Assembly (NCBI RefSeq): GCF_022919835.1
Contig: NZ_CP095074.1
Span: 1,860,001-1,924,000 of the forward strand
Length of the DNA: 64,000 nt
Reading direction: 5' to 3'
Source of the DNA: Halobacillus shinanisalinarum
GTDB taxonomy: Bacteria > Bacillota > Bacilli > Bacillales > Halobacillaceae
Shown here: positions 1-64,000 of the stretch, in pieces
Position numbering within the stretch: the stretch's first letter is position 1
How the letters are laid out: every line of letters begins with the position of its first letter
Position numbers and translations under genes: made by a program
The notes under the pieces: generated by a model
What the model was told of the DNA's origin: nothing
The model's input: the letters and a program-made list of their open reading frames with translations, nothing else
The model's database searches: none

Positions 1-515
1 ACTACATAACCTTTGGACCTTAATTTAGAATAATGTTCTTCCCATAACTGGAGCCAGCTTATATTGTACGTTTCACACAATATGCCTAAATATATAAGTG
101 CCCAGTGAACTACATCAACAATTTTACTAGCCATACCTTGAATATATTGGTAATCCATAGATTGCACACAATTTGAGTTTCCACTAATTTCAACTTTAAC
201 AATTGCTTTAAGCGCTTCATTTAACTCTTCTTCTAATTTTAATTGCACACTACTTCTCCGGTTATCAGCAGCTGGCCCATCCAATCTGGTTACTCCCCAG
301 CCAATGTATTCATTAGCCGCCTCCAACGCAACCCATGGATCGTTATACTTATTAATAAATTGCTTTGTTATACCTGGCTGCACTCTACGCTCACCATTCT
401 CTTGTTTACTTAAGGATTCTCTAGATTGCAAAACATCCATTGATAATTGTTCCTGGGATTTTCCCATGCGTGCTCTAGAGTATTTCAACGTTCTTGCAAC
501 TCTACTTTTTTTCAA
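1..515 (-). CDS. XRE-type regulator, cut by window edge
   Basis: The frame is open from the TTG at 515 to the left edge, about 171 residues. The first 50 residues look like an XRE/Cro helix-turn-helix (KYSRARMGKSQEQLS, then SRESLSKQENGERR). The rest, with LEEELNEALKAIVK and a WALIYLG stretch, is not a domain I recognise. The TTG start is chosen because AAAGGACTG lies about 7 nt upstream (521-530) and the first ATG is inside the HTH. It lies in tandem with the excisionase and a second XRE gene on the same strand, as in the early-gene region of a prophage or integrative element, so a regulatory role in that element is inferred. Confidence 0.6.
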   Translation of the reverse strand, partial: MKKSRVARTLKYSRARMGKSQEQLSMDVLQSRESLSKQENGERRVQPGITKQFINKYNDPWVALEAANEYIGWGVTRLDGPAADNRRSSVQLKLEEELNEALKAIVKVEISGNSNCVQSMDYQYIQGMASKIVDVVHWALIYLGILCETYNISWLQLWEEHYSKLRSKGYV

Positions 516-581
516 TAGAATCAGTCCTTTTTGTACCAATTTCTGTACCTAATAATGTTTCAATATTGAACTAAACTAAAA

Positions 582-773
582 TTAGATTGCTTGATCCCCA
601 TAGTGGGATTCTTGTTCTTTTATCCAAACATCAATCGTTTCTTGGGAGAAGAAAATTCTACGGCGAAGGCGAAAATGCGGAATTTCATCTGTTCGTACCA
701 TTGTATAGATAGTATCCTTACAGACACCTAAATACTCCGCGGTTTCATCGACTGTCATTGTACGTCTATTAAT
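582..773 (-). CDS. Excisionase-type HTH_17 DNA-binding protein
   Basis: About 63 residues. The core MTVDETAEYLGVCKDTIYTM, followed by IPHFRLRRRIFF, is the winged-helix layout of excisionase/MerR-like HTH_17 proteins, which bend att-site DNA and steer integrases toward excision. The first ATG (758) has no ribosome binding site at normal spacing. An ATT at 773 sits 7 nt after AGGGGG (781-786), and starting there gives a product beginning with NRRTMTVDE, the usual N-terminal context of these proteins. I therefore prefer the ATT start. The gene sits between two XRE regulators and just left of an operator copy at 801-815. Confidence 0.75.
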   Translation of the reverse strand: MNRRTMTVDETAEYLGVCKDTIYTMVRTDEIPHFRLRRRIFFSQETIDVWIKEQESHYGDQAI

Positions 774-800
774 TTAGATTACCCCCTTAGATTTATTTGC

Positions 801-815
801 ACAACATTTTGTTGT
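801..815. promoter_or_regulatory. Operator copy 1, ACAAC-N5-GTTGT
   Basis: ACAACATTTTGTTGT is a dyad that matches four more copies at 1041-1141. It lies between the excisionase and the end of the XRE gene at 816-1037, where it could control excisionase transcription separately. Confidence 0.6.
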
Positions 816-1037
816 TCACTTATTTAAAAAAATATCTTCTAACATCACGTTAAATAAGTTAGCTATAGCAACTGCTAATTTAATACTGGGATTTCTGACT
901 CCTTTTTCAATCATCCCATAATAACTATCAGTTATTTTTATATTGAAATTACTATTCAATTCCTCAACAACTTGCCTTTGTGACCAGTTTTCTTTTTTTC
1001 TATACTTAACTAATTTCTCTCGCTTCAAAGAATCCAC
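816..1037 (-). CDS. Small XRE/Cro-like regulator
   Basis: 73 residues, almost entirely one HTH: NWSQRQVVEELNSNF, then SYYGMIEKGVRNPSIKLAVAIANLF. This is the size and layout of Cro-like phage repressors and of activators of integrative elements. It is divergent from the repressor at 1175, and the 137 bp between the two starts contain four operator copies, so the pair probably forms the lysogeny switch. The start has GGAGGTGG about 6 nt upstream. Product function in detail is unknown. Confidence 0.75.
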   Translation of the reverse strand: MDSLKREKLVKYRKKENWSQRQVVEELNSNFNIKITDSYYGMIEKGVRNPSIKLAVAIANLFNVMLEDIFLNK

Positions 1038-1040
1038 CTC

Positions 1041-1141
1041 CCAACTTTTTGTTGTATATAGATTAACCCAACATTATGTTGTTGTCAATGCGCTTAAACA
1101 ATTTTTTGTTGTATACGTACATATACCCAACTCTTTGTTGT
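1041..1141. repeat. Four operator repeats in divergent promoter region
   Basis: Four 15-bp dyads of the form [AC]CAA[CT]-N5-GTTGT start at 1041, 1068, 1098 and 1127, so they are spaced 27, 30 and 29 bp. Each half pairs with the other. Together with the copy at 801 they make five. Closely spaced identical operators between divergent regulators are typical of phage immunity regions, where the repressor binds cooperatively. Confidence 0.75.
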
Positions 1142-1174
1142 ATCATATAATTATCAAGAATAGAGGTGGATCTT

Positions 1175-1588
1175 ATGGTAGACATAAGTGAAAGATTAAA
1201 ATCACTTAGAAAAGAACATAAATTAAGCCAAAAACAAGTAAGTGAAATACTTGGTATCTCAGAAAGTGGATATGGATACTACGAACAAGGTAGAAATGAA
1301 CCATCTATAGAGATGATTAAAAAACTCGCAGATAGATATGATGTTACCACCGATTACTTATTAGGCCTTTCAAATTCTCCTGATAAGGATGCTTCCTCCA
1401 CCAATGAAGATTTTGATTCCTTAAAAGAAATTAACAAACTACTTGTTAAATACGATATCGATGACATGGCCTTTTTCGATATCGAAAAATGGAAGTCCAT
1501 GACTCCGGAACAGATTCGTGAGTTGGAAAGTTACTTTCAATACTTGGTTCAGAAATCGAAGGAATTAGAGGAAGAAAAGAAGAAATAG
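1175..1588 (+). CDS. XRE-family repressor (ImmR/CI-like)
   Basis: 137 residues from the ATG at 1175, chosen over an earlier in-frame ATG because AGAGGTGG precedes it at 1162-1169. The N-terminal HTH (about residues 4-60) reads LKSLRKEHKLSQKQVSEILG, then SGYGYYEQGRNEPSIEM. The C-terminal half is charged and ends in a Lys/Glu-rich helix, a possible oligomerisation region. The layout resembles ImmR-type repressors of Bacillus mobile elements. In such elements the next gene is usually the ImmA peptidase; here none follows, and a candidate lies 60 kb away at 62184. Confidence 0.8.
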   Translation: MVDISERLKSLRKEHKLSQKQVSEILGISESGYGYYEQGRNEPSIEMIKKLADRYDVTTDYLLGLSNSPDKDASSTNEDFDSLKEINKLLVKYDIDDMAFFDIEKWKSMTPEQIRELESYFQYLVQKSKELEEEKKK

Positions 1589-1688
1589 AATAACTTTCGA
1601 CTTATTACTTGCTGACATCATAAGAAAGAGACCACAGGTTGGAACTGTGATCCCGTAGATAGTTGCTTTTTAGGACACTTACTATCAA

Positions 1689-1736
1689 AAAATAGACCTC
1701 ACCCGGATTCTTGCCAGAATAGGGAGTCTATTTTTT
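1689..1736 (+). terminator. Intrinsic terminator after repressor
   Basis: AAATAGAC at the left arm pairs with GTCTATTT on the right, followed by a T run. It lies 100 nt after the repressor stop and would end that transcript, so the repressor is transcribed alone. Confidence 0.7.
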
Positions 1737-1740
1737 ATGC

Positions 1741-2090
1741 GTAAAATCACCACAATTAAGGCTACGACATGTGGGTAGCCGCCCATTCAGCCTGCTAAGC
1801 AGGATCGAACAATTATCTATCGCTGACTATAAATAGGTAGTCTAACGATAAGACACATTTCGAAATCCTTTTTGTTGCAGGTACTGCAGTTAAGGAGATA
1901 TGTAACAGCTGAATAAAAATGAACATATTTAAATAGATTAGATTAAATACTTTATTTCCATTAAGTGGGTAATTAATGCGTTTTGCAAACAGCGTTACTT
2001 CATTAAATAAAGGCTACATCCCCTAGGTGAAAATTTATTGGAACCATATAGAGATAAGCTAGATTACTTATTTCAGTAAAAATGAGAATT
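1741..2090. other. Intergenic, nothing recognised
   Basis: About 350 bp with no convincing frame on either strand, no tRNA and no repeated element that I can see. It may contain the junction between the mobile-element remnant and the chromosome. Confidence 0.4.
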
Positions 2091-2094
2091 CATT

Positions 2095-2430
2095 TTATTT
2101 ATTAACGTGCTCAGCTTCAATTTCTACACTCAGCATAGGAAACTGTTTCTTAAAAGATTTTACAATTTTTGTGGTTTTACTAAACGCATACTTTTCCACT
2201 TCACCATAAGGGATCCATATTTCCCTATTCTGAATCTGTTCATATAAAGACGAAATAACTGCATCGCGATGCTCAGGAGGGAGTTTCCTTGTTGTACGCC
2301 TTTCTTTCATCTTTTCGTGATAAAGTTTATAAAGTTCCGTTGCGATCCAATTCTTTTGACTTTGTTTCAATTGTGAAAAACGCTTATTTGTTTGAAGAAG
2401 CTTTCCATTTACCTTAATATGATTTTTCAT
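2095..2430 (-). CDS. Hypothetical protein, basic, 111 aa
   Basis: Start taken at the ATG at 2430 (MKNHIKVNGKLL) because AAAGGACGG lies 6-8 nt upstream. The product is rich in Lys/Arg with predicted helices (KLYHEKMKERRTTRKLPPE, then SLYEQIQNREIWIPYGEVEK). I do not recognise a family. It follows the DUF6429-like gene on the same strand with a 61-bp gap, so the two are probably cotranscribed. Basic composition would fit nucleic-acid binding, but this is only inference. Confidence 0.6.
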   Translation of the reverse strand: MKNHIKVNGKLLQTNKRFSQLKQSQKNWIATELYKLYHEKMKERRTTRKLPPEHRDAVISSLYEQIQNREIWIPYGEVEKYAFSKTTKIVKSFKKQFPMLSVEIEAEHVNK

Positions 2431-2491
2431 CAAGAACCGTCCTTTAAAATTCTGTAATCCTGCCTTTATCACAGGGACAAAGGCTGGTTTT

Positions 2492-2734
2492 TCACTTATC
2501 ATCTACAATATTATATTTCTTCATGAGCCCTTGAGCTTGTTTAATACCGTCTTCAGTTAAATGAACAGATTTTGCCCGTTTGCTTCCAATAATGTACTTA
2601 TTTTCATTCAATTCGTTCAATGATTTAAAAGGGTAACCTTTCCAGCTCCTTTGGTCTTTCCCTAAACCATAATCATCTGTAAATGAAGTTAAATACAATA
2701 GCAGTAATGTAAGTTCGTCAATTTGGTCTTTCAT
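2492..2734 (-). CDS. DUF6429-like small protein
   Basis: 80 residues from the ATG at 2734, preceded by AAGGGGGT. MKDQIDELTLLLLYLTSF, a central RSWKGYPFKSLNEL and GSKRAKSVHLTEDGIKQA match my memory of the DUF6429 family, which has a small winged-helix look (a Leu-rich helix, then a wing-like GSKRAKSV strand). Function unknown. It heads a two-gene unit with the downstream hypothetical protein. Confidence 0.65.
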   Translation of the reverse strand: MKDQIDELTLLLLYLTSFTDDYGLGKDQRSWKGYPFKSLNELNENKYIIGSKRAKSVHLTEDGIKQAQGLMKKYNIVDDK

Positions 2735-2941
2735 ACTAAAAACCCCCTTGCTTTTTACCACTAATTAGATGAAGCCCTCAATGTTATATAGAGCCAAATA
2801 AAAAGTCTAATCTATCGAGACTCCAAAAGCATTTGCAATAGGTACCTTTCCCCTGCCCAATAAAATACGTCTCTGTAACATACGATTATAACAATGAACC
2901 AAACAGTTTTCAGCTTACTACGGTATTGGATTATATAAATA

Positions 2942-2963
2942 AAACCCTTGCGGCGCAAGGGTT
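2942..2963 (-). terminator. Terminator hairpin
   Basis: AAACCCTTG CGGCG CAAGGGTTT is a perfect 9-bp stem. It lies just after the stop (2978-2980) of the minus-strand gene fragment that precedes it. Confidence 0.65.
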
Positions 2964-2977
2964 TAGTTTAGGGTACT

Positions 2978-3145
2978 TCAATAGTAATAGCGTGTAGCGT
3001 GATCAAACCACTGACCTCTACAGTTACTATCGATGGTGCCAACAGCTGTAGGTATGCCAGCCACATCTCCTCCGTAAGCTAAAGGAAAAAGAAGCTGTGT
3101 TAATAATTGAATTACGTTATTCTTTATGCCACTTACAAGAATACT
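2978..3145 (-). pseudogene. C-terminal fragment of unknown protein
   Basis: A frame without a start codon reads GIKNNVIQLLTQLLFPLAYG, then GDVAGIPTAVGTIDSNC, and ends in HATRYYY at 2978. It is followed directly by a terminator, as a real gene end would be. No ATG, GTG or TTG begins it; the frame overlaps the end of the YolD remnant by a few bases. I read it as the 3' end of a gene whose 5' part was lost when the YolD sequence came next to it. Family unknown. Confidence 0.35.
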
Positions 3146-3483
3146 ACATCAAGGATATTATCGAAAGTTATAGTGACCTCTTCTTTATTTGAAAAAGCGC
3201 ACCTTATTTTCTTTGGATATGGATCCATAACATTAATCTTCACTTTGTTACTGATGTATTTAAAGCCATTGTGATGTTTGATTTCTACAGGGAGACAATC
3301 ATTCATAGCACGCTACAACGCAAAGCCTATCTCCTCCACCTGTTGCTCATCCAAAATTCTCTTTTCTCCCCCTTCATCATCTTTCCAAATTTCCTGAATG
3401 CGTTTATTATGTTCTGGCAGCATAAGTGATGTCCATTTAATTGTGCCGCGATCATTAATTCTTAAGCCCCCATTTTCTTCCAT
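3133..3483 (-). pseudogene. YolD-like protein, interrupted by an amber codon
   Basis: The frame from ATG 3483 reads MEENGGLRINDRGTIKWTSL, then MLPEHNKRIQEIWKDDE, the signature of the YolD-like family found beside UvrX/ImpB-type DNA polymerases. An in-frame TAG at 3313-3315 splits it after GFAL; the frame then resumes with RAMNDCLPVEIKHHNGF and ends at 3133. The start overlaps the end of the WYL-like gene (3462), as in intact Bacillus operons. A single substitution may have caused the break. No UvrX gene is nearby. Confidence 0.7.
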
Positions 3484-3677
3484 ACTGGTCCAACGGATAA
3501 AATGTTTTCCTTTTTGAAAGTCCTTCCCTTCCTACGCGTATAGCAATAAGCAAGCAGATCATTTTCGCTAACGTTAAGAACCCTAATAATCCTTTGTGAC
3601 ATGACACCTTTGCTATCCAGGTATATCATTTCAAGCTGTTGTTTCTTCCCGGCTGATCGATTTAGCAGTCCATTCAT
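3462..3677 (-). CDS. Small WYL-like protein paired with YolD
   Basis: 71 residues from the ATG at 3677, preceded by AGGAGT. The sequence MNGLLNRSAGKKQQLEMIYL, then SKGVMSQRIIRVLNV and AYCYTRRKGRTFKKENILSV, is the small WYL-domain-like protein that commonly lies upstream of YolD in Bacillus (the beta-rich ligand-sensing half of a WYL domain, without an HTH). Its stop overlaps the YolD start. With YolD broken and no polymerase present, it is probably a leftover of an SOS-type operon. Confidence 0.65.
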   Translation of the reverse strand: MNGLLNRSAGKKQQLEMIYLDSKGVMSQRIIRVLNVSENDLLAYCYTRRKGRTFKKENILSVGPVWKKMGA

Positions 3678-3862
3678 TTTTTCAACTCCTATAACGAACA
3701 TTACTTCCTTTTATATCAGAAAGTGGTGAAGTGTATACATGAAATTTATTCCAAAAACTTCCATATTTAAGAAACGTTTTACCATGCATATCAAATTCCG
3801 ATTGTATGTATTTTAATATGATGATTTACAATCTTGCCACTATTCAGTGGCCAATTTAAAAT

Positions 3863-3885
3863 AAGCACCGGTAAAACCGGTGCTT
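3863..3885. terminator. Bidirectional hairpin
   Basis: AAGCACCGGT AAA ACCGGTGCTT is a perfect 10-bp stem flanked by an A-rich and a T-rich side. It sits between the Gln-rich gene (ending at 3992) and the WYL-like gene and could end transcription of the former. Confidence 0.65.
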
Positions 3886-3991
3886 TATAAATCGAAGTTT
3901 TCATCTAACATTTTTAATATAGGAAGCAATCTAATCATGACCATCTATTTTCATGATTTGGGTACTGACTAAGACACCCTATGCAGCCAGT

Positions 3992-4150
3992 CTATTGATA
4001 ACGATTTTGTTGTTGGGCTTGCTGCTTGGATTGCTGAGCTTGTTGAGAGGTCTGTTGATTTTGTTGGGACTGCTGAGGGGCTTGTTGTTGCTCCTGTTGA
4101 GCCTGTTGCTGTTTCTGCTGAGCCTGCTGCTGTTGATTTTGTTGTGTCAT
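3992..4150 (-). CDS. Glutamine-rich small protein, 52 aa
   Basis: Starts at ATG 4150 behind an ideal AAGGAGG with 8-nt spacing. About 32 of 52 residues are Gln, arranged in QQ blocks separated by Ala, Lys, Ser, Asn or Glu (MTQQNQQQQAQQKQQQ, ending NRYQ). Such composition occurs in gamma-type small acid-soluble spore proteins and some spore coat proteins, but the seven-residue repeat and FGTEFASET motif of SspE are absent. The strong ribosome site and the hairpin downstream argue that it is expressed. Low complexity makes homology calls unsafe. A spore-associated role is only a guess. Confidence 0.6.
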   Translation of the reverse strand: MTQQNQQQQAQQKQQQAQQEQQQAPQQSQQNQQTSQQAQQSKQQAQQQNRYQ

Positions 4151-4460
4151 GATCATAACCTCCTTCAAGATTGTTGAGCTTAAAAATGCTCTAAGCCTAA
4201 CTTTTGTATAAATCTTATTTATTATACATATCGTATTTTGGGCGATAGTGAATGGTGGTCAATCATAAGGCCCTACCACCTACTGCAGACGGCAAAGCTT
4301 TTTCTGACCTATTTTTCCACTGATCACCTTCAGATATGAGTTTTTATATGGATTCGTTTCTTTATTTTCGTAGAGCCTTTGTTGATCGAAGGCAGAGTCA
4401 GTAAACGTAGCCACATTTGGTATCTTTCTTCCATACATAAGTTTCAAAGGGATTAAAATA

Positions 4461-4509
4461 GGTAATACTTTGGTAATACTAAGGTAACGTTGCGGTAATA
4501 TTTGTAACG
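4461..4509. repeat. 11-bp-phased GGTAAY direct repeats
   Basis: GGTAAT or GGTAAC occurs at 4461, 4472, 4483 and 4494, exactly 11 bp apart, with a fifth GTAAC at 4504. Six-base direct repeats with five-base gaps on one face of the helix are the layout of OmpR/PhoB-family sites such as PhoP boxes, though the hexamer differs from the PhoP consensus. They end about 20 bp before the gene at 4530. Confidence 0.55.
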
Positions 4510-4529
4510 GCCGTTAAAAGGGTGATCGC

Positions 4530-4736
4530 ATGGATCAAAAGAGGCACATTCAATATGTACTTGCTCAGTTAGTGACAATGGATGACATAACAATAGAAGA
4601 TTACCCCCACTTGCCATATGGTAAAAAGGTGTTAGACCAACGCGGTGATTATATGATTATTTACTGGGATAAGAAAACAAAACATGTCAAATATACGTTT
4701 AAGGGAATGGACAATTACTTTTTTATATTTTCGTAG
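4530..4736 (+). CDS. Hypothetical protein, 68 aa
   Basis: ATG start with AAGGGTG 5-6 nt upstream. The product reads MDQKRHIQYVLAQLVTMDDI, then YPHLPYGKKVL and ends in FKGMDNYFFIFS. It looks like a small soluble alpha/beta protein without signal or membrane segment. I do not recognise it. The 11-bp repeats immediately upstream suggest it is a controlled gene with its own activator or repressor. Confidence 0.5.
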   Translation: MDQKRHIQYVLAQLVTMDDITIEDYPHLPYGKKVLDQRGDYMIIYWDKKTKHVKYTFKGMDNYFFIFS

Positions 4737-4924
4737 AATATTCGTTCAATACCTAAGAGAAGTGGAAAATAATAAATACAAAAAGTGGGGCGATAGTTTT
4801 GGTAGCCGTGAAAAATTACCAAAGAAATAAAAAATGCTGATTTTTTAAACCGGAACTGAACAAACAAATCTGGAATATTACACAAACATAGGGCCCTCTT
4901 ATAAAGATTAATTACTCTTAACGA

Positions 4925-4952
4925 GAAAAAAAAGCCTCTCCAAAAGAGAGGG
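4925..4952 (-). terminator. Terminator of the EEP-family gene
   Basis: Read on the minus strand: CCTCTC TTTTG GAGAGG followed by a run of nine T. It lies 20 nt after the stop of the gene ending at 4971. Confidence 0.8.
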
Positions 4953-4970
4953 CAGTTAGATTCCTACTTT

Positions 4971-5846
4971 TTATTTGTAATAAGGCTCAGACCGATCCAA
5001 AGTAATTTCCAAGGTTATTGGAAGGTGGTCAGATGCCAGTGATTCAATCACTTGGGCATTTTTTGTTTCCATATCTTTCGAAGTGAATATGTAGTCAATT
5101 CTTTTCGTAGGGTTTGTCGCAGAATAAGTATAAGCTTCATTTTGTCCTGCAAAAGCATCGCTGTAATGAGTGTACATCGCCCTCATTTCTTCACTTGTCG
5201 GTGCTGCATTCAGATCTCCCATTATTACTTTTGGTCCGCCTGATCGGCCGGCAATATCGATAATCTCTTTAATTTGTATGTTCCGTTCTTCGGAAGTCAA
5301 AGCAAGGTGAGTGTTATAAAATTGAAGATGCGTCCCTTTTACATTAATAGTAGCTTCAAGGAGCCCCCGTTGTTCTGTATTTCCGATTTTAGGAAGAAAA
5401 TGATTTACAGAATCTATAATTGGATACCTACTTAAAATGGCTGTTCCATATTGTCTGTTGGCCTCATCCTCTTTTGAAGATTCATAGTCTAGGTTTGCAG
5501 CGTATGTATAGAACATGCCAAGTCGTTCCGCAAGCAGTTTTGCCTGATCCTGAAAATCGCTGCGGGAAGACCAATGCTTATCTACTTCCTGCAAGCCAAT
5601 AATATCAGCATCTGTTCCTTCTATAACCTGCGCAATTCTCTCTAGGTTTAAAATACCGTCTTCACCTTCAGCGTGATGTATGTTGTAGGACATCACCTTA
5701 ACGTTGACTGATTCTTCACGTGAAAACTCTTCTTTTTCAGCAAAAACACTAGATCCTGAGTTTGTCAAAGATGCAAATAACACAACAGCAAGCAAAGCAA
5801 ATAATATCTTTTGCACTATACCACTCCTTCTTTTAATAGTTTCCAT
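4971..5846 (-). CDS. Secreted endonuclease/exonuclease/phosphatase family protein
   Basis: 291 residues. Residues 1-36 form a signal peptide (basic start, ILFALLAVVLFASL core, cleavage after VFA). The EEP fold follows with its metal and catalytic motifs in order: MSYNIHH near 52, LQEVD near 84, NTHLAL near 178, MGDLNAAP near 209 and SDHLPI near 275; RIDYIF precedes the last His. The family hydrolyses phosphodiesters in nucleic acids, phospholipids or inositol phosphates with a divalent metal. As an exported monodomain enzyme beside a (broken) alkaline phosphatase it may scavenge phosphate from outside the cell. Substrate unknown. Own terminator downstream. Confidence 0.85.
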   Translation of the reverse strand: METIKRRSGIVQKILFALLAVVLFASLTNSGSSVFAEKEEFSREESVNVKVMSYNIHHAEGEDGILNLERIAQVIEGTDADIIGLQEVDKHWSSRSDFQDQAKLLAERLGMFYTYAANLDYESSKEDEANRQYGTAILSRYPIIDSVNHFLPKIGNTEQRGLLEATINVKGTHLQFYNTHLALTSEERNIQIKEIIDIAGRSGGPKVIMGDLNAAPTSEEMRAMYTHYSDAFAGQNEAYTYSATNPTKRIDYIFTSKDMETKNAQVIESLASDHLPITLEITLDRSEPYYK

Positions 5847-5980
5847 TCTAGTTTAATCAAAGATTATGAACCTGTTATTTAGGGATCTTTCCTTTTATGT
5901 AAAATTGAGCGAAGATATGGGATCTTATTTCCCTGACTCTATCCCTTGCTGGACGAAGCACGGAGAAATCACTAAAAAAA

Positions 5981-6007
5981 GAGAGTGAACTTTTTAAGTT
6001 CACTCTC
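5981..6007 (-). terminator. Terminator of the phosphatase remnant
   Basis: GAGAGTGAACTT TTT AAGTTCACTCTC is a perfect 12-bp stem; on the minus strand it is followed by seven T. It ends the decayed alkaline phosphatase transcript. Confidence 0.8.
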
Positions 6008-6022
6008 CCTAGTTTAGGTCAT

Positions 6023-6759
6023 TTATTTTACTTTCATAGCGTTTGATATAACTTCGGCAATTTTTGTGTTGTTGATCGTCCCGGTAAGTTTATCCGATTG
6101 AGGTCCGTACGAATAGACAGGGGCATTGGTAGCACCTTTCTTTTTAGCTGCATCAATTATGTTTTGCCGTCCTCGCGTTTACCCCCATCCTCTTTAGGAA
6201 GGAAGTGACGCTTTCCGCCACCCAGAAGGACCTCGATGTCATGGTCTAATAACATTTGTTTAGCAATTTCATTTTCGTTATCCCGGTTCTCTACATGAGA
6301 AGCAAAAGCAGCCGGTGTAGCGTGAGTAATTCTAGCTGTTGAAACAAGCCCTGTCGACTTATCAGCTTTTTCAGCGGATTCAAGGACAGATTCAACATTA
6401 AAGTGATCCTCGTTCTCACTGTGTTCAACCGTTTTTGGCGCTTTGCCAACAACCCCGTTATCCGTTTTATTCGCAGAGGAAAATGCTGTTACAGCAGCAG
6501 CTGAATCCGTTACGGTATTATCGTGAGAGAAGGTTCTTGCATAACCCAAGTTTGAGAATTGATCCATTGTTAATTCACCTGCAACGTATCCCTTTCCTTT
6601 CAGGTAGGCAGCGGCAGAAACTTGGCTTGGTCCCATACCGTCACCGACTAACATAATTACATTTTCTTCCTTCTTTTGATTAGATTTTACTGAAGAATCA
6701 ACATTTGCTTCAGTATCCAGTCCAGAAATCATCTTCTTGAGGTAAAATCCACTCATCAA
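6023..6759 (-). pseudogene. Alkaline phosphatase, frameshifted and internally deleted
   Basis: The 5' part (from 6759) carries VGDGMGPSQVSAAAY (first metal site) and TVTDSAAAVTAFSS (the nucleophilic Ser motif), then ITHATPAAFASHVENRD. After GGKREDGKT it stops near 6160; another frame continues NIIDAAKKKGATNAPVYSYG and then the normal C-terminus with GTINNTKIAEVI, ending at 6023. Compared with the roughly 430-450 residues of the family, some 150 residues between the two parts are gone, including the distal metal-binding His residues. The signal peptide is also missing. It cannot be an active enzyme. Confidence 0.85.
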
Positions 6760-6782
6760 TAACGTCCGTTTTCTAAATTAAA

Positions 6783-6817
6783 CTGCCATACCCCTGTAGA
6801 ATACAGGTCATGGCAGC
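6783..6817. terminator. Long hairpin between genes
   Basis: CTGCCAT pairs with ATGGCAG and, inside, CCTGTA with TACAGG. A T run follows on the plus side (6824-6831). It separates the phosphatase remnant from the small gene at 6927; no plus-strand gene ends just upstream. Confidence 0.5.
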
Positions 6818-6926
6818 CTAAGCTTTTTTCTAGTCTCATTTTATAGGGTAATTTCAAACCAGGGATAAGGGCTTTTTTGTTTATGATATTGAGAGAGGAA
6901 AGTAAACAGTAAAAGAGAGCAAGGTT

Positions 6927-7133
6927 TTATAGTTCCTTGCTCTTAGATATCTTTCTATAAAGAGCTATAACGGCCCTGTTTTTCTCTTCCCCTTCGTTTT
7001 TTCTCATGGCTGGGATATTATAAGCCTCTTCCATGTCATTCATAAGATCATCCAGCCTCCTATCCTTCTCATAGGCTAGTAAGTCTGAATAAATAATTGC
7101 TTCATATGCTTGATTGAATTTTAGTAAGAGCAT
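6927..7133 (-). CDS. Small conserved Bacillus-type hypothetical protein
   Basis: 68 residues, ATG with GGAGG about 11 nt upstream. Helical and charged: LKFNQAYEAIIYSDLLAYE, then DRRLDDLMNDMEEAYNI and NRAVIALYRKIS. I recall similar short proteins in Bacillus genomes but no function. Transcribed in the same direction as the recombinase at 7254, with a separate ribosome site. Confidence 0.6.
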   Translation of the reverse strand: MLLLKFNQAYEAIIYSDLLAYEKDRRLDDLMNDMEEAYNIPAMRKNEGEEKNRAVIALYRKISKSKEL

Positions 7134-7253
7134 AGCCTGTAATCCTCCAGTGATTTATCCAATTTATCTTGGTTTATTAGTGATTGATGGGGCAGAATGG
7201 TTAAATATTTATTATAACATGGCTACATCCTTTATCTAGTTCTAGGGTATTGA

Positions 7254-7862
7254 TTATGTCGTATTCTCTTCCATCTGTTTTGCGAGTTTATAAAAGGTCG
7301 TTTTCTTAACCTGAGATTGCTGCATGGCCCGGGTTGCTGTAATTTTCCCTTCTTTCCATTCTATATAAGCTTCTCGAAAGGCATCAGTAATCTGTGTTTT
7401 CGGTCTTCCAAGGGCTTTCCCTTGTTTTAATGCAGCATCAATGCCTTCTCGTTGTCGTTTTCGAATGCGATTTCTTTCTTCTTGCGCCATCCATGATAGG
7501 ATTTGCAACACGAGGTCAGCAATAAAGGTCCCCATGCTGTCTTTATATTGGGTGGTATCCAACAAGGGCATGTCCAAGACAACAATATCAGCCTGAATAT
7601 TTTTTGTAATATCATTCCACTCTTCGACAATTTCGTTTTTGTTTCTTCCGAAACGATCAAGCGCATGAATGTATAAGATGTCACCAGGACGAAGAACGCG
7701 TTTGAGTAGTTGATAGTTTTCGCGCTGAAAATCTTTACCACTAACCTTATCGATGAAAATATCCCGTTCATTAATTCCATATTGTTTCATAGCAGCCATT
7801 TGTCTTTCTTCATTTTGGTCTTTGCTACTAACCCTTATGTAACCCATCCGTCTGCTTTCCAT
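7254..7862 (-). CDS. Serine recombinase (resolvase/invertase family)
   Basis: 202 residues. The catalytic domain (about 5-140) begins MGYIRVSSKDQNEERQ with the nucleophilic Ser, continues with DIFIDKVSGKDFQR and LYIHALDRFGRNKNEI, and has the long E-helix MAQEERNRIRKRQREGI. The C-terminal HTH (about 155-195) reads ITATRAMQQSQVKKTTFYKL. Size and layout match plasmid and transposon resolvases that resolve cointegrates or multimers. No transposase accompanies it. A dyad-rich region upstream (7919-7990) could be its res site. The gene appears intact. Confidence 0.9.
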   Translation of the reverse strand: MESRRMGYIRVSSKDQNEERQMAAMKQYGINERDIFIDKVSGKDFQRENYQLLKRVLRPGDILYIHALDRFGRNKNEIVEEWNDITKNIQADIVVLDMPLLDTTQYKDSMGTFIADLVLQILSWMAQEERNRIRKRQREGIDAALKQGKALGRPKTQITDAFREAYIEWKEGKITATRAMQQSQVKKTTFYKLAKQMEENTT

Positions 7863-7918
7863 ATTCTAAAATGCACCTTTCTACAAGAATTATTTTTTTC
7901 TTCTTAATTATACATCAA

Positions 7919-7990
7919 ATCGTTCGTAAATCTACATTCGAAACCGCGAACGTTCACAAACCGTTTTCTGGTCATTTTCGAACGTTAATA
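7919..7990. promoter_or_regulatory. Candidate res/operator region of the recombinase
   Basis: CGTTCG at 7921 and CGAACG at 7947 are inverted; a third arm CGAACGTT lies at 7979. TTCGAA-type half sites recur between them. Resolvases bind three such subsites just upstream of their own gene. Subsite boundaries cannot be fixed by eye. Confidence 0.4.
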
Positions 7991-8193
7991 GATTACTAGT
8001 AGATGTAAAACTAAACTGTTCGAAAAGGTGTACTTTTACAAACAAACCCAAAACCTTATTGATGGGCCATATTATTGAATAATAGGGATTTTATTAAGAA
8101 AAAATATTAAGTAGAATAATTGGAGTATATTGTAAGTTAGTGATTTGAATTGTAAGGATCCATTGTTGATGTTGATAAAAATTCTTTTATTAT

Positions 8194-8209
8194 AGATTGT
8201 CAACAATCT
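8194..8209. promoter_or_regulatory. Palindromic operator upstream of GntR gene
   Basis: AGATTGTCAACAATCT is a near-perfect palindrome directly abutting a TATAAT (8210-8215). A sibling site lies at 9062-9077 in front of the aldolase gene. The pair fits autoregulation plus control of the catabolic genes by the GntR protein between them. Confidence 0.65.
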
Positions 8210-8287
8210 TATAATTTCTTATAATGAAGATATATTGTAATTTAGGACTACTGGTGGAATCAATAAATTAAAAAGGATGCTTCCAAT

Positions 8288-8968
8288 TTGGATATAAATA
8301 TAAAGAAGAGCTCACTAAAGTATCAAATTGCTGAAGGAATTAAGAAAGAGATTTTTCAGGGTAATTTAGATCCTGGTGATAAGGTGACAGAAAATTATAT
8401 AGCAAAAAAATTAGAGGTTAGCAGAGGTCCTGTACGCGAAGCTATTCAATTACTGGTTATGGAAGGGCTGCTTGTTTCTGTCACTTATAAAGAAACAAGG
8501 GTGAGCAGCATTACAACAGAAGAAGTTACAGAACTGTTAATACCCATGAGGATTAATATGGAAACATTCGCATTAAAAAAGGCATATTCCTCATGGAACG
8601 AACGACACTTTGAAAAATTCGATGAATTAGTAGATAAGATGAAGCGTGCTACCATTTTTAATGATATGCCGCTGTTTAATGAGATAGATCTTCAATTTCA
8701 TGAACTTATTATTGTGTCCTCTAATATGAATAATCTTGCACATCTTTGGGCAGGAATCTTAAATCGCATTCGATTACATTTTGTTCATCAAAACAGGTTG
8801 TCATTGGACTTACAAAAGTTTACAGATGAGCATGAGATACTGTTAAATACTTTTAAAACAGGAGACTTAGAGACTGCTGTCCAAGGGCTAAGGGATCATA
8901 TTATAAATACAAACATGCCCCGAGTGGAATTATTGCCGGACCAAGAAAATGAACATAACAAAGAATAA
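8288..8968 (+). CDS. GntR-family regulator, FadR/FCD subfamily
   Basis: About 226 residues from a TTG start (AAAAGGA 10 nt upstream; no better start). The winged helix spans about residues 8-75: LKYQIAEGIKKEIFQGNLDP, then ISRG-like VSRGPVREAIQLLVMEGLL. The C-terminal FCD domain is all-helical and contains the usual metal/ligand-binding residues (DLQFHELII, and a DEHEILL segment with HIINTN). Such regulators bind an organic-acid ligand and usually repress. A hairpin terminator (8995-9031) follows. The operator at 8194 and its twin at 9062 make the aldolase/BCCT/HD cluster the likely target. Confidence 0.85.
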   Translation: MDINIKKSSLKYQIAEGIKKEIFQGNLDPGDKVTENYIAKKLEVSRGPVREAIQLLVMEGLLVSVTYKETRVSSITTEEVTELLIPMRINMETFALKKAYSSWNERHFEKFDELVDKMKRATIFNDMPLFNEIDLQFHELIIVSSNMNNLAHLWAGILNRIRLHFVHQNRLSLDLQKFTDEHEILLNTFKTGDLETAVQGLRDHIINTNMPRVELLPDQENEHNKE

Positions 8969-8994
8969 TCAATTCAAAAATACTTTCTGAATTT

Positions 8995-9031
8995 GAAGGT
9001 GCTTTTTCAAGAATATTGAAAAAGCACCTTC
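8995..9031 (+). terminator. Terminator after GntR gene
   Basis: GAAGGTGCTTTTTCAA pairs perfectly with TTGAAAAAGCACCTTC around a 5-nt loop. It separates the regulator from the aldolase transcript. Confidence 0.85.
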
Positions 9032-9061
9032 TTTGTGTATCCGAAATTATTGTCGATCATA

Positions 9062-9095
9062 AGATTGTTGACAATGTTACTAGATTTGTTATTAT
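9062..9095 (+). promoter_or_regulatory. Promoter and overlapping GntR operator of the aldolase operon
   Basis: AGATTGTTGACAATGT (9062-9077) matches the operator at 8194 in 13 of 16 positions. Its centre contains a -35 TTGACA (9068-9073); TATTAT at 9090-9095 follows after 16 bp. A repressor bound here would cover the -35 box. A second dyad, ATGAATG/CATTCAT, lies at 9114-9135. Confidence 0.65.
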
Positions 9096-9168
9096 ACTAA
9101 CCATGCTACAAAAATGAATGGCATTATTCATTCATTTTATGCAAACAGATTAAAAGGAGGAATTGAAT

Positions 9169-9963
9169 ATGAAGGGTTACAAGGAAGAGCGTGTTAGTGG
9201 GAAAGGTGTTCAGGATTATTTGCAAAGGCCGATATTTAATAGTGTTGAAGAGGAACGTCTGCACAACAAGCAGCGCTTAACAGCTGCCTTTCGTTTATTT
9301 GCTCGGTTTGGATTTACAGAAGGAATAGCAGGTCATATTACATACCGAGATCCAGAATACAAGAATCATATGTGGGTAAATCCATACGGCATTCCTTTTA
9401 ACAAGATTAAGACCTCAGACCTTGTCTTGGTCAATGAGGAGGGAGAAGTAGTCGAGGGAAAGTATTCTATACATAAATCCGCACTAATGATTCATGCAGG
9501 TGTACACAAAGCAAGACCGGATGTTATTGCTTCTGCCCATGCGCATCCTTTATACGGAAAGACTTGGTCCTCTACAGGAAGGTTGCTAGACCCGCTAACA
9601 CAAGATGCATGTGCATTTTATAACGATCATTCTGTATCGGATGAATTTTCAGGTGTTGTATATGAGGAAGATGAGGGACAAAGAATCGCAAGAGCATTAG
9701 GAAATAATAAAGCTGCCTTTTTGAGGAGTCATGGACCGTTAACAGTTGGACAGTCTGTAGACTCCGCAGCCTTTTGGTTCATCACACTGGAGCGTTCCTG
9801 CCAAGCTCAATTGTTAGCCGAGGCAGCTGGCATTGTTAATCCTATAGATGAAGAAAATGCAGCATTAACAGCTGAACAAGTTGGAAGGGAACAAGATGGA
9901 TGGGATAATTTTCAACCATTGTGGGAGCGAATTGTCAGCGAACAGCCTGATTTACTGGATTAA
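9169..9963 (+). CDS. Class II aldolase/adducin family protein
   Basis: 264 residues from ATG 9169, preceded by GGAGG (9155-9160). Zn-binding motifs of the family are visible: SAHAHPLYGKT near residue 125 and FLRSHGPLTVG near 188, with the GIAGHITYRD phosphate/substrate-loop region near 48. Members cleave or epimerise hydroxylated carbon chains, or decarboxylate, depending on subfamily; the substrate here cannot be read off. It is the first gene of an operon with a BCCT transporter and a PhnZ-like HD protein, so the substrate is probably a product of the imported compound. Confidence 0.85.
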   Translation: MKGYKEERVSGKGVQDYLQRPIFNSVEEERLHNKQRLTAAFRLFARFGFTEGIAGHITYRDPEYKNHMWVNPYGIPFNKIKTSDLVLVNEEGEVVEGKYSIHKSALMIHAGVHKARPDVIASAHAHPLYGKTWSSTGRLLDPLTQDACAFYNDHSVSDEFSGVVYEEDEGQRIARALGNNKAAFLRSHGPLTVGQSVDSAAFWFITLERSCQAQLLAEAAGIVNPIDEENAALTAEQVGREQDGWDNFQPLWERIVSEQPDLLD

Positions 9964-10057
9964 TTCATTAGAAGTGTGAAATGAAATGCTATTAAAGATA
10001 ATGTTTTATTACATCTATAAAAAATAGGAGAAGGGGGATATTATTAATAAAAAAGAA

Positions 10058-11620
10058 ATGGAAAAACAAATGAACAATAAGTCGTATGATGTACCTCTTA
10101 TTGTTATAAGTCTATTCATAGTATCAGTTATCGTGGTGTTTTTAGGGCTACTTCCTGAAAAGGGAACAGCGTTTGCTAATAAGGTATTTGTATTTTTAAC
10201 TAACTTATTTGGCGCGCCTATACTCTTATTTACATTTGGTGTTGTAGCATTTTTGGTTTATATTTCCTTTAGTAAGTATGGAGATATTCGACTTGGAAAA
10301 GAAAAACCTCAATTTTCAACAAAAAGTTGGATAGCGATGATGTTAACTGCTGGCTTAGGATCTGCAACGGTTTATTGGGCTTTTACCGAATGGGCTTTTT
10401 ATTATAACACTCCCGGTTTGGGAGCGGAACCTCAGACCAGTGCAGCTTATGAGTGGGCGCTTGCTTATAATTTCTTTCATTGGGGAATAAGTGCTTGGGC
10501 TCTGTACTGTATAGCTGCTTTACCTATTGCTTACCATTTTTATGTTCGAAAGAATAAGGGGTTAAGCCTTAGTTCGGTTGTTGGAGAAGTTACTGGTTTT
10601 AAATCAAACGGCGTTGTTGGAAAAATTGTTGATATTATTTTTATTTTCACTTGTCTTGGTGGACTAAGTATTACATTAGGGTTAAGTGTCCCGTTATTGT
10701 CGCAAGGAATGGCTAGTATTCTTGGTATAGAAACAAGCTTTACTATCGACTTGATTATCATCCTAATCATTTCTGTTGTCTTCACTCTAAGTGCCTATTT
10801 AGGTATTGAGAAAGGTGTTAAAAGAATTACAGATCTTAATAGTGTGTTTGTGCTTGGATTTATTGGTCTCATTTTTCTTATTGGACCTACCACGTTTATG
10901 ATAAATAACTCCACAAATGCGGTGGGGTTGATGGTTCAAAACTTTGTTCACATGAGTTTATGGACGGACCCTATAGAAAATGGTTCTTTTCCAAATGATT
11001 GGACCATCTTTTATTGGCTTTATTGGATTACTTATGCACCATTTATGGGTGTGTTTGTCACTAGGATATCAAGAGGTAGGAAGATTAAAGAACTTATTTT
11101 TAACATGCTGATAAGTGGAAGTTTAGGATGTTGGATTTTCTTTGGTATCTTACAAAACATTAGTATGGACAGAGATATTCGAGGCATTGTTGATGTATCG
11201 GGAAGTCTAGATGTGGATGGAGGAAATCAAGCTATTATTGATGTTTTAAACACATTGCCTTTATCAACATTTTTCATCCTATTTTTCGTGGTTGTGTCCA
11301 TGCTATTTTTAGCATCTACTTTGGATTCAGCTTCCTATACCCTTGCAGCTACGGCAACAAAAGGGCTTAAAGACCATGAAGATCCTTCTCCTTTTCATAG
11401 ATTATTTTGGTGTTTGGTCATTGTTTTAGTACCGTTAACTATAATTTTTATCAATGCTCCTATGAATACTATAAAGACGGCTGCCATTGTTACATCCATT
11501 CCTTTAATATTCGTATTGCTTATCATGATTTACGGTTTGGTTAAATGGATGAGAGAAGACTTCGGTGATACGTCTGCCCATGTTATCAAAGAAAAGAACA
11601 AACGAAAAAAAGCAAGCTAA
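10058..11620 (+). CDS. BCCT-family transporter
   Basis: About 520 residues with 12 hydrophobic segments and the BCCT signature (GDIRLGKEKPQFSTKSW near residue 75, WAFTEWAFYY near 110). BCCT proteins import quaternary ammonium or sulfonium compounds such as betaine, choline, carnitine and DMSP, driven by Na+ or H+ or by exchange. The substrate-site segment usually written FYWAWW reads FYWLYWITYAPFMGVF here, so one Trp of the aromatic box is Tyr and Ala is Leu; glycine betaine may not be the main substrate. The annotated ATG is 20 nt from the nearest Shine-Dalgarno; an in-frame ATT at 10043 lies 5 nt after AAGGGGG and may be the true start. Cotranscribed with neighbours. Confidence 0.9.
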   Translation: MEKQMNNKSYDVPLIVISLFIVSVIVVFLGLLPEKGTAFANKVFVFLTNLFGAPILLFTFGVVAFLVYISFSKYGDIRLGKEKPQFSTKSWIAMMLTAGLGSATVYWAFTEWAFYYNTPGLGAEPQTSAAYEWALAYNFFHWGISAWALYCIAALPIAYHFYVRKNKGLSLSSVVGEVTGFKSNGVVGKIVDIIFIFTCLGGLSITLGLSVPLLSQGMASILGIETSFTIDLIIILIISVVFTLSAYLGIEKGVKRITDLNSVFVLGFIGLIFLIGPTTFMINNSTNAVGLMVQNFVHMSLWTDPIENGSFPNDWTIFYWLYWITYAPFMGVFVTRISRGRKIKELIFNMLISGSLGCWIFFGILQNISMDRDIRGIVDVSGSLDVDGGNQAIIDVLNTLPLSTFFILFFVVVSMLFLASTLDSASYTLAATATKGLKDHEDPSPFHRLFWCLVIVLVPLTIIFINAPMNTIKTAAIVTSIPLIFVLLIMIYGLVKWMREDFGDTSAHVIKEKNKRKKAS

Positions 11621-11697
11621 CACGATGATTAGTTCATATTTTTGAAAATTAAATTCTTAATAAATTTCTTAGTAAAGCATTAAAGGAGGATATATCA

Positions 11698-12255
11698 ATG
11701 CAAAAAGTAGTTGATTTCAGGAAAATGGTAGAGGGCACAAAAGAGGAATTTGAATATCTGGAAAAACTAGAGGAAGGTTTCAATACAGGACTTCCTGACC
11801 GTTTACTAAAAAAGTTGGATGAATTGAAAAATAGCTTTAGTGGCTATCGAATATCTCGATATGAGCATTCTTTACAATCTGCAACCAGAGCGTATCAAAA
11901 TAACGAAGATGAAGATATGATTGTGGCAGCTTTATTACATGATATTGGAGATGAGTTGGCACCACATACTCATGGTGAAATGGTTGCAGCTATCCTCAAG
12001 CCATTTGTTTCTGAAAAGGCAACATGGATTGTGAAACACCATGGAGTATTTCAGCAGCATTATATGGCTCATATGACAGAAACAGAAAAAAATGCTCGAG
12101 ATATCTTCAAAGACAACCCTTTTTATCAAGCATGTGTGAATTTCTGTGAGAATTACGATCAGAATTGCTTTGACCCCGACTTCGAGTATTTACCAGTGGA
12201 GTTTTTTGAGCCGATGGTAAGAAAAGTCTTTACACGTTCTCCTAAATTTGAGTAA
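11698..12255 (+). CDS. HD-domain protein, PhnZ/TmpB-like oxygenase candidate
   Basis: 185 residues; ATG with AAGGAGG 9 nt upstream. An HD domain with VAALLHDIGDELAPHTHGE near residue 78 and IVKHHG near 112 gives the His/Asp set for two metals. The RYEHSLQSATRAY segment just before the HD core resembles the EHSLQ segment of PhnZ, a mixed-valence di-iron oxygenase that cleaves the C-P bond of hydroxy-phosphonates, and of its relative TmpB. A plain phosphohydrolase is the alternative. The partners (quaternary-amine transporter, aldolase) favour oxidative cleavage of a small imported compound. Last gene of the operon, closed by a strong terminator. Confidence 0.75.
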   Translation: MQKVVDFRKMVEGTKEEFEYLEKLEEGFNTGLPDRLLKKLDELKNSFSGYRISRYEHSLQSATRAYQNNEDEDMIVAALLHDIGDELAPHTHGEMVAAILKPFVSEKATWIVKHHGVFQQHYMAHMTETEKNARDIFKDNPFYQACVNFCENYDQNCFDPDFEYLPVEFFEPMVRKVFTRSPKFE

Positions 12256-12273
12256 TGCCTTCTAAATATCAAG

Positions 12274-12314
12274 CAATAAAAAGGAAATGGCTATGCACCA
12301 TTTCCTTTTTATTG
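12274..12314 (+). terminator. Terminator of the aldolase-BCCT-HD operon
   Basis: A perfect 17-bp stem (CAATAAAAAGGAAATGG with its complement) around a 7-nt loop, symmetrical enough to work both ways. Confidence 0.85.
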
Positions 12315-12562
12315 TTTGTATCACTTAATATTACTTACTCCATAATACGATAGGGCGCAATTACGAAGTAATAAAAGTCTAATTCCTCATCATTTTAAAG
12401 GAGAAATTAGGCTTTATTGTATTTAGTTACTCTTTTAAATTTTAAATCCACCTGATGCTACCACATGCTACCACTTAGAGTAAACAATTTACGATGAGAG
12501 AATTTGTTAAGCCAATCCATCATTTTGCTCCTGGTGACAGCTTCGTTGGCACTATCCAGAGT

Positions 12563-12912
12563 TTAACCCCTTACGACAAATAATCCTGAAATAATACGCC
12601 ATTTATTGCTAAAATTCACATGAATTCTATACTTTGGACGCTCGTTATCAAAAACGAACGTTATTGATAAGGGTGTGGACTTATGCTCAAAAGGGGTATC
12701 TTCCTGAAACGGGCCAGATTCATATAAAAAGTCGATCTCCTTGTAAATTGAGAAATCGACTTTCTTGCTTCGTCCGAAGATAGGTTTCACATGTTCGGTG
12801 GTTTCTTGATATAGCTTGACAAATTCTTCTGTACGCTGACTAATGCCATTGCCAGTTCCACTTTTTTAGGAATTGGCAATGGCCTAGGATGTCTAAGAAT
12901 ATTTGGATACAT
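12563..12912 (-). pseudogene. Frameshifted gene of unknown function
   Basis: An ATG at 12912 with AGGAG upstream begins MYPNILRHPRPLPIPKK and then loses frame; a second frame picks up as GNGISQRTEEFVKLYQETTE, runs through HVKPIFGRSKKVDFSIYKEI and ends GLFVVRG at 12563. Combined length would be about 115 residues. Both parts look protein-like and share direction and spacing, so a frameshift near 12850-12870 is the simplest reading. Family not recognised. Confidence 0.45.
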
Positions 12913-12992
12913 TTTTTTCTCCTCTACACAATTTTTGAAATTTTGTTATTCTTTTAGTAAATTTTGGCTGAGGGAGCTGACCGTCTATTTTT

Positions 12993-13115
12993 TTATAATT
13001 CTTCATATGATATTCCACTTGAAATTTTAGCTGTCCACTCGTCTTCTTTCTTTTTAACTTCTAACGCCTTTTGCAATACTGTATGAAGAATGACCAGTAT
13101 AGCCTTTAGGCAATG
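12993..13115 (-). pseudogene. Short fragment, unknown
   Basis: A start-less frame reads ILVILHTVLQKALEVKKKED, then WTAKISSGISYEEL and stops at 12993, 80 bp before the ATG at 12912. Charged helical end of some small protein; could be the 3' end of the first gene of a former pair. Weak. Confidence 0.25.
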
Positions 13116-13186
13116 TTACCTAGAGGTTTATTTTTAAAACAGTAATATAGAAAATTCTGCATCGTTAAGTCTTTAGTAGACTTTTC

Positions 13187-14108
13187 TTATTGTTTATCGC
13201 TTCTAACATAACTATCAGTCATCTTCTCAAGAGTATAACGCGGAGCAAATCCCCATTGACGTTTTGCTTCAGAGCAGTCGATTGCATTTGGCCAGCTATC
13301 GGCAATACCTTGACGCACAGGATCAACATTATAATATAGTGAAAAATCTGGAAGATGTTTTCTAATCTCAATTGCAACCATCTCTGGATTCACACTCATT
13401 GTACTAATATTGAATGCATTACGATCTTCAAGTTTTTTACCATCTGCTTCCATCAACTGGATTATCGCATCAATGGCATCTTCCATATACATCATATCTA
13501 AGCATGCATCTTTGTCGAGAAAAGATGTGTACTTTCCAGATTTCATAGCTTCAAAGTATATTTCAACTGCATAATCTGTCGTACCTCCACCGGGTTCTTT
13601 TACATGAGATATTAAGCCAGGGAAACGTATACCTCTTGTATCAACTCCGAACTTTGTATAATAGTAATCACAAAGTAGTTCTCCTGATACTTTATTTACA
13701 CCATACATAGTGTTTGGTCTTTGAATAGTGACCTGTGGCGTATTTTCCTTTGGTGTAGTTGGTCCAAAAGCGCCTATTGAACTTGGGGTGAAAAACTTTA
13801 GATTATAAAGCCTCGCAACTTCGAGTGCATTTACAAGTCCACCCATGTTAATATCCCACTCAACCTGAGGATTTTCCTCACATGTAGCACTTAGTATTGA
13901 TGCCATATGTAGTATTGTATCTGGCTTAAATTCTTCTACGATTTCTTTCATACTTTCAAAGTCTCTAACCTCTAGTATTCTTAAATGTTTACTTATTAAA
14001 TCATCATTGTTCGACTCCATAATATCTTTCGCCATACTTCTCCATCAGCTTGAACGTTAGCTCAGTACCTATCTGTCCTAGTGCTCCTGTAATTATAATT
14101 CTTTTCAT
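13187..14108 (-). pseudogene. tdh: L-threonine 3-dehydrogenase, SDR type, frameshifted
   Basis: ATG 14108 follows AAGGAGG and begins MKRIIITGALGQIGTELTFK, the Rossmann GxxGxxG of the short-chain (UDP-galactose-epimerase-like) threonine dehydrogenases. The frame shifts by one base near 14035; the next frame continues [20 protein letters not shown] to the end. Later motifs are intact: [16 protein letters not shown] (YxxxK), [15 protein letters not shown], and [11 protein letters not shown]. The enzyme oxidises L-threonine to 2-amino-3-oxobutyrate. Length about 306 if repaired, close to the family's 310-320. Either a recent pseudogene or a sequencing slip. It lies after the amino-acid ABC genes on the same strand, separated by an IS630 remnant. 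Confidence 0.85.
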
Positions 14109-14204
14109 ATTTTCCTCCTTAATGTATGTATTTTAGTCAATTATTTACATCTAAACTTTGAGACTGTTATGAAGTGTTCATAATTAAGTATCTCTAATTT
14201 CTAT

Positions 14205-14613
14205 CTATATAAGTTGAACTTAATTTTTATATTTATCACTTTCGGGTAAACACCAAGTAAAGTATGCTTTTCTACGTTTCCTCTCGAAAATTTGACTCTT
14301 ACCCAACGTTTAAAATCGTCATGATCTTAGACAATGCGCAGATTCATCATGCCAAATTGATTCAGCCATTCCTGGAAGAAAATCGAGACCGAATTGAGCT
14401 GGTATTCTTACCTCCTTACAGTCCACAATTGAACTTGATGGAAGGCGTCTGGAAATGGCTGAAAGAAATGGTCATTAACAATGTCTTTTTTAGCAGTGTC
14501 CAGAAAATTATCCTCGCTGTTCGTGCGTTTCTTAAAGACGTCAAGTAGCGAAGAAAAGAAGCGATTATTCGCTTATGTGTTCGACTATAAAATATTTGTT
14601 CAACTTATATAGC
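14205..14613. mobile_element. IS630-family remnant with both terminal repeats
   Basis: CTATATAAGTTGAAC at 14205-14219 is repeated inverted as GTTCAACTTATATAG at 14599-14613, a perfect 15-bp pair. Only about 410 bp separate the ends, against roughly 1.1 kb for an intact copy, so the front of the element is deleted while the ends survive. The right end is 2 bp from the stop of the ABC permease gene at 14616. It could still move if a full-length copy supplies transposase. Confidence 0.8.
14264..14548 (+). pseudogene. IS630 transposase, C-terminal part
   Basis: The reading frame holds the second half of the DDE domain: IVMILDNAQIHHAKLIQPFL (second Asp), then FLPPYSPQLNLMEGVWKWLK (final Glu). The first Asp and the N-terminal HTH are missing, so the protein is inactive. 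Confidence 0.85.
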
Positions 14614-14615
14614 AG

Positions 14616-15308
14616 CTAAGTTCTTCTTGCTAAAGATGATTCATATTTGTTAGTCAGTGTAACTACAATATATGCAATTCCCCAATACATTAAAGCAGCT
14701 ACAATAAACGCTTCAACATAATATGAGTTTGAAGCTGCAATAAGTCTAGCTTCAGCAAATATGTCAACTACAGTAATCATAAACCCTAATGAAATTGCCT
14801 TCATTACAACTAAAAATGCATTCCCAAACTCCGGTAATGCCTCCACAAGTGCCTGAGGAGTTATAATTCTAAGAAATGCCTGGAAAGGCGTATATCCTAA
14901 TGATCGTGCAGCTTCTATTTGTCCATAACTTACCGAGAGAAATGAAGCTCTTATTGTTTCTGCTTGAAATGATGATACTGTTAGTGATACAGCAACTATG
15001 AGTATAACAACAGGTGACATATTATGAGGATTATAATCTAAGTTTAGTAAATTTGTAAAAAAGCTAACAATCCCAGGTAGGGAATAATACATTATAAAGA
15101 TAAACACAATTAATGGTGTACCTCTCATAAATAACTTAAACAACATAACAATTTGCTTAATTACAGGCACATTATATTCCTGAATTAATGCCATTACAGT
15201 ACCCACTAAAATAGATAAGATAAATATAGTGACAGCTAGTGCAACAGTTTGTGGAACTACATTTAATATTCCAAAAAAGTTCTCAACTAATATCTCAAAA
15301 TTAAGCAT
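14616..15308 (-). CDS. Polar amino acid ABC transporter, permease 2
   Basis: 230 residues, about five membrane helices, with the EAA loop of HisM/GlnP-type permeases (EAARSLGYTPFQAFLRIITP near residue 145). It starts one base after the stop of the other permease (15309), so the two are translationally coupled and probably form a heterodimer in the membrane. Works with the ATPase at 16975 and the lipoprotein at 16120. The IS630 remnant abuts its 3' end. Confidence 0.9.
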   Translation of the reverse strand: MLNFEILVENFFGILNVVPQTVALAVTIFILSILVGTVMALIQEYNVPVIKQIVMLFKLFMRGTPLIVFIFIMYYSLPGIVSFFTNLLNLDYNPHNMSPVVILIVAVSLTVSSFQAETIRASFLSVSYGQIEAARSLGYTPFQAFLRIITPQALVEALPEFGNAFLVVMKAISLGFMITVVDIFAEARLIAASNSYYVEAFIVAALMYWGIAYIVVTLTNKYESSLARRT

Positions 15309-16016
15309 TTACATCCCCCTTGCATTAAGTCCCGAATCCAACTTATATTTTCTTGTTTTCTTTTCAAATAGACGAACCATACCATCTGAAAGAAATGTAA
15401 AAATAATATAAATTATCGCAACGGTAATAAATACTGTTACCTGGTTCATTCCAAACGATGCTGCTGCAATTAACTCTGCGCGTCCCATAATATCAGCGAC
15501 ACCTAGAGCAAAAACAAGCGAAGTATCATGTATTAAGTGGATCAAGGCGTTCCCCCATCCAGGCAAAGCAACAGGTACAACTTGAGGAAGTATAATTCTA
15601 AAGAATTTTTTAGTTGGAGTATAACCAAAGCTATCTGCAGCTTCGTGTTGCCCCTTATCGACTGCTTTATATGCTGCTCTTAAAACTTCAGTAAGATAAC
15701 CACCATGATATAATGTCAAAGCCAAAATAGCAGCAACAGTAGCACTTAGATTACTAGCATCAATACCAAAGTTTGCTAAAATTGGTGGTAATGCATAATA
15801 AACTAAAAACAATTGAATAATGATTGGTACACTTCTTGTAAATGATGAAATTACTACAGTAAATTGCTTAAGTACAGGTATATCTTTAACGTTAATCATG
15901 GTAAGTAATGATCCAAGTAATAACCCTAATACAGCGGATACCACTAAAATAATTAAAGAAACATGAGCTACTTCTAACAATAAAGATATTATTTCTAGTG
16001 TATTTGGTGCATCCAT
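15309..16016 (-). CDS. Polar amino acid ABC transporter, permease 1
   Basis: About 235 residues from ATG 16016 (MDAPNTLEI; AAGGGGAG about 9 nt upstream; upstream in-frame ATGs lack spacing). Five to six membrane segments and the EAA loop EAADSFGYTPTKKFFRIILP. Family HisQ/GltJ. Directly coupled to permease 2. The operon order is ATPase, binding protein, permease 1, permease 2. Confidence 0.88.
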   Translation of the reverse strand: MDAPNTLEIISLLLEVAHVSLIILVVSAVLGLLLGSLLTMINVKDIPVLKQFTVVISSFTRSVPIIIQLFLVYYALPPILANFGIDASNLSATVAAILALTLYHGGYLTEVLRAAYKAVDKGQHEAADSFGYTPTKKFFRIILPQVVPVALPGWGNALIHLIHDTSLVFALGVADIMGRAELIAAASFGMNQVTVFITVAIIYIIFTFLSDGMVRLFEKKTRKYKLDSGLNARGM

Positions 16017-16119
16017 ACCGATGATTCTCCCCTTCATAAATAAATTTAATGCCCCATTATAAGTAAATTCATTCTCTTTTCTTATAATGGGGCACAACCA
16101 TCAGATTAATTAAAATCTT

Positions 16120-16950
16120 TTACTTAGTCACTTCATATTGGAATATATCTTCTCCATAGTATTCTTCAGAAATCTCAGATAGTGTTCCGTCTTCTCTTAA
16201 TTCTTTCAATGCTTGGTTAACCTCTTCAACTAGTTGTTCATTTTCTTCTGATTTATGAATCAGCAAAATTGTTTCGCCTACATAAATAGGGTCGGTTCCT
16301 CTCACTTTTAAACCAAGTTCTTCAATAACCTCATTTTGTCCCAAGTTAGCAGGACCAACAAAAGCATCATATTTACCAGAGTCTATTTCTTTTAGACGCT
16401 GAGCGTATGGAATATCACCACTAGATTCCTCAAGATCAAGTTTATGTTCAGGATTTTCCTCTTGCCAATCCAATACTACTTGTAATGTTCCTCCTCCAGC
16501 TGTAAAAGGTGTGATATTCTTTCCAACTAGATCCTCAAGAGTTTCAATATCACTGTCTTCTCTAACATACATTTTTATCAGACTTCTTCCATTTGGTTCT
16601 TCCGGTACATAATATTGCTCTTTACGTTCAGGAGTCGGATAGAATCCACCCACATTAAGTTCATATTTCCCTGTTTTTAGACCAGTTTCTTGAGCACTAT
16701 CAGCTACTGCCTGAATATTAAATTCATATCCTTCTAATTTTTCATCTATCGCTCTTAATACATCCGGCTCATAACCTAGGATTTCACCATCTGGTGTTTG
16801 CCAGCTTAAATTCTTGGAAGTTGGAGGTGTAGTAACTTGTATAGTTCGTACCTCCTCACTTGCTGTTTCATCTGTAACTGACTCCTCGTTACATGCTGCT
16901 AATACAAAAGTCATTCCTAAAGCTAATAAAGACATTGATAATTTTTTCAT
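16120..16950 (-). CDS. Amino acid ABC transporter, substrate-binding lipoprotein
   Basis: 276 residues from ATG 16950. The lipoprotein signal ends at LAAC (MTFVLAAC), so the protein is anchored outside the membrane. A type-3 periplasmic-binding fold follows (SBP_bac_3), with PDVLRAIDEKLEGYEF, LKTGKYELNVGGFYPTPERK and a late IYVGETILLIHKSE hinge strand. The usual ligand for this family is a polar amino acid or an opine. Given the opine dehydrogenase gene in the same unit, an opine-like N-substituted amino acid is the preferred guess. Confidence 0.88.
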   Translation of the reverse strand: MKKLSMSLLALGMTFVLAACNEESVTDETASEEVRTIQVTTPPTSKNLSWQTPDGEILGYEPDVLRAIDEKLEGYEFNIQAVADSAQETGLKTGKYELNVGGFYPTPERKEQYYVPEEPNGRSLIKMYVREDSDIETLEDLVGKNITPFTAGGGTLQVVLDWQEENPEHKLDLEESSGDIPYAQRLKEIDSGKYDAFVGPANLGQNEVIEELGLKVRGTDPIYVGETILLIHKSEENEQLVEEVNQALKELREDGTLSEISEEYYGEDIFQYEVTK

Positions 16951-16974
16951 AAATAACACCCCTTGTTTATATTT

Positions 16975-17739
16975 TTATTGTGTAGCTTCCATCATTTCAG
17001 CAGCTTCTGCATAATAATTTTTCAAAAATTGTTTTGTTCTTTCATTTTGTGAGTTCTCAAAAATTTGTTCAGGTGATCCTTCTTCAACAATTTTTCCTTT
17101 TTCCATAAATACAATTTTATTTGATACCTTTCGTGCAAAACTCATTTCATGAGTTACTAGGAGAATTGTTACACCAGTTTTTGCAACACTTTCGATAACT
17201 TTTAACACTTCAGCTACCAACTCCGGATCGAGTGAAGATGTTGGTTCATCAAATAAAATTACTTCTGGTTCAACAGCTAAAGCTCTTGCAATACTTACCC
17301 TTTGCTGTTGTCCTCCTGATAATCTAGAAGGATATTCATTTTCTTTTTCTAACAAACCTACTTTTTCTAATAAATCAATACTTTTTTCATAAGCTTCTTT
17401 TTTTGACTTCTTCTGAACTGTAATTTGGGCATCCATCACATTTTCTACTACTGTTTTATTTTTAAACAGATTAAATTGTTGAAAAACCATTGCAGTGTTA
17501 CGTCTTAGCTGAAGTATTTCTTTTTTATTAATATTTTTAAAGTCTGCACTTACATCTAACAGTTGCATTTGACCTTCGTCGGGTTCAACTAGATAATTAA
17601 TACACTTTAATATAGTTGTCTTACCAGTACCACTTGGTCCTATAAAAGTGACAACGTCACCTTTGTTAACAGTTAAATCAACACCTTTTAAAACTTCTTT
17701 ATCACCAAATGATACTTTCAAATTTTGAATATTTAACAT
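16975..17739 (-). CDS. Amino acid ABC transporter, ATPase
   Basis: 254 residues. Walker A GPSGTGKTT near residue 34, Q-loop FQQFNLF, signature LSGGQQQRVSIARAL near 142, Walker B VILFDEPTSSLDPE and the switch His in LLVTHEMSFARKV. Closest in type to GlnQ/HisP. It powers uptake by the two permeases downstream. It is the first transporter gene after the opine dehydrogenase, with a 134-bp gap that has no clear terminator. Confidence 0.93.
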   Translation of the reverse strand: MLNIQNLKVSFGDKEVLKGVDLTVNKGDVVTFIGPSGTGKTTILKCINYLVEPDEGQMQLLDVSADFKNINKKEILQLRRNTAMVFQQFNLFKNKTVVENVMDAQITVQKKSKKEAYEKSIDLLEKVGLLEKENEYPSRLSGGQQQRVSIARALAVEPEVILFDEPTSSLDPELVAEVLKVIESVAKTGVTILLVTHEMSFARKVSNKIVFMEKGKIVEEGSPEQIFENSQNERTKQFLKNYYAEAAEMMEATQ

Positions 17740-17873
17740 TTAGAAATCCCACCCTTTTTGAAATCTCTTTCAAATAACTATTGACTATCCTTGAGAGAAA
17801 TTATTAATCAATACTTTAAAACCACTGGATATCAATCTATAAATCTTTTCTTTATGATAACTTTTAGAATCAT

Positions 17874-18929
17874 TTAAACTTTTTGAGTCAGCCCCCCATA
17901 ACTGGATAGTTCTTCGAAAGTTATGTTCTCGAGGTTAACCCCCTCTTTTCTATAGTCCACTGTTGAAAGTAAAGATGTTATATCGATAAGTGAATCTGTG
18001 TAAGGTATCTCAATACCAGCTTTCTTAGCAATTTCTGAAATTGCCACTAAACCAAAAGGTATATCTTCGGTAAAGTATCTATGTTTAAAAGTAGTTGGAC
18101 CTGCTCCCTCTGGGAATAAACCAGGTAACGCCTCATATAAAGTGGAATAACTAGTTCCATAAAAATCATTTAGAATAGTAAGAATATCTTTTGTTTCTAC
18201 ATGGAACAAATCAGCTATTTCCCTTCTTTCATCATCAACTTTTTCAATGTATCTAACTATTAAAGGGGATATACCATCTGGATAAAATAGAAATTCTTGC
18301 GAATCATCAATCCTGCTGGCATTAAATAATGAAATTGGTACATGAACCACAACGTTTGAATTATTTAATGAAGTTTCAAATACATTTTTGGAAGGAACTA
18401 GATGTGGGAATCTCTCTAAAAATTCTGATGATAATGATGGCTGTCCTTTTGAAGTAGCTAGTGTACTTACTAAGACGTTATTTTTAATTCTTCTTACACT
18501 TACTGCCCCTTCATCATCTGCATCACTAATGAAAGGCTGTGCGCTTGTTTCTGCAATAGTAATATTTTTAGTCTCAATATCTTCTCCAAGTATTTGTTTA
18601 CATTCAACAGCCCCCCAATATCCTGGGATAAACACTATTGTCTGATCGTTCTTTAGTAACGGCTTTAATTCTCTAATAATTGGTTTATGGCCATCTGCAG
18701 TAGTTGAAATGATAATAATTTCAGCATCCTGAATGACTTCTTCCATTGATGTGTGTACTTCTAAATTTATGTATCCAGAATAAACACCTTTTATTTCTAA
18801 CCCATTCCTAGATATTCGTTCTGCTCTTTCTGCATTTCTTGTATATAATTTGACCTTTTCTTCATTTAAAGCTAGATAGCTAGCTATCGCTTGACCTGTA
18901 TTACCTCCGCCTATCACTGCATATGTCAT
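17874..18929 (-). CDS. NAD/NADP octopine/nopaline dehydrogenase family protein
   Basis: 351 residues. The N-terminal Rossmann domain starts MTYAVIGGGNTGQAIASYLA (GxGNxG) and has IIIISTTADGH; the C-terminal opine-dehydrogenase domain contains NVVVHVPISLFNASRID near 205, where the family has its catalytic His, and a late YGTSYSTLYEALPGLFPEG stretch. These enzymes make or oxidatively split opines (amino acid joined to a 2-oxo acid). With an uptake system and a GntR regulator beside it, breakdown of an imported opine-like compound is more likely than synthesis. No nicotianamine-synthase-like partner is present, so a staphylopine-type metallophore is unlikely. Confidence 0.85.
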   Translation of the reverse strand: MTYAVIGGGNTGQAIASYLALNEEKVKLYTRNAERAERISRNGLEIKGVYSGYINLEVHTSMEEVIQDAEIIIISTTADGHKPIIRELKPLLKNDQTIVFIPGYWGAVECKQILGEDIETKNITIAETSAQPFISDADDEGAVSVRRIKNNVLVSTLATSKGQPSLSSEFLERFPHLVPSKNVFETSLNNSNVVVHVPISLFNASRIDDSQEFLFYPDGISPLIVRYIEKVDDERREIADLFHVETKDILTILNDFYGTSYSTLYEALPGLFPEGAGPTTFKHRYFTEDIPFGLVAISEIAKKAGIEIPYTDSLIDITSLLSTVDYRKEGVNLENITFEELSSYGGLTQKV

Positions 18930-18962
18930 AGAAACACCCCTAAGTTTATTTTTATTGTTTGA

Positions 18963-19652
18963 TTATTTGCTCTTTCTGTCTGATTTGTTAACGCTTTCAT
19001 AATTTTCAACAGCTTTAATCGCCACTTTCATTGCATTTATAATATGCTTTTCAATTTCTAATTCTGCGTTAACCTTATCTCCTTTAATCATGTAATTAAG
19101 TATGACCTCATGTTCATCAGATGAAGTTTTTATATCTACAAAGTGTTTATGAGCTAAATGTCTATATCTATTAATACGATCATTTAGTTGAAAAATAATG
19201 TTTACAACTGTTGTATTATCACTGATAGAGTAAATAGCACTGTGAAACTTACCACCCAAATTCTCTGTATCTGTATAATCCTCTAATCTAGCGTTTAATT
19301 TCACCATTTTTGTAAGATATGATAAATGCCCGATGTGTTCTTCTGTAAGATTATCGATTGCATCTCTGATTAGAATTCCTTCTAATTTACTACGCATTAC
19401 AAATAATTCTTTACATTCTTTTATTGATATAGGAGAAACACAAAATGTTCCATTCGAATTACGAACAACTAGCCCCTCTACTTCAAGTCTTTGTAATGCC
19501 TCTCTAAGAGGTGTCCTGCTTATTGCCAATTCATTTCCTAATTCCTTATTCACAATAGGTTGTCCTGGTTCAAGAAAAGATTTTATAATTTTTTCTTTAA
19601 TCTGCTTATAAACAATATCTTTGGCTGAAATCCTACTCAAATTATTTTCCAT
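18963..19652 (-). CDS. GntR-family regulator, FCD subfamily
   Basis: About 230 residues from ATG 19652; a GTG further upstream is also possible because AAAGGGG lies there. Winged helix: VYKQIKEKIIKSFLEPGQPI, then ISRTPLREALQRLEVEGLVV. The FCD ligand domain follows with ENLGGKFHSAIYSIS and a final HIINAMKVAI. It heads the opine operon (33 bp before the dehydrogenase). A palindrome TTGTATACAA between its promoter and start is the classical operator shape for this subfamily, so it probably represses itself and the genes after it. Confidence 0.85.
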   Translation of the reverse strand: MENNLSRISAKDIVYKQIKEKIIKSFLEPGQPIVNKELGNELAISRTPLREALQRLEVEGLVVRNSNGTFCVSPISIKECKELFVMRSKLEGILIRDAIDNLTEEHIGHLSYLTKMVKLNARLEDYTDTENLGGKFHSAIYSISDNTTVVNIIFQLNDRINRYRHLAHKHFVDIKTSSDEHEVILNYMIKGDKVNAELEIEKHIINAMKVAIKAVENYESVNKSDRKSK

Positions 19653-19693
19653 AGTTTTAAAAATAATCACCACCCCTTTGTATAAGTGAATAA

Positions 19694-19733
19694 TTGTATA
19701 CAAATATTATAGCATACATATTTCCGATTACAA
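19694..19733 (-). promoter_or_regulatory. Promoter and operator of the opine unit
   Basis: On the minus strand: -35 TTGTAA (19733-19728), 16 bp, -10 TATAAT (19711-19706), then the perfect palindrome TTGTATACAA (19703-19694) just after the -10. A repressor here would block the start of transcription. Confidence 0.7.
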
Positions 19734-19739
19734 TAAATA

Positions 19740-20190
19740 TTAATAATTTTCTGTAAATTAATTTAGTTAGATTTTTCAAACCACTCTATAGATGATTTTC
19801 AGAACTAAAAATCTTTCTAAATGCTATTTATTTTCAACAGAAGAGTACTTAATGAATTAAAAGGTCATCACCTTTCATAATTTGTATATTCGGTATATTT
19901 TTCTGGAAAATTCTTGACTATATTGAAGTAAGTTCCTGCAAGTAATCATTGCAGTCATGCGGAATCTCGTTTAAGAAGCACAGATTTTCATCACCGTATT
20001 GGGGAACCGCCAGCAAAACGCGGATAGCTTACGCTAAGGATAAAAATCCTTATCTTATAGGCTTTTCTATGTCTTGAGTTTTGTTCGTTCTATACAACAT
20101 GCATTGTTTTACCTTTTATTTAGCTACACTCTTTTTCCGTATGTATTCAATCAATGGAAAAAGGATCTGTTCACCCAAACTCTCAAAAGA
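19740..20190. other. Intergenic, nothing recognised
   Basis: About 450 bp, AT-rich to 19880, then a more GC-balanced stretch (19930-20080) that looks like old coding or RNA sequence but gives no convincing frame. It probably marks the edge of mobile-element debris. Confidence 0.35.
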
Positions 20191-20191
20191 T

Positions 20192-20323
20192 TCATCCATT
20201 CTCTGGTCGTTGTTGTATAGCCCCGGATAATTGCTCTTCAAAAATGATATCCATTCCTATTTCTTCGAGTTGTTTGTATTGTCTTGCCGGATTCTTGTTT
20301 GTTCCAATAGAGTAGACTCTAAT
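20192..20323 (-). pseudogene. Serine resolvase, N-terminal fragment
   Basis: A 44-codon frame reads IRVYSIGTNKNPARQYKQLE, then EIGMDIIFEEQLSGA and stops. This is the start of a Tn3-type resolvase domain (RVST...NPARQ...IFEEKLSG) with the catalytic Ser region altered. The rest of the gene is missing; the sequence ends where the IS110 copy begins. Probably an older element disrupted by later insertions. Confidence 0.6.
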
Positions 20324-20331
20324 GAAATAAA

Positions 20332-20363
20332 ATAGACTGAATGGCAAAAACCAATCAGTCTAT
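20332..20363. repeat. Inverted repeat beside IS110 copy
   Basis: TAGACTGAATGG pairs with CCAATCAGTCTA around CAAAAA. It could be a terminator, or a structured target: IS110-family elements often insert at or beside hairpins. It lies about 160 bp from the transposase stop. Confidence 0.4.
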
Positions 20364-20521
20364 AAATAATTATCTTATTCCATTAATACCAGCTAATAGA
20401 AGGTCAACAGGTAGGGCTAAAAAAGATAAAAAAGTCATGTTACAATAAAGACGGACATACCAAATAAACTTCAAACAGGGTAACTTGAAGTTATTTCTAT
20501 TAGAATATTTTTTTGGATCAT

Positions 20522-21721
20522 CTAAATTTTGAAAGCCTCTTTACGTTTTAATAAAGCATAAATCCAATGAATGAGCTTATTTGCACAAGCAATGATGGCC
20601 ACCTTATGGGGTTTCCCTTCTTCACGCTTTTTGTCATAAAATGCTTTTAGTTTTGGATTACGGTTGTTGGTTATCCCACATTGCGCTGCTGTATAAAGTA
20701 CATGTCGGAGGCGGGAGGAGCCCCTTTTGGTAATTTTGTTGATCGTGGCCTTAAACTTGCCAGATTCGAAAATACTTGGATCAATTCCGGCATAAGCTAC
20801 AAGTTTTTTTGGATGGCTAAACGGATCGATTTCCCCAATCTCGGCGATGATTGTGGCCGCAATCTTGCCACCAATACCTGGGATCGATCGAATAATCCTA
20901 TATTCTTCAAATTCTTCTGCCAGGGCATCTATCTCTTTTTTAACTTGAGATAGGTGCTCTTGGTATTGTAGAAGCAATTGAATGGTGAGATTTAAACAAA
21001 CTAAGTTACTACTATATACATTATGATTAAATGGATCTCGCTCAGCTGCATCTTTTAGTTTCTGAGCCTTTTCTAAAGCCCACTTCAAAGAACGTTTAGC
21101 CCCCTGCCTCAAAATGACTTCGGCCATTTGATCAACCGTTTCCTTCTTTACCCCTTCTGGTGTTTGATAGTAACGGAGGGTTGATAAGGAAGTCGGTGAA
21201 TATAAGGCTGCGAATACCTTCTTATATTCAGGGAAGACTTGGTCCAGTATGGTTTGAAATTGGAGTTTAGCTTGGACATACATACCTGTTAAAGATTCAT
21301 ATTGCCTCGTTAAATGACGTAAATTCATCGTTCGTATGCTCTTCTTTTGAAAGGCTTCAAGATCTTCGTTTTGGTAGTACAACTCCCCTAAACGGAAAGC
21401 ATCGATGGCATCGGTTTTCACTTTCCTCAAGCTACTTTTTCTAGATTCATAGGAAAGCACTGGATTAATTAAAAAATAGGTGATTTGATGTTCTTCTAAA
21501 AACTGAAGTACAGGCTCGTGATAGTGCCCCGTTGATTTAAATATCACGACTGGAGGTAGACCAGAAACATCCTCAACTTCTTGATAAAACCGATAAAAGT
21601 CACATAAACCTAATGCATTATGTTCGAATTTAAAGCTTTTCTTGTAAGGATTTTTCTTCTGTAAAAAGGCTTGAACTTGGCTTTCTCCTTTTGCGACATC
21701 CAGGCCAATGACTGGATCCAT
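20522..21721 (-). CDS. IS110-family transposase (DEDD)
   Basis: 399 residues, full length. The RuvC-like domain begins MDPVIGLDVAKGESQVQAFL (first catalytic Asp), with VIFKSTGHYHEP (Glu position changed in part) and LRKVKTDAIDAFRLGELYYQ (the DxxD pair). The C-terminal transposase_20 domain carries IRSIPGIGGKIAATIIAEIG and TKRGSSRLRHVLYTAAQC, including the catalytic Ser region. ATG preceded by AAGGAG. IS110 enzymes recombine DNA guided by a bridge RNA coded in the element's non-coding end; here that end is 21722-21925. No terminal inverted repeats are expected or seen. The gene looks intact. Confidence 0.93.
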   Translation of the reverse strand: MDPVIGLDVAKGESQVQAFLQKKNPYKKSFKFEHNALGLCDFYRFYQEVEDVSGLPPVVIFKSTGHYHEPVLQFLEEHQITYFLINPVLSYESRKSSLRKVKTDAIDAFRLGELYYQNEDLEAFQKKSIRTMNLRHLTRQYESLTGMYVQAKLQFQTILDQVFPEYKKVFAALYSPTSLSTLRYYQTPEGVKKETVDQMAEVILRQGAKRSLKWALEKAQKLKDAAERDPFNHNVYSSNLVCLNLTIQLLLQYQEHLSQVKKEIDALAEEFEEYRIIRSIPGIGGKIAATIIAEIGEIDPFSHPKKLVAYAGIDPSIFESGKFKATINKITKRGSSRLRHVLYTAAQCGITNNRNPKLKAFYDKKREEGKPHKVAIIACANKLIHWIYALLKRKEAFKI

Positions 21722-21925
21722 TGATTACCACATCTCCTTTTTTAGAATTAGTCGGCAGCCCCTAACCTATCTTGCAGTATCATAGCTTCGCTTGTTATAC
21801 GGGATCTATGTCCCAACCAGCCTCAAACATGTTTCTACAAGTAGGGGGTGGACAATATTCCGATCGGGATCATGTCCCACGCGCCCTAACGTCCTACCCC
21901 GACTACCTAAAGAATAACCCATAAA
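21722..21925 (-). ncRNA. Candidate bridge RNA of the IS110 element
   Basis: The 200 bp upstream of the transposase contain no frame but are GC-richer and rich in short dyads. The motif CGGGATC(T)ATGTCCC occurs twice, at 21800-21814 and 21865-21878, as near-identical hairpin arms 65 bp apart. In the IS621 branch the bridge RNA lies exactly here, in the 5' non-coding end, and has two internal loops for target and donor. Position, length and the doubled motif fit; guide loops cannot be assigned without the element ends. Confidence 0.55.
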
Positions 21926-22053
21926 AAATAGGCTAACCAGTTCATCCGGTTAACCTTATGATACGAAGCGTCCTTTAGCTGAAGAAAATGTAATGTGCCT
22001 TTTAGGAAAAGGTGATAGAATGAAAGGGATTTTAAAATTCACAGGGGGATAAC

Positions 22054-22716
22054 ATGACTTTAAGATATAAATGTTTAATACTTGACCACGATGACACAGC
22101 AGTAAAAAGCACACCTGATATACATTATCCATCCTTTGTTCAAGCTTTAAAAGAATTAAGGCCTAATGATAAATCCATTACATTTGAAGAATTCGTTGGA
22201 TACTGTTTTAATCCAGGGTTTTCTTCTTTATGTAAGGACATTATTCAATTTACAGAAAAGGAACAACAACATCAGCAAGAAGTATGGAAAAAGTACACCG
22301 AATCAACGGTACCAGATTTTTATGAGATGTTTCCTGAAACCATTCAAGAATTTAAGAAACAAGGTGGTATCGTGACTGTTGTTTCCCATTCAGAAAGAAG
22401 TCGAATTGAAAGAGACTACTCAGTACATTTTGGGTTTTTACCAGACGCCATCTTCGGCTGGGAACTTGAGGAGCATCAGAGAAAGCCACATCCTTACCCG
22501 ATCAAACAAATTTTAACCCGTTTTGATCTTCAAGAAACAGATGCCCTTGTGCTAGATGATCTTAAGCCAGGAATGGTGATGGCCAAAAGCTGCAACTTAA
22601 ATTTTGCAGCTGCCGGATGGTCTCACAGTATCCCTGAAATAAAGCAATGGATGAAAGCAGAGTCTAATTATTACTTTGAAACAGTAAAGGATTTTAAGGA
22701 TTTTATTTTCTTATAA
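22054..22716 (+). CDS. HAD-superfamily hydrolase
   Basis: 220 residues, ATG with AGGGGGA upstream. Motif I is LILDHDDTAVKST (DxD nucleophile and acid), motif II VTVVSHSE, motif III Lys in HQRKPHPYPI, motif IV VLDDLKPGM. The inserted helical cap between motifs I and II (residues 25-95) marks a subclass I phosphatase of phosphoglycolate/beta-phosphoglucomutase type. Substrate probably a small phosphorylated metabolite. Monocistronic; hairpin terminator at 22777. Confidence 0.85.
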   Translation: MTLRYKCLILDHDDTAVKSTPDIHYPSFVQALKELRPNDKSITFEEFVGYCFNPGFSSLCKDIIQFTEKEQQHQQEVWKKYTESTVPDFYEMFPETIQEFKKQGGIVTVVSHSERSRIERDYSVHFGFLPDAIFGWELEEHQRKPHPYPIKQILTRFDLQETDALVLDDLKPGMVMAKSCNLNFAAAGWSHSIPEIKQWMKAESNYYFETVKDFKDFIFL

Positions 22717-22776
22717 TTAATTTTGGGTAGGAAGTCTTGTGTAACTATCCTGCCCTAAAGCTGAATAAAACAGCAA

Positions 22777-22802
22777 AACGGACTGCACTTAGACAGTCCG
22801 TT
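22777..22802 (+). terminator. Terminator of HAD gene
   Basis: AACGGACTG cacttaga CAGTCCGTT, a perfect 9-bp stem followed by TTATT. Confidence 0.7.
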
Positions 22803-22879
22803 ATTCAACTCTTGCGCCCCGATTGAGGAAGATTATTCGTTTGTATTTTTACATGATAATCTAACTTGCCTAACGACAC

Positions 22880-23243
22880 TTACCCCTTTTCCCATTCCAT
22901 TAAAAATTCTACCTCGGAAGTCTGTTCATCAAATGAATCTTCTTTTATTACAAAGCCATTTTTTAAATAGAAATCAACAGCTTTGTTATTTTTCTTGTAC
23001 ACTTTTAATTGTATATTTTCCCTTTAGCTTTTTATAAAATTGAACAATCCCTTTCCGTATCCTTCACCTTGATACTTAACATCAATAAATAATGCAGCCA
23101 AATAATTATCTATCATTGACACGAAGCCGACAAAGTCTTCTTAATTACTTATAACATAGGTTTCAGACATTGGGATATACTTTTCTACCATCTCAGTTCG
23201 CTGTGATTTCTAACAATCCTTATCAATAAAGTCGTGTGCTATT
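22880..23243 (-). pseudogene. GNAT acetyltransferase, broken
   Basis: One frame reads EDFVGFVSMIDNYLAALFID, then VKYQGEGYGKGL, the acetyl-CoA-binding Q/RxxGxG/A region of GNAT enzymes; after a frameshift the tail reads KNNKAVDFYLKNGFVIKEDS and ends EFLMEWEKG at 22880. Upstream parts contain two in-frame stops. The whole resembles short Bacillus GNAT proteins of about 130-140 residues. Not functional as read. Confidence 0.7.
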
Positions 23244-23378
23244 AAAGAAAGGTTAGTTTTACCTTGTGCTTTATTCAATTAAATGTCCCGTTTACTACTT
23301 TTCTTAGTTTCTTCACCTACATATGACAAGTTCTCCCAGCATACTTTTATAAGGTGCGAAAGAGAGGTGAATCAAATA

Positions 23379-23762
23379 GTGAAAAGATTTATGTCTATGT
23401 TGGTCATAATTGCAGTTGTTTCTATTACTTTTATTGGCTTTGCTTCTCCAGCATCAGCCGATGCTAAAAGAACCTTCTGGTTCACCACTGGGGATGGACA
23501 ATGGGATGGATATATGAAAGTTCCTAGTGGTGGTACTATTGGTGTAAACATTACTGATTGGGGATCTAATGATGCGTTAAAGGTTCGGCTATGTAGTGCG
23601 TCAACAGGAAATTGTACAGCATATAAACCAGTCTTTAACGAACCATATGGACACAGCACCCAATTTACTAATATGGCTTTTGGCCTATATTATGGAGATG
23701 TAGCAAAACTTTATGGTGTTAACAGGCAAGTTACGGGGCGGATAATCCTTTGGCGTTATTAA
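23379..23762 (+). CDS. Small secreted protein of unknown function
   Basis: 127 residues from GTG 23379 (GAGAGGTG about 11 nt upstream). Residues 1-27 are a signal peptide ending ASPASA. The mature part, DAKRTFWFTTGDGQWDGYMK to WRY, is about 100 residues, beta-rich, with a central Cys pair (RLCSASTGNCTAYKP) that could form a disulfide. No family recognised. Own terminator at 23783. It might be a secreted antimicrobial or structural protein, but nothing shows this. Confidence 0.7.
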   Translation: MKRFMSMLVIIAVVSITFIGFASPASADAKRTFWFTTGDGQWDGYMKVPSGGTIGVNITDWGSNDALKVRLCSASTGNCTAYKPVFNEPYGHSTQFTNMAFGLYYGDVAKLYGVNRQVTGRIILWRY

Positions 23763-23782
23763 AATTAACTTTTGAATCTGTT

Positions 23783-23816
23783 AATAACACGTTTTGATTT
23801 ATCAAAACGTGTTATT
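23783..23816 (+). terminator. Terminator of secreted protein gene
   Basis: AATAACACGTTTTGA ttta TCAAAACGTGTTATT, perfect 15-bp stem with T-rich tail. Confidence 0.85.
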
Positions 23817-23841
23817 TTCATTTATCGCTCCCCTCGATGTT

Positions 23842-24030
23842 ATGATTGAACGAATAGAACCTCGTACCATAAACAATTATGGAAAAACGCTTGTGCAACG
23901 AAAGGAAATTGTGCATAACACTGAAACAGTTGAGCAGTTATTGGGTTCTCGCCAGGGTAAGTCCAAGTTACCCGTAAAATCTACATATTTTCCATTGTTT
24001 CAGGAGATACTTACTGCCAAGGAGGGATAA
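23842..24030 (+). CDS. Short protein or gene remnant before membrane gene
   Basis: A 62-codon frame from ATG 23842 (MIERIEPRTINNYGKTLVQR, then HNTETVEQLLGSRQGKSKLP, ending ILTAKEG). No ribosome site precedes the ATG and the frame remains open upstream, so it may be the 3' end of a truncated gene. Its stop is 1 base before the start of the membrane-protein gene, as in a real operon. Confidence 0.35.
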   Translation: MIERIEPRTINNYGKTLVQRKEIVHNTETVEQLLGSRQGKSKLPVKSTYFPLFQEILTAKEG

Positions 24031-24031
24031 A

Positions 24032-24574
24032 ATGGTTAAGGAAATAGAAAGAATGACCAGTACATTACATCAAATGGAAATGGACTATTGGATTCATCAT
24101 GCTTTATTCAGTTTTCACTGGTGGGTTATCTTAGTCTTAAATGCTGTCTTCCTCTTCTTATTTCTATCGTTTATAGATCGTCAGAGGATTTTACTAATCA
24201 CACTTGCATTTATGATCAGTTATGTAATCACTAGTATTTTGGATGATATCGGAGAATACTTCCAATTATGGATTTATCCTTATCATTTCCTTCAGTTTCT
24301 TGCACCATTTACTTCAGTAGAATTTATTATTGTTCCCTCTATTATGGCGTTACTGTATCAAACATTTAGCAGGTGGAAATCTTTTCTGATCGCCGATTTT
24401 ATTGCTTCGCTCGTTATTTCTTTTATTGTTCAGCCAATCTTTGTTTATCTTGACTTCTATAAATTAAATAATTGGACTTACACTTACTCATTCCTTGTTT
24501 TGTTTGGTATAGGGGTAGTTGTAAAGCTTATCATGGATTTTATTAAAATGAAGCAATTTAACCGAACAGCGTAA
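24032..24574 (+). CDS. Membrane protein, CBO0543-like
   Basis: 180 residues, with AAGGAGG 5 nt before the ATG. About five membrane segments (WWVILVLNAVFLFLFLSFI, then ILLITLAFMISYVITSIL and so on) and the ILDDIGEYFQLWIYPYHF region typical of the CBO0543 family of Firmicutes membrane proteins, often found in spore formers. Function unknown. Translationally next to the short frame at 23842. Confidence 0.7.
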   Translation: MVKEIERMTSTLHQMEMDYWIHHALFSFHWWVILVLNAVFLFLFLSFIDRQRILLITLAFMISYVITSILDDIGEYFQLWIYPYHFLQFLAPFTSVEFIIVPSIMALLYQTFSRWKSFLIADFIASLVISFIVQPIFVYLDFYKLNNWTYTYSFLVLFGIGVVVKLIMDFIKMKQFNRTA

Positions 24575-24579
24575 ATACC

Positions 24580-24618
24580 TCATTCAGGAAATGAAATGAC
24601 AATTTCTTCGTTACTCAT
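24580..24618 (-). other. 12-codon frame directly after T-box terminator
   Basis: ATG 24618 starts MSNEEIVISFPE and stops at once. It is the only minus-strand frame after the T-box leader, lacks a ribosome site and overlaps nothing real. It may be the stub of the gene that the leader once controlled. Confidence 0.25.
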
Positions 24619-24634
24619 TAAATATACACTATTA

Positions 24635-24860
24635 AAAGACATGCCCATCCCTCTATAAGGGACGAGTATGTCTTAACCCGTGGGTTCCACCGAATTTCCC
24701 ATTACCCCTATAAAGTAATGGCTTTGGTCTGCTGTATCGTAGCTTTACGGTATGAACTACTTTTTTCCATCCACACAGCTCAAAGGTGGTAAGTTACTAC
24801 GCAGCGTTAGGAATATTCCACCATCTCTTCCCTCTCTGATAACCGTTCATAATAACTCTT
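24635..24860 (-). promoter_or_regulatory. T-box leader without a downstream gene
   Basis: Read on the minus strand: base of stem I TATGAAC with GTTCATA; the AGAGAGG and GATGGTGG stem-I elements; a stem III CCATTAC/GTAATGG; the T-box core TTCGGTGGAACCCACGGG; then a terminator whose arms AAGACATACTCGTCCC and GGGATGGGCATGTCTT pair with T following. The position that reads the tRNA discriminator is A (TGGA), which would pair with U. The specifier codon cannot be fixed by eye. The next genes on this strand are far away, so the leader is an orphan facing the convergent gene at 24574. Confidence 0.75.
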
Positions 24861-24987
24861 GTCCTCATTATCGTGTAATTCTTAAATTTTAATTAACTAT
24901 ATATCGTTTTCCATATTTAGTGAAATCCACATGAAGAATTCTCAAGAAGTTGCTCCTTAATAGATCCCTCCGCCTAACTTTATTCCG

Positions 24988-25176
24988 TTATCTCGAATTC
25001 AGGTCTTCAAGATAATCTGAAAGACATACATAGTGATCTTCTGTTTTTGCTACCCTTACATTTCGTATCATTTTTTTCTCATTTGAATAGCCTAAATATA
25101 TAAACACTTCTTTACATGGGAAAGGTGCTGGAGTGCATAAAATATCGTGGGATTTATTTAGTCTGAAAGGAAACAT
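24988..25176 (-). CDS. Doubtful small frame
   Basis: 62 codons, MFPFRLNKSHDILCTPAPFP, then VFIYLGYSNEKKMIRNVRVA and ending YLEDLNSR. The second half looks protein-like; the ribosome site is weak (AGGTTT). Might be a remnant. Confidence 0.25.
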   Translation of the reverse strand: MFPFRLNKSHDILCTPAPFPCKEVFIYLGYSNEKKMIRNVRVAKTEDHYVCLSDYLEDLNSR

Positions 25177-25407
25177 TGAAACCTATTTGATAATAAAGGA
25201 AATGGAGATGCTAGTAGGACAACAGATAAGGCAACTAAATTAGAAATTAAAAAACAAAAGACTCCGGGATACTGTAAAAACTTAAATGTTGTACCACGAG
25301 GATATTACTTATTACTCGAAATATTCAATTATTTCTTCTTCCAACACACTGTCAAACTAAAACATTCATGAGCCTTCGTAACTCATGGATTGTTATGTTT
25401 AAAATAA

Positions 25408-25436
25408 AAAAAGCCTTGGAAAATCCAAGGCTTTTT
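25408..25436 (-). terminator. rRNA operon terminator
   Basis: AAAAAGCCTTGGA AAA TCCAAGGCTTTTT, directly after the 5S gene on the minus strand. Confidence 0.9.
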
Positions 25437-25442
25437 GCAATT

Positions 25443-25557
25443 GACGTGGCCGCGTCCTACTCTCACGGGGCTCGACCCGACTACCATCGGCGCTGAAGAG
25501 CTTAACTACTGTGTTCGGCATGGGAACAGGTGTGACCTCTTCGCTCTCGCCACCACA
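25443..25557 (-). rRNA. rrf: 5S ribosomal RNA
   Basis: The minus strand reads GTGGTGGCGAGAGCGAAGAG, then CACACCTGTTCCCATGCCGA and GTAGTTAAGCTCTTCAGCG, the standard 5S sequence of Bacillaceae. Ends set by the terminal stem. Last gene of the rrn operon. Confidence 0.93.
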
Positions 25558-25628
25558 TCATACGTTTTATGAGGGAAACCCTCAAAACTGGATAAGACAG
25601 GCAAGACCAAACGATTCAATTTTGATAT

Positions 25629-28547
<2,919 letters not shown>

Positions 28548-28771
28548 ATCGTCGTGAAAAGACGTTAAAAAATTGATGTTTGATGTCTTGTCATCCCGTG
28601 TCGATCTCTATCTAAAGAGGATCGTCACGTTCTGATCATCTTATCCAGTTTTCAAGGTTCACATTGAAAGATCGTTTGATCTCTCAAAACTGAACAACCA
28701 ACCAGGTACGTCTTCCGTATGCGGCAGCTTCCCGACATTCTCGAAAGAGAAAGAGGTCGCCTTGCATATGT

Positions 28772-30345
<1,574 letters not shown>

Positions 30346-30494
30346 AAGTTAAAGTTTGACTTGCTCATTTGCACACCGAATGTGCTTGTTTGAATTCTCT
30401 CTATTTAATAGAAAGAATATATTGACGTACTGGTTGGTTCGTTCAGTTTTCAAAGATCAAAATGTGTTTACCGCTTAAAAAGAGCAACTTTATT

Positions 30495-30523
30495 ATTATA
30501 TAACATACAACATAAAAAGTCAA
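30495..30523 (-). promoter_or_regulatory. rRNA operon promoter
   Basis: Minus strand: TTGACT (30523-30518), 17 bp, TATAAT (30500-30495). About 140 nt of leader follow, including CTTTGAAAACTGAAC near 30450, a usual Bacillus rrn leader segment. Confidence 0.85.
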
Positions 30524-31720
30524 TACATTTTTGATACCTTGAGGGATGACCTATCAGGTCTCTCTGAAAAGCGACAAGATATAATATACCACACAGGTAA
30601 TAACATTGCAATAAATTTTTTATTAATATTATAGAAAAAATTAAAATGTAGTTAAATGTTAATACTATTTGTGACGAGTTTCTTCCTATATATATGAATA
30701 AATACAAAGTTAAACGTTTCTTTGTCACAATAACCAGTAAGGTCCGATCTCTACACTGGACAAAAAGAACAGTTTTTAACCCAGTAGGTCAACGAAAAAA
30801 AACGCCCCTTGGTTCAAGGGACGTTCTCCTCTAGAAAGTGAGCAGTAGTCACTCCTTTTTCAGTGTTACCAGATTACTAATTTTTATAGTGGATATTAGC
30901 GTTGCCGTTTCATTATTTGCATGCGAGGTTTTAAGGATATAATGATTTATATTCTCCTAACATTATTTTTAGTGCTAATTAAGGTGGTTTCAATGAATAA
31001 TACCTAAAATAATAATTAATACATAGGGCTATCATTATTTTAGTATTGCAATATTAGGATCATCCTTCCATTTGCATATAGCAATTATCGACCAAGTCTC
31101 AAAATAGAAATGTTTTTGATAAAAATACTTCTGCGGGTCAATTTTTTTAACAGAAAATACAAGTTTGCCTCTGTTAGATATTTCTTAAGGTTTTCACCAA
31201 GGTGCATAAGATCCCCCGATATTTTAAATAAATGTAAGGTGTTGACCTATCCGATTTGTTTTAGTTAATAAGCCCTAACTTAATAAATAAATAATTTTAG
31301 AGGCCAAGCTTCAAACTTACGTCAGTATCAATAACGTTCGTTTTTGATAACGTATAGTATTTTTAAAGTTTATAAAATTATTTACTCACATATCAGCATC
31401 TACACAGTTTCAAAAGGCATATCAGAAACAAAATATGATTATATACATCATTTAACCTTTCTGATGACATAGAAGTGGCCGTTGCTGGTTTATTTTTGAT
31501 AAGCTCAATGTAAATTAAGCTCCTGCTAAATGCAAGAGCTTAATTTGGGAAAGTTTTAAGTATGTTGTATGGGAAGAAATCTGATCAATAAGGAGCCGAA
31601 ATCAAGGTTATTAAACCATTAGAACCGTTGTCAAACATTGAATGGATCAGCTCTTTGAACTCCCCTGACCCAATTTGGATAGAGACTCGGAAGAGTCCCT
31701 AGACTTACCATATATCAATT
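30524..31720. other. 1.2-kb spacer upstream of rRNA operon
   Basis: No intact gene. A minus-strand terminator lies at 30801-30825. A start-less minus frame at 31035-31190 (RGKLVFSVKKIDPQKYFYQK, then FYFETWSIIAICKWKDD) looks like a decayed protein end and could be what that terminator once served. The rest is AT-rich without visible signals. Confidence 0.4.
30801..30825 (-). terminator. Terminator without an intact gene
   Basis: Minus strand: AACGTCCCTTG AAC CAAGGGGCGTT then eight T. Perfect apart from one G-T pair. Confidence 0.75.
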
Positions 31721-31721
31721 T

Positions 31722-33389
31722 TTATTTTATTAAGGAACTCCCCTTTTCCTCATAAACAATCTTCCCGTCTATAAAAGTCATTAAAACCGAGATATCCTTA
31801 ATATACACTGAATCAACCTTTGTGGGGTCTTCTTCCAGTACAGCAAAATCAGCACATTTCCCAAGTTCAATACTGCCAGTGTTTTCCTCGTCAAAATTCA
31901 ATTTTGCTCCGAAAATCGTCATTGATTTTAATGCGGTGGTCACATCACAGCACTGTTCAGGTCCAAGAACGTTTCCGTCACTCGTCAAACGATTAACGGC
32001 AGCCCACACCGAAAATAAAGGGGATATCGGAGTAACAGGACAGTCTGAATGCAACGTAAACAATAAATCACGGTCAACCGCATCAGCCAGTGGGCTGATC
32101 CTCCTTGCTCGTTCTGGTCCCAAAAACAGGCGTTCATGCCTGTCTCCCCAGTAATAAACATGGTTAATGAAAAATGAACCGGCCACATCGAGTTCTTTCA
32201 TTTTATCCAAATCCCATGGCGTACCCGTTTGGACATGTTCAATCCGATGGCGGTGGTCTTTGCGCGGACTTTCAGTTAAAGCGTACTCATATGCATCCAA
32301 TATTGATCCAATCGCTCGATCACCGTTTCCATGAATAGTTACGCGGTAACCTCTTTTATGCAAATCAAGAATCTCCTCTTGAAAAGGTTCCTGTTCAAAA
32401 ATAAGATCGCCAAGGATTTCCGGGTTTTTATAGTACGGCTTCCTCAAAGCTCCAGTTAACCCCTGAATCGAACCATCTTGAAACATTTTTGCGCTGTCCA
32501 ATCTAACAAATCCTTTTGAGCGATCCCGTATCTCTTGATCTAGAAGCTCAGCGGAATAATCACCGAAAACTTCACCTTCACGCAAAAGGTTATGCATCAC
32601 CATCAATTGCGTTCGCATTGGGTTAACACCTTGTTTGGCCGCTTTAAGATGGGCGTCCAATTCTTTAATGCCTAAATGCATTCCTACGGCCGCATCCGAG
32701 TTTGTTGTGATCCCCTGAGCCAAATAGTCCTTCGATGCTTCCCCCAATGCAGTAACCATTTCTTTCACGGTTGGCATTGGCATTTGTGAAAATACTGGCT
32801 TCATGGCAGATGCCTCATATAGCATACCATTTAAACGTCCTTGAGAATCCCTTCCAAAAGAACCGCCTTTCGGATCAGCCACCCCTTCTTTTAGACCGGC
32901 GTACTTAAGCGCCAATGAATTCACAGCTGCCAAGTGCCCTGAAATATGTCTGATTACGACAGGATTGTTTGGAGATATCTTATCTAACTCATCGCGTGTC
33001 GGATGACGTTTTTCATCAAGAAGGGTGTCGTCATACCCATACCCCTCCACCCACTCTCCATTTGGTTTTTCTATTATTTTGTTACCTAATGACTTTAATA
33101 TATCGCTTATGGATTGATTAGGAGGTGTACTGCAATTGACTTTTTTCCGTGATTGAGCATACATAAGAATATGATTGTGAGTGTCAATAAACCCAGGTAT
33201 CAGAGTTGCTCCATTTAAATTAACCACTTCAGTGTCCGCTCCAGTTTCCACTTCATTTTTAGGCGGCTCTGCATCTGGCCAAACACCACTGATACGCCCA
33301 TTTGTTACTGCCAAAGAGCAGGCACGAGTGTTATCCTCATCAAGCGTCAATACATTTGCATTTGTCAACAATAGATCTGCTTTAAACAT
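31722..33389 (-). CDS. Amidohydrolase family protein, YtcJ type
   Basis: 555 residues from ATG 33389 (AGAAGG 7 nt upstream). Metal-dependent hydrolase with the YtcJ/amidohydro_3 pattern: GFIDTHNHILMYA near residue 67 (HxH), VTIHGNGDRAIG near 348, HRHRIEHVQ near 375 and LLFTLHSDCPVTPISP near 440 (final Asp). The family acts on amides, formamides or cyclic imides; the substrate is not readable. It lies 73 bp after the sodium symporter gene on the same strand, so it probably handles the imported compound in the cytoplasm. No signal peptide. Confidence 0.9.
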   Translation of the reverse strand: MFKADLLLTNANVLTLDEDNTRACSLAVTNGRISGVWPDAEPPKNEVETGADTEVVNLNGATLIPGFIDTHNHILMYAQSRKKVNCSTPPNQSISDILKSLGNKIIEKPNGEWVEGYGYDDTLLDEKRHPTRDELDKISPNNPVVIRHISGHLAAVNSLALKYAGLKEGVADPKGGSFGRDSQGRLNGMLYEASAMKPVFSQMPMPTVKEMVTALGEASKDYLAQGITTNSDAAVGMHLGIKELDAHLKAAKQGVNPMRTQLMVMHNLLREGEVFGDYSAELLDQEIRDRSKGFVRLDSAKMFQDGSIQGLTGALRKPYYKNPEILGDLIFEQEPFQEEILDLHKRGYRVTIHGNGDRAIGSILDAYEYALTESPRKDHRHRIEHVQTGTPWDLDKMKELDVAGSFFINHVYYWGDRHERLFLGPERARRISPLADAVDRDLLFTLHSDCPVTPISPLFSVWAAVNRLTSDGNVLGPEQCCDVTTALKSMTIFGAKLNFDEENTGSIELGKCADFAVLEEDPTKVDSVYIKDISVLMTFIDGKIVYEEKGSSLIK

Positions 33390-33462
33390 GAAAATGCCTT
33401 CTTTCTTTATAATTTTAAACATTTGTAAGTAAATCTACTAAAAATGTCCATTGTCAGGATTG

Positions 33463-34935
33463 TTATGCATCTTTTACATTGGTATTGGTTTCACTTTCAG
33501 GAGAATTCAGAGCAGGATCCTTAATCCCTTTTAACCCATAAAAGTAGGCGATAACCTCTTCTTCCGGAGAATGCTTCGTAAATAAGCTGACTCCTACTAG
33601 CAACAATAAAGATACAACCAATCCAGGGATAACCTCATGCAGATCAAAAGGTCTTCCTGCAAGGATCCATATTAAAGTAAAAACCAGGGACCCTATGATA
33701 CTGACTATTACCCCCTTTTTCGTAGCCCTTTTCCAAAACATCGCTGCCATGACGGGCATAACCATTGTTATTGCAGATAAAGACACTGCGTATGTGTAGA
33801 TGACAATGATATCTTTAATAAATAATGCAACCCCTAAACCTAAAAATGCCATTGCAGCAACTGAGAAACGTGAAACATTAAGTACTTTCTTGTCGCTAGC
33901 GTTGGGGGCAATCCACCCATGATAAATATCTTTTGAAATATTAGCTGCACCGCTTAATAGAAAAGATGTTGCCCCTGTCAGCACGGCCGCAAAAACCGAG
34001 ACCATAATGAAACCACCTATAGCAGGATGTAAAATTATCGTCAAAAATTCGGTGTAGATTAAATCAGGATCTGTGTCTAATGGCAAAACTTGGCGGGCTA
34101 TTATTCCTACACCAAGTGAAAATACGGCAACCAAACCACACATTACATAGCCCGTGGAAACGGCTCTAACAGCTGTCCTTTCAGTCTTGGCGGCTGCCAA
34201 CCGTTGCCATGTCGTTTGCCATACTAAATAGAACGGTCCAAAGATGATAAAGTAATTAACCATTTCCGTAATACTCATTGCTCCGTAAAAACTCAATAAA
34301 TGGTCTGGTGTATTATTAATGACTACATCCACACCACCAACGTAATTAAGCCCCACTACGAATAAGACAATGATACCTAGGAGAATTAACACTGATTGGA
34401 TTGCATCAGTCCATGCAACACTTGGCATCCCACCCATTAAAGTAAACGCTACGCAAACAACAAAACCCAATAACATAGCCAAGATAACCGATATGTCAAT
34501 AATCCCGGTCAGGATTGAACCCATTGCAACGATCTGCATACCAAAGGTTGGCGTCATATATAGAATAGCAATGACTAAAGCTGGGATAATCCCGGTAGAT
34601 TTACCAAAGCGGCGAACGAAAAAATCAGGAAGTGTGTACAGTTTCAATTTGCGTATCGTTGGTCCAAGGACTATGGCAAGAAGTATGGAAAATGTCACAA
34701 AAGGAATGGTTGCAACAATCCAAGATAAACCAACCTCAAATCCTTTACCTGATTTACCAATTACTGCAGCAGCCCCTAGCGCGGTTGCAATAATACTTCC
34801 ACAAATCGGGAAAAAACCTAAGCTGAAATTAGCCATCATAAAATCATCGGCAGTTTTTATCTTACGAGAGTACACCATTCCGAGTATAGTAATGCCAACT
34901 AGAAAAGTGACCAACCAAACAATATACCAAATCAT
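33463..34935 (-). CDS. Sodium:solute symporter family transporter
   Basis: 490 residues with 12-13 hydrophobic segments, no signal peptide. The SSS pattern is visible: KTADDFMMANFSLGFFPICG in the first loop, GMPSVAWTDAIQSVLILLG near residue 168 (the conserved TDxxQ), and AVLTGATSFLLSGAANISKD near 315. It takes up an organic substrate with Na+. First gene of the amidohydrolase unit; a perfect cre site lies about 245 bp upstream, predicting repression by CcpA when better carbon sources are present. Confidence 0.9.
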   Translation of the reverse strand: MIWYIVWLVTFLVGITILGMVYSRKIKTADDFMMANFSLGFFPICGSIIATALGAAAVIGKSGKGFEVGLSWIVATIPFVTFSILLAIVLGPTIRKLKLYTLPDFFVRRFGKSTGIIPALVIAILYMTPTFGMQIVAMGSILTGIIDISVILAMLLGFVVCVAFTLMGGMPSVAWTDAIQSVLILLGIIVLFVVGLNYVGGVDVVINNTPDHLLSFYGAMSITEMVNYFIIFGPFYLVWQTTWQRLAAAKTERTAVRAVSTGYVMCGLVAVFSLGVGIIARQVLPLDTDPDLIYTEFLTIILHPAIGGFIMVSVFAAVLTGATSFLLSGAANISKDIYHGWIAPNASDKKVLNVSRFSVAAMAFLGLGVALFIKDIIVIYTYAVSLSAITMVMPVMAAMFWKRATKKGVIVSIIGSLVFTLIWILAGRPFDLHEVIPGLVVSLLLLVGVSLFTKHSPEEEVIAYFYGLKGIKDPALNSPESETNTNVKDA

Positions 34936-35399
34936 TACTTCACTCCCTGATCTTTAAATTTTTTGATATAGCAAGAGATCACACACCAACCACTACTCAC
35001 TCAACGATTAACACAGAACCAATACACAACTGGTTAATTATAGTAGAATTAGACGCCAGCAAGCATTATACTCATAATTTTTACATTGATGCCATGCTAA
35101 CCATTTAGAATTGATCGACTAAGCATTGGCCGGCAATCTCAACGTTATGATATTAGATCAACTCCACCCTCCCTTTTGTGATAGCGCTTACAAACGATCT
35201 TAGTTTTTACAATTCCCCATTATTATCATTATGATTTTTATTAAACCAAACAATTTGGGATAATTCAATATATTGCGAATATTTAGTTTATAGTAATGAT
35301 TAATAATCTTTATAACAAAATGTAATGATTAATTCTAGTTAGTTACCTGGAAAGCTGTGATATCATTAATCACCCTTTTTAAATAACTTTATGTCGTTT
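34936..35399. other. Long 5' region of the symporter gene
   Basis: AT-rich, no frame. Contains the cre site at 35179. A promoter is not clear by eye. Confidence 0.4.
35179..35192 (-). promoter_or_regulatory. CcpA cre site
   Basis: On the minus strand TGTAAGCGCTATCA fits the consensus TGWAARCGYTWNCA at every position. It faces the symporter-amidohydrolase genes. Confidence 0.75.
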
Positions 35400-35740
35400 G
35401 ACCATCGTGACTTTTCTATTTTCAGCATACACCTCCTATATCGGGATAGTTCTCTTTCCTTGCAATATCTCAAATTCAATGATTGTATTCTTTGCTTTCT
35501 CAAAATAATTTTCTTCGATCGCTCTCACTGGTTTCTCAATTCCATCCACTAAACAATAACCACGAAGAGTCTGATGAATAAATTCGCGGCCATGTTTAGT
35601 AGCTAGTGTACAGGAGCATTCTAATATGCTACATACTTTCTGTCTAACTCAGCTGTCATCATTAATGTCTGAAACACATTTTTGGCTGCCATTCCTCCAG
35701 GAAAACGATCGTTTCCAGCAATGAAAATCACATTATTCAT
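35400..35740 (-). pseudogene. DUF3870-family protein, decayed
   Basis: ATG 35740 begins MNNVIFIAGNDRFPGGMAAK, then VFQTLMMTAELDRKY, closely matching the intact DUF3870 gene at 48365 (NVIFIAGHARLPEGMAA, VTAELDRQYG). After that it carries stops and frameshifts; later pieces resemble the family's C-terminal half. It lies between the symporter and the IclR regulator, so a DUF3870 protein once belonged to this cluster too. Confidence 0.75.
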
Positions 35741-35811
35741 ACCAAAAACTCCTCATCTTCTGACTCTTGGAACTTAAGTCAATTAACGTATTATTATTAT
35801 CGTGGTTTCTC

Positions 35812-36543
35812 TCAATACAAAGATTTCGAAATACTATCTGCCGTTTCTAACAGCACAGGAATATGTTGTTCCATGGTATTTTTATTCCAACGGAAGAGAG
35901 GACCAGAAATAGAAATAGATCCAATTACTTTGCCTTTTGCACCAAATACAGGTGCTGATAATGCTGCTACATTTTGTGTGAGTTCTTCTTCATTTATGGA
36001 ATATCTCGATTTTTCTATGACATCTAGTTTCGGTGTAATGATTTTTCTTTCTTCCTCTGGTAGAAAGTTCAAAATTTGCGTTTGTAAATCCTTATTAAGA
36101 AAAGCTAGAATTACTCGACCACTTGACCCTAAATGGAGGGGAATTCTATTACCTACCCCTGCCTTTCTGCTAATTTCTTGCTTGCTCACGTGTTCCGCAA
36201 CACACATTCTAACCATACCTGTCAACATATAAAAGCCGACTGTCTCCTGTGTTATATCTCTCAACTTTTTTAGATACGGATCTATAAAAGAAAGAATAGG
36301 TAAATCAGTAATTATCTTGTTGGCGTAATCGATAAAAACTGTACCTAGTGAATATTTTTTAGAGTTTGTATCTTGAAATACCAACCCTTCCATCTTCAAC
36401 GTCGTTAACAATCTATGTGTAATAGTAGAAGAAATATTAAGATTTTCGCTTATTTGCTTTATTCCTTGCGGCTCAGACTTTTCATTTAAATAGTTAATGA
36501 TTTTAATTGCGCGTAACACTGTCGCTGATGTTTTAGAGCTCAT
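35812..36543 (-). CDS. IclR-family transcriptional regulator
   Basis: 243 residues. N-terminal winged helix: TVLRAIKIINYLNEKSEPQG, then ISENLNISSTITHRLLTTLK. The C-terminal effector domain has the GMVRMCVAEHVSK and APVFGAKGKVIGSISISGP strands typical of IclR. These proteins bind small carboxylates and regulate their catabolic genes. It stands between the symporter/amidohydrolase pair and the beta-oxidation genes and could control either. Preceded by GGAGG-like sequence. Confidence 0.9.
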   Translation of the reverse strand: MSSKTSATVLRAIKIINYLNEKSEPQGIKQISENLNISSTITHRLLTTLKMEGLVFQDTNSKKYSLGTVFIDYANKIITDLPILSFIDPYLKKLRDITQETVGFYMLTGMVRMCVAEHVSKQEISRKAGVGNRIPLHLGSSGRVILAFLNKDLQTQILNFLPEEERKIITPKLDVIEKSRYSINEEELTQNVAALSAPVFGAKGKVIGSISISGPLFRWNKNTMEQHIPVLLETADSISKSLY

Positions 36544-37024
36544 AAATATAATCCTCCATCTTATTTAAATACTTGTAATTATATTATAGCGATTTTAACC
36601 AACGAAATGGTATATTTGCTGTTATTTATAGGATTATACATTTATCAATTCAAGTTCTTGATCAAAATCAACCGAGGGATAATCCACTTATGTTTCCTAC
36701 TATAAACACTATTTATGATTTCGATAGGAGATAGAAAAATTACCAATAGGAAAAGAGTTATGGAAAGATTTTGCTCACCCTTACCGTTCGATCTTTAGGA
36801 AAGACCCCATCAAGGACGGTCTTTCTTTTGATGGAGTCTTTCTTCCTGGGATAATGACAATAATGTTAAGACAATTCGCTAGGGAGAAAGAAGATTCGAT
36901 TAAAGGATCTTCTTTATGGAACGGGGTATGCCTCTTCTTTACACCAGTATGTTCAAAAATACTATCAACTAATAGGTGGTAGAGCTAGAAGAATTGCTTT
37001 TACAATGATATTCAGTACTAAAAT
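36544..37024. other. Intergenic with a long imperfect hairpin
   Basis: At 36796-36843 GAAAGACCCCATCAA pairs with TTGATGGAGTCTTTC, around an inner copy of the GGTCTTTC arm. This could be the terminator of the enoyl-CoA hydratase or IclR transcripts or the end of a lost element. A short plus-strand frame near 36900-37015 (LLYGTGYASSLHQYVQKYYQ) has no start and is not assigned. Confidence 0.4.
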
Positions 37025-37804
37025 TTAGCATCCCTTAAATTGTGATGGTCTTCGTTCACTAAATGCGTTAAGAGCTTCTATACGGTCTTGAGTAGGTATT
37101 GTCAATTCATAAGATTTTGACTCAATGGCAAGCCCGGTTTGCAAATCTGTATTCATTCCCTGATCGATAGCATACTTCGCCTGGGCTAACGCCACCGGAC
37201 CATTTTGCACAATATCTGTTGCTAATGCCTCACATGTAGATTTTAGCTGAGGACGAGGCACCACCGTCAAAAATATACCTAAATCAAGTGCCTCTGATGC
37301 TGTTAATTTCTTAGCAGTGAAAATAAGTTCTTTTGCTTTGGCGGCTCCTATTATTCTTGGTAAACGTTGCGTGCCACCGGCCCCTGGAGTAATAGCCCAA
37401 CTTGTCTCTGTCAATCCTACCATCGCCTCTTCAACTGCTATAGCAAAATCACATGACAATAGCCATTCGAACCCCCCTCCTAATGCATAACCATTAACAG
37501 CTGCAATGGTGGGAATCGGTAAATCTGCAATACTGTTAAATAATTCTCGAATCGCTTTGACATTTCTTCTAACTTTCTCTTCACTTAATGACTTTCGTTC
37601 CTTTAGATCAATGCCGGCACTAAAAGCTTTCGTCCCCTCTCCTGTAAAAATGACAGTTTTGATATCTTGGTTTATGTGAATCATATCTATTATTTCTTGC
37701 AATTCAGTAAGGGTTTTATAATCAAAACAATTTAATACTTCAGGTCGATTTACTGACACATAACCAATATTGTATTCAATTATGTATTTAATATTACTAG
37801 ACAT
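37025..37804 (-). CDS. Enoyl-CoA hydratase/isomerase family protein
   Basis: 259 residues from ATG 37804 (GAGGGAGAG 8 nt upstream). Crotonase fold: VSVNRPEVLNCFDYKTLTEL, the first oxyanion-hole strand GEGTKAFSAGIDLKERKS, and AVNGYALGGGFEWLLSCDFA as the second. Glu residues usual for hydratases are partly present (TETSWAITPGAGGTQRLPRI). Adds water to enoyl-CoA in beta-oxidation. Last gene of the minus-strand series thiolase, dehydrogenase, CoA-transferase; 115 bp after the thiolase. Confidence 0.9.
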   Translation of the reverse strand: MSSNIKYIIEYNIGYVSVNRPEVLNCFDYKTLTELQEIIDMIHINQDIKTVIFTGEGTKAFSAGIDLKERKSLSEEKVRRNVKAIRELFNSIADLPIPTIAAVNGYALGGGFEWLLSCDFAIAVEEAMVGLTETSWAITPGAGGTQRLPRIIGAAKAKELIFTAKKLTASEALDLGIFLTVVPRPQLKSTCEALATDIVQNGPVALAQAKYAIDQGMNTDLQTGLAIESKSYELTIPTQDRIEALNAFSERRPSQFKGC

Positions 37805-37918
37805 GAAATAACTCTCCCTCTTTTTATTAGGACCATACTCTGACAGAGCTAGTTTTAACATTAATGTTAATGTTAAAACTCTTAAAAATTAATCAATCTA
37901 TTTTATAAAATAGATTGA

Positions 37919-39127
37919 TTAACAGTCCTCCATATTTTCTACGATTACGGCTATGCCCTGTCCTACTCCAATACACATAGTAGCAAGACCATATTTCTCA
38001 TTTCGTCTTTTCATTTCATGAATAAGAGTAGTCAAAATGCGAGCACCGCTAGCTCCTAGAGGATGCCCAAGAGCTATGGCACCGCCATTAACATTGACTT
38101 TTCCGTAGTCAAGGTCTAGCTGACGTATACACTCTATCGATTGGGAAGCAAAAGCCTCATTGATCTCAGTAATCCCTAGATCACTGACTGACAATCCAAC
38201 TCGTCCTAAAGCTTTTTTTGATGCATAAATGGGCCCAAGTCCCATTACACTTGGATCTAGTCCTGCCGTGGCTCCTGTAAGGTACTTAGCAATTGGTTTC
38301 AAGTTTAATTCCTTAGCTTTTTCAGCGCTCATCATAAGTAAAGCAGATGCTCCATCATTGATCCCTGATGCATTGCCAGCTGTTACCGTCCCATTTTCAA
38401 ATATCGGCCTTAACTTGCTTAGCTTTTCACGAGTGGTGTCTGGACGCGGATGTTCATCTGCATCGACGACAATATTATTTCCTTTCTTATCTTTATATGT
38501 AACGGGAACGATTTCTTCCGTAAAACGTTTCTCCTCTATAGCTTTTTTTGCATTCTGCTGGCTTTGGAATGAAAATTCATCTTGTTCTTCACGAGAGATT
38601 TTGTAACGCTTTGCTATATTTTCGGCCGTACGCGGCATAGATTCGGTCCCATACAATCTATCTATTGTTGGATTAACGAACCGCCATCCAATCGTTGTGT
38701 CCTGTAACTCCATAGTACCGCGCGGAAAATCTTTTTCAGGCTTCGCCATAACTAGAGGTGCTCGGGTCATGCTCTCCGTTCCTCCAGCTATGAAAACATC
38801 TCCCTCGCCAACTGCAATAGCCCTTGCCCCATACATTGCAGCATCAAGACCTGAACCACACAAGCGGTTAACCGTCGTTCCCCCAACTTCTACCGGTAAT
38901 CCTGCAATCAACGAAGACATCCTTGCAACGTTTCGATTATCCTCACCAGCTTGGTTTGCATTCCCAAGTACTACCTCCTCTATTTGGTCAGGTGTCAAAT
39001 TCGGATTCCTTTCTATTAAAGTCTTAATCACAATCGCCCCAAGATCATCTGGTCTAACGTCCTTTAAAGACCCTTTATATCTACCAACCGGGGTCCGGAC
39101 AGCATCAACAATCACTACTTCTCTCAT
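37919..39127 (-). CDS. Thiolase, 3-oxoadipyl-CoA-type acetyltransferase
   Basis: 402 residues. Catalytic residues in NRLCGSGLDAAMYGARAI (Cys near 90), EINEAFASQSIECIRQ, GGAIALGHPLGASGARIL (His near 355) and TMCIGVGQGIA (Cys near 385). The NRLCGSGL signature and general sequence resemble PcaF/PaaJ, which split 3-oxoadipyl-CoA to succinyl-CoA and acetyl-CoA, rather than short-chain acetoacetyl-CoA thiolases, which read NKVCGSG. Starts 4 bases inside the end of the 3-hydroxyacyl-CoA dehydrogenase gene, so the two are coupled. Confidence 0.9.
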   Translation of the reverse strand: MREVVIVDAVRTPVGRYKGSLKDVRPDDLGAIVIKTLIERNPNLTPDQIEEVVLGNANQAGEDNRNVARMSSLIAGLPVEVGGTTVNRLCGSGLDAAMYGARAIAVGEGDVFIAGGTESMTRAPLVMAKPEKDFPRGTMELQDTTIGWRFVNPTIDRLYGTESMPRTAENIAKRYKISREEQDEFSFQSQQNAKKAIEEKRFTEEIVPVTYKDKKGNNIVVDADEHPRPDTTREKLSKLRPIFENGTVTAGNASGINDGASALLMMSAEKAKELNLKPIAKYLTGATAGLDPSVMGLGPIYASKKALGRVGLSVSDLGITEINEAFASQSIECIRQLDLDYGKVNVNGGAIALGHPLGASGARILTTLIHEMKRRNEKYGLATMCIGVGQGIAVIVENMEDC

Positions 39128-39992
39128 TTTTTAACCAACTCTTCTTTATTAGTATAATCATAAACACCTTTTCCACTTTTTTTACCCATTCGTCCTGCTT
39201 TAACATACTGCTCTAGTAGGGGCGCTGGACGGTATTTCTCGCCAAGCTTCTCATGCAAATATCTCAAGTTGTATAAACGTGTGTCGAGCCCAACAAGATC
39301 AGTGAGTTCAAGAGGACCCATCGGATAATTCAAACCAAGCTTGATCGCTTTGTCTATCTCTTCCGGTGTACCTAGTCCTTCTTGAAGCATACAGAATGCC
39401 TCATTGCCGACTAATGCATTGATACGACTTGTCACAAAACCAGGAAATTCATTAACAACAACTGTTTCTTTTCCCATTTTCTCAGCAACTTCTCTGATAA
39501 TCTTTGCTGTTTCATCACTAGTTTCAAGTCCTCGTATAATTTCAACAAGAGGCATCTTATGTACTGGGTTAAAAAAGTGCATCGCAATTGTCTTTTCAGG
39601 ACGTTTGGCATAAGAAGCTATCTCTGTCGGACTCATAGTAGAAGTATTTGTTGCGAAGTAACAATGCTCCGGCGCATGTTCTTCCATTGTTTCAAATACT
39701 TGCTGTTTTACGTCTGCATTCTCAGTTACAGCTTCAATAATGAAATCAGCAGTAGCAGCTGCTTTCGCCAGGTTGCTTTCATAACTTAAATTTTCGCGGC
39801 TTTTTTCTGCCTTTTCTGCTGTTACTTTCCCCGTGAGACTCCTTTTTCAAAAATCAAACCTATGTTTTTCTCTGCATCTTCTAAAGAATCCTTATTGATG
39901 TCAACTACTGTTACCGAATAGCCCCCAATTGCTCCAATATACGCAATCCCTCTACCCATTACACCAGAGCCCACTACAACAATATTATTCAT
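39124..39992 (-). pseudogene. 3-Hydroxyacyl-CoA dehydrogenase, one frameshift
   Basis: From ATG 39992 the frame reads MNNIVVVGSGVMGRGIAYIG, the NAD-binding GxGxxGxxxA, as far as KGVSRGK, where it hits a stop at about 39826. One base off, it continues VTAEKAEKSRENLSYESNLA and then the full catalytic half (FATNTSTMSPTEIAS, AMHFFNPVHKMPLVEII with the catalytic His, and GFVTSRINALVGNEA) to 39124. A single missing base in a GGGGAAA run explains this; homopolymer-type sequencing error is quite possible. Repaired length would be about 289, usual for the family. Confidence 0.85.
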
Positions 39993-40232
39993 TATTACTC
40001 CTCCTGCTAATGTTTTACTCAGTGAATTTCAAAACCACATACATTTCCGTTCTATCAGAATACTTCTGTCTATGTCCTAATCAGGGCTTCCTTTTACTGA
40101 TGATTCCGATAATTTATTAACCACAAATTTATTTGACATAGAAGGGAAACTACCATTAAGTATTGTGTATTGTTAACTGTCAAAATGGTAGCTCCCAGCA
40201 AGCATGAGCTAATCACCAAAGAAATTGCATTT

Positions 40233-41444
40233 CTAATTACTAGTTACAGGACTATCACAAATAACTTTTTTCTTTATCAATAAGTCAATTTGCTGATTAC
40301 TATACCCTAATTCGGATAATACCTCTGCATTATGCTCACCGTGGAGAGGTGGGTGTCTTTCAATAGACACAGGAGTATCTGACATTTTTAAAGGTGATCC
40401 TAAAAGTTTAACGACACCAACTTCAGGATGTTCAATTTCCTGTACCATTTCTCTTTCAAGAACTTGCTCATTTTCAAATACCTTATCTAAATTATTAATA
40501 GGTCCACAAGGAATATTGTTTTCTTGAAGAACTGCCATCCATTCATCCGCTTCTCTTGTTATAAATGCTTTTTGCAATAAAGGTATTAACTCCTCTCTAT
40601 TTACGACTCTTCCATTAGAAGTAGCAAACCGCTCATCTTTGGCAAGATCTTCTCTACCTAAGAGAGAGCATAATTTATGAAACTGCCTGTCATTTCCTAC
40701 AGCAACTACAATTTCACGATCTTTTGTATTAAAATTCTGATAAGGAACTAACGTAGGGTGTTGATTTCCATATCTCTTAGGTAATTCACCCGTATTTAGA
40801 AATCCCGTTCCTATATTTAATAAAGAAGCCACCATAGAATCTAACAGAGAAACATCACAATGCTGACCGCGCCCCGTATGATTCCTTGCTTGCACAGCCG
40901 CCAAGATACTAATAACAGCGTACAGTCCCGCGTACAAGTCAGCCATAGCAATTCCAGCCTTCACCGGTTCACCATTCGGTGATCCATTTATACTCATAAA
41001 TCCACTCATCGCCTGAGCGAGAAAGTCGTAACCTGGAAGTTGCTTATATGGGCCTGAGTGACCAAAACCCGTGATGGAACAGTGAATTATTTTTGGGTTA
41101 ATTGCTTTTAAAGTATCATAGCCTAACCCCAACCTTTCCATTGTTCCGGTCTTAAAATTTTCTACTACTACATCTGCTTCTTTAATGATTTCTTTTATAA
41201 TATTCAGGCCTTCTTCTGTCTTCAAATCCACTGTTATTGCTCGTTTATTTCGATTAACTGCAGCAAAGTACAAGCTTAAGTTTTCTATATCAGGAGGATG
41301 CCATAGCCTAGTGTCATCACCCTTATCAGGGTTTTCTACTTTAATAACGTCAGCACCTAAATCACCTAGCATACTCGCACAGACCGGTCCGGCAACCACT
41401 CTACTTAAATCAAGAACTTTTATCCCGCTTAATGCTTTATTCAT
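40233..41444 (-). CDS. CaiB/BaiF (family III) CoA-transferase
   Basis: 403 residues. Begins ALSGIKVLDLSRVVAGPVCA and has DVIKVENPDKGDDTRLWHPP, then VKAGIAMADLYAGLYAVIS with the catalytic Asp near residue 167. It moves CoA from a donor acyl-CoA to an acid, without ATP, and would activate the imported acid for the dehydrogenase encoded just upstream. A 59-bp gap from the acyl-CoA dehydrogenase gene supports cotranscription; 240 bp then separate it from the hydroxyacyl-CoA dehydrogenase gene. Confidence 0.92.
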   Translation of the reverse strand: MNKALSGIKVLDLSRVVAGPVCASMLGDLGADVIKVENPDKGDDTRLWHPPDIENLSLYFAAVNRNKRAITVDLKTEEGLNIIKEIIKEADVVVENFKTGTMERLGLGYDTLKAINPKIIHCSITGFGHSGPYKQLPGYDFLAQAMSGFMSINGSPNGEPVKAGIAMADLYAGLYAVISILAAVQARNHTGRGQHCDVSLLDSMVASLLNIGTGFLNTGELPKRYGNQHPTLVPYQNFNTKDREIVVAVGNDRQFHKLCSLLGREDLAKDERFATSNGRVVNREELIPLLQKAFITREADEWMAVLQENNIPCGPINNLDKVFENEQVLEREMVQEIEHPEVGVVKLLGSPLKMSDTPVSIERHPPLHGEHNAEVLSELGYSNQQIDLLIKKKVICDSPVTSN

Positions 41445-41502
41445 ATCTTCCCCCCTACTCTTTAATCAATTATCGTTCTAAATTATAGCGGATAGTGATT
41501 AC

Positions 41503-43302
41503 TTAGAGATTCACAGCTTGCCGAAAATTATTCAATAAATTTTCTACTCTTTCAGCGGAGACCTTACCAAAATTAACAATGTCTTCAAACGACTCCAGTA
41601 ATGAGGAATCAGTGTAAACTAATTCGTCCAAACCATTAGAAGTTAGATAACGATGGATATACTGCAAGGTCATGTATAATTTTCGATAGTTCTCTTCTTC
41701 TGTGATTTGTATTTCAGACTCATTTAATAATAGACTGGCAGCCAGGACATGATACATTCGATTCATTAGTTGTTTCGCTGGCAACTCTCTTTCAGGACCA
41801 TATATCTCTATTATTTTTTCTGATTGCTCTTCAACCTTTTTAGTAATAGCTTTGAGAATTTCGCTAACCTTCTGAGCTAAAGGGTTGGAGATCATTTCTA
41901 TACGATAATAAATATTATTAAAAAACACTTCTCCTGCACTGTCTTTTGCCAATGCTCTAATTATATCCAAGGCAATAATATTTGTGGTTCCTTCCCAAAT
42001 AGAACCCACGTGGGCATCACGAACAAGTTTTGCATCAACCCAATCTTCAATATATCCATTTCCTCCTCTAGCCTCCATTGCCTCTGCAGTAGAATACCTT
42101 GCACGTTTACAAATGTATCCTTTTAACAACGGCGTTAATATACGTAAAAGTTTTTTATCTACCTCGCTTCCTTGATCAGATTTGTCATAAACGGAAGCTG
42201 TATAAAATACCGTAGACGCCGCTACCTCAGAATCCAATTGCAATTCAAAAAGCGTTTCTTTCATAAGGGGTTTTTCGGCTAAAGAACTACCAAATGCTTC
42301 ACGCCCCCTAGATGAAACAAGTGCTTCTAGAAAGCTTCTTCGCATCATTGCACTAGAGCGTACGGCATTTGACAACCGAGAAGAATTCACCATCGACATC
42401 ATTTGTTTAAAGCCTTTCGTGACATCACCAACAACATAAGCAACTGCTCCTTCAAATGTCACCTCACCCGAAGCCATATCTCTTGTCCCAAATTTATCTT
42501 TTAGACGATTCACCTTATAGTTATTTAGAGATCCGTCCTCTAACTTTCTTGGCACTAAAAACATTCCAAGACCTTTAGTACCGGAAGGAGCCTCTTCTGG
42601 ACGGGCTAAAACTAACGCTAAATCTGCTGAAACATTAGAACAGAACCATTTGTCCCCCCAAATTTCCCAGTGATCGTCAACTTTCTTCGCTGATACCGTA
42701 TTAGCACCAACGTCTGACCCTCCCTGTTTCTCTGTCATAAATTGAGCACCAGTCCATAACTCATCTAAATCCGTACTTGTCATACGAGGTAGATATCTTT
42801 CCTTTAACTCTTGGCTGCCAAAATTTCTTATAACACGTGCCGCTGAATCTGTCATACTCATCGGACATGCTAGACCAAATTCAGACTGGACGAACAGATA
42901 CCAAAACCCATACTTGAGAACATGTGGTATTTTCGTGGAAAAACCTAAAACTGGTTTATGTGACATGGCAACCAATCCAAAATCACCGTAACCTATTTTC
43001 ATCATTTCTTTATAAGAGGGATGGTAGTCAACCTCATCCACGCGATCTCCCTTTTCATTGTAATTGATCAATTCAGGAGTCTTCTTATCTGCTGTTCTTG
43101 ATAATTCATCCAGTCGTGTGCCAGCTACTTCCCCTAACTTTTTTAAATGTGGAAGCGACATGTCATACTCTTCCGATGAGAGATAATGCTTAAGCAAAAA
43201 TGATAAATTTGGATCCTCTTTATAAAAGTCTAATCCTTTTGTATCCGGCATAGCTCCGATATGAGATTCTGTAGAATTAGACGTTAATGTTTTTAGACTC
43301 AT
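41503..43302 (-). CDS. Acyl-CoA dehydrogenase, long AidB-like type
   Basis: 599 residues, against about 380 for simple acyl-CoA dehydrogenases. The flavin core is clear: CPMSMTDSAARVIRNFGSQE, FMTEKQGGSDVGANTVSAKK, DKWFCSNVSADLALVLARPE, EARGGNGYIEDWVDAKLVRD and VGSIWEGTTNIIALDIIRAL. A C-terminal helical extension of about 130 residues follows, as in AidB and related FadE-like proteins. It would make the enoyl-CoA for the hydratase. First gene after a good promoter at 43395-43423. Confidence 0.92.
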   Translation of the reverse strand: MSLKTLTSNSTESHIGAMPDTKGLDFYKEDPNLSFLLKHYLSSEEYDMSLPHLKKLGEVAGTRLDELSRTADKKTPELINYNEKGDRVDEVDYHPSYKEMMKIGYGDFGLVAMSHKPVLGFSTKIPHVLKYGFWYLFVQSEFGLACPMSMTDSAARVIRNFGSQELKERYLPRMTSTDLDELWTGAQFMTEKQGGSDVGANTVSAKKVDDHWEIWGDKWFCSNVSADLALVLARPEEAPSGTKGLGMFLVPRKLEDGSLNNYKVNRLKDKFGTRDMASGEVTFEGAVAYVVGDVTKGFKQMMSMVNSSRLSNAVRSSAMMRRSFLEALVSSRGREAFGSSLAEKPLMKETLFELQLDSEVAASTVFYTASVYDKSDQGSEVDKKLLRILTPLLKGYICKRARYSTAEAMEARGGNGYIEDWVDAKLVRDAHVGSIWEGTTNIIALDIIRALAKDSAGEVFFNNIYYRIEMISNPLAQKVSEILKAITKKVEEQSEKIIEIYGPERELPAKQLMNRMYHVLAASLLLNESEIQITEEENYRKLYMTLQYIHRYLTSNGLDELVYTDSSLLESFEDIVNFGKVSAERVENLLNNFRQAVNL

Positions 43303-43394
43303 ATTTTTCCCCCCATTTGATATAAATTTATACGCATTTAACGACTACCCTTCAACTTTATTCACAATATAGGAAATGTTATTCCTATATTATA

Positions 43395-43423
43395 AATATA
43401 GTGCAATTTATCTGAATAGTCAA
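43395..43423 (-). promoter_or_regulatory. Promoter of the acyl-CoA dehydrogenase operon
   Basis: Minus strand: TTGACT (43423-43418), 17 bp, TATATT (43400-43395); start of translation about 90 nt further. The -10 region lies inside an AT-rich dyad. Confidence 0.7.
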
Positions 43424-43500
43424 CTTAGGTAGTAAATTCAGATAATTTTACATGATCTTTATTCAGCAATAATTGAACGTTTTACTTACCAATTCCCGTG

Positions 43501-45432
43501 TTAATTATCCATAACTTTATACTCTTCTCTCTTATTAACTGCTTGCCCCGAGTCTCTTTTCGATAAGATAAAACTCCCTATATAAACAAAAAATACAGTT
43601 ATTAAACCGATAATATCGGTGGTCAGATTAGGAATAAATAAACAAACCCCTAAAGCAAATAAAAGAATCCGGAATAAAATATTGTCTATTCTCCCTACTC
43701 CAGTTAGATAACCTTCCAATGCAGAAGCCAGCAAACCTACTCCTATAATTGAAGTGGCTACTACTATAACGATCTGTGTTACATTTCCTTGCGCAATTAA
43801 CTCTGGCTGGTATACAAAGAAGAAAGGTATCAAAAACGTCACTATACCCAAACGCATTGCTGTAAAACCAGTTTTCATCGCGCTTGACTTTGCTATACTT
43901 GCGGCGGAAAAAGCAGCTAGAGCAACAGGAGGTGTAATATAAGATGCAGTCGCCCAATATACAACAAATAAATGTGCTGCGATGGGATTTATCCCTACTT
44001 CTACAAGTGCTGGAGCCATAACAATAGCTAAAAATACATATACAGCTGACACAGTCATACCCATCCCTAAAATGAAACTCGTAATCGCTCCTGCCATCAG
44101 AATCAATAGTACATTGTCACCAGCCATAGCCACTAATTCTCTAGAAAATGAAAAAGACACTCCTGTTGCAGATAAAGCTCCAACAATAAAACCTACACCT
44201 GCAATAATACACACCACTTCAGTTAAAACCTTGGACATATTCACAACCATATCGAACATTTGTTTCAAATTCATTCTAGTTTGTTTTTTAATCATCGCGA
44301 TTACTAATAATGCTGCACTCGCATAATAAGGGGCCTGACCTTCTGAGTTAAGAATGGTTATACATCCAATTAACAATAAAAGAGCGATAAGGTAATACCA
44401 TCCCTCTTTTATTGTTCCTATAAATGAGGGGATGGTTGATTTCGGCATTCCTTTTAATCCCTTTCTCGCTGCATAACCATCTACTTGTACTAATAATGCA
44501 AGATAATACAAAAACGAGGGTATTGCTGCTGCAAGAATAATTTCCAAATAGGGAACACCTAAAAAAGATGCCATAATAAATGCTGCTGAACCCATGATTG
44601 GCGGAGTAATAGTTCCTCCTGTAGAAGCACAAGCCTCAACAGCTCCAGCATAATGGGCTTTATATCCAGACTTTTTCATAGCAGGGATTGTCATTGCTCC
44701 AGATGTAATCGTGTTAGAAATAGCACTACCGCTCAACATCCCAAAAAAAGCACTTGCTACGACTGAAACCTTTGCTTCACCTCCTCTTGTTTTTCCAAAA
44801 AGAGATTGAGCAAGTTTAAAGAAAAATCCTCCACCACCAGTGTAAGTAAGTACGACACCAAAAACTAAGAATCCAATAATTAGATTCCCAACTGTTGTAA
44901 AGGGAATACCGATAATGCTATTGTTGCTCATAACATGATTACTTGCGAGAGTGAAAAAATCATATGATTTTCCTTGTAAAAATCTAACGGGCATATTAGA
45001 CGCAATAAGAGGGTAAAGAGATATAACTAAACACATAATCGATAATATTAACCCGCCTGTTCGCCTCAAAGACTCCAATAATAGAATCCAAAGTATAACA
45101 CTGAAAAAAACAGCTAGTGGAGGCGCATTCCACTGCCACCCTTCTAAAATGATACGTTCACCATTGAAGCTAAAATACATTAAAGTTCCTATAGAAAGTA
45201 CAAAAAATACTAAATCAAACCATTTAACAGGTGTAGGTTTTTTTTTACTAGCAGGAAATAGGAGAAAAGCAATTGAAGTGAAACAGGCTAGTAATAAATA
45301 CAAATAAGAATTTTGCATAGGGTTTATCCCGAAAAGATTTAAATAAAACAGCTTATTTATAGACAAGAAAATTCCAGTCAGAGTTAAAATTACAACAATG
45401 ATTTTCAAAGTTTTGTTTAATCTACCGTCCAT
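43501..45432 (-). CDS. TRAP transporter fused permease, TAXI type
   Basis: 643 residues with about 16-18 hydrophobic segments. An N-terminal four-helix DctQ-like part (to about residue 130) is followed by the DctM domain with GGGGFFFKLAQSLFGKTRGG, VEACASTGGTITPPIMGSAA and YWATASYITPPVALAAFSAA, the last two being the inverted-repeat signature of the large TRAP subunit. Fused permeases of this type work with TAXI-family binding proteins; the matching gene lies immediately upstream. Driven by Na+ gradient in known cases. Confidence 0.93.
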   Translation of the reverse strand: MDGRLNKTLKIIVVILTLTGIFLSINKLFYLNLFGINPMQNSYLYLLLACFTSIAFLLFPASKKKPTPVKWFDLVFFVLSIGTLMYFSFNGERIILEGWQWNAPPLAVFFSVILWILLLESLRRTGGLILSIMCLVISLYPLIASNMPVRFLQGKSYDFFTLASNHVMSNNSIIGIPFTTVGNLIIGFLVFGVVLTYTGGGGFFFKLAQSLFGKTRGGEAKVSVVASAFFGMLSGSAISNTITSGAMTIPAMKKSGYKAHYAGAVEACASTGGTITPPIMGSAAFIMASFLGVPYLEIILAAAIPSFLYYLALLVQVDGYAARKGLKGMPKSTIPSFIGTIKEGWYYLIALLLLIGCITILNSEGQAPYYASAALLVIAMIKKQTRMNLKQMFDMVVNMSKVLTEVVCIIAGVGFIVGALSATGVSFSFSRELVAMAGDNVLLILMAGAITSFILGMGMTVSAVYVFLAIVMAPALVEVGINPIAAHLFVVYWATASYITPPVALAAFSAASIAKSSAMKTGFTAMRLGIVTFLIPFFFVYQPELIAQGNVTQIVIVVATSIIGVGLLASALEGYLTGVGRIDNILFRILLFALGVCLFIPNLTTDIIGLITVFFVYIGSFILSKRDSGQAVNKREEYKVMDN

Positions 45433-45466
45433 TTTTGAACCTCCAAACGAATATTTTTACAAAACA

Positions 45467-45503
45467 ACACGGTGTCAGTCACCTTATTTGACTGACACCG
45501 TGT
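45467..45503 (-). terminator. Hairpin between TAXI gene and permease gene
   Basis: ACACGGTGTCAGT pairs perfectly with ACTGACACCGTGT around 11 nt. Minus-strand side is followed by TTGTTTTGT. Such intercistronic hairpins often stop part of the transcripts or protect the 3' end, so more binding protein than permease is made. Confidence 0.7.
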
Positions 45504-45511
45504 CACTCAGT

Positions 45512-46663
45512 CTATTTCACAAGCTCACTTTTCCTTTCTAACCAATACTCCGCAAATTTTTCATCTGATATCCCTTTATCCTTAGCTTCCGCCACCACTT
45601 TTTCCCACGCTTCAGCTAAGCGATTGGATCGTTCAATTAATTCATCATTTTTTGCTTGCTTTTCCTCACTCCACATACCATTTTCCTTAAAGAACTCCAC
45701 AGTTTCTTCATGAAATGGAAGTCCACGAGGTTCAGTTAATACTTTTTCTTTTGCGTAAAGAGATGCTCCTGGAACCGCGTCCTTAAATTGATCAAAGTTT
45801 TCATCCATCGCCTCTAACAAGCTTTTTATATTCTCTGCATCAGCATAACTAACTATTGAATAGCCGTATCCCATAAGTGGAGTTTCACCTTCCATACCTG
45901 CACCATCATCTCGACTTTCTGGGAATAGCCACGGAGCAACTTCTTCTACACGACTCCATCCTTCATCATCATTTGGATTCATATTAATCCAATCTATCTT
46001 ACTTTTACTATCTGTCTCATAGAAAGTAGATGAGGATGGAATTCCACTGACCGCGTCTATTTGGCCTTGAGCGAGAGCTGCACCCTGACCTGCGTAAGTA
46101 GTTAGCTCAACTACCTCTACGTCATCCCACGTCAAATCTCCAAATGCTAACATTGCTTCAGTTTTTACATTGACAGAGGAGTTTCCAGGAAAATAAGGAA
46201 TCTTCTTTCCTTTTAAATCTTCTATACTTTCAATACCGTCCTCTTCCCGTACACCAAATCCATACTGACTTATTGGTGACCATACAGCTCTTAAGTTTTG
46301 AGGCCCCCACGCTAGATCTGCGTATTCCTCTCTTCCTTCAAAGGCAAATTGTGATTCATCTCCCAGTTTACCTATGGAAGCTTGTCCATCTCTTAATACG
46401 GTCATTCTACCAACTCCAGTTGCTGAAGGAATCAGCCGAATATTGGTGTTGTACTGTTCTGTCAGCATATCCGCAATAGCTGACATTTCTGCGTATCCGC
46501 TAGCTCCAACGTCATATACACTCCACGTCATTAGGCTTGGGAGATTAATGCTCCCCTCATTGTTGTCCCCGTTAGATGCATTGCTCTTTGATGAATTACT
46601 ACAACCAACGAATGTTAGTGCAGATGATATAAGTAAGATTATCAGAAATATGTTTTTTCTCAT
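45512..46663 (-). CDS. TAXI-family TRAP substrate-binding lipoprotein
   Basis: 383 residues. Lipoprotein signal with lipobox FVGC near residue 21 (TFVGCSNSSKS), so it is membrane-anchored outside. The TAXI pattern is visible: GASGYAEMSAIADMLTEQYN, then IKSL-like later helices and GYGYSIVSYADAENIKSL. TAXI proteins deliver organic acids such as glutamate, 2-oxoglutarate or aromatic acids. In this context the ligand is probably the acid fed to the CoA-transferase. ATG preceded by a GGGGGAAG site. Confidence 0.92.
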   Translation of the reverse strand: MRKNIFLIILLISSALTFVGCSNSSKSNASNGDNNEGSINLPSLMTWSVYDVGASGYAEMSAIADMLTEQYNTNIRLIPSATGVGRMTVLRDGQASIGKLGDESQFAFEGREEYADLAWGPQNLRAVWSPISQYGFGVREEDGIESIEDLKGKKIPYFPGNSSVNVKTEAMLAFGDLTWDDVEVVELTTYAGQGAALAQGQIDAVSGIPSSSTFYETDSKSKIDWINMNPNDDEGWSRVEEVAPWLFPESRDDGAGMEGETPLMGYGYSIVSYADAENIKSLLEAMDENFDQFKDAVPGASLYAKEKVLTEPRGLPFHEETVEFFKENGMWSEEKQAKNDELIERSNRLAEAWEKVVAEAKDKGISDEKFAEYWLERKSELVK

Positions 46664-46854
46664 TTACTTCCCCCTAACTAGTCACTCACACTAGATAATA
46701 TTTTCTAAAATATATCCCCATAAAAACTTTTTATATGAAGCGCTTCCATTTTAATGATAAACAGTACACATCCCCCCTATGAATAAAAACAAAAAATTGA
46801 TATTTATAGTTCACTAATTGTACCTCGAATAAAGTAGCCTACATGTTCAAAGTA

Positions 46855-47613
46855 CTATTCTCTCTTTGAAAAAGCATCTAATCTTTTTTGTGGTATTTCT
46901 GTTGAAAAAGTAAGGGCGAACTTGTTTACACTATCCTTGATTGCATAATCTAAGTTTGTGTTTTGCCAGGTTTGAAATAATTCTTTTTGTTGTCTAACCG
47001 TGTAAAAAGGCTTTTCAACAACTTTATTTGCAAATACTTCAGCAGTTTCTCTTAGTTGATCTTGTTCAACAACCAAGTTTAAAAAACCAAATTGATTCAT
47101 ACGTTCTACATCTACAGGTTCACCCAGTAATAACATTTCCTTTGCTAAACTTAATCCGACATACTTTTGCAAAAGAACTGAATCCAATACAGATGGAATC
47201 CCTAAGTTAATTTCAGGCATCGAAAAAACAGCATTTTTTGATGCAATTCTAATATCCGCAGCCATACTCATTTCTAGCGCACCACCAATACAATGTCCAT
47301 TAATCGCCATAATTACAACTTGTGGAATGGTGCGAATGAGTTGACAAGCCATTCGTAACTCAGATATTAGTTCATATGCACTTTGAGGATTTAATTGATC
47401 AAATTCATTTACATGCATGCCTGTCGAAAAAGATTTGTCTCCTTTTCCCGTAAAAATAACAGCTCTTACCGTATCACTATTTGATATTTTTTGTAGCTGT
47501 TGAATAATTAGTGATAGCTCAAACCTTGTTAAACAATTTAGTTTTTCTGGACGATTAAACGTTATCCATTCGATTTTTCCTTTTCTTTCAAAAATTACAT
47601 TATTGTCAGCTAT
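46855..47613 (-). CDS. Enoyl-CoA hydratase/isomerase, non-standard start
   Basis: About 252 residues. Crotonase fold: IEWITFNRPEKLNCLTRFEL, the oxyanion strand GKGDKSFSTGMHVNEFDQ and AINGHCIGGALEMSMAADIR. The frame is open well upstream of its first ATG (47418), which would delete the first oxyanion strand. No ATG, GTG or TTG exists in that extension; ATA at 47613 (or ATT at 47619) lies 4-10 nt after AAGGAG, so one of these is the likely start, or an original ATG has mutated. Second hydratase of the catabolic region; it lies upstream of the TAXI gene on the same strand. Confidence 0.75.
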   Translation of the reverse strand: MADNNVIFERKGKIEWITFNRPEKLNCLTRFELSLIIQQLQKISNSDTVRAVIFTGKGDKSFSTGMHVNEFDQLNPQSAYELISELRMACQLIRTIPQVVIMAINGHCIGGALEMSMAADIRIASKNAVFSMPEINLGIPSVLDSVLLQKYVGLSLAKEMLLLGEPVDVERMNQFGFLNLVVEQDQLRETAEVFANKVVEKPFYTVRQQKELFQTWQNTNLDYAIKDSVNKFALTFSTEIPQKRLDAFSKRE

Positions 47614-47968
47614 AACAATCTCTCTCCTTCCTAAAATTCCTATAATAGGAATCCTTTTTCTCTTTTTGTGAATTTATTGTATCATGTATTTATGATTTTT
47701 AAAATCACTATTTTAGAAATTATCGGAACTTTCTAACTATAAAACTGTTTCTATATATAAATTAGTCAAGCGACAATGGTGCTGTACTCAAAAAATACAA
47801 TATCGATTCAAAATGAAACAAACCTAAATCGAGAGGTTTGCTTAAGAGGATCCAATTCGATTAGTTCAGCAATGACTTGATTTTACTTAATGGCGACTCA
47901 ATATTTGTAATGCAAGTACGTGTTCTATTTACTTTATCCTCCTTGATAGAGGTATATATAGAATAATA
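47614..47968. other. Intergenic, nothing recognised
   Basis: AT-rich spacer between two divergent catabolic units. No frame or hairpin of note. Confidence 0.4.
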
Positions 47969-48202
47969 TTGACTTTTATCATACACGATTGATATAATAA
48001 ATTCGTCGAATATTCTAAAAATAATCTATCTCACTTCTGGTTAGGCACCCCCTTTCCAGATCAGTGAAGAAGGATTTTTTTCAAAATAAAAACTGTCAAA
48101 TCTAGTAGACTCTATTGAGACAATAGAGCGATAGCTTAGACGAAGAGCCAGTTAAGCAGATATGGACATAGCCCATGTCTGCTTAACTGGCTTTTTATTT
48201 TT
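47969..48202 (+). promoter_or_regulatory. Promoter and structured leader of DUF3870-lhgO
   Basis: -35 TTGACT (47969), 18 bp, -10 TATAAT (47993). The leader then has a hairpin TCACTTCTGG/CCAGATCAGTGA (48031-48067) followed by seven T, a second hairpin CTCTATTG AGA CAATAGAG (48110-48128), and a strong terminator AGCCAGTTAAGCAGA/TCTGCTTAACTGGCT (48146-48192) with T run. The genes start only at 48365, so transcription must pass two terminators: a clear case for attenuation. A related terminator lies in the csiD leader. Confidence 0.65.
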
Positions 48203-48242
48203 CAATTAGAAAGTACAACGAAAGCTATTAAGGAGGTTTTTT

Positions 48243-48353
48243 ATGAGAAGAATGGCAGAATCATAAATATCCTTTAAAAAAGTGGACATGAAAGATTTAT
48301 TTGATCAGAAGAAATATTGGGTTTTGAAAGAGGCCTTTATACTTAATCGGTAA
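48243..48353 (+). pseudogene. Short interrupted frame before DUF3870 gene
   Basis: AAGGAGG and ATG 48243 begin MRRMAES then TAA; the same frame resumes ISFKKVDMKDLFDQKKYWVL and ends EAFILNR at 48353, 11 bp before the DUF3870 start. Either a 7-codon leader peptide or a small gene with a nonsense mutation. The excellent ribosome site suggests translation does begin here. Confidence 0.4.
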
Positions 48354-48364
48354 GGAGAATAGAT

Positions 48365-48706
48365 ATGCAGAATGGAAATGTTATCTTTATTGCTGGCCAT
48401 GCTCGACTCCCAGAAGGCATGGCTGCGCACAGTATGTTTCATACATTAACAGTTACAGCAGAATTAGACCGTCAATACGGAGTGATTTTACAATGTTCAT
48501 GCACACTGGTCACAGAGCATGGGCGAGATTTTATTCATCACCTCTTACAAGGCTACAGTTTACTTAACGGTGTTCAGGATCCGGTCAACGCGATTGAGCA
48601 AAATTATTTTGGTAAAGCTAAAAACGCAATTATTGCTGCTTTAAAAGATTTATACACCCAATATGAGGTTGTAAGAAAAGAACGCACACATGGAGTGAAG
48701 GTCTAA
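48365..48706 (+). CDS. DUF3870-family protein
   Basis: 113 residues, ATG with AAGGAG 7-8 nt upstream. NVIFIAGHARLPEGMAAHSM, then VTAELDRQYGVILQCSCTLV and YFGKAKNAIIAALKDLYTQY are the family's conserved segments. No biochemical role is known to me. Its stop overlaps the lhgO start by one base (TAATG), so the two are translationally coupled, which links it to L-2-hydroxyglutarate metabolism. The decayed copy at 35400-35740 sits beside other catabolic genes. Confidence 0.85.
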   Translation: MQNGNVIFIAGHARLPEGMAAHSMFHTLTVTAELDRQYGVILQCSCTLVTEHGRDFIHHLLQGYSLLNGVQDPVNAIEQNYFGKAKNAIIAALKDLYTQYEVVRKERTHGVKV

Positions 48707-49905
48707 TGTATGATTACGTGATCGTCGGGGCAGGAATCGTAGGTCTAGCCGTCGCTTATTCGATTCAAAAACATCGTCCGAAAGCATCCATCGCAATTGT
48801 AGATAAAGAAAAACAGGTAGCCACCCATCAAACAGGACATAATAGCGGGGTGATTCATTCTGGCATTTACTATAAGCCCGGGAGTTACAAAGCCCGATTT
48901 GCCAAAGCCGGTAATGAGTCAATGATTGCGTTTTGTGAAGAGCACGGCATCGCCTATGATCAGTGTGGCAAGGTAATCGTAGCAACCAGGGAAGAACAAC
49001 TGCCTGCTTTACAAAAATTATATGAACGTGGACAGGATAACGGATTAACGGTTCATTGGTTAGAGCAGGAGGCTCTTTTACAACGGGAACCGTACGTGAA
49101 GGGAGCTGCAGCTATAGAAGTACCGTCTACAGGTATTGTGGATTACAAAGAAGTGAGTGAAACACTTGCACTTCTGACCAAAGAAAAAGGAGCCGATCTT
49201 TATTTAAATGCAGAGGTCAAGCGTATTGATGAACAAGATGTGGTAACGATCGAGACCAATCAGCAAACGATACGCGGGAAAAAGATGATCAACTGTGCAG
49301 GATTGCATAGTGACCGGATTGCTGAGCTGGCTGGTTATCATTTGGATATGCAAATTGTACCTTTTCGTGGAGAATACTATCAGCTAAAAGGAGAGTCTAG
49401 ACATCTAGTAAAAGACCTCATATATCCTGTCCCAAATCCGGATTTTCCGTTTTCAGGTGTTCATTTCACTCGTATGATTGATGGCAGTGTAGAGGCTGGA
49501 CCAAACGCTGTTCTCGGATTTAAGCGAGAAGGTTACACAAAAAAGGATTGGAGCATAACGGACTTATCCCAGGTGCTTGGCTCCACAGGGTTTTGGCGAT
49601 TAGCTTCTTCTTATATGAAGGAGGGAATGGGGGAGATGAAACGTTCCTTTAGTAAAAAAGCATTTGTCAGGGGATTACAAGAATTGATCCCATCTCTTAC
49701 CGAGGACGATGTTGAACCAGCACCTGCAGGAGTGCGAGCTCAGGCCATGCGTTCAGATGGTACCTTGGTCGATGACTTTTATATCATTGCAGGGAAACGC
49801 AGTTTTCATGTGTGCAATGCTCCTTCTCCAGCAGCAACTAGTGCTTTGCAAATTGGAGAAGAAGTGTTTCGCAAAATGGAAGAAAAAAACTCCTATGCAA
49901 TTTAA
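48706..49905 (+). CDS. lhgO: L-2-hydroxyglutarate oxidase
   Basis: 399 residues. FAD-dependent DAO fold: YDYVIVGAGIVGLAVAYSIQ (dinucleotide site), THQTGHNSGVIHSGIYYKPG (the family's hallmark), KMINCAGLHSDRIAEL and a C-terminal GVRAQAMRSDGTLVDDF. It oxidises L-2-hydroxyglutarate to 2-oxoglutarate, passing electrons to the respiratory chain. Coupled to DUF3870 upstream; 270 bp before csiD, whose product makes its substrate from glutarate. Full length, all motifs intact. Confidence 0.93.
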   Translation: MYDYVIVGAGIVGLAVAYSIQKHRPKASIAIVDKEKQVATHQTGHNSGVIHSGIYYKPGSYKARFAKAGNESMIAFCEEHGIAYDQCGKVIVATREEQLPALQKLYERGQDNGLTVHWLEQEALLQREPYVKGAAAIEVPSTGIVDYKEVSETLALLTKEKGADLYLNAEVKRIDEQDVVTIETNQQTIRGKKMINCAGLHSDRIAELAGYHLDMQIVPFRGEYYQLKGESRHLVKDLIYPVPNPDFPFSGVHFTRMIDGSVEAGPNAVLGFKREGYTKKDWSITDLSQVLGSTGFWRLASSYMKEGMGEMKRSFSKKAFVRGLQELIPSLTEDDVEPAPAGVRAQAMRSDGTLVDDFYIIAGKRSFHVCNAPSPAATSALQIGEEVFRKMEEKNSYAI

Positions 49906-49914
49906 TAAAATATT

Positions 49915-50137
49915 TTGACAATTATATATTTATTTTGTATAGTAAAGATAACGCTTACCTCGTTAGGGAGTTTATCCTTTTCATTTCGTAAGCGCACGAA
50001 TTATCATGATCATATAATTCTACAACTATAATGCTGTTTAATAGGACGTGGCCTTTCTTGATCAAAGGAAGCCGTACCGTCTGTTAGAGCCAGTCTTTCT
50101 TACCATTAAAAATGGTGAGGTTAAGGCTGGCTTTTTG
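49915..50137 (+). promoter_or_regulatory. Promoter and structured leader of csiD
   Basis: -35 TTGACA (49915), 17 bp, -10 TATAGT (49938). The leader holds a stem CGCTTAC/GTAAGCG (49952/49988), GAATTAT/ATAATTC, a domain closed by GACG/CGTC with GGC/GCC inside (about 50045-50082), and a terminator AGCCAG...CTGGCT (50088-50132) with T run. csiD begins 40 nt later. A cre-like sequence (AGATAACGCTTACC, 12 of 14 matches on the other strand) overlaps the transcription start. The layout suggests a riboswitch or antiterminator-controlled attenuator. Confidence 0.65.
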
Positions 50138-50176
50138 TATGAAATTTGAAAAACCATTAATTTAGGAGGAATGAAC

Positions 50177-51109
50177 ATGAGTATTACGGAAAAAGAAGTA
50201 CTCGACTTTACTCAAAAAACGAAGCATTACAAAATCGCTATTCATCCCCAAAGTGATCGAATGTATCATATTACGATTGAAAAGACGGCATTTGAAGCCT
50301 TTTTTGAAAAAATAAAAAATATCGAGGTACAAGAGCTCGAATATATTCCATATACGCGATTTATTGTATCAAATGCATTGCAGGAAACACTCGGCGAAGC
50401 CTTCACAAAAACAGTGCAAAGTATTTTACAAGATCGTCAAACGGGTGGTTTTACCATTGGACTCGATGAAGACATAACAGACACGGATCAATATGTTCTG
50501 TTCTCCACTGCATTAACGCATTTGATTGGAGAATGCAACTTTGATGCAATGTCAGGGAAATACTACGCCCGGTTCAAGGTAAAACATACTGATGAAAGTG
50601 ATTCATACCTTCGTCAGGCATACCGATTGTTTACTTTTCACACGGACGGAACATTCGTTGACGAATCAACTGACTGGCTCTTAATGATGAAAATGCAAGA
50701 AAGAAACGCCGTGGGTGGAGAATCCCGATTGTTGCATTTAGATGATTGGGAGGAATTAGACAAGTTTTATAATCACCCTTTTGCCAGCAAAGAGATTACG
50801 TATAAAGCACCGGCAAGTAAAAACGTGAATCAGGATGTTAAAAGGAAAACCTTCTTTCATCACAATAACGAACCATGTATTTGTTTCATCGATCAATTTG
50901 CCAATCCAGCTTCGATTGAGGAAGCTAAGTATTTGCGTGATTTATCTAAATCGATGGAAGAAGATAAACATGTAGTAGAATTAGACCTTCCTGTAGGTCA
51001 CCTTGTAATGGTAAATAACTTATTTTGGTTGCACGGCAGAGCAGCATTTGAAAAAAATGAGGAGCTTGACCGTGAACTCCTTCGACAACGAGGAAGATTT
51101 CAACAGTAA
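50177..51109 (+). CDS. csiD: Glutarate 2-hydroxylase
   Basis: 310 residues from ATG 50177; the ATG 6 bases earlier is too close to AGGAGG. CsiD/GlaH family: Fe(II)/2-oxoglutarate-dependent enzyme with FTFHTDGTFVDESTDWLLMM (HxD of the metal triad near 160), QERNAVGGESRLLHLDDW and late His in NNLFWLHGRAAFEKN plus an Arg (RGRFQQ). It converts glutarate, 2-oxoglutarate and O2 into L-2-hydroxyglutarate, succinate and CO2. With lhgO upstream this gives the CoA-independent glutarate route of lysine breakdown. No lysine-to-glutarate genes (davTD) are in the window. Confidence 0.93.
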   Translation: MSITEKEVLDFTQKTKHYKIAIHPQSDRMYHITIEKTAFEAFFEKIKNIEVQELEYIPYTRFIVSNALQETLGEAFTKTVQSILQDRQTGGFTIGLDEDITDTDQYVLFSTALTHLIGECNFDAMSGKYYARFKVKHTDESDSYLRQAYRLFTFHTDGTFVDESTDWLLMMKMQERNAVGGESRLLHLDDWEELDKFYNHPFASKEITYKAPASKNVNQDVKRKTFFHHNNEPCICFIDQFANPASIEEAKYLRDLSKSMEEDKHVVELDLPVGHLVMVNNLFWLHGRAAFEKNEELDRELLRQRGRFQQ

Positions 51110-51250
51110 GAAAACTCCTTTTAAATACCAAGCCTTAATAAGTGTTAGTTTTCTTAATACAAGAGCAATTTCATTTAAAGGATAAGAGATATAAGTGGAT
51201 CTGATTGAAAGACTTGATTGAAATATTACTTTTTTAGAGGGGTGTGTGTA

Positions 51251-51403
51251 ATGACAATTAACAATAAAAATCAAAAAAAGAAAAATGATTATGAGCAATG
51301 TAATAACTTAGGAAATGAGATAGAAAAACAAAACTGCAAGGGGCTTTGCCATAACCAGAATTGTCCAAAAAAGCACAAAAATGATTCTTTTATTACGATA
51401 TAA
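51251..51403 (+). CDS. Small Cys-containing hypothetical protein
   Basis: 50 residues from ATG 51251 (GAGGGGTG about 8 nt upstream). Lys/Asn-rich start, then four Cys: YEQCNNLG, QNCKGLCHNQNCPKK. Could bind a metal or form disulfides. No family recognised. Not cotranscribed clearly with csiD (140-bp gap). Confidence 0.5.
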   Translation: MTINNKNQKKKNDYEQCNNLGNEIEKQNCKGLCHNQNCPKKHKNDSFITI

Positions 51404-51639
51404 GTTTTTTAACAGTCTGTTATTATTAATTTAGAGGTTACACCTAGACGCGTCTAAAAAGATAAAAAATAATTGCAAGCTGCTGTCTGCTATTTAAAGT
51501 TATGTTGAATCAAGATAAGGGAGCACTAATGAAATAACAGCATTTTTAAATAAAGTTTCTTTAACCACCTGCCCAATTATTGAGAAATGCCCTAGGCTTT
51601 ATATAACCATGTTCATGCTAAATTACATCAATCCTATTA

Positions 51640-51855
51640 TTGCTAAGTTTGGATAACTTGTCTGTAGTAGCTTTAGAAGACGGTCTTTGGGCTGCATTGG
51701 CCTTTACAACGAAAACTTTCAACCAAGAATTAATAGATAGTATGTTAGGATTCGTGAGTGGGGTTATGATTGTAGCGAGTTTCTGGTCACTTCCTTCTCC
51801 AGCGCTTGATATGGAAGAGGGAAAAGGTCTTCTGGATAAGGGAGATTATTTTTAG
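51640..51855 (+). pseudogene. ZIP-family metal transporter, N-terminal fragment
   Basis: The frame reads GLWAALAFTTKTFNQELIDS, then MLGFVSGVMIVASFWSLPSP and ALDMEEGKG, the first two helices of a ZIP transporter (usual text LGALPVL...MLGFAAGVMLAASFWSLLSPA). The start and everything after helix 2 are missing. Followed by a terminator at 51884. Confidence 0.6.
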
Positions 51856-51883
51856 GAGTCTCTAAATTTTATGCAACAATCGG

Positions 51884-51917
51884 ACATCATTCCTTATTAA
51901 GGAATGATGTTTTTTTG
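51884..51917 (+). terminator. Intrinsic terminator
   Basis: ACATCATTCCTT ATT AAGGAATGATGT then seven T. Confidence 0.85.
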
Positions 51918-52089
51918 GTTTAAAATAGATCGAAGGATTACTTACAACCACAGGTTCTAGACAGAGTGTACTATAATTGAACAATCGAGTAGGAGGGAGT
52001 GACTTCCCTCATCTTCCGGTAGATGGAGGTACTATGGTTTCGGCTGACTTCTGATGGCTCATCGATTCTTTGGGAATCGGTAACCACAT

Positions 52090-52305
52090 GTGTACGAAAA
52101 ATCAGAAAACATGTGGTGGCTTGTGTTTCTATTTACTGGATTGTCATTCTTTTTAGAATGGGGTATGGTTCAATCGGGGTATATGAAATTAAGCGGTTGG
52201 CACACTTGGTGGTCCATTCCTGTTTATCTGATTGTTTATGGTCTCTGGTTACCTTGGCACCTGAAGCTTATAAGGGATTGTCCAAAATCTGCTAAACCCT
52301 CATAG
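52090..52305 (+). pseudogene. Membrane-protein remnant
   Basis: The frame has two clear membrane helices: WWLVFLFTGLSFFLEWGMVQ and WWSIPVYLIVYGLWLPWHLK. The style is like the C-terminal half of CBO0543-type membrane proteins, but no ribosome site precedes it. Probably the 3' end of a truncated gene. Confidence 0.4.
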
Positions 52306-52358
52306 AAGCAGGTAAAAGATACTTCAGACGTATTTTAGAATATTCATGAAAGGGTCAT

Positions 52359-52463
52359 TTGAAAGTTCCTGATAAATGGTTGCATGTGTTTTCGGCATTG
52401 ATTCTTATTATTGGCATTTGTTTGTTCTATTTTTTCTATTATTGGGGCCAATCAAGCAGATAA
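52359..52463 (+). CDS. Single-helix small membrane protein
   Basis: 34 residues from TTG 52359, AAAGGG a few nt upstream. KVPDKWLHVFSALILIIGIC, then LFYFFYYWGQSSR: one membrane helix with a short polar end. Too short for family assignment; similar miniproteins are common next to membrane genes. Confidence 0.35.
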   Translation: MKVPDKWLHVFSALILIIGICLFYFFYYWGQSSR

Positions 52464-52671
52464 ACTAATATTTCTATGAATAAAAAAGTGGGATAAACAA
52501 GGTTTTATTTAACATTTAGATAGTAGTCAAAACTAATATGGGTGGTCCTCTGTTTTTTGTTCATGCAAAATAATATTAAAACTGTGCCGTTTAAATAATA
52601 AATTGATAGGTTAGGGGTATTAACATAAAATAGATAGAGAATAAGAGAGTGGGAAAGCAGGAGGGAAATCG

Positions 52672-53349
52672 ATGACGACCACTATTGTATTAATTGACGA
52701 TCATAAATTATTTCGTGAAGGTGTAAAGGTTATATTGGATTTTGAGCCTAGTTTTGAAGTCGTTGCAGAAGGCGACGATGGAATAATGGCGCTTAACCTC
52801 ATAGAAAAACATAACCCTGATATTGTGTTGATGGATATTCGTATGCCTGTTATGGATGGTTTAGAAGCAACTAAAAAGGTTATAGATCTTAATCCAAATG
52901 CAAAAATGATCATTCTTTCGAATTATGATGATGAAAACTACATAACCCATGCTTTAAAAAACGGGGCGCAAGCGTACCTGTTAAAAGACGTAGATTCTAA
53001 TTCCCTATTAGAAGCCATTAAAGTGGTCGATAATGGAGGATCCTACTTACATCCGAAAGTGACCCACCGTTTAGTAACGGCATATCGCCGTCTATTAGAA
53101 AGCACCGGGGTGAATCCATTCCAACCGGTAGAATATCGCAAACCACTTCATCTTTTTACACGCCGTGAATGTGAAATACTGCAACTGCTGGCGAACGGAG
53201 TTAGTACACGTGATCTTGCTGAATCGCTTAATATCAATGACAACACGGTTAAACACCATGTGAGCCATATTTTGAAAAAAATGGGGGTTAATGATCGCAC
53301 ACAGGCTGTCATTACAGCCATTAAAAAAGGCTGGGTAGAAATGGTCTGA
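52672..53349 (+). CDS. NarL/FixJ response regulator, DegU-like
   Basis: 225 residues, ATG with GGAGGG upstream. Receiver domain: [18 protein letters not shown] (acidic pair), [15 protein letters not shown] (phospho-Asp near 55), [20 protein letters not shown] (Thr/Ser replaced by S-N), AYLLKDVDS (Lys). C-terminal LuxR HTH near 160-220: [20 protein letters not shown], then [20 protein letters not shown]. Length and sequence resemble DegU, which controls exoenzymes, competence and poly-glutamate synthesis. No degS-like kinase gene is adjacent, so it is an orphan here; a broken pgsB lies 1.2 kb away. Confidence 0.9.
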
Positions 53350-53449
53350 TAGATAAAACTAGGCAATGATTGGAACCTTCCCCCATTGCCCTCTTTAATG
53401 TTAACTTACTACCTCAGACTACACCCGTCCCCCTCTTTACAGGGCCAAT

Positions 53450-53675
53450 TCACTGATTAAGCTTCATATATTTTATCAACGTTCCGCCAACAAAGAAACT
53501 ATATTTTCCAAAAACAGGGGAGGATTTGATAGAGACAGTGTAAACTTCATGACTCTCTCTTACCTCCTTATCGTACCCTTTTCCTCAATTCCCGGCACAA
53601 GCCATACTCATCTTGACTTACACTCGTTATGACTGTATCGGTACATTTATAGTCGATAACCTTATCCCAATCCAT
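53450..53675 (-). pseudogene. Broken gene of unknown family
   Basis: One frame from ATG 53675 reads MDWDKVIDYKCTDTVITSVS and stops; another, ending at 53450, reads YDKEVRESHEVYTVSIKSSP, then VFGKYSFFVGGTLIKYMKLN. They join if one frameshift lies near 53590. Not recognised. Confidence 0.3.
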
Positions 53676-53887
53676 TGAGCGTTTCCTAATTTGATAGTTG
53701 GAATCAGCTCATTCCTTCTAAACATTCCGCTTTACAACATCGATTGTAAGCTTCTCTGTCCCATACTCCCATCAGTTAAAGATTCCAGCAACTCCTTCCT
53801 CTCTAATAAAAAAAAGGTGCGTCACTTTCATTCCCTCATGTTAGATAACATCGAATACACAGAATTTAATCCAATGACCGGTAGAAT

Positions 53888-54028
53888 TTAAATGACATCC
53901 TCCAGCCGAAGTTCTTTGCTTCTTTTGTATGTACCACAGCGTAAGCAGATCCTGGAAGTTACATCGATTTTATGCCCCTTCTTACTCATTTTACAACGTA
54001 TCTTTTTGATTCTTTTTGGTAATTTCAT
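53888..54028 (-). CDS. Small basic protein with CxxC
   Basis: 46 residues, ATG 54028 with GGGGGAG 8 nt upstream. MKLPKRIKKIRCKMSKKGHK, then SRICLRCGTYKRSKELRLED. One CLRC pair plus an earlier Cys and His could form a zinc site; strongly basic, so nucleic-acid binding is possible. No family recognised. Confidence 0.5.
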   Translation of the reverse strand: MKLPKRIKKIRCKMSKKGHKIDVTSRICLRCGTYKRSKELRLEDVI

Positions 54029-54527
54029 AATTTTACTCCCCCTCAAAATGTTTTAAATTCTAGGTAGAACGCAAAAATATTGATTTTTATTACCTGCTTC
54101 ATAAGTCTCCTTTAATATTACATTTATATTACATAATTGTCCATATTTAAATATTTAAACTTTCCTAACCTTATTATAACAACATCTATCCCATATATAT
54201 TTGTTAAAATATGATTAATTTTTCTTCACAAAAAATTTATAAAACTGTAAACGTCATATAGTATAGGTCATGCATACTAGAAAATTATTAAAAAATTCAG
54301 ATTAACAGGTAAGGAGAGCAAGCCAATTATTTGGGGGAGTGTTTATATAAACATTTACAAATCACAATTTCACAAAAGACCGTTCAAGAAACCGGATATA
54401 AACGTTGGAGATTTTTTTAATCTCCATTACATAATGGCGGTCAAACTGTCATAAACCCCGTTGTACATACCGTCAAATCCCATTTGGACAACATGATAAT
54501 CGGAAAGGAAGAAGGTGAATAGTCCTT

Positions 54528-55423
54528 TTGACTACATCACTTTTTGCTGTTCTCATTTTGTTTCTCGGGATCTATGAAAAACAAAAACATCAAAGCAATG
54601 TTGATTCCATTCCAATACGTATCAATATTAACGGGGTAAGGGGAAAATCAACAGTTACCCGTTTAATTACCGGCATGATTATGGAAGCCGATTATAAAAC
54701 GATAGGAAAAACAACAGGTACGTCGGCTCGCATGATTTATGGTCCTGAAAATGAGGAACCGATTAAACGAAAACCCGAGAGCCCAAATATTCGTGAACAA
54801 AAAGAAGTCATTACGAAAGCCTCAAAATGGATATGGAGGTACTCGTTAGTGAGTGCATGGCCGTAAATCCGGATTATCAGGTTATTTTTCAAGAGCGTAT
54901 GTTACAAGCCAATATAGCTGTAATTGTCAATGTTTTAGAGGATCACATGGATTGGGACCAACATTAAAAGAAGTGGCTGAATCATTTGCTGCTACCATTC
55001 CAAACGGAGGGTACTTGATTATAAACGATAGTGAGTTTGTGCCCTATTTTAAAGAGGAAGCCCTACATAGAAATACGAAAGTCATTATTTGTGACACGTC
55101 ACGCATATTCGAGGACTTTTTGAAGGGATTTGAGTACATGGTATTTCCGGAAAACGCTGCATTAGCGTTAGCCGTGGCAGATGTACTGGGGATTGATGAA
55201 AAAGTAGCATTTCAAGGCATGTTGAATGCGAATCCAGATCCTGATCCTGGGGCGATGCAAACTATTCCCATCGGGGACGTAGACAATCCTTCTTATTTCG
55301 TCAATGGTTTTTCTGCTAATGACCCTACTTCTACGATTAATATTTAGCACCGTGTAAAAGAGCTTGGATACCCAACTGAAAAGCCCGTGATCATTATGAA
55401 TGCTCATAGGGGGGGCAGCTCCC
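54528..55423 (+). pseudogene. pgsB: pgsB (poly-gamma-glutamate synthase), multiply broken
   Basis: Begins like PgsB/CapB with a membrane segment and the ATP-binding loop RININGVRGKSTVTRLITG. After KWIWR the frame shifts near 54835 (next part [20 protein letters not shown]), shifts again near 54950 ([20 protein letters not shown]), and a TAG at 55346-55348 stands where the family has Trp (INI-stop-HRVKELGYPTEKP). The sequence ends at about 55423 after MNAHR, missing the last quarter. At least four lesions, so it is a true pseudogene rather than a sequencing slip. No pgsC, pgsA or pgsE follows. Confidence 0.85.
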
Positions 55424-55435
55424 AAGGCAAAATAA

Positions 55436-55460
55436 AAAGTGAACATCTAACGCTCACTTT
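55436..55460 (-). terminator. Terminator of HU gene
   Basis: AAAGTGA pairs with TCACTTT; on the minus strand TTTTTATTTT follows. Confidence 0.6.
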
Positions 55461-55468
55461 AAGTTACC

Positions 55469-55741
55469 TTATTTTACTGCTTCTTTAAGGCTCTTTCCTG
55501 ACCTGAATCCAGGTACCTTACTTGCTGCTATTTCTATTTCCTCACCTGTTTGCGGATTACGACCTTTACGTGCAGACCTTTCTTTTACTTCAAAGTTACC
55601 AAAACCTATTAATTGAACACTCTCTTCGCTTGAAAGTGCTTCTGTAATAGATTCCAAAATTGAATCAACAGCTTTACCTGCATCGTTCTTAGATAGCTCA
55701 GATACCTCAGCAACTTTATTAACTAATTCTGTTTTATTCAT
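55469..55741 (-). CDS. HU-family DNA-binding protein
   Basis: 90 residues from ATG 55741 (AAGGAGAG upstream). [40 protein letters not shown] (the DNA-binding arm) and [15 protein letters not shown] are standard HBsu-like features. It binds and bends DNA as a dimer and organises the nucleoid. Complete and probably functional; a second HU copy elsewhere in the genome is likely, as this one lies among debris. Confidence 0.93.
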
Positions 55742-56045
55742 TACGTATCTCTCCTTCTTTGATAGTAACACACTCTTTTTTACCATATATCCCCTAGTTA
55801 TTAAGGGAAAGATTAATTTCCAATTATTCACCCATGGCCTTGGTTGCATATTACTTTCTTACTCATGGAATAAAAAAAGAAGATCAAATACTGATTCTTG
55901 ACTCGGTAAGCTAAGTGTTCATATTAGTTCTATAACCTTCGGCTAAAATTTTTTTCAAGCCAACTTAAGTTTCAATCAGTTTTTACTGAGACGTTTATAT
56001 AAACTGTGAATTTCAGTGGTAAACGGCAAATTTATTTAGAGCTAA
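55742..56045. other. Intergenic, nothing recognised
   Basis: About 300 bp with no gene or hairpin that I can support. Confidence 0.35.
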
Positions 56046-56327
56046 TTGAATTGGACCGAATTGGGGCAGTCAAAACACCTACTGGATCTCATTTACGATT
56101 TCCAGGAGAAAAGGATTAGTTTCGTTTCCATTAATAGAAATATCGATACGATTACTACAGCAATGGAGAATCTCGTCTTTGCGATCTTCAGTGGTCTGGA
56201 TCAGTTTGAGGTGACATTATTTCAGAGGAACGAAATCAGGGTTGAATGCAGCCAGAGCCCACGGGCGAAAAAGTGGGAGACCAAACTAAAAACGGGAAGT
56301 GCCAACATGGTCAGCGCCACAATGTAG
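56046..56327 (+). pseudogene. Serine resolvase, central fragment
   Basis: The frame reads LGQSKHLLDLIYDFQEKRIS, then FVSINRNIDTITTAMENLVF and FSGLDQFEVTLFQRNEIRVE, matching the LGRSLKHLI...GI.FKSL.ENIDTTTA...F.I.GALAEFER.LI.ER part of Tn3-type resolvases but with many changed key residues. Start and C-terminal HTH are lost. A third resolvase trace in the window. Confidence 0.7.
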
Positions 56328-56489
56328 CACCCGAGACCATATATCTACCTCAATATCCAGAAAGTCCTTAATTATCCCAAGCAGTAAAATAGGACTATCC
56401 AACAGATGCATACCGTGATCAGTTCTGGGTAGCGATTAGACAATATAGCTTAATTGAATATTCGTAAAAGGATGATTTCAGCCCCAAAT

Positions 56490-56960
56490 TCATGTGATTG
56501 GGATCACCTTTATACTTTCGTCCGGATACACTCGATATTCATAGACTCTTTTATCTTTATTGTTTAAGTAATAAGCGGTAATTCTATTTATAGTATTGCT
56601 CTCTTGATTCCAACCTATAAAAACCTGAAGTCCAATATCCCCACTTTGAATACCTTCAATGTCAACAATATCGTATTCGTTTTCAAATGAATATTCTTTA
56701 ACGGTATTAATATCATAACGCCATGTTAATGATCCATCCATCATGTTGATAACAACGCTTTTGTCTTCTCCTAAAACCTCAATAACCTCTTTTTTTGTTT
56801 GATCAACTTCTAATTCATACTTAATAGTTTCCAAATCAACCTTTGCCTTAACCACTTTTTCAGTAGATGAGCTACTTGCCTCGACCGCATTATCAAATCC
56901 ACCGATCAATACCAGTGACAAAGACAAGAGAACAGTTCCTAAAGTCTTTTTTAAGACCAC
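56490..56960 (-). CDS. Secreted hypothetical protein with BamE-like segment
   Basis: 156 residues from GTG 56960 (AAAGGAGGG upstream). Signal peptide LGTVLLSLSLVLIGGF, cleavage near VEASS. The segment DQTKKEVIEVLGEDKSVVIN, then GSLTWRYDI, resembles the SmpA/BamE-like fold (TKxEVxxLLGxP...W.Y). The C-terminal part is beta-rich (QVFIGWNQESNTINRITAYY). Function in Gram-positives unknown. Confidence 0.7.
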   Translation of the reverse strand: MVLKKTLGTVLLSLSLVLIGGFDNAVEASSSSTEKVVKAKVDLETIKYELEVDQTKKEVIEVLGEDKSVVINMMDGSLTWRYDINTVKEYSFENEYDIVDIEGIQSGDIGLQVFIGWNQESNTINRITAYYLNNKDKRVYEYRVYPDESIKVIPIT

Positions 56961-57014
56961 ATTTAATCCCTCCTTTTAATGTGTTTCTTCATCCTCTAAA
57001 TACAATCCCATCTT

Positions 57015-57190
57015 TCAATTTTGTGCCAACTTGAACACCTGCAAGGAATATTTTCCAACTAATATTACTTTTTGACCTTCTGGAAGTACTTTCGTAATAA
57101 CATCTAAGCTTTCTATATTTCCTTTTCTTCCCTGCTTTCTTAGCTTGTTATTCGTGTGGCGGTGGCGCACCCCATTTTAAAGCAGCATGG
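57015..57190 (-). pseudogene. Decayed fragment
   Basis: Two minus frames, THAALKWGAPPPHE and NIESLDVITKVLPEGQKVIL, followed by VGKYSLQ, suggest the end of a gene with frameshifts, 25 bp after which the BamE-like gene begins. Family not recognised. Confidence 0.25.
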
Positions 57191-57254
57191 GTTAACACCT
57201 CTAACAATCTATATTTATTATCGTTCGACTCAATCTATGGTAATATTTGCCTTC

Positions 57255-57629
57255 TCAAAAATAGCTGTCATATTCATTCTTATTGCAATAGGGAATATTA
57301 AGAATCCTTCCTATGTAATATTGTCCTAAGGAGATTGACATTTTTGAAATTTCAGGATATGGAATCAACACTCGATAACCATCTACAGCAGCTGCATAAA
57401 AAGTTTCTACAACTGAGGCATTAAACATCATATTAAATCTATTAGCATGTGCAGTTACATCTGAGAATCTCTCAACCCATTTTTCTTCAAATTTCCGATC
57501 AAATTCCCTGTCATTTACTATCGAAAATCTTATATCTTTTTCATACACGTATCTTCCAAAATCATCATCATACAGCCAATCGGCTCTGGCGGAATTAGCA
57601 ATGGTTTTGATAAAATTACTATAGTTCAT
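57255..57629 (-). CDS. Hypothetical protein, 124 aa
   Basis: From ATG 57629 with AAAAGGAGATA upstream. MNYSNFIKTIANSARADWLY, then DDDFGRYVYEKDIRFSIVND, and a middle RFNMMFNASVVETFYAAAVD. Acidic N-terminal half, soluble. Not recognised. It forms a pair with the 59-aa gene 33 bp upstream; small acidic proteins in such pairs are often immunity proteins, but no toxin gene is visible, only the decayed pieces downstream. Confidence 0.55.
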   Translation of the reverse strand: MNYSNFIKTIANSARADWLYDDDFGRYVYEKDIRFSIVNDREFDRKFEEKWVERFSDVTAHANRFNMMFNASVVETFYAAAVDGYRVLIPYPEISKMSISLGQYYIGRILNIPYCNKNEYDSYF

Positions 57630-57661
57630 AGAATATCTCCTTTTAAGGATGTACAACCCTA

Positions 57662-57841
57662 TTAAAGAACTCGAACAACCTTTGTTTTATACAATTTTTC
57701 TATTTTCCTAAATTGATCAATCTCTGTTGATCCTCGTACGCCTTTGTCTTTGACATAAGAAAATACCTCAAGCAATTTTTCTTTTGCTTCTTGTTCGGTC
57801 ATTTTGTTTATTAGACCAGATAATTCTTCATATCTATCCAT
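57662..57841 (-). CDS. Hypothetical protein, 59 aa
   Basis: ATG 57841 with AAAGGAGTG upstream. MDRYEELSGLINKMTEQEAK, then EKLLEVFSYVKDKGVRGSTE and a basic end YKTKVVRVL. Helical, charged. No family recognised. First gene of a two-gene unit with 57255-57629. Confidence 0.5.
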   Translation of the reverse strand: MDRYEELSGLINKMTEQEAKEKLLEVFSYVKDKGVRGSTEIDQFRKIEKLYKTKVVRVL

Positions 57842-58356
57842 TTATACACACTCCTTTATAACTCCTTTCGTTATGAAAAGAGTAAAATCCTGCTATATTA
57901 TGTAATATTGATCATTAAAAATTTCCAGCTAATTTTGTTTAATATATCTAGTGCTAATGGCTTGATACTGCATATCTTTATTAGTATGAGATCTTGGATC
58001 TCTGTTCTCCCCATTTTATTTTTAAGGCTCACCATCTTTGAACGGAGTTTGGACGTCCTAGCAAATAAGTAACACAATAAATGTTGGGTTACTTATTTGC
58101 TTTTTATTTGTATGATTTTTCAAGAACCTTTTTTATTGTAGATTAAAAGTAAGTGATTTAAAATTTGTTTATAGAAGTATGATGCACATCCTAAAGTTGC
58201 ATCAAAAAACAATTTCACGCAAGTTGGCGATTTTAAAACCATTTAAATCGTTGGTGCCGGCCTGGTACCTTTTACTTAAAAAAAAGCTATTCTAAGGTGA
58301 AAAGTAATCACCTATTAGGACAGCTTTTTTCTTAACTAGAGCATTTTTTACTACCG
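57842..58356. other. Intergenic with two terminators
   Basis: No gene. Hairpin 58060-58101 (AGCAAATAAGTAAC with GTTACTTATTTGCT, then T run) reads on the plus strand. A second, 58283-58328, with arms of about 17 nt and T runs on both sides, ends the ABC operon on the minus strand. Confidence 0.6.
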
Positions 58357-59148
58357 CTAACTCCAAGGTATTAGCTTATGTTCCAACCATTGTAGTCCTC
58401 GGTTAAAAATTAATCCAAGCAAGGATAAAACGAGAACGCCAACCATCAGTTTTGTGGTAATCATCAGATTTCCGTAATGCAGTACCATTGAGCCAATACC
58501 TTTCTGAGCGGCAATCATTTCTGCAGATACGAGCAAAAGAAGTGATGTTCCTGCCGCAAGCTTTAATCCCGCAAAAATCATTGGGAGCGCCCCTGGCAAT
58601 ATTACTTTTCGAATGACATTAATGTGATTTGATCCAAACGTAACTGCTGCTTTAATCAGCATCTGATCCACGTTTTTCACTCCGGAAAATGTATTAATTA
58701 CTACCGGGAAAAAGACACCTAAGGAGATAATCGTAACCTTTGATAATTCTCCTATACCTAGCCATAAAATAAACAAAGGCAACAAGGCAATCTTGGGAAT
58801 CGGATAAATAGAATATATAATTGGGGTTACAATGGCATCAGCCCATTTAGAAAAACCAACGATAAGTCCAATTATGATTCCAAACGTTGCCCCAATTGAA
58901 TATCCAATAACAATTCGATATAAGCTTGCAAAAAGATTCTCATGCAATTCGCCACTTACTATCATACCCCATCCAGCTATTAAAATAGCTGAAGGTGCAG
59001 GTAGAAATAGAGGAGGGATAATATTCAAACTCGTTATGATTTCCCACAATATTAATATACCTGCCAAGCCTAAAACAGACGCATAGACCGGAATCCTTTT
59101 CTCTAGAAATGCAACCCGGTTCGTAATTATTTGACGCTGCTTTTCCAT
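58357..59148 (-). CDS. ABC transporter permease, nitrate/sulfonate/taurine type
   Basis: 263 residues, about six membrane helices, with the EAA-type loop KAAVTFGSNHINVIRKVILP and the MIFAGLKLAAGTSLLLLVSA segment of SsuC/TauC/ThiX-like permeases. Starts 1 bp after the ATPase stop. Works with the ATPase and the lipoprotein encoded upstream in the same operon. Confidence 0.9.
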   Translation of the reverse strand: MEKQRQIITNRVAFLEKRIPVYASVLGLAGILILWEIITSLNIIPPLFLPAPSAILIAGWGMIVSGELHENLFASLYRIVIGYSIGATFGIIIGLIVGFSKWADAIVTPIIYSIYPIPKIALLPLFILWLGIGELSKVTIISLGVFFPVVINTFSGVKNVDQMLIKAAVTFGSNHINVIRKVILPGALPMIFAGLKLAAGTSLLLLVSAEMIAAQKGIGSMVLHYGNLMITTKLMVGVLVLSLLGLIFNRGLQWLEHKLIPWS

Positions 59149-59149
59149 G

Positions 59150-59926
59150 TTATCCCCCCTCCTTTAAAGCTACTGCCGCATCATGGCGGATAAGCTGCCA
59201 GATTTGATCCGCGTACTCTTCAAACTGGGTACGGTATTTCTCCGCTTTCCTTCCCACTTTTGGCAAATCAATGTCGATGATACGCTTTATTTGACCCGGG
59301 TGTCGGGATAATACAATCACCCTATCAGCCAAATAGACAGCTTCCTGAATATTATGGGTTACATAAAGCGTGCTTAATTTCGTACGGTTCCATATTGTCA
59401 GAAGTTCTTCCTGCATCAACGTACGGGTTTGTTCATCAAGAGCAGAAAAAGGTTCATCCATTAACAGTAAGTCAGGTTCTATCGCAAGTGCTCTGGCAAT
59501 ACCTGCTCTTTGCTTCATACCCCCTGACAACTGTTTGGGAAGTGCGTTTTCAAATCCGTTTAAACCAACCATGTCAATGTAGTAATCCCCTATTTCTTTT
59601 TGCTTTTGGTTACTGAACTTTTGCTCTTGCAGGCCATAAATCACATTTTCATAAACGGTGCGCCATGGGAACAAAGCAATTTCTTGAAATACAATTCCTA
59701 AATTTGGACGCTTTTTTTCCATTCCTTCAAAGTAAACTTCACCGTTTGTCGGGGACATTAAACCGCCGACAATGTTTAAAAGTGTGGACTTTCCACAACC
59801 GCTCGGTCCAACAAGTGCGACAAATTCTTCTTCTCTAATAGCAAAGTTGATATTTTTTAATGCAGTGACATCACTTTTTTTAGATCCCTTAAAGGTTTTC
59901 TCTACATCATCAATGACAATCTTCAT
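59150..59926 (-). CDS. ABC transporter ATPase, nitrate/sulfonate/taurine type
   Basis: 258 residues. Walker A GPSGCGKST near 40, FQEIALFPWRTVYENVIYGL (Q-loop with the family's LFPW), signature LSGGMKQRAGIARAL, Walker B LLLMDEPFSALDEQTR and switch His in YVTHNIQEAVYL. SsuB/TauB class. Drives import with the permease at 58357. Confidence 0.93.
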   Translation of the reverse strand: MKIVIDDVEKTFKGSKKSDVTALKNINFAIREEEFVALVGPSGCGKSTLLNIVGGLMSPTNGEVYFEGMEKKRPNLGIVFQEIALFPWRTVYENVIYGLQEQKFSNQKQKEIGDYYIDMVGLNGFENALPKQLSGGMKQRAGIARALAIEPDLLLMDEPFSALDEQTRTLMQEELLTIWNRTKLSTLYVTHNIQEAVYLADRVIVLSRHPGQIKRIIDIDLPKVGRKAEKYRTQFEEYADQIWQLIRHDAAVALKEGG

Positions 59927-59939
59927 TTACATCACCTGC

Positions 59940-60986
59940 CTAATTCAGCGCTTCATCTAATAATTCGGTATTTACAATGTTGTCTGCATCAATGGCTTTG
60001 TTAATTAAGCCTTCTTTCGCGTACCAATCTATCTGTGTCTGAATATCAGATGCGAGTAGTTTTCCATCACGGTCCATATATGGAAGCCCTTTTTTTATCA
60101 CATCAGGATCCTGATCAGTATATTCGGCAATGATGTTAACAACTTCATCGTAATTTTCTCCAGGAACAATCTTGCCGTTTTCCTTTGTAAGTACAGCATC
60201 ATAATAGAAACGAGTAGCTTTGGCATATGCTTTTAGGAATTTCTTAGCTGCTTCCTTATCATCAGCAAATGCTTGAGAGAAGAAGATTCCAGAAATCTGA
60301 TAATCCATTTCCTCTCCGACTTGTGCAATTACTTTACCATACCCCTCTTCAACTACTCTTGTCACGTTTGGTTCATTTAATAGAACAGCATCCACTTGTT
60401 TACTTTTTAAAGACTCCATAAGCCCCGGTATACTATTCAACGGGACAAGTTCCGCATCATCTGCCGATAAACCGTGCTCTTCTAACAATCTACCTGTCAT
60501 ATAATGATAAGTAGATCCTGTTTGTGTAATTCCAATCTTTTTCCCCTTCAGCGCTTCAATGCTTTCAATCGGTGAATCATTTGGCACTAATAAGGCAGTG
60601 GAAGAATAACCTTCCTGCTCCCTTCCTTTATCTGCAGTGATAACCAGTTTTTGGCCTCCAGCTACCATGTTATACAGGCTAGCTGTAATCCCCGTTGCGC
60701 CAACGTCTACATCTTCAGATGCTGTTGCTACTGCTACCGGTTGTGCAGCCTCGAACCATTTTACGTCTGCATTAATGCCCTCCTCTTTAAAAAATCCCTT
60801 TTCTAAAGCGATAAATAAAGGTGCAGAACTTGTAAGCTTTAACATTCCAATTTCGATGGAAGTTTGCTGAGATCCTTCAGCTTCATCCGACTCTTTTGAA
60901 GCCTCTGATCCATTGGCTCCGCAACCCGCGACTCCTATCAATAGTACAAACAACGTCACAAGTCTAAATAATGTTTTCTTATTCAT
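59940..60986 (-). CDS. NMT1/SsuA-like substrate-binding lipoprotein
   Basis: 348 residues. Lipobox VAGC near residue 22 (LLIGVAGCGANGSE). The NMT1-type fold: IGMLKLTSSAPLFIALEKGF, FKEEGINADVKWFEAAQPVA, GKKIGITQTGSTYHYMTGRL and AVLLNEPNVTRVVEEGYGKV. The family binds aliphatic sulfonates, taurine, nitrate, pyrimidine or thiamine precursors; with no sulfonate monooxygenase or thi gene beside it the substrate stays open. First gene of the three-gene operon. Confidence 0.9.
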   Translation of the reverse strand: MNKKTLFRLVTLFVLLIGVAGCGANGSEASKESDEAEGSQQTSIEIGMLKLTSSAPLFIALEKGFFKEEGINADVKWFEAAQPVAVATASEDVDVGATGITASLYNMVAGGQKLVITADKGREQEGYSSTALLVPNDSPIESIEALKGKKIGITQTGSTYHYMTGRLLEEHGLSADDAELVPLNSIPGLMESLKSKQVDAVLLNEPNVTRVVEEGYGKVIAQVGEEMDYQISGIFFSQAFADDKEAAKKFLKAYAKATRFYYDAVLTKENGKIVPGENYDEVVNIIAEYTDQDPDVIKKGLPYMDRDGKLLASDIQTQIDWYAKEGLINKAIDADNIVNTELLDEALN

Positions 60987-61537
60987 TTCTCTCTACCCCC
61001 AATAATAATTTTATTTTGTGATTCAAGCTTTGCTCAATCATTACATAATACTATTTATTCATAGTATCTGAATTTTTTCATTTTTAAAAGTTTTTTTACA
61101 AATTACCTCACTCTTGCGTTCCTAAGAATTTACCTTTTCTATCATATAACCCTGCTGTTAAACGAATATCGTCGGCTTTTTCTTCATTCAGTTCATAACA
61201 CTTCCAGTTACCACATAAAGGAAGTGTTTTTCCATTTTTTCGCTCAAATATTGGTTGTCTCTAATATCATCCGATCTTCATCAGTTGAACTAAAATCAAT
61301 ATTAAACATTATCAATGCTGTCTTTCCGAACAACGAATGGAAATGAAACACTTTTGTAAAGTATTTAAGTATTTCCCATGAATTTTTCTAATCAATGATT
61401 GTAAGACACAATAAACCCAACTAAACACGACCAAAGTTAATGCTGGCGACATTAGTTTGATTATTGCCATGCGATAATAGACTGATCGATAATGCGAATT
61501 TTGTTGCTTCCCTTATTCCGTTTTTGTGCCCTTTTGT
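60987..61537. other. Intergenic with one decayed fragment
   Basis: A minus-strand fragment at 61108-61262 reads RQPIFERKNGKTLPLCGNWK, then CYELNEEKADDIRLTAGLYD and ends FLGTQE; it has no start and is unassigned. The rest is AT-rich and empty. Confidence 0.35.
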
Positions 61538-61934
61538 TTAATGTTTACTCAAATAAGGTGAACAGACTGTCACATAATAATAACCATCTAAATCACGTAC
61601 TGAGAGTTCGTTGTGCCCCGCTAATAGATTAAGATGAGGCTTTTCGCCAATCGTTATTACGAGAGATTGTGTTCTTTCCCACGCCTCATCAAAGTCGCTA
61701 ACACGAAAAAAGAGCAAGAGGCCGTTGCCAACCTCCCCATTATTAGGATCCATTAACGAGGGGTGGTCCTGATCACCCTATGGTGGAGACAAAGCATAAT
61801 TTTCCATAAATATCCAAATTATGATCAAAAACCCTTTCATCATGGTGTGTATTTTTACATTTCAGCAGTGATTGATACCATTTCGAACTAGCTTCTACAT
61901 CTTTTACGGCAATAATAGGTTCTGTTCGTATCAT
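61538..61934 (-). pseudogene. VOC/glyoxalase family protein, one frameshift
   Basis: ATG 61934 (GGAGGTGAG upstream) begins MIRTEPIIAVKDVEASSKWY, QSLLKCKNTHHDERVFD, then reads a stop at about 61770; the next frame continues DHPSLMDPNNGEVGNGLLLF and ends LSVRDLDGYYYVTVCSPYLS. These are the two beta-alpha-beta modules of a glyoxalase/bleomycin-resistance type protein with a VRDLDGYY metal-site strand. Repaired length about 130. Single lesion; sequencing error possible. Confidence 0.75.
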
Positions 61935-62001
61935 TGTGATGTTCTCACCTCCAACATTACTTACACCTTTTTAGGAGCATAATTAAAACTTCGCCTCCTT
62001 T

Positions 62002-62091
62002 TCAAAATTCCTTCGTTTCTTCAACAATCTGGCCTGTTCGTATAAAGTCATCTATTATATTTCCGCTCAAGGCCCATACCTTTTTGTTACA
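62002..62091 (-). pseudogene. C-terminal fragment, unknown
   Basis: A start-less frame KKVWALSGNIIDDFIRTGQI ending VEETKEF. It lies just upstream of the VOC gene with the same direction. Not recognised. Confidence 0.25.
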
Positions 62092-62131
62092 TATTTATCT
62101 ATCACAGCTACTCATATATAAACTTATTCAT

Positions 62132-62161
62132 TTGAAAAATGGGAACGTACGTTTGTATAAT
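62132..62161 (+). promoter_or_regulatory. Promoter with LexA-box-like operator
   Basis: -35 TTGAAA (62132), 18 bp, -10 TATAAT (62156). The spacer ends in GGAACGTACGTTTG (62142-62155), which fits the Bacillus LexA/DinR consensus CGAACRNRYGTTYG in 13 of 14 positions and contains the perfect palindrome AACGTACGTT. LexA bound here would block the peptidase-integrase transcript until DNA damage. Confidence 0.65.
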
Positions 62162-62183
62162 GTTGTAAAGGAAGGTGATTAAT

Positions 62184-62693
62184 TTGAATTTCCCAGCCTA
62201 TACAACTACTGAATTAGAAGATTGGGTATCTCATTGGTATAAAAAACGTAGGTTTCTATACCCGGTAGACCTCAATATCAAGAAAATAGCTATGGAATAC
62301 GAAATATTCATTCATTACAAACCACTTAAAACCGTTTACGCCCGTTTTGGAGGGTACAAAGAAATTGTTATTAATTCATCATTAAACTATATAGATCAAC
62401 GTGAACAGTTTTTTCACGAGCTTTGTCACGCCGTTAGGCATGTTGGTAAACAAACAATGATGACAGCAGCCTTCCGAGAACTTCAAGAACGTGATGCAAA
62501 GCATTACACTCTATATGCTGCACTTCCTCATCACATGGTAAAAAACTACAATTTAAATGATCCTGAAATTATAGAAAGATGGTCTAATGACTTTAAGATT
62601 TCCCAGGGTCTATGTGAGGAAAGGCTTAAACAAATTAAACGTCGGGCAATAAGTACCAAGCAACATAGTAAAGGTAATTTAAGATGTATCTAG
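62184..62693 (+). CDS. ImmA/IrrE-family metallopeptidase
   Basis: About 169 residues from TTG 62184 (GGAAGGTG 6-7 nt upstream; the GTG at 62175 is too close). The zinc motif HELCH lies in REQFFHELCHAVRHVG near residue 90 (HExxH with Cys between). N-terminal LNIKKIAMEYEIFIHYKPL is usual for the family. ImmA peptidases cut the repressor of their mobile element upon DNA damage and so start excision. The integrase gene follows 12 bp later. No repressor is adjacent; the candidate partner is at 1175-1588. Confidence 0.85.
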   Translation: MNFPAYTTTELEDWVSHWYKKRRFLYPVDLNIKKIAMEYEIFIHYKPLKTVYARFGGYKEIVINSSLNYIDQREQFFHELCHAVRHVGKQTMMTAAFRELQERDAKHYTLYAALPHHMVKNYNLNDPEIIERWSNDFKISQGLCEERLKQIKRRAISTKQHSKGNLRCI

Positions 62694-62705
62694 GAGGTGT
62701 ACATA

Positions 62706-63932
62706 ATGACCAGCTACCAAAGACGTGGGGATAATTCTTTTTTATTAGTCGTAGAAGCAGGATATGATGCGAAGGGTAAGCGGAAAAAGAGAACTAGAAC
62801 AATACGTATAGATGATAAAGCACTACTGAAAACCAAACGTAAGCTTGAGAACTATTTACAAAAAGAGCTTGTTAGTTTTCAGATGGAGGTTGAATCTAGT
62901 GAGTATATCGCCCCGGAGAAGAGAAGTTTCCATGAGTTTGCGAGAGATTGGAAAGAAAAATATGCTAATAAGACTTTAGCACTTCGTACTCGACAAAACT
63001 ATGAAGAAAAGCTCAAAAACTACATTATACCCTACTTCGGTCATAAACGAATATCTGATATTAAACCTATCCATGTTGTTAACTTTATGGATGAAACTTC
63101 TAAACCAGGTGCAGCTAAATATGCAAAAAAGGGCTTGTCTGACTCCAGTATGTACGAAATAGATAAGACATTACGCGTAATATTTAATAAAGCTGTCGAA
63201 TGGCAAGTAATTAAAGTGAGTCCTATGAAAGATCTAAGCAGACCAAAAATTCGGAAAAAAGAAATGAACTATTTAGAACCTGAAGAGGTCGGCAAGTTAT
63301 TTTATGCTCTAGAAAGTGAACCCCCTGCTTGGCGTATGTACTTTTTAACAGCAACTGTAGGCGGTTTGCGTCGAGGCGAAGTTATTGCTCTTCAATGGTC
63401 TGATATTGACTTTGAGAATGGGGAAATCATAGTAAAGTATAGTATTCCTACATTTGAAAAAGGTGAACCTCATATAAAAAGCACTAAAACGGATGAACGG
63501 TCTAGGCATGTAACAATGCCTCAATGGTATATGAATGAACTAAACCAGTTTAAACGTAAGTGGTTGAAGGAAAGGACGCAACTATCCGATATATGGGAAG
63601 AAGATAACTATCAATTTATTTTTCACAGTGGTACTGGAAGGCCATATTGGCCCCAAACCGCCACTGGTCGATGGATTAAAATCAAGAAGAAGTATTATAT
63701 TAAAAATATTCGACTTCACGATCTTCGCCATACCATGGTTACTCTACTTATGGAAGAAGGAGAATCGTTAAAAGCAATTCAAGAACGGGCCGGCCACTCA
63801 AGTTCTAGAATCACTTCTGATATTTATGGACATCTCACAAAAAAAGCAAAAAGATCAACCGCTGACAAGTTTGAAAAATATGACCCGAACAACTTCGTTG
63901 ACAATTTCTCAACAAATAGGAATCCCCATTAA
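62706..63932 (+). CDS. int: Tyrosine recombinase (phage-type integrase)
   Basis: 408 residues from ATG 62706 (AGGAGGTGT upstream). An arm-binding N-terminus (SYQRRGDNSFLLVVEAGYDA), a SAM-like core-binding domain near 65-165 (FHEFARDWKEKYANKTLALR) and the catalytic domain: TVGGLRRGEVIALQWSDIDF (Arg I), KSTKTDERSRHV (Lys), LHDLRHTMVTLLMEEG (HxxR), GHSS (His/Trp position) and SDIYGHL (Tyr near 385). All residues present, so probably active. It is the terminal gene, followed by a hairpin; an att site would normally be close by. Confidence 0.93.
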   Translation: MTSYQRRGDNSFLLVVEAGYDAKGKRKKRTRTIRIDDKALLKTKRKLENYLQKELVSFQMEVESSEYIAPEKRSFHEFARDWKEKYANKTLALRTRQNYEEKLKNYIIPYFGHKRISDIKPIHVVNFMDETSKPGAAKYAKKGLSDSSMYEIDKTLRVIFNKAVEWQVIKVSPMKDLSRPKIRKKEMNYLEPEEVGKLFYALESEPPAWRMYFLTATVGGLRRGEVIALQWSDIDFENGEIIVKYSIPTFEKGEPHIKSTKTDERSRHVTMPQWYMNELNQFKRKWLKERTQLSDIWEEDNYQFIFHSGTGRPYWPQTATGRWIKIKKKYYIKNIRLHDLRHTMVTLLMEEGESLKAIQERAGHSSSRITSDIYGHLTKKAKRSTADKFEKYDPNNFVDNFSTNRNPH

Positions 63933-63980
63933 AAGCGCAAAAACCGCAATCCTTATTAAATCAAAGTTTGCGGTGCTTTA
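63932..63980 (+). terminator. Terminator of integrase gene
   Basis: AAAGC plus ACCGCAA on the left pair with TTGCGGT plus GCTTT on the right (63943-63974 core), followed by TTATTT. Confidence 0.7.
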
Positions 63981-64000
63981 TTTCATCGTTTAATTCAGAG

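What the first reader, a model, noticed from the sequence alone, without database searches (positions are those of the whole stretch)
8194..12314. Self-contained cluster: GntR, class II aldolase, BCCT transporter, PhnZ-like HD oxygenase
Seen: three genes in one direction behind a promoter whose -35 box lies inside AGATTGTTGACAATGT; the same dyad precedes the GntR gene; a strong terminator closes the unit. Known: BCCT proteins import quaternary ammonium or sulfonium compounds; PhnZ/TmpB-type HD proteins are di-iron oxygenases acting on phosphonates, and TmpB acts on a trimethylammonium phosphonate. Inferred: the operon imports a small charged-nitrogen (or sulfonium) compound, cleaves it oxidatively and passes a hydroxylated piece to the aldolase. 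I know of no described pathway with this exact set.
Basis: partly seen in the sequence, partly recalled or inferred. Interest (0 to 1): 0.75.

Follow-up and report, generated by a model that had tools for sequence, protein, structure and literature searches.

The report
Two-oxygenase operon for betaine-like compounds
A small, patchily distributed gene set in a bacterium with many betaine-type transporters appears to import a betaine-like compound and shorten it with two different oxygen-using iron enzymes, one of which is probably mislabelled as an aldolase; the exact compound is still unknown.

Summary
In detail: GntR/FCD regulator, 'class II aldolase', BCCT transporter and HD protein lie in a row (window 8194-12314), with one dyad (ATTGT-NN-ACAAT) at both promoters. 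The dyad sits at both promoters in 5 of the 6 aldolase-HD loci I read (window included); in two relatives' genomes its exact form ATTGTYRACAAT occurs nowhere else. It is very probably the regulator's operator. The HD protein is of the diiron-oxygenase type (fold nearest PhnZ, TmpB, MIOX; six metal ligands in 91 of 91 aligned) but lacks the YxxE loop of PhnZ/TmpB: a separate subfamily. The 'aldolase' is probably no aldolase: it lacks FucA's catalytic Glu (24 of 24 aligned) and groups with the non-haem iron oxygenases NovR, TqaM and pyruvic oxime dioxygenase. A quaternary-ammonium (or sulfonium) substrate is supported by the BCCT here and, independently, by ProV/OpuAC-type ABC transporters and betaine-aldehyde-dehydrogenase-like genes in Natribacillus and Salicibibacter. 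Best reading: import of an onium carboxylate and O2-dependent shortening by two iron enzymes. Substrate and order of steps are not settled; the phosphonate reading is disfavoured. New variant of known enzyme kinds; my searches of open-licence papers found no description of the set.

The parts
8194..8209 (.). operator dyad AGATTGTCAACAATCT over the -35 box of the GntR gene
   Evidence: same place in B. piscicola, Natribacillus (ATTGTAAACAAT) and two of three Salicibibacter loci
8288..8968 (+). GntR/FCD transcriptional regulator (TTG start)
   Evidence: 64% to B. piscicola, 62% to Natribacillus, 49% to the two regulators of GntR-MR-MR-BCCT operons compared
8995..9031 (+). terminator-like hairpin behind GntR (16 pairs)
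9062..9077 (.). operator dyad AGATTGTTGACAATGT containing TTGACA
   Evidence: footprint in relatives
9169..9963 (+). class II aldolase-fold protein of NovR/TqaM type; probable non-haem Fe(II) oxygenase
10058..11620 (+). BCCT transporter of the YeaV/DddT side of the family
11698..12255 (+). HD-domain protein, probable mixed-valent diiron oxygenase of a subfamily without YxxE
12274..12314 (.). closing hairpin, 18 pairs, likely terminator

Best explanation
A GntR/FCD-controlled catabolic unit. Shown by sequence: regulator, conserved operator-like dyad at both promoters, onium-type transporter, two iron-enzyme-type proteins. Inferred: the regulator represses both promoters by covering the -35 boxes until the imported compound (or a product) binds it. 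The BCCT protein brings in a quaternary-ammonium (less likely sulfonium) compound that carries a carboxylate with a hydroxyl or keto group near it. The 'aldolase' is a mononuclear Fe(II) oxygenase of NovR/TqaM type that oxidatively removes a carbon from an alpha-hydroxy or alpha-keto acid, and the HD protein is a mixed-valent diiron oxygenase that binds a C-OH carbon and oxidatively cleaves the adjacent bond (R-CH(OH)-X + O2 -> R-COOH + X-OH). Together they shorten the onium chain, most likely towards glycine betaine or a homologue, usable as osmoprotectant or as food. The order of the two enzymes and the compound itself are not determined.
Against: No protein of either subfamily has a known substrate in my results. 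Most HD loci show no onium gene: 32 of 91 have one (an upper count), 22 have a housekeeping marker (coaD or gyrB) within 7 kb, 31 have neither and no class II gene. The aldolase clade also occurs without HD (L149-L151, and the second copy L206 in a Salicibibacter), and Natribacillus and Salicibibacter have no BCCT match near it. The aldolase model is weak at 127-139 and 162-164, near the metal site. The own genome already has an L-carnitine dehydrogenase operon with its own BCCT, which argues against plain L-carnitine. One Salicibibacter locus (L207) lacks an exact dyad. YeaV of E. coli has been linked to non-onium acids too (PMC10971958).
Confidence: 0.55

Rival explanations
1. Sulfonium version: the unit imports a dimethylsulfonio carboxylate such as 4-dimethylsulfonio-2-hydroxybutyrate (DMSHB) or DMSP, and one of the oxygenases performs the oxidative decarboxylation DMSHB -> DMSP.
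For: Best solved BCCT relative is the DMSP transporter DddT; TqaM-type chemistry is oxidative decarboxylation of an alpha-hydroxy acid; the DMSHB decarboxylase is unknown in most organisms (PMC11306096); a DddD-sized CoA-transferase gene lies near HD on one Pseudomonas plasmid (DddD is my reading by size and setting).
Against: Neighbours in Natribacillus, Salicibibacter, Rhizobium and Pseudomonas are choline/betaine-type genes. I did not search for DMSP lyases or other sulfonium genes.
Confidence: 0.12
2. Phosphonate version: a TmpB-like HD enzyme releases phosphate from a hydroxylated trimethylammonium phosphonate.
For: Nearest named families are phosphonate HD oxygenases; the GntR scores best, below cut-off, with a phosphonate-associated regulator (96 of 271.5); 8 of 91 HD loci have a TmpA/BBOX-like dioxygenase within 7 kb.
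Against: YxxE absent, Glu in 0 of 91; Asp after HDxG and Gln at the TmpB Lys place in 91 of 91; scores far below the TmpB and PhnZ1 cut-offs (36.1 of 300, 26.5 of 300); no TmpA-like match near window, L010, L011 or in L205, L207, L208.
Confidence: 0.08
3. Non-oxidative version: the class II protein is a genuine Zn aldolase or decarboxylase and the HD protein a phosphohydrolase; the cluster handles a phosphorylated sugar-like compound.
For: Database names; 4xxf, the best relative by sequence (246.8 bits), is deposited as fuculose-1-phosphate aldolase.
Against: Catalytic Glu and Tyr of FucA absent in 24 of 24, and in 4xxf too; fold nearest oxygenases and 4xxf, FucA far behind; HD fold nearest oxygenases; transporter type.
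Confidence: 0.08
4. Carnitine version: the substrate is carnitine or its D-form, cleaved by HD at the C-OH carbon to glycine betaine plus a two-carbon acid.
For: BCCT relatives at 42-46% sit in carnitine monooxygenase clusters; the product would be glycine betaine; HD lies near trimethylamine-type methyltransferase and GcvT-type flavoprotein genes in Gammaproteobacteria.
Against: An L-carnitine dehydrogenase operon with a separate BCCT exists in the same genome; it leaves the second oxygenase without a clear role.
Confidence: 0.15

Closest known systems
[quoted passage not shown]
   Same: fold and H...HD...H...H...D ligand set (motif from PMC8177086 passages)
   Different: no YxxE loop, Asp after HDxG, Gln instead of TmpB's Lys at +4 of the fifth ligand, 14-26% identity in the structure alignments; own motif YDQNCFDP
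NovR, TqaM, pyruvic oxime dioxygenase (class II aldolase-fold non-haem iron oxygenases)
   Same: three metal His, missing FucA Glu73 and Tyr113, closest folds apart from 4xxf
   Different: His102 where NovR and TqaM have Asn (16 of 16 in the halophile clade); genomic setting with BCCT or ABC onium transport
DddT, YeaV and CntAB-cluster BCCT transporters
   Same: model NF007412 at 638.9 bits, just under its cut-off of 647 (I recall the model as E. coli YeaV); 42-46% identity to carnitine-cluster BCCTs
   Different: nearer (52-60%) to the BCCTs of GntR-MR/MLE-MR/MLE-BCCT operons
TmpA-TmpB operon
   Same: two iron oxygenases in tandem acting on an onium compound (PMC8177086 passages)
   Different: the 2-oxoglutarate hydroxylase is replaced here by a class II aldolase-fold enzyme; importer is BCCT; regulator GntR/FCD; phosphonate recognition residues missing

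Membership tests
[quoted passage not shown]
   91 of 91 aligned, window included; 25 of 25 in A1, chosen from 120 listed
[quoted passage not shown]
   needs purified protein
PhnZ/TmpB subfamily (phosphonate) | YxxE substrate loop | tested here: not met
   F47..Y50 in window; at the Glu place 85 Tyr, 5 Phe, 1 Cys, 0 Glu of 91
PhnZ/TmpB subfamily (phosphonate) | NCBIfam cut-offs | tested here: not met
   36.1 of 300 (TmpB), 26.5 of 300 (PhnZ1), 37.5 of 214.6 (Phn-HD)
class II aldolases (FucA type) | catalytic Glu73 and Tyr113 | tested here: not met
   Ala and Gln in 24 of 24 (window and 23 chosen from 120 listed relatives)
class II aldolase-fold non-haem iron oxygenases (NovR/TqaM/POD) | three metal His; fold nearest to these | tested here: met
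class II aldolase-fold non-haem iron oxygenases (NovR/TqaM/POD) | Fe(II)-dependent O2 chemistry | not testable with these tools
   needs assay
BCCT transporters | PF02028 and TIGR00842 above cut-off | tested here: met
   455.6 of 27 and 454.8 of 407.55 bits
GntR/FCD-operator regulon | same dyad at own and target promoter, conserved | tested here: met
   both promoters in 5 of 6 aldolase-HD loci read
GntR/FCD-operator regulon | binding of the regulator to the dyads | not testable with these tools
   needs a binding assay

The most novel reading that the evidence does not exclude
The HD subfamily (YDQNCFDP, Arg54, Asp85, Gln119) is a new branch of mixed-valent diiron oxygenases that cleaves alpha-hydroxycarboxylates of onium compounds (R-CH(OH)-COO- + O2 -> R-COO- + bicarbonate), working with interchangeable partners (NovR/TqaM-type iron enzyme, TmpA/BBOX-like or PhyH-like dioxygenase, amidohydrolase plus Rieske protein) to turn unusual betaines, possibly including DMSHB, into glycine betaine or DMSP across Bacillota, Chloroflexota, Actinomycetota and Pseudomonadota.
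Probability: 0.15. Interest if true: 0.85.

Novelty: new variant of a known kind. Interest (0 to 1): 0.6.

Why it matters
The 2020 review names three HD oxygenases, MIOX, PhnZ and TmpB (PMC8177086 passages). This is a broad, uniform further group with all metal ligands but a different substrate pocket, tied by operon, operator and transporter to onium compounds. It gives a compact, testable unit (two small soluble enzymes, one importer, one operator) for finding a new route of betaine or osmolyte turnover, and it suggests that 'aldolase' is the wrong label for a large family (6655 relatives at E <= 1e-60 among 7998 scored; residues checked in 24). The related question of which enzyme decarboxylates DMSHB is open in most organisms (PMC11306096 passages).

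Tried and rejected
An apparent HD-class II fusion in L018 and L024 was rejected: the long frame is a nonsense extension and the class II gene starts just behind HD. The aldolase loci L149-L151 gave no informative operon (a dipeptidyl-peptidase-like neighbour). The lack of overlap between TmpA-like and class II partners (8 and 10 of 91, overlap 0) is not significant, since under one overlap is expected. G+C of the unit (35.8%) is not unusual (window 37.8%; about the 22nd percentile of equal stretches), so composition does not show transfer. The patchy distribution suggests it: HD in 1 of 101 relatives, 1 of 44 of the family, 1 of 398 of the class, each time the own genome only; in the order sample 4 of 397, of which G726 (26%, three stops) was dropped, leaving own, B. 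piscicola and Natribacillus. 15 plasmid records match at 39-54%; 10 of these regions were read. The HD set of 80 genome loci is the best 80 of 345 that encode a relative; one search scored only 8000 candidates and lists 120, so distant members are undersampled. The 32 of 91 onium count includes weak generic matches (L098, L010, L042) and many related gammaproteobacteria; markers needed E <= 1e-10 over half the reference, so cut-off genes were missed. The DMSHB link remains a guess. An E. coli study lists carnitine but also pantothenate and kynurenate as YeaV candidates (PMC10971958 passages), so a BCCT of this side need not be strict for onium compounds. A beta-alanine betaine search was seen as a listing only and gave nothing used. 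Papers: PMC8177086, PMC5216522, PMC11880133, PMC11306096 and PMC10971958 were seen as passages; all others as search listings; the PhnZ and TmpB original papers were not held.
Full report
WHAT IS THERE. The window is bases 1860001-1924000 of a 4.89 Mb single-contig genome with about 14 BCCT genes (15 matches, two of them neighbouring pieces). Four genes run in one direction: GntR/FCD 8288-8968, class II aldolase/adducin 9169-9963, BCCT 10058-11620, HD 11698-12255. Hairpins follow GntR (8995-9031) and the HD gene (12274-12314). A resolvase-type gene (7254-7862) and a transposase-like piece (14264-14548) lie on either side (named by eye).

THE OPERATOR. The dyad is AGATTGT-NN-ACAAT(C/G)T. In the own genome the two sites here are the only matches with at most one mismatch. 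ATTGTYRACAAT occurs twice in the whole B. piscicola genome, at the GntR and aldolase promoters, and once in Natribacillus halophilus, at the aldolase promoter (sequences); the Natribacillus GntR promoter has ATTGTAAACAAT. Of the 6 places in the own genome the other 4 lie inside mechanically called ORFs. In Salicibibacter, two of three aldolase-HD loci have the exact dyad at both promoters and the third (L207) has none in the 18 kb read. So both promoters carry it in 5 of 6 loci, window included. A related regulator (49% identity) in genome G732 also has ATTGTCGACAAT upstream; the one on the Psychrobacter plasmid has no ATTGTNNACAAT in the region read.

THE TRANSPORTER. It scores 638.9 against a cut-off of 647 for NF007412 (I recall this model as E. 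coli YeaV) and its best solved relative is DddT, 411 bits, CaiT 264. At E <= 1e-165 (60% identity or more) it occurs in 3 of 397 order genomes: own, B. piscicola and G732 (at most 3 candidates per genome were scored). In G732 and on a Psychrobacter plasmid (52%) the order is GntR - two mandelate racemase/muconate lactonizing-type enzymes - BCCT; on a Pseudomonas plasmid (45%) a BCCT precedes two such enzymes. BCCTs at 42-46% belong to carnitine monooxygenase clusters. So a related regulator-plus-importer pair is joined to different enzyme sets, which suggests a shared or similar carboxylated onium substrate handled in different ways (inference). The own genome's nearest BCCT paralogue (44%) lies in an operon with an L-carnitine dehydrogenase above cut-off (421.9 of 414), so plain L-carnitine is less likely here.

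CONSERVED CONTEXT. Six further pairs share the same longest-contig length (5503, 3292, 29790, 4113, 74560, 7611), which points to the same contig but was not read. Natribacillus and Salicibibacter hold a longer version without BCCT: aldolase - HD - amidohydrolase-2 - Rieske protein - flavin reductase in all four, followed in L010, L205 and L208 by a Glu/Leu-dehydrogenase-like and a TPP enzyme (84% and 84-85% to those of L010), a BADH-like gene in L010 and L205, GntR further on, an alpha/beta hydrolase in all four, and a ProV/OpuAC-type ABC transporter in L010, L205 and L208; L207 has a more distant ABC set with a choline-type binding protein (81.3 of 379 bits).

WIDER HD CONTEXT. Within 7 kb of 91 HD genes (flanks often shorter): GcvT-type flavoprotein 20, MttB-like 18, class II aldolase-fold 10 (7 outside Bacillota, at 27-34% identity), amidohydrolase-2 10, TmpA/BBOX-like 8, Rieske 4, BADH-like 4, choline-dehydrogenase-like 3, choline-binding 2, BCCT 2. 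Any onium marker: 32; coaD or gyrB: 22, no overlap; 31 with neither and no class II gene. Loci of one lineage are not independent. Notable: Pseudomonas plasmid TmpA-like - HD - choline-binding protein - choline dehydrogenase - aldehyde dehydrogenase; Rhizobium plasmid amidohydrolase/Rieske - HD - choline dehydrogenase - choline-binding - aldehyde dehydrogenase; Sphingobium plasmid class II - HD - hydrolase. In a midpoint-rooted tree the window HD falls in a clade of 13 (support 0.99) with five named Bacillota and seven metagenome proteins of unknown host; the next wider clade (33 proteins, 0.73) holds Chloroflexota and Actinomycetota.

MECHANISM. Shown: gene order, dyads, families, residues. 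Inferred: repression by GntR at the -35 boxes; uptake of an onium carboxylate; O2-dependent removal of carbon from hydroxy- or keto-acid intermediates by a mononuclear and a dinuclear iron enzyme. In Natribacillus and Salicibibacter the added amino-acid-dehydrogenase-like, TPP and aldehyde-dehydrogenase-like genes would fit a second, classical route from a keto acid to the same shortened acid (inference). The compound is unknown.

NOVELTY. Open-licence full-text searches for PhnZ/HD diiron oxygenases, TmpB with betaine, and HD domain + class II aldolase + BCCT (the last found 0 papers with all three terms) listed no description of this subfamily or set; subscription papers were not searched.

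Noticed in passing
own genome 3159266-3165376 (L182:3267-9377): Separate carnitine operon: keto-acid cleavage enzyme-like protein, L-carnitine dehydrogenase (421.9 of 414 bits), thiolase-like and two CoA-transferase-like proteins (by eye) and a BCCT (44% to the window's).
   Followed up: partly
L193:8279-13070 and L194:3802-8497: GntR - two mandelate racemase/muconate lactonizing-type enzymes - BCCT operon, regulator and transporter related to the window's; substrate unknown.
   Followed up: partly
L010:84-18243, L205:446-14758, L208:759-14676: Long version of the unit: aldolase, HD, amidohydrolase-2, Rieske, flavin reductase, Glu/Leu-dehydrogenase-like, TPP enzyme, alpha/beta hydrolase, ProV-type ABC transporter, GntR.
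   Followed up: partly
L093 (Pseudomonas plasmid NZ_CP115240.1 36311-52844): An 837-aa CoA transferase (DddD-sized) near TmpA-like - HD - choline catabolism genes, with an iron alcohol dehydrogenase beyond an IS66 element.
   Followed up: no
L019, L021, L025, L028, L033 and relatives: Gammaproteobacterial run LysR, MttB-like, GcvT-type flavoprotein, HD; in several relatives also diaminopropionate ammonia-lyase-like and M24 peptidase-like genes: a second uncharacterised onium cluster.
   Followed up: partly
L050, L051, L059, L064 and relatives; L014, L040, L073: The same HD family lies within 7 kb of coaD or gyrB, without any of the partner genes tested, in 22 of 91 loci.
   Followed up: no
window 6157-6759: Alkaline-phosphatase-like ORF of only 200 aa (named by eye), possibly a broken gene.
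   Followed up: no
window 14616-19703: Amino-acid-type ABC transporter genes, a dehydrogenase and a second GntR/FCD-like gene (named by eye), another self-contained catabolic-looking cluster; transposase-like ORF at 20522-21721.
   Followed up: no
L153:8565-11924 and L154:8962-12282: Relatives of the aldolase (65%) sit beside a solute-symporter-like protein (by eye) and an agmatinase-family protein, suggesting a guanidino-acid substrate for that branch.
   Followed up: no
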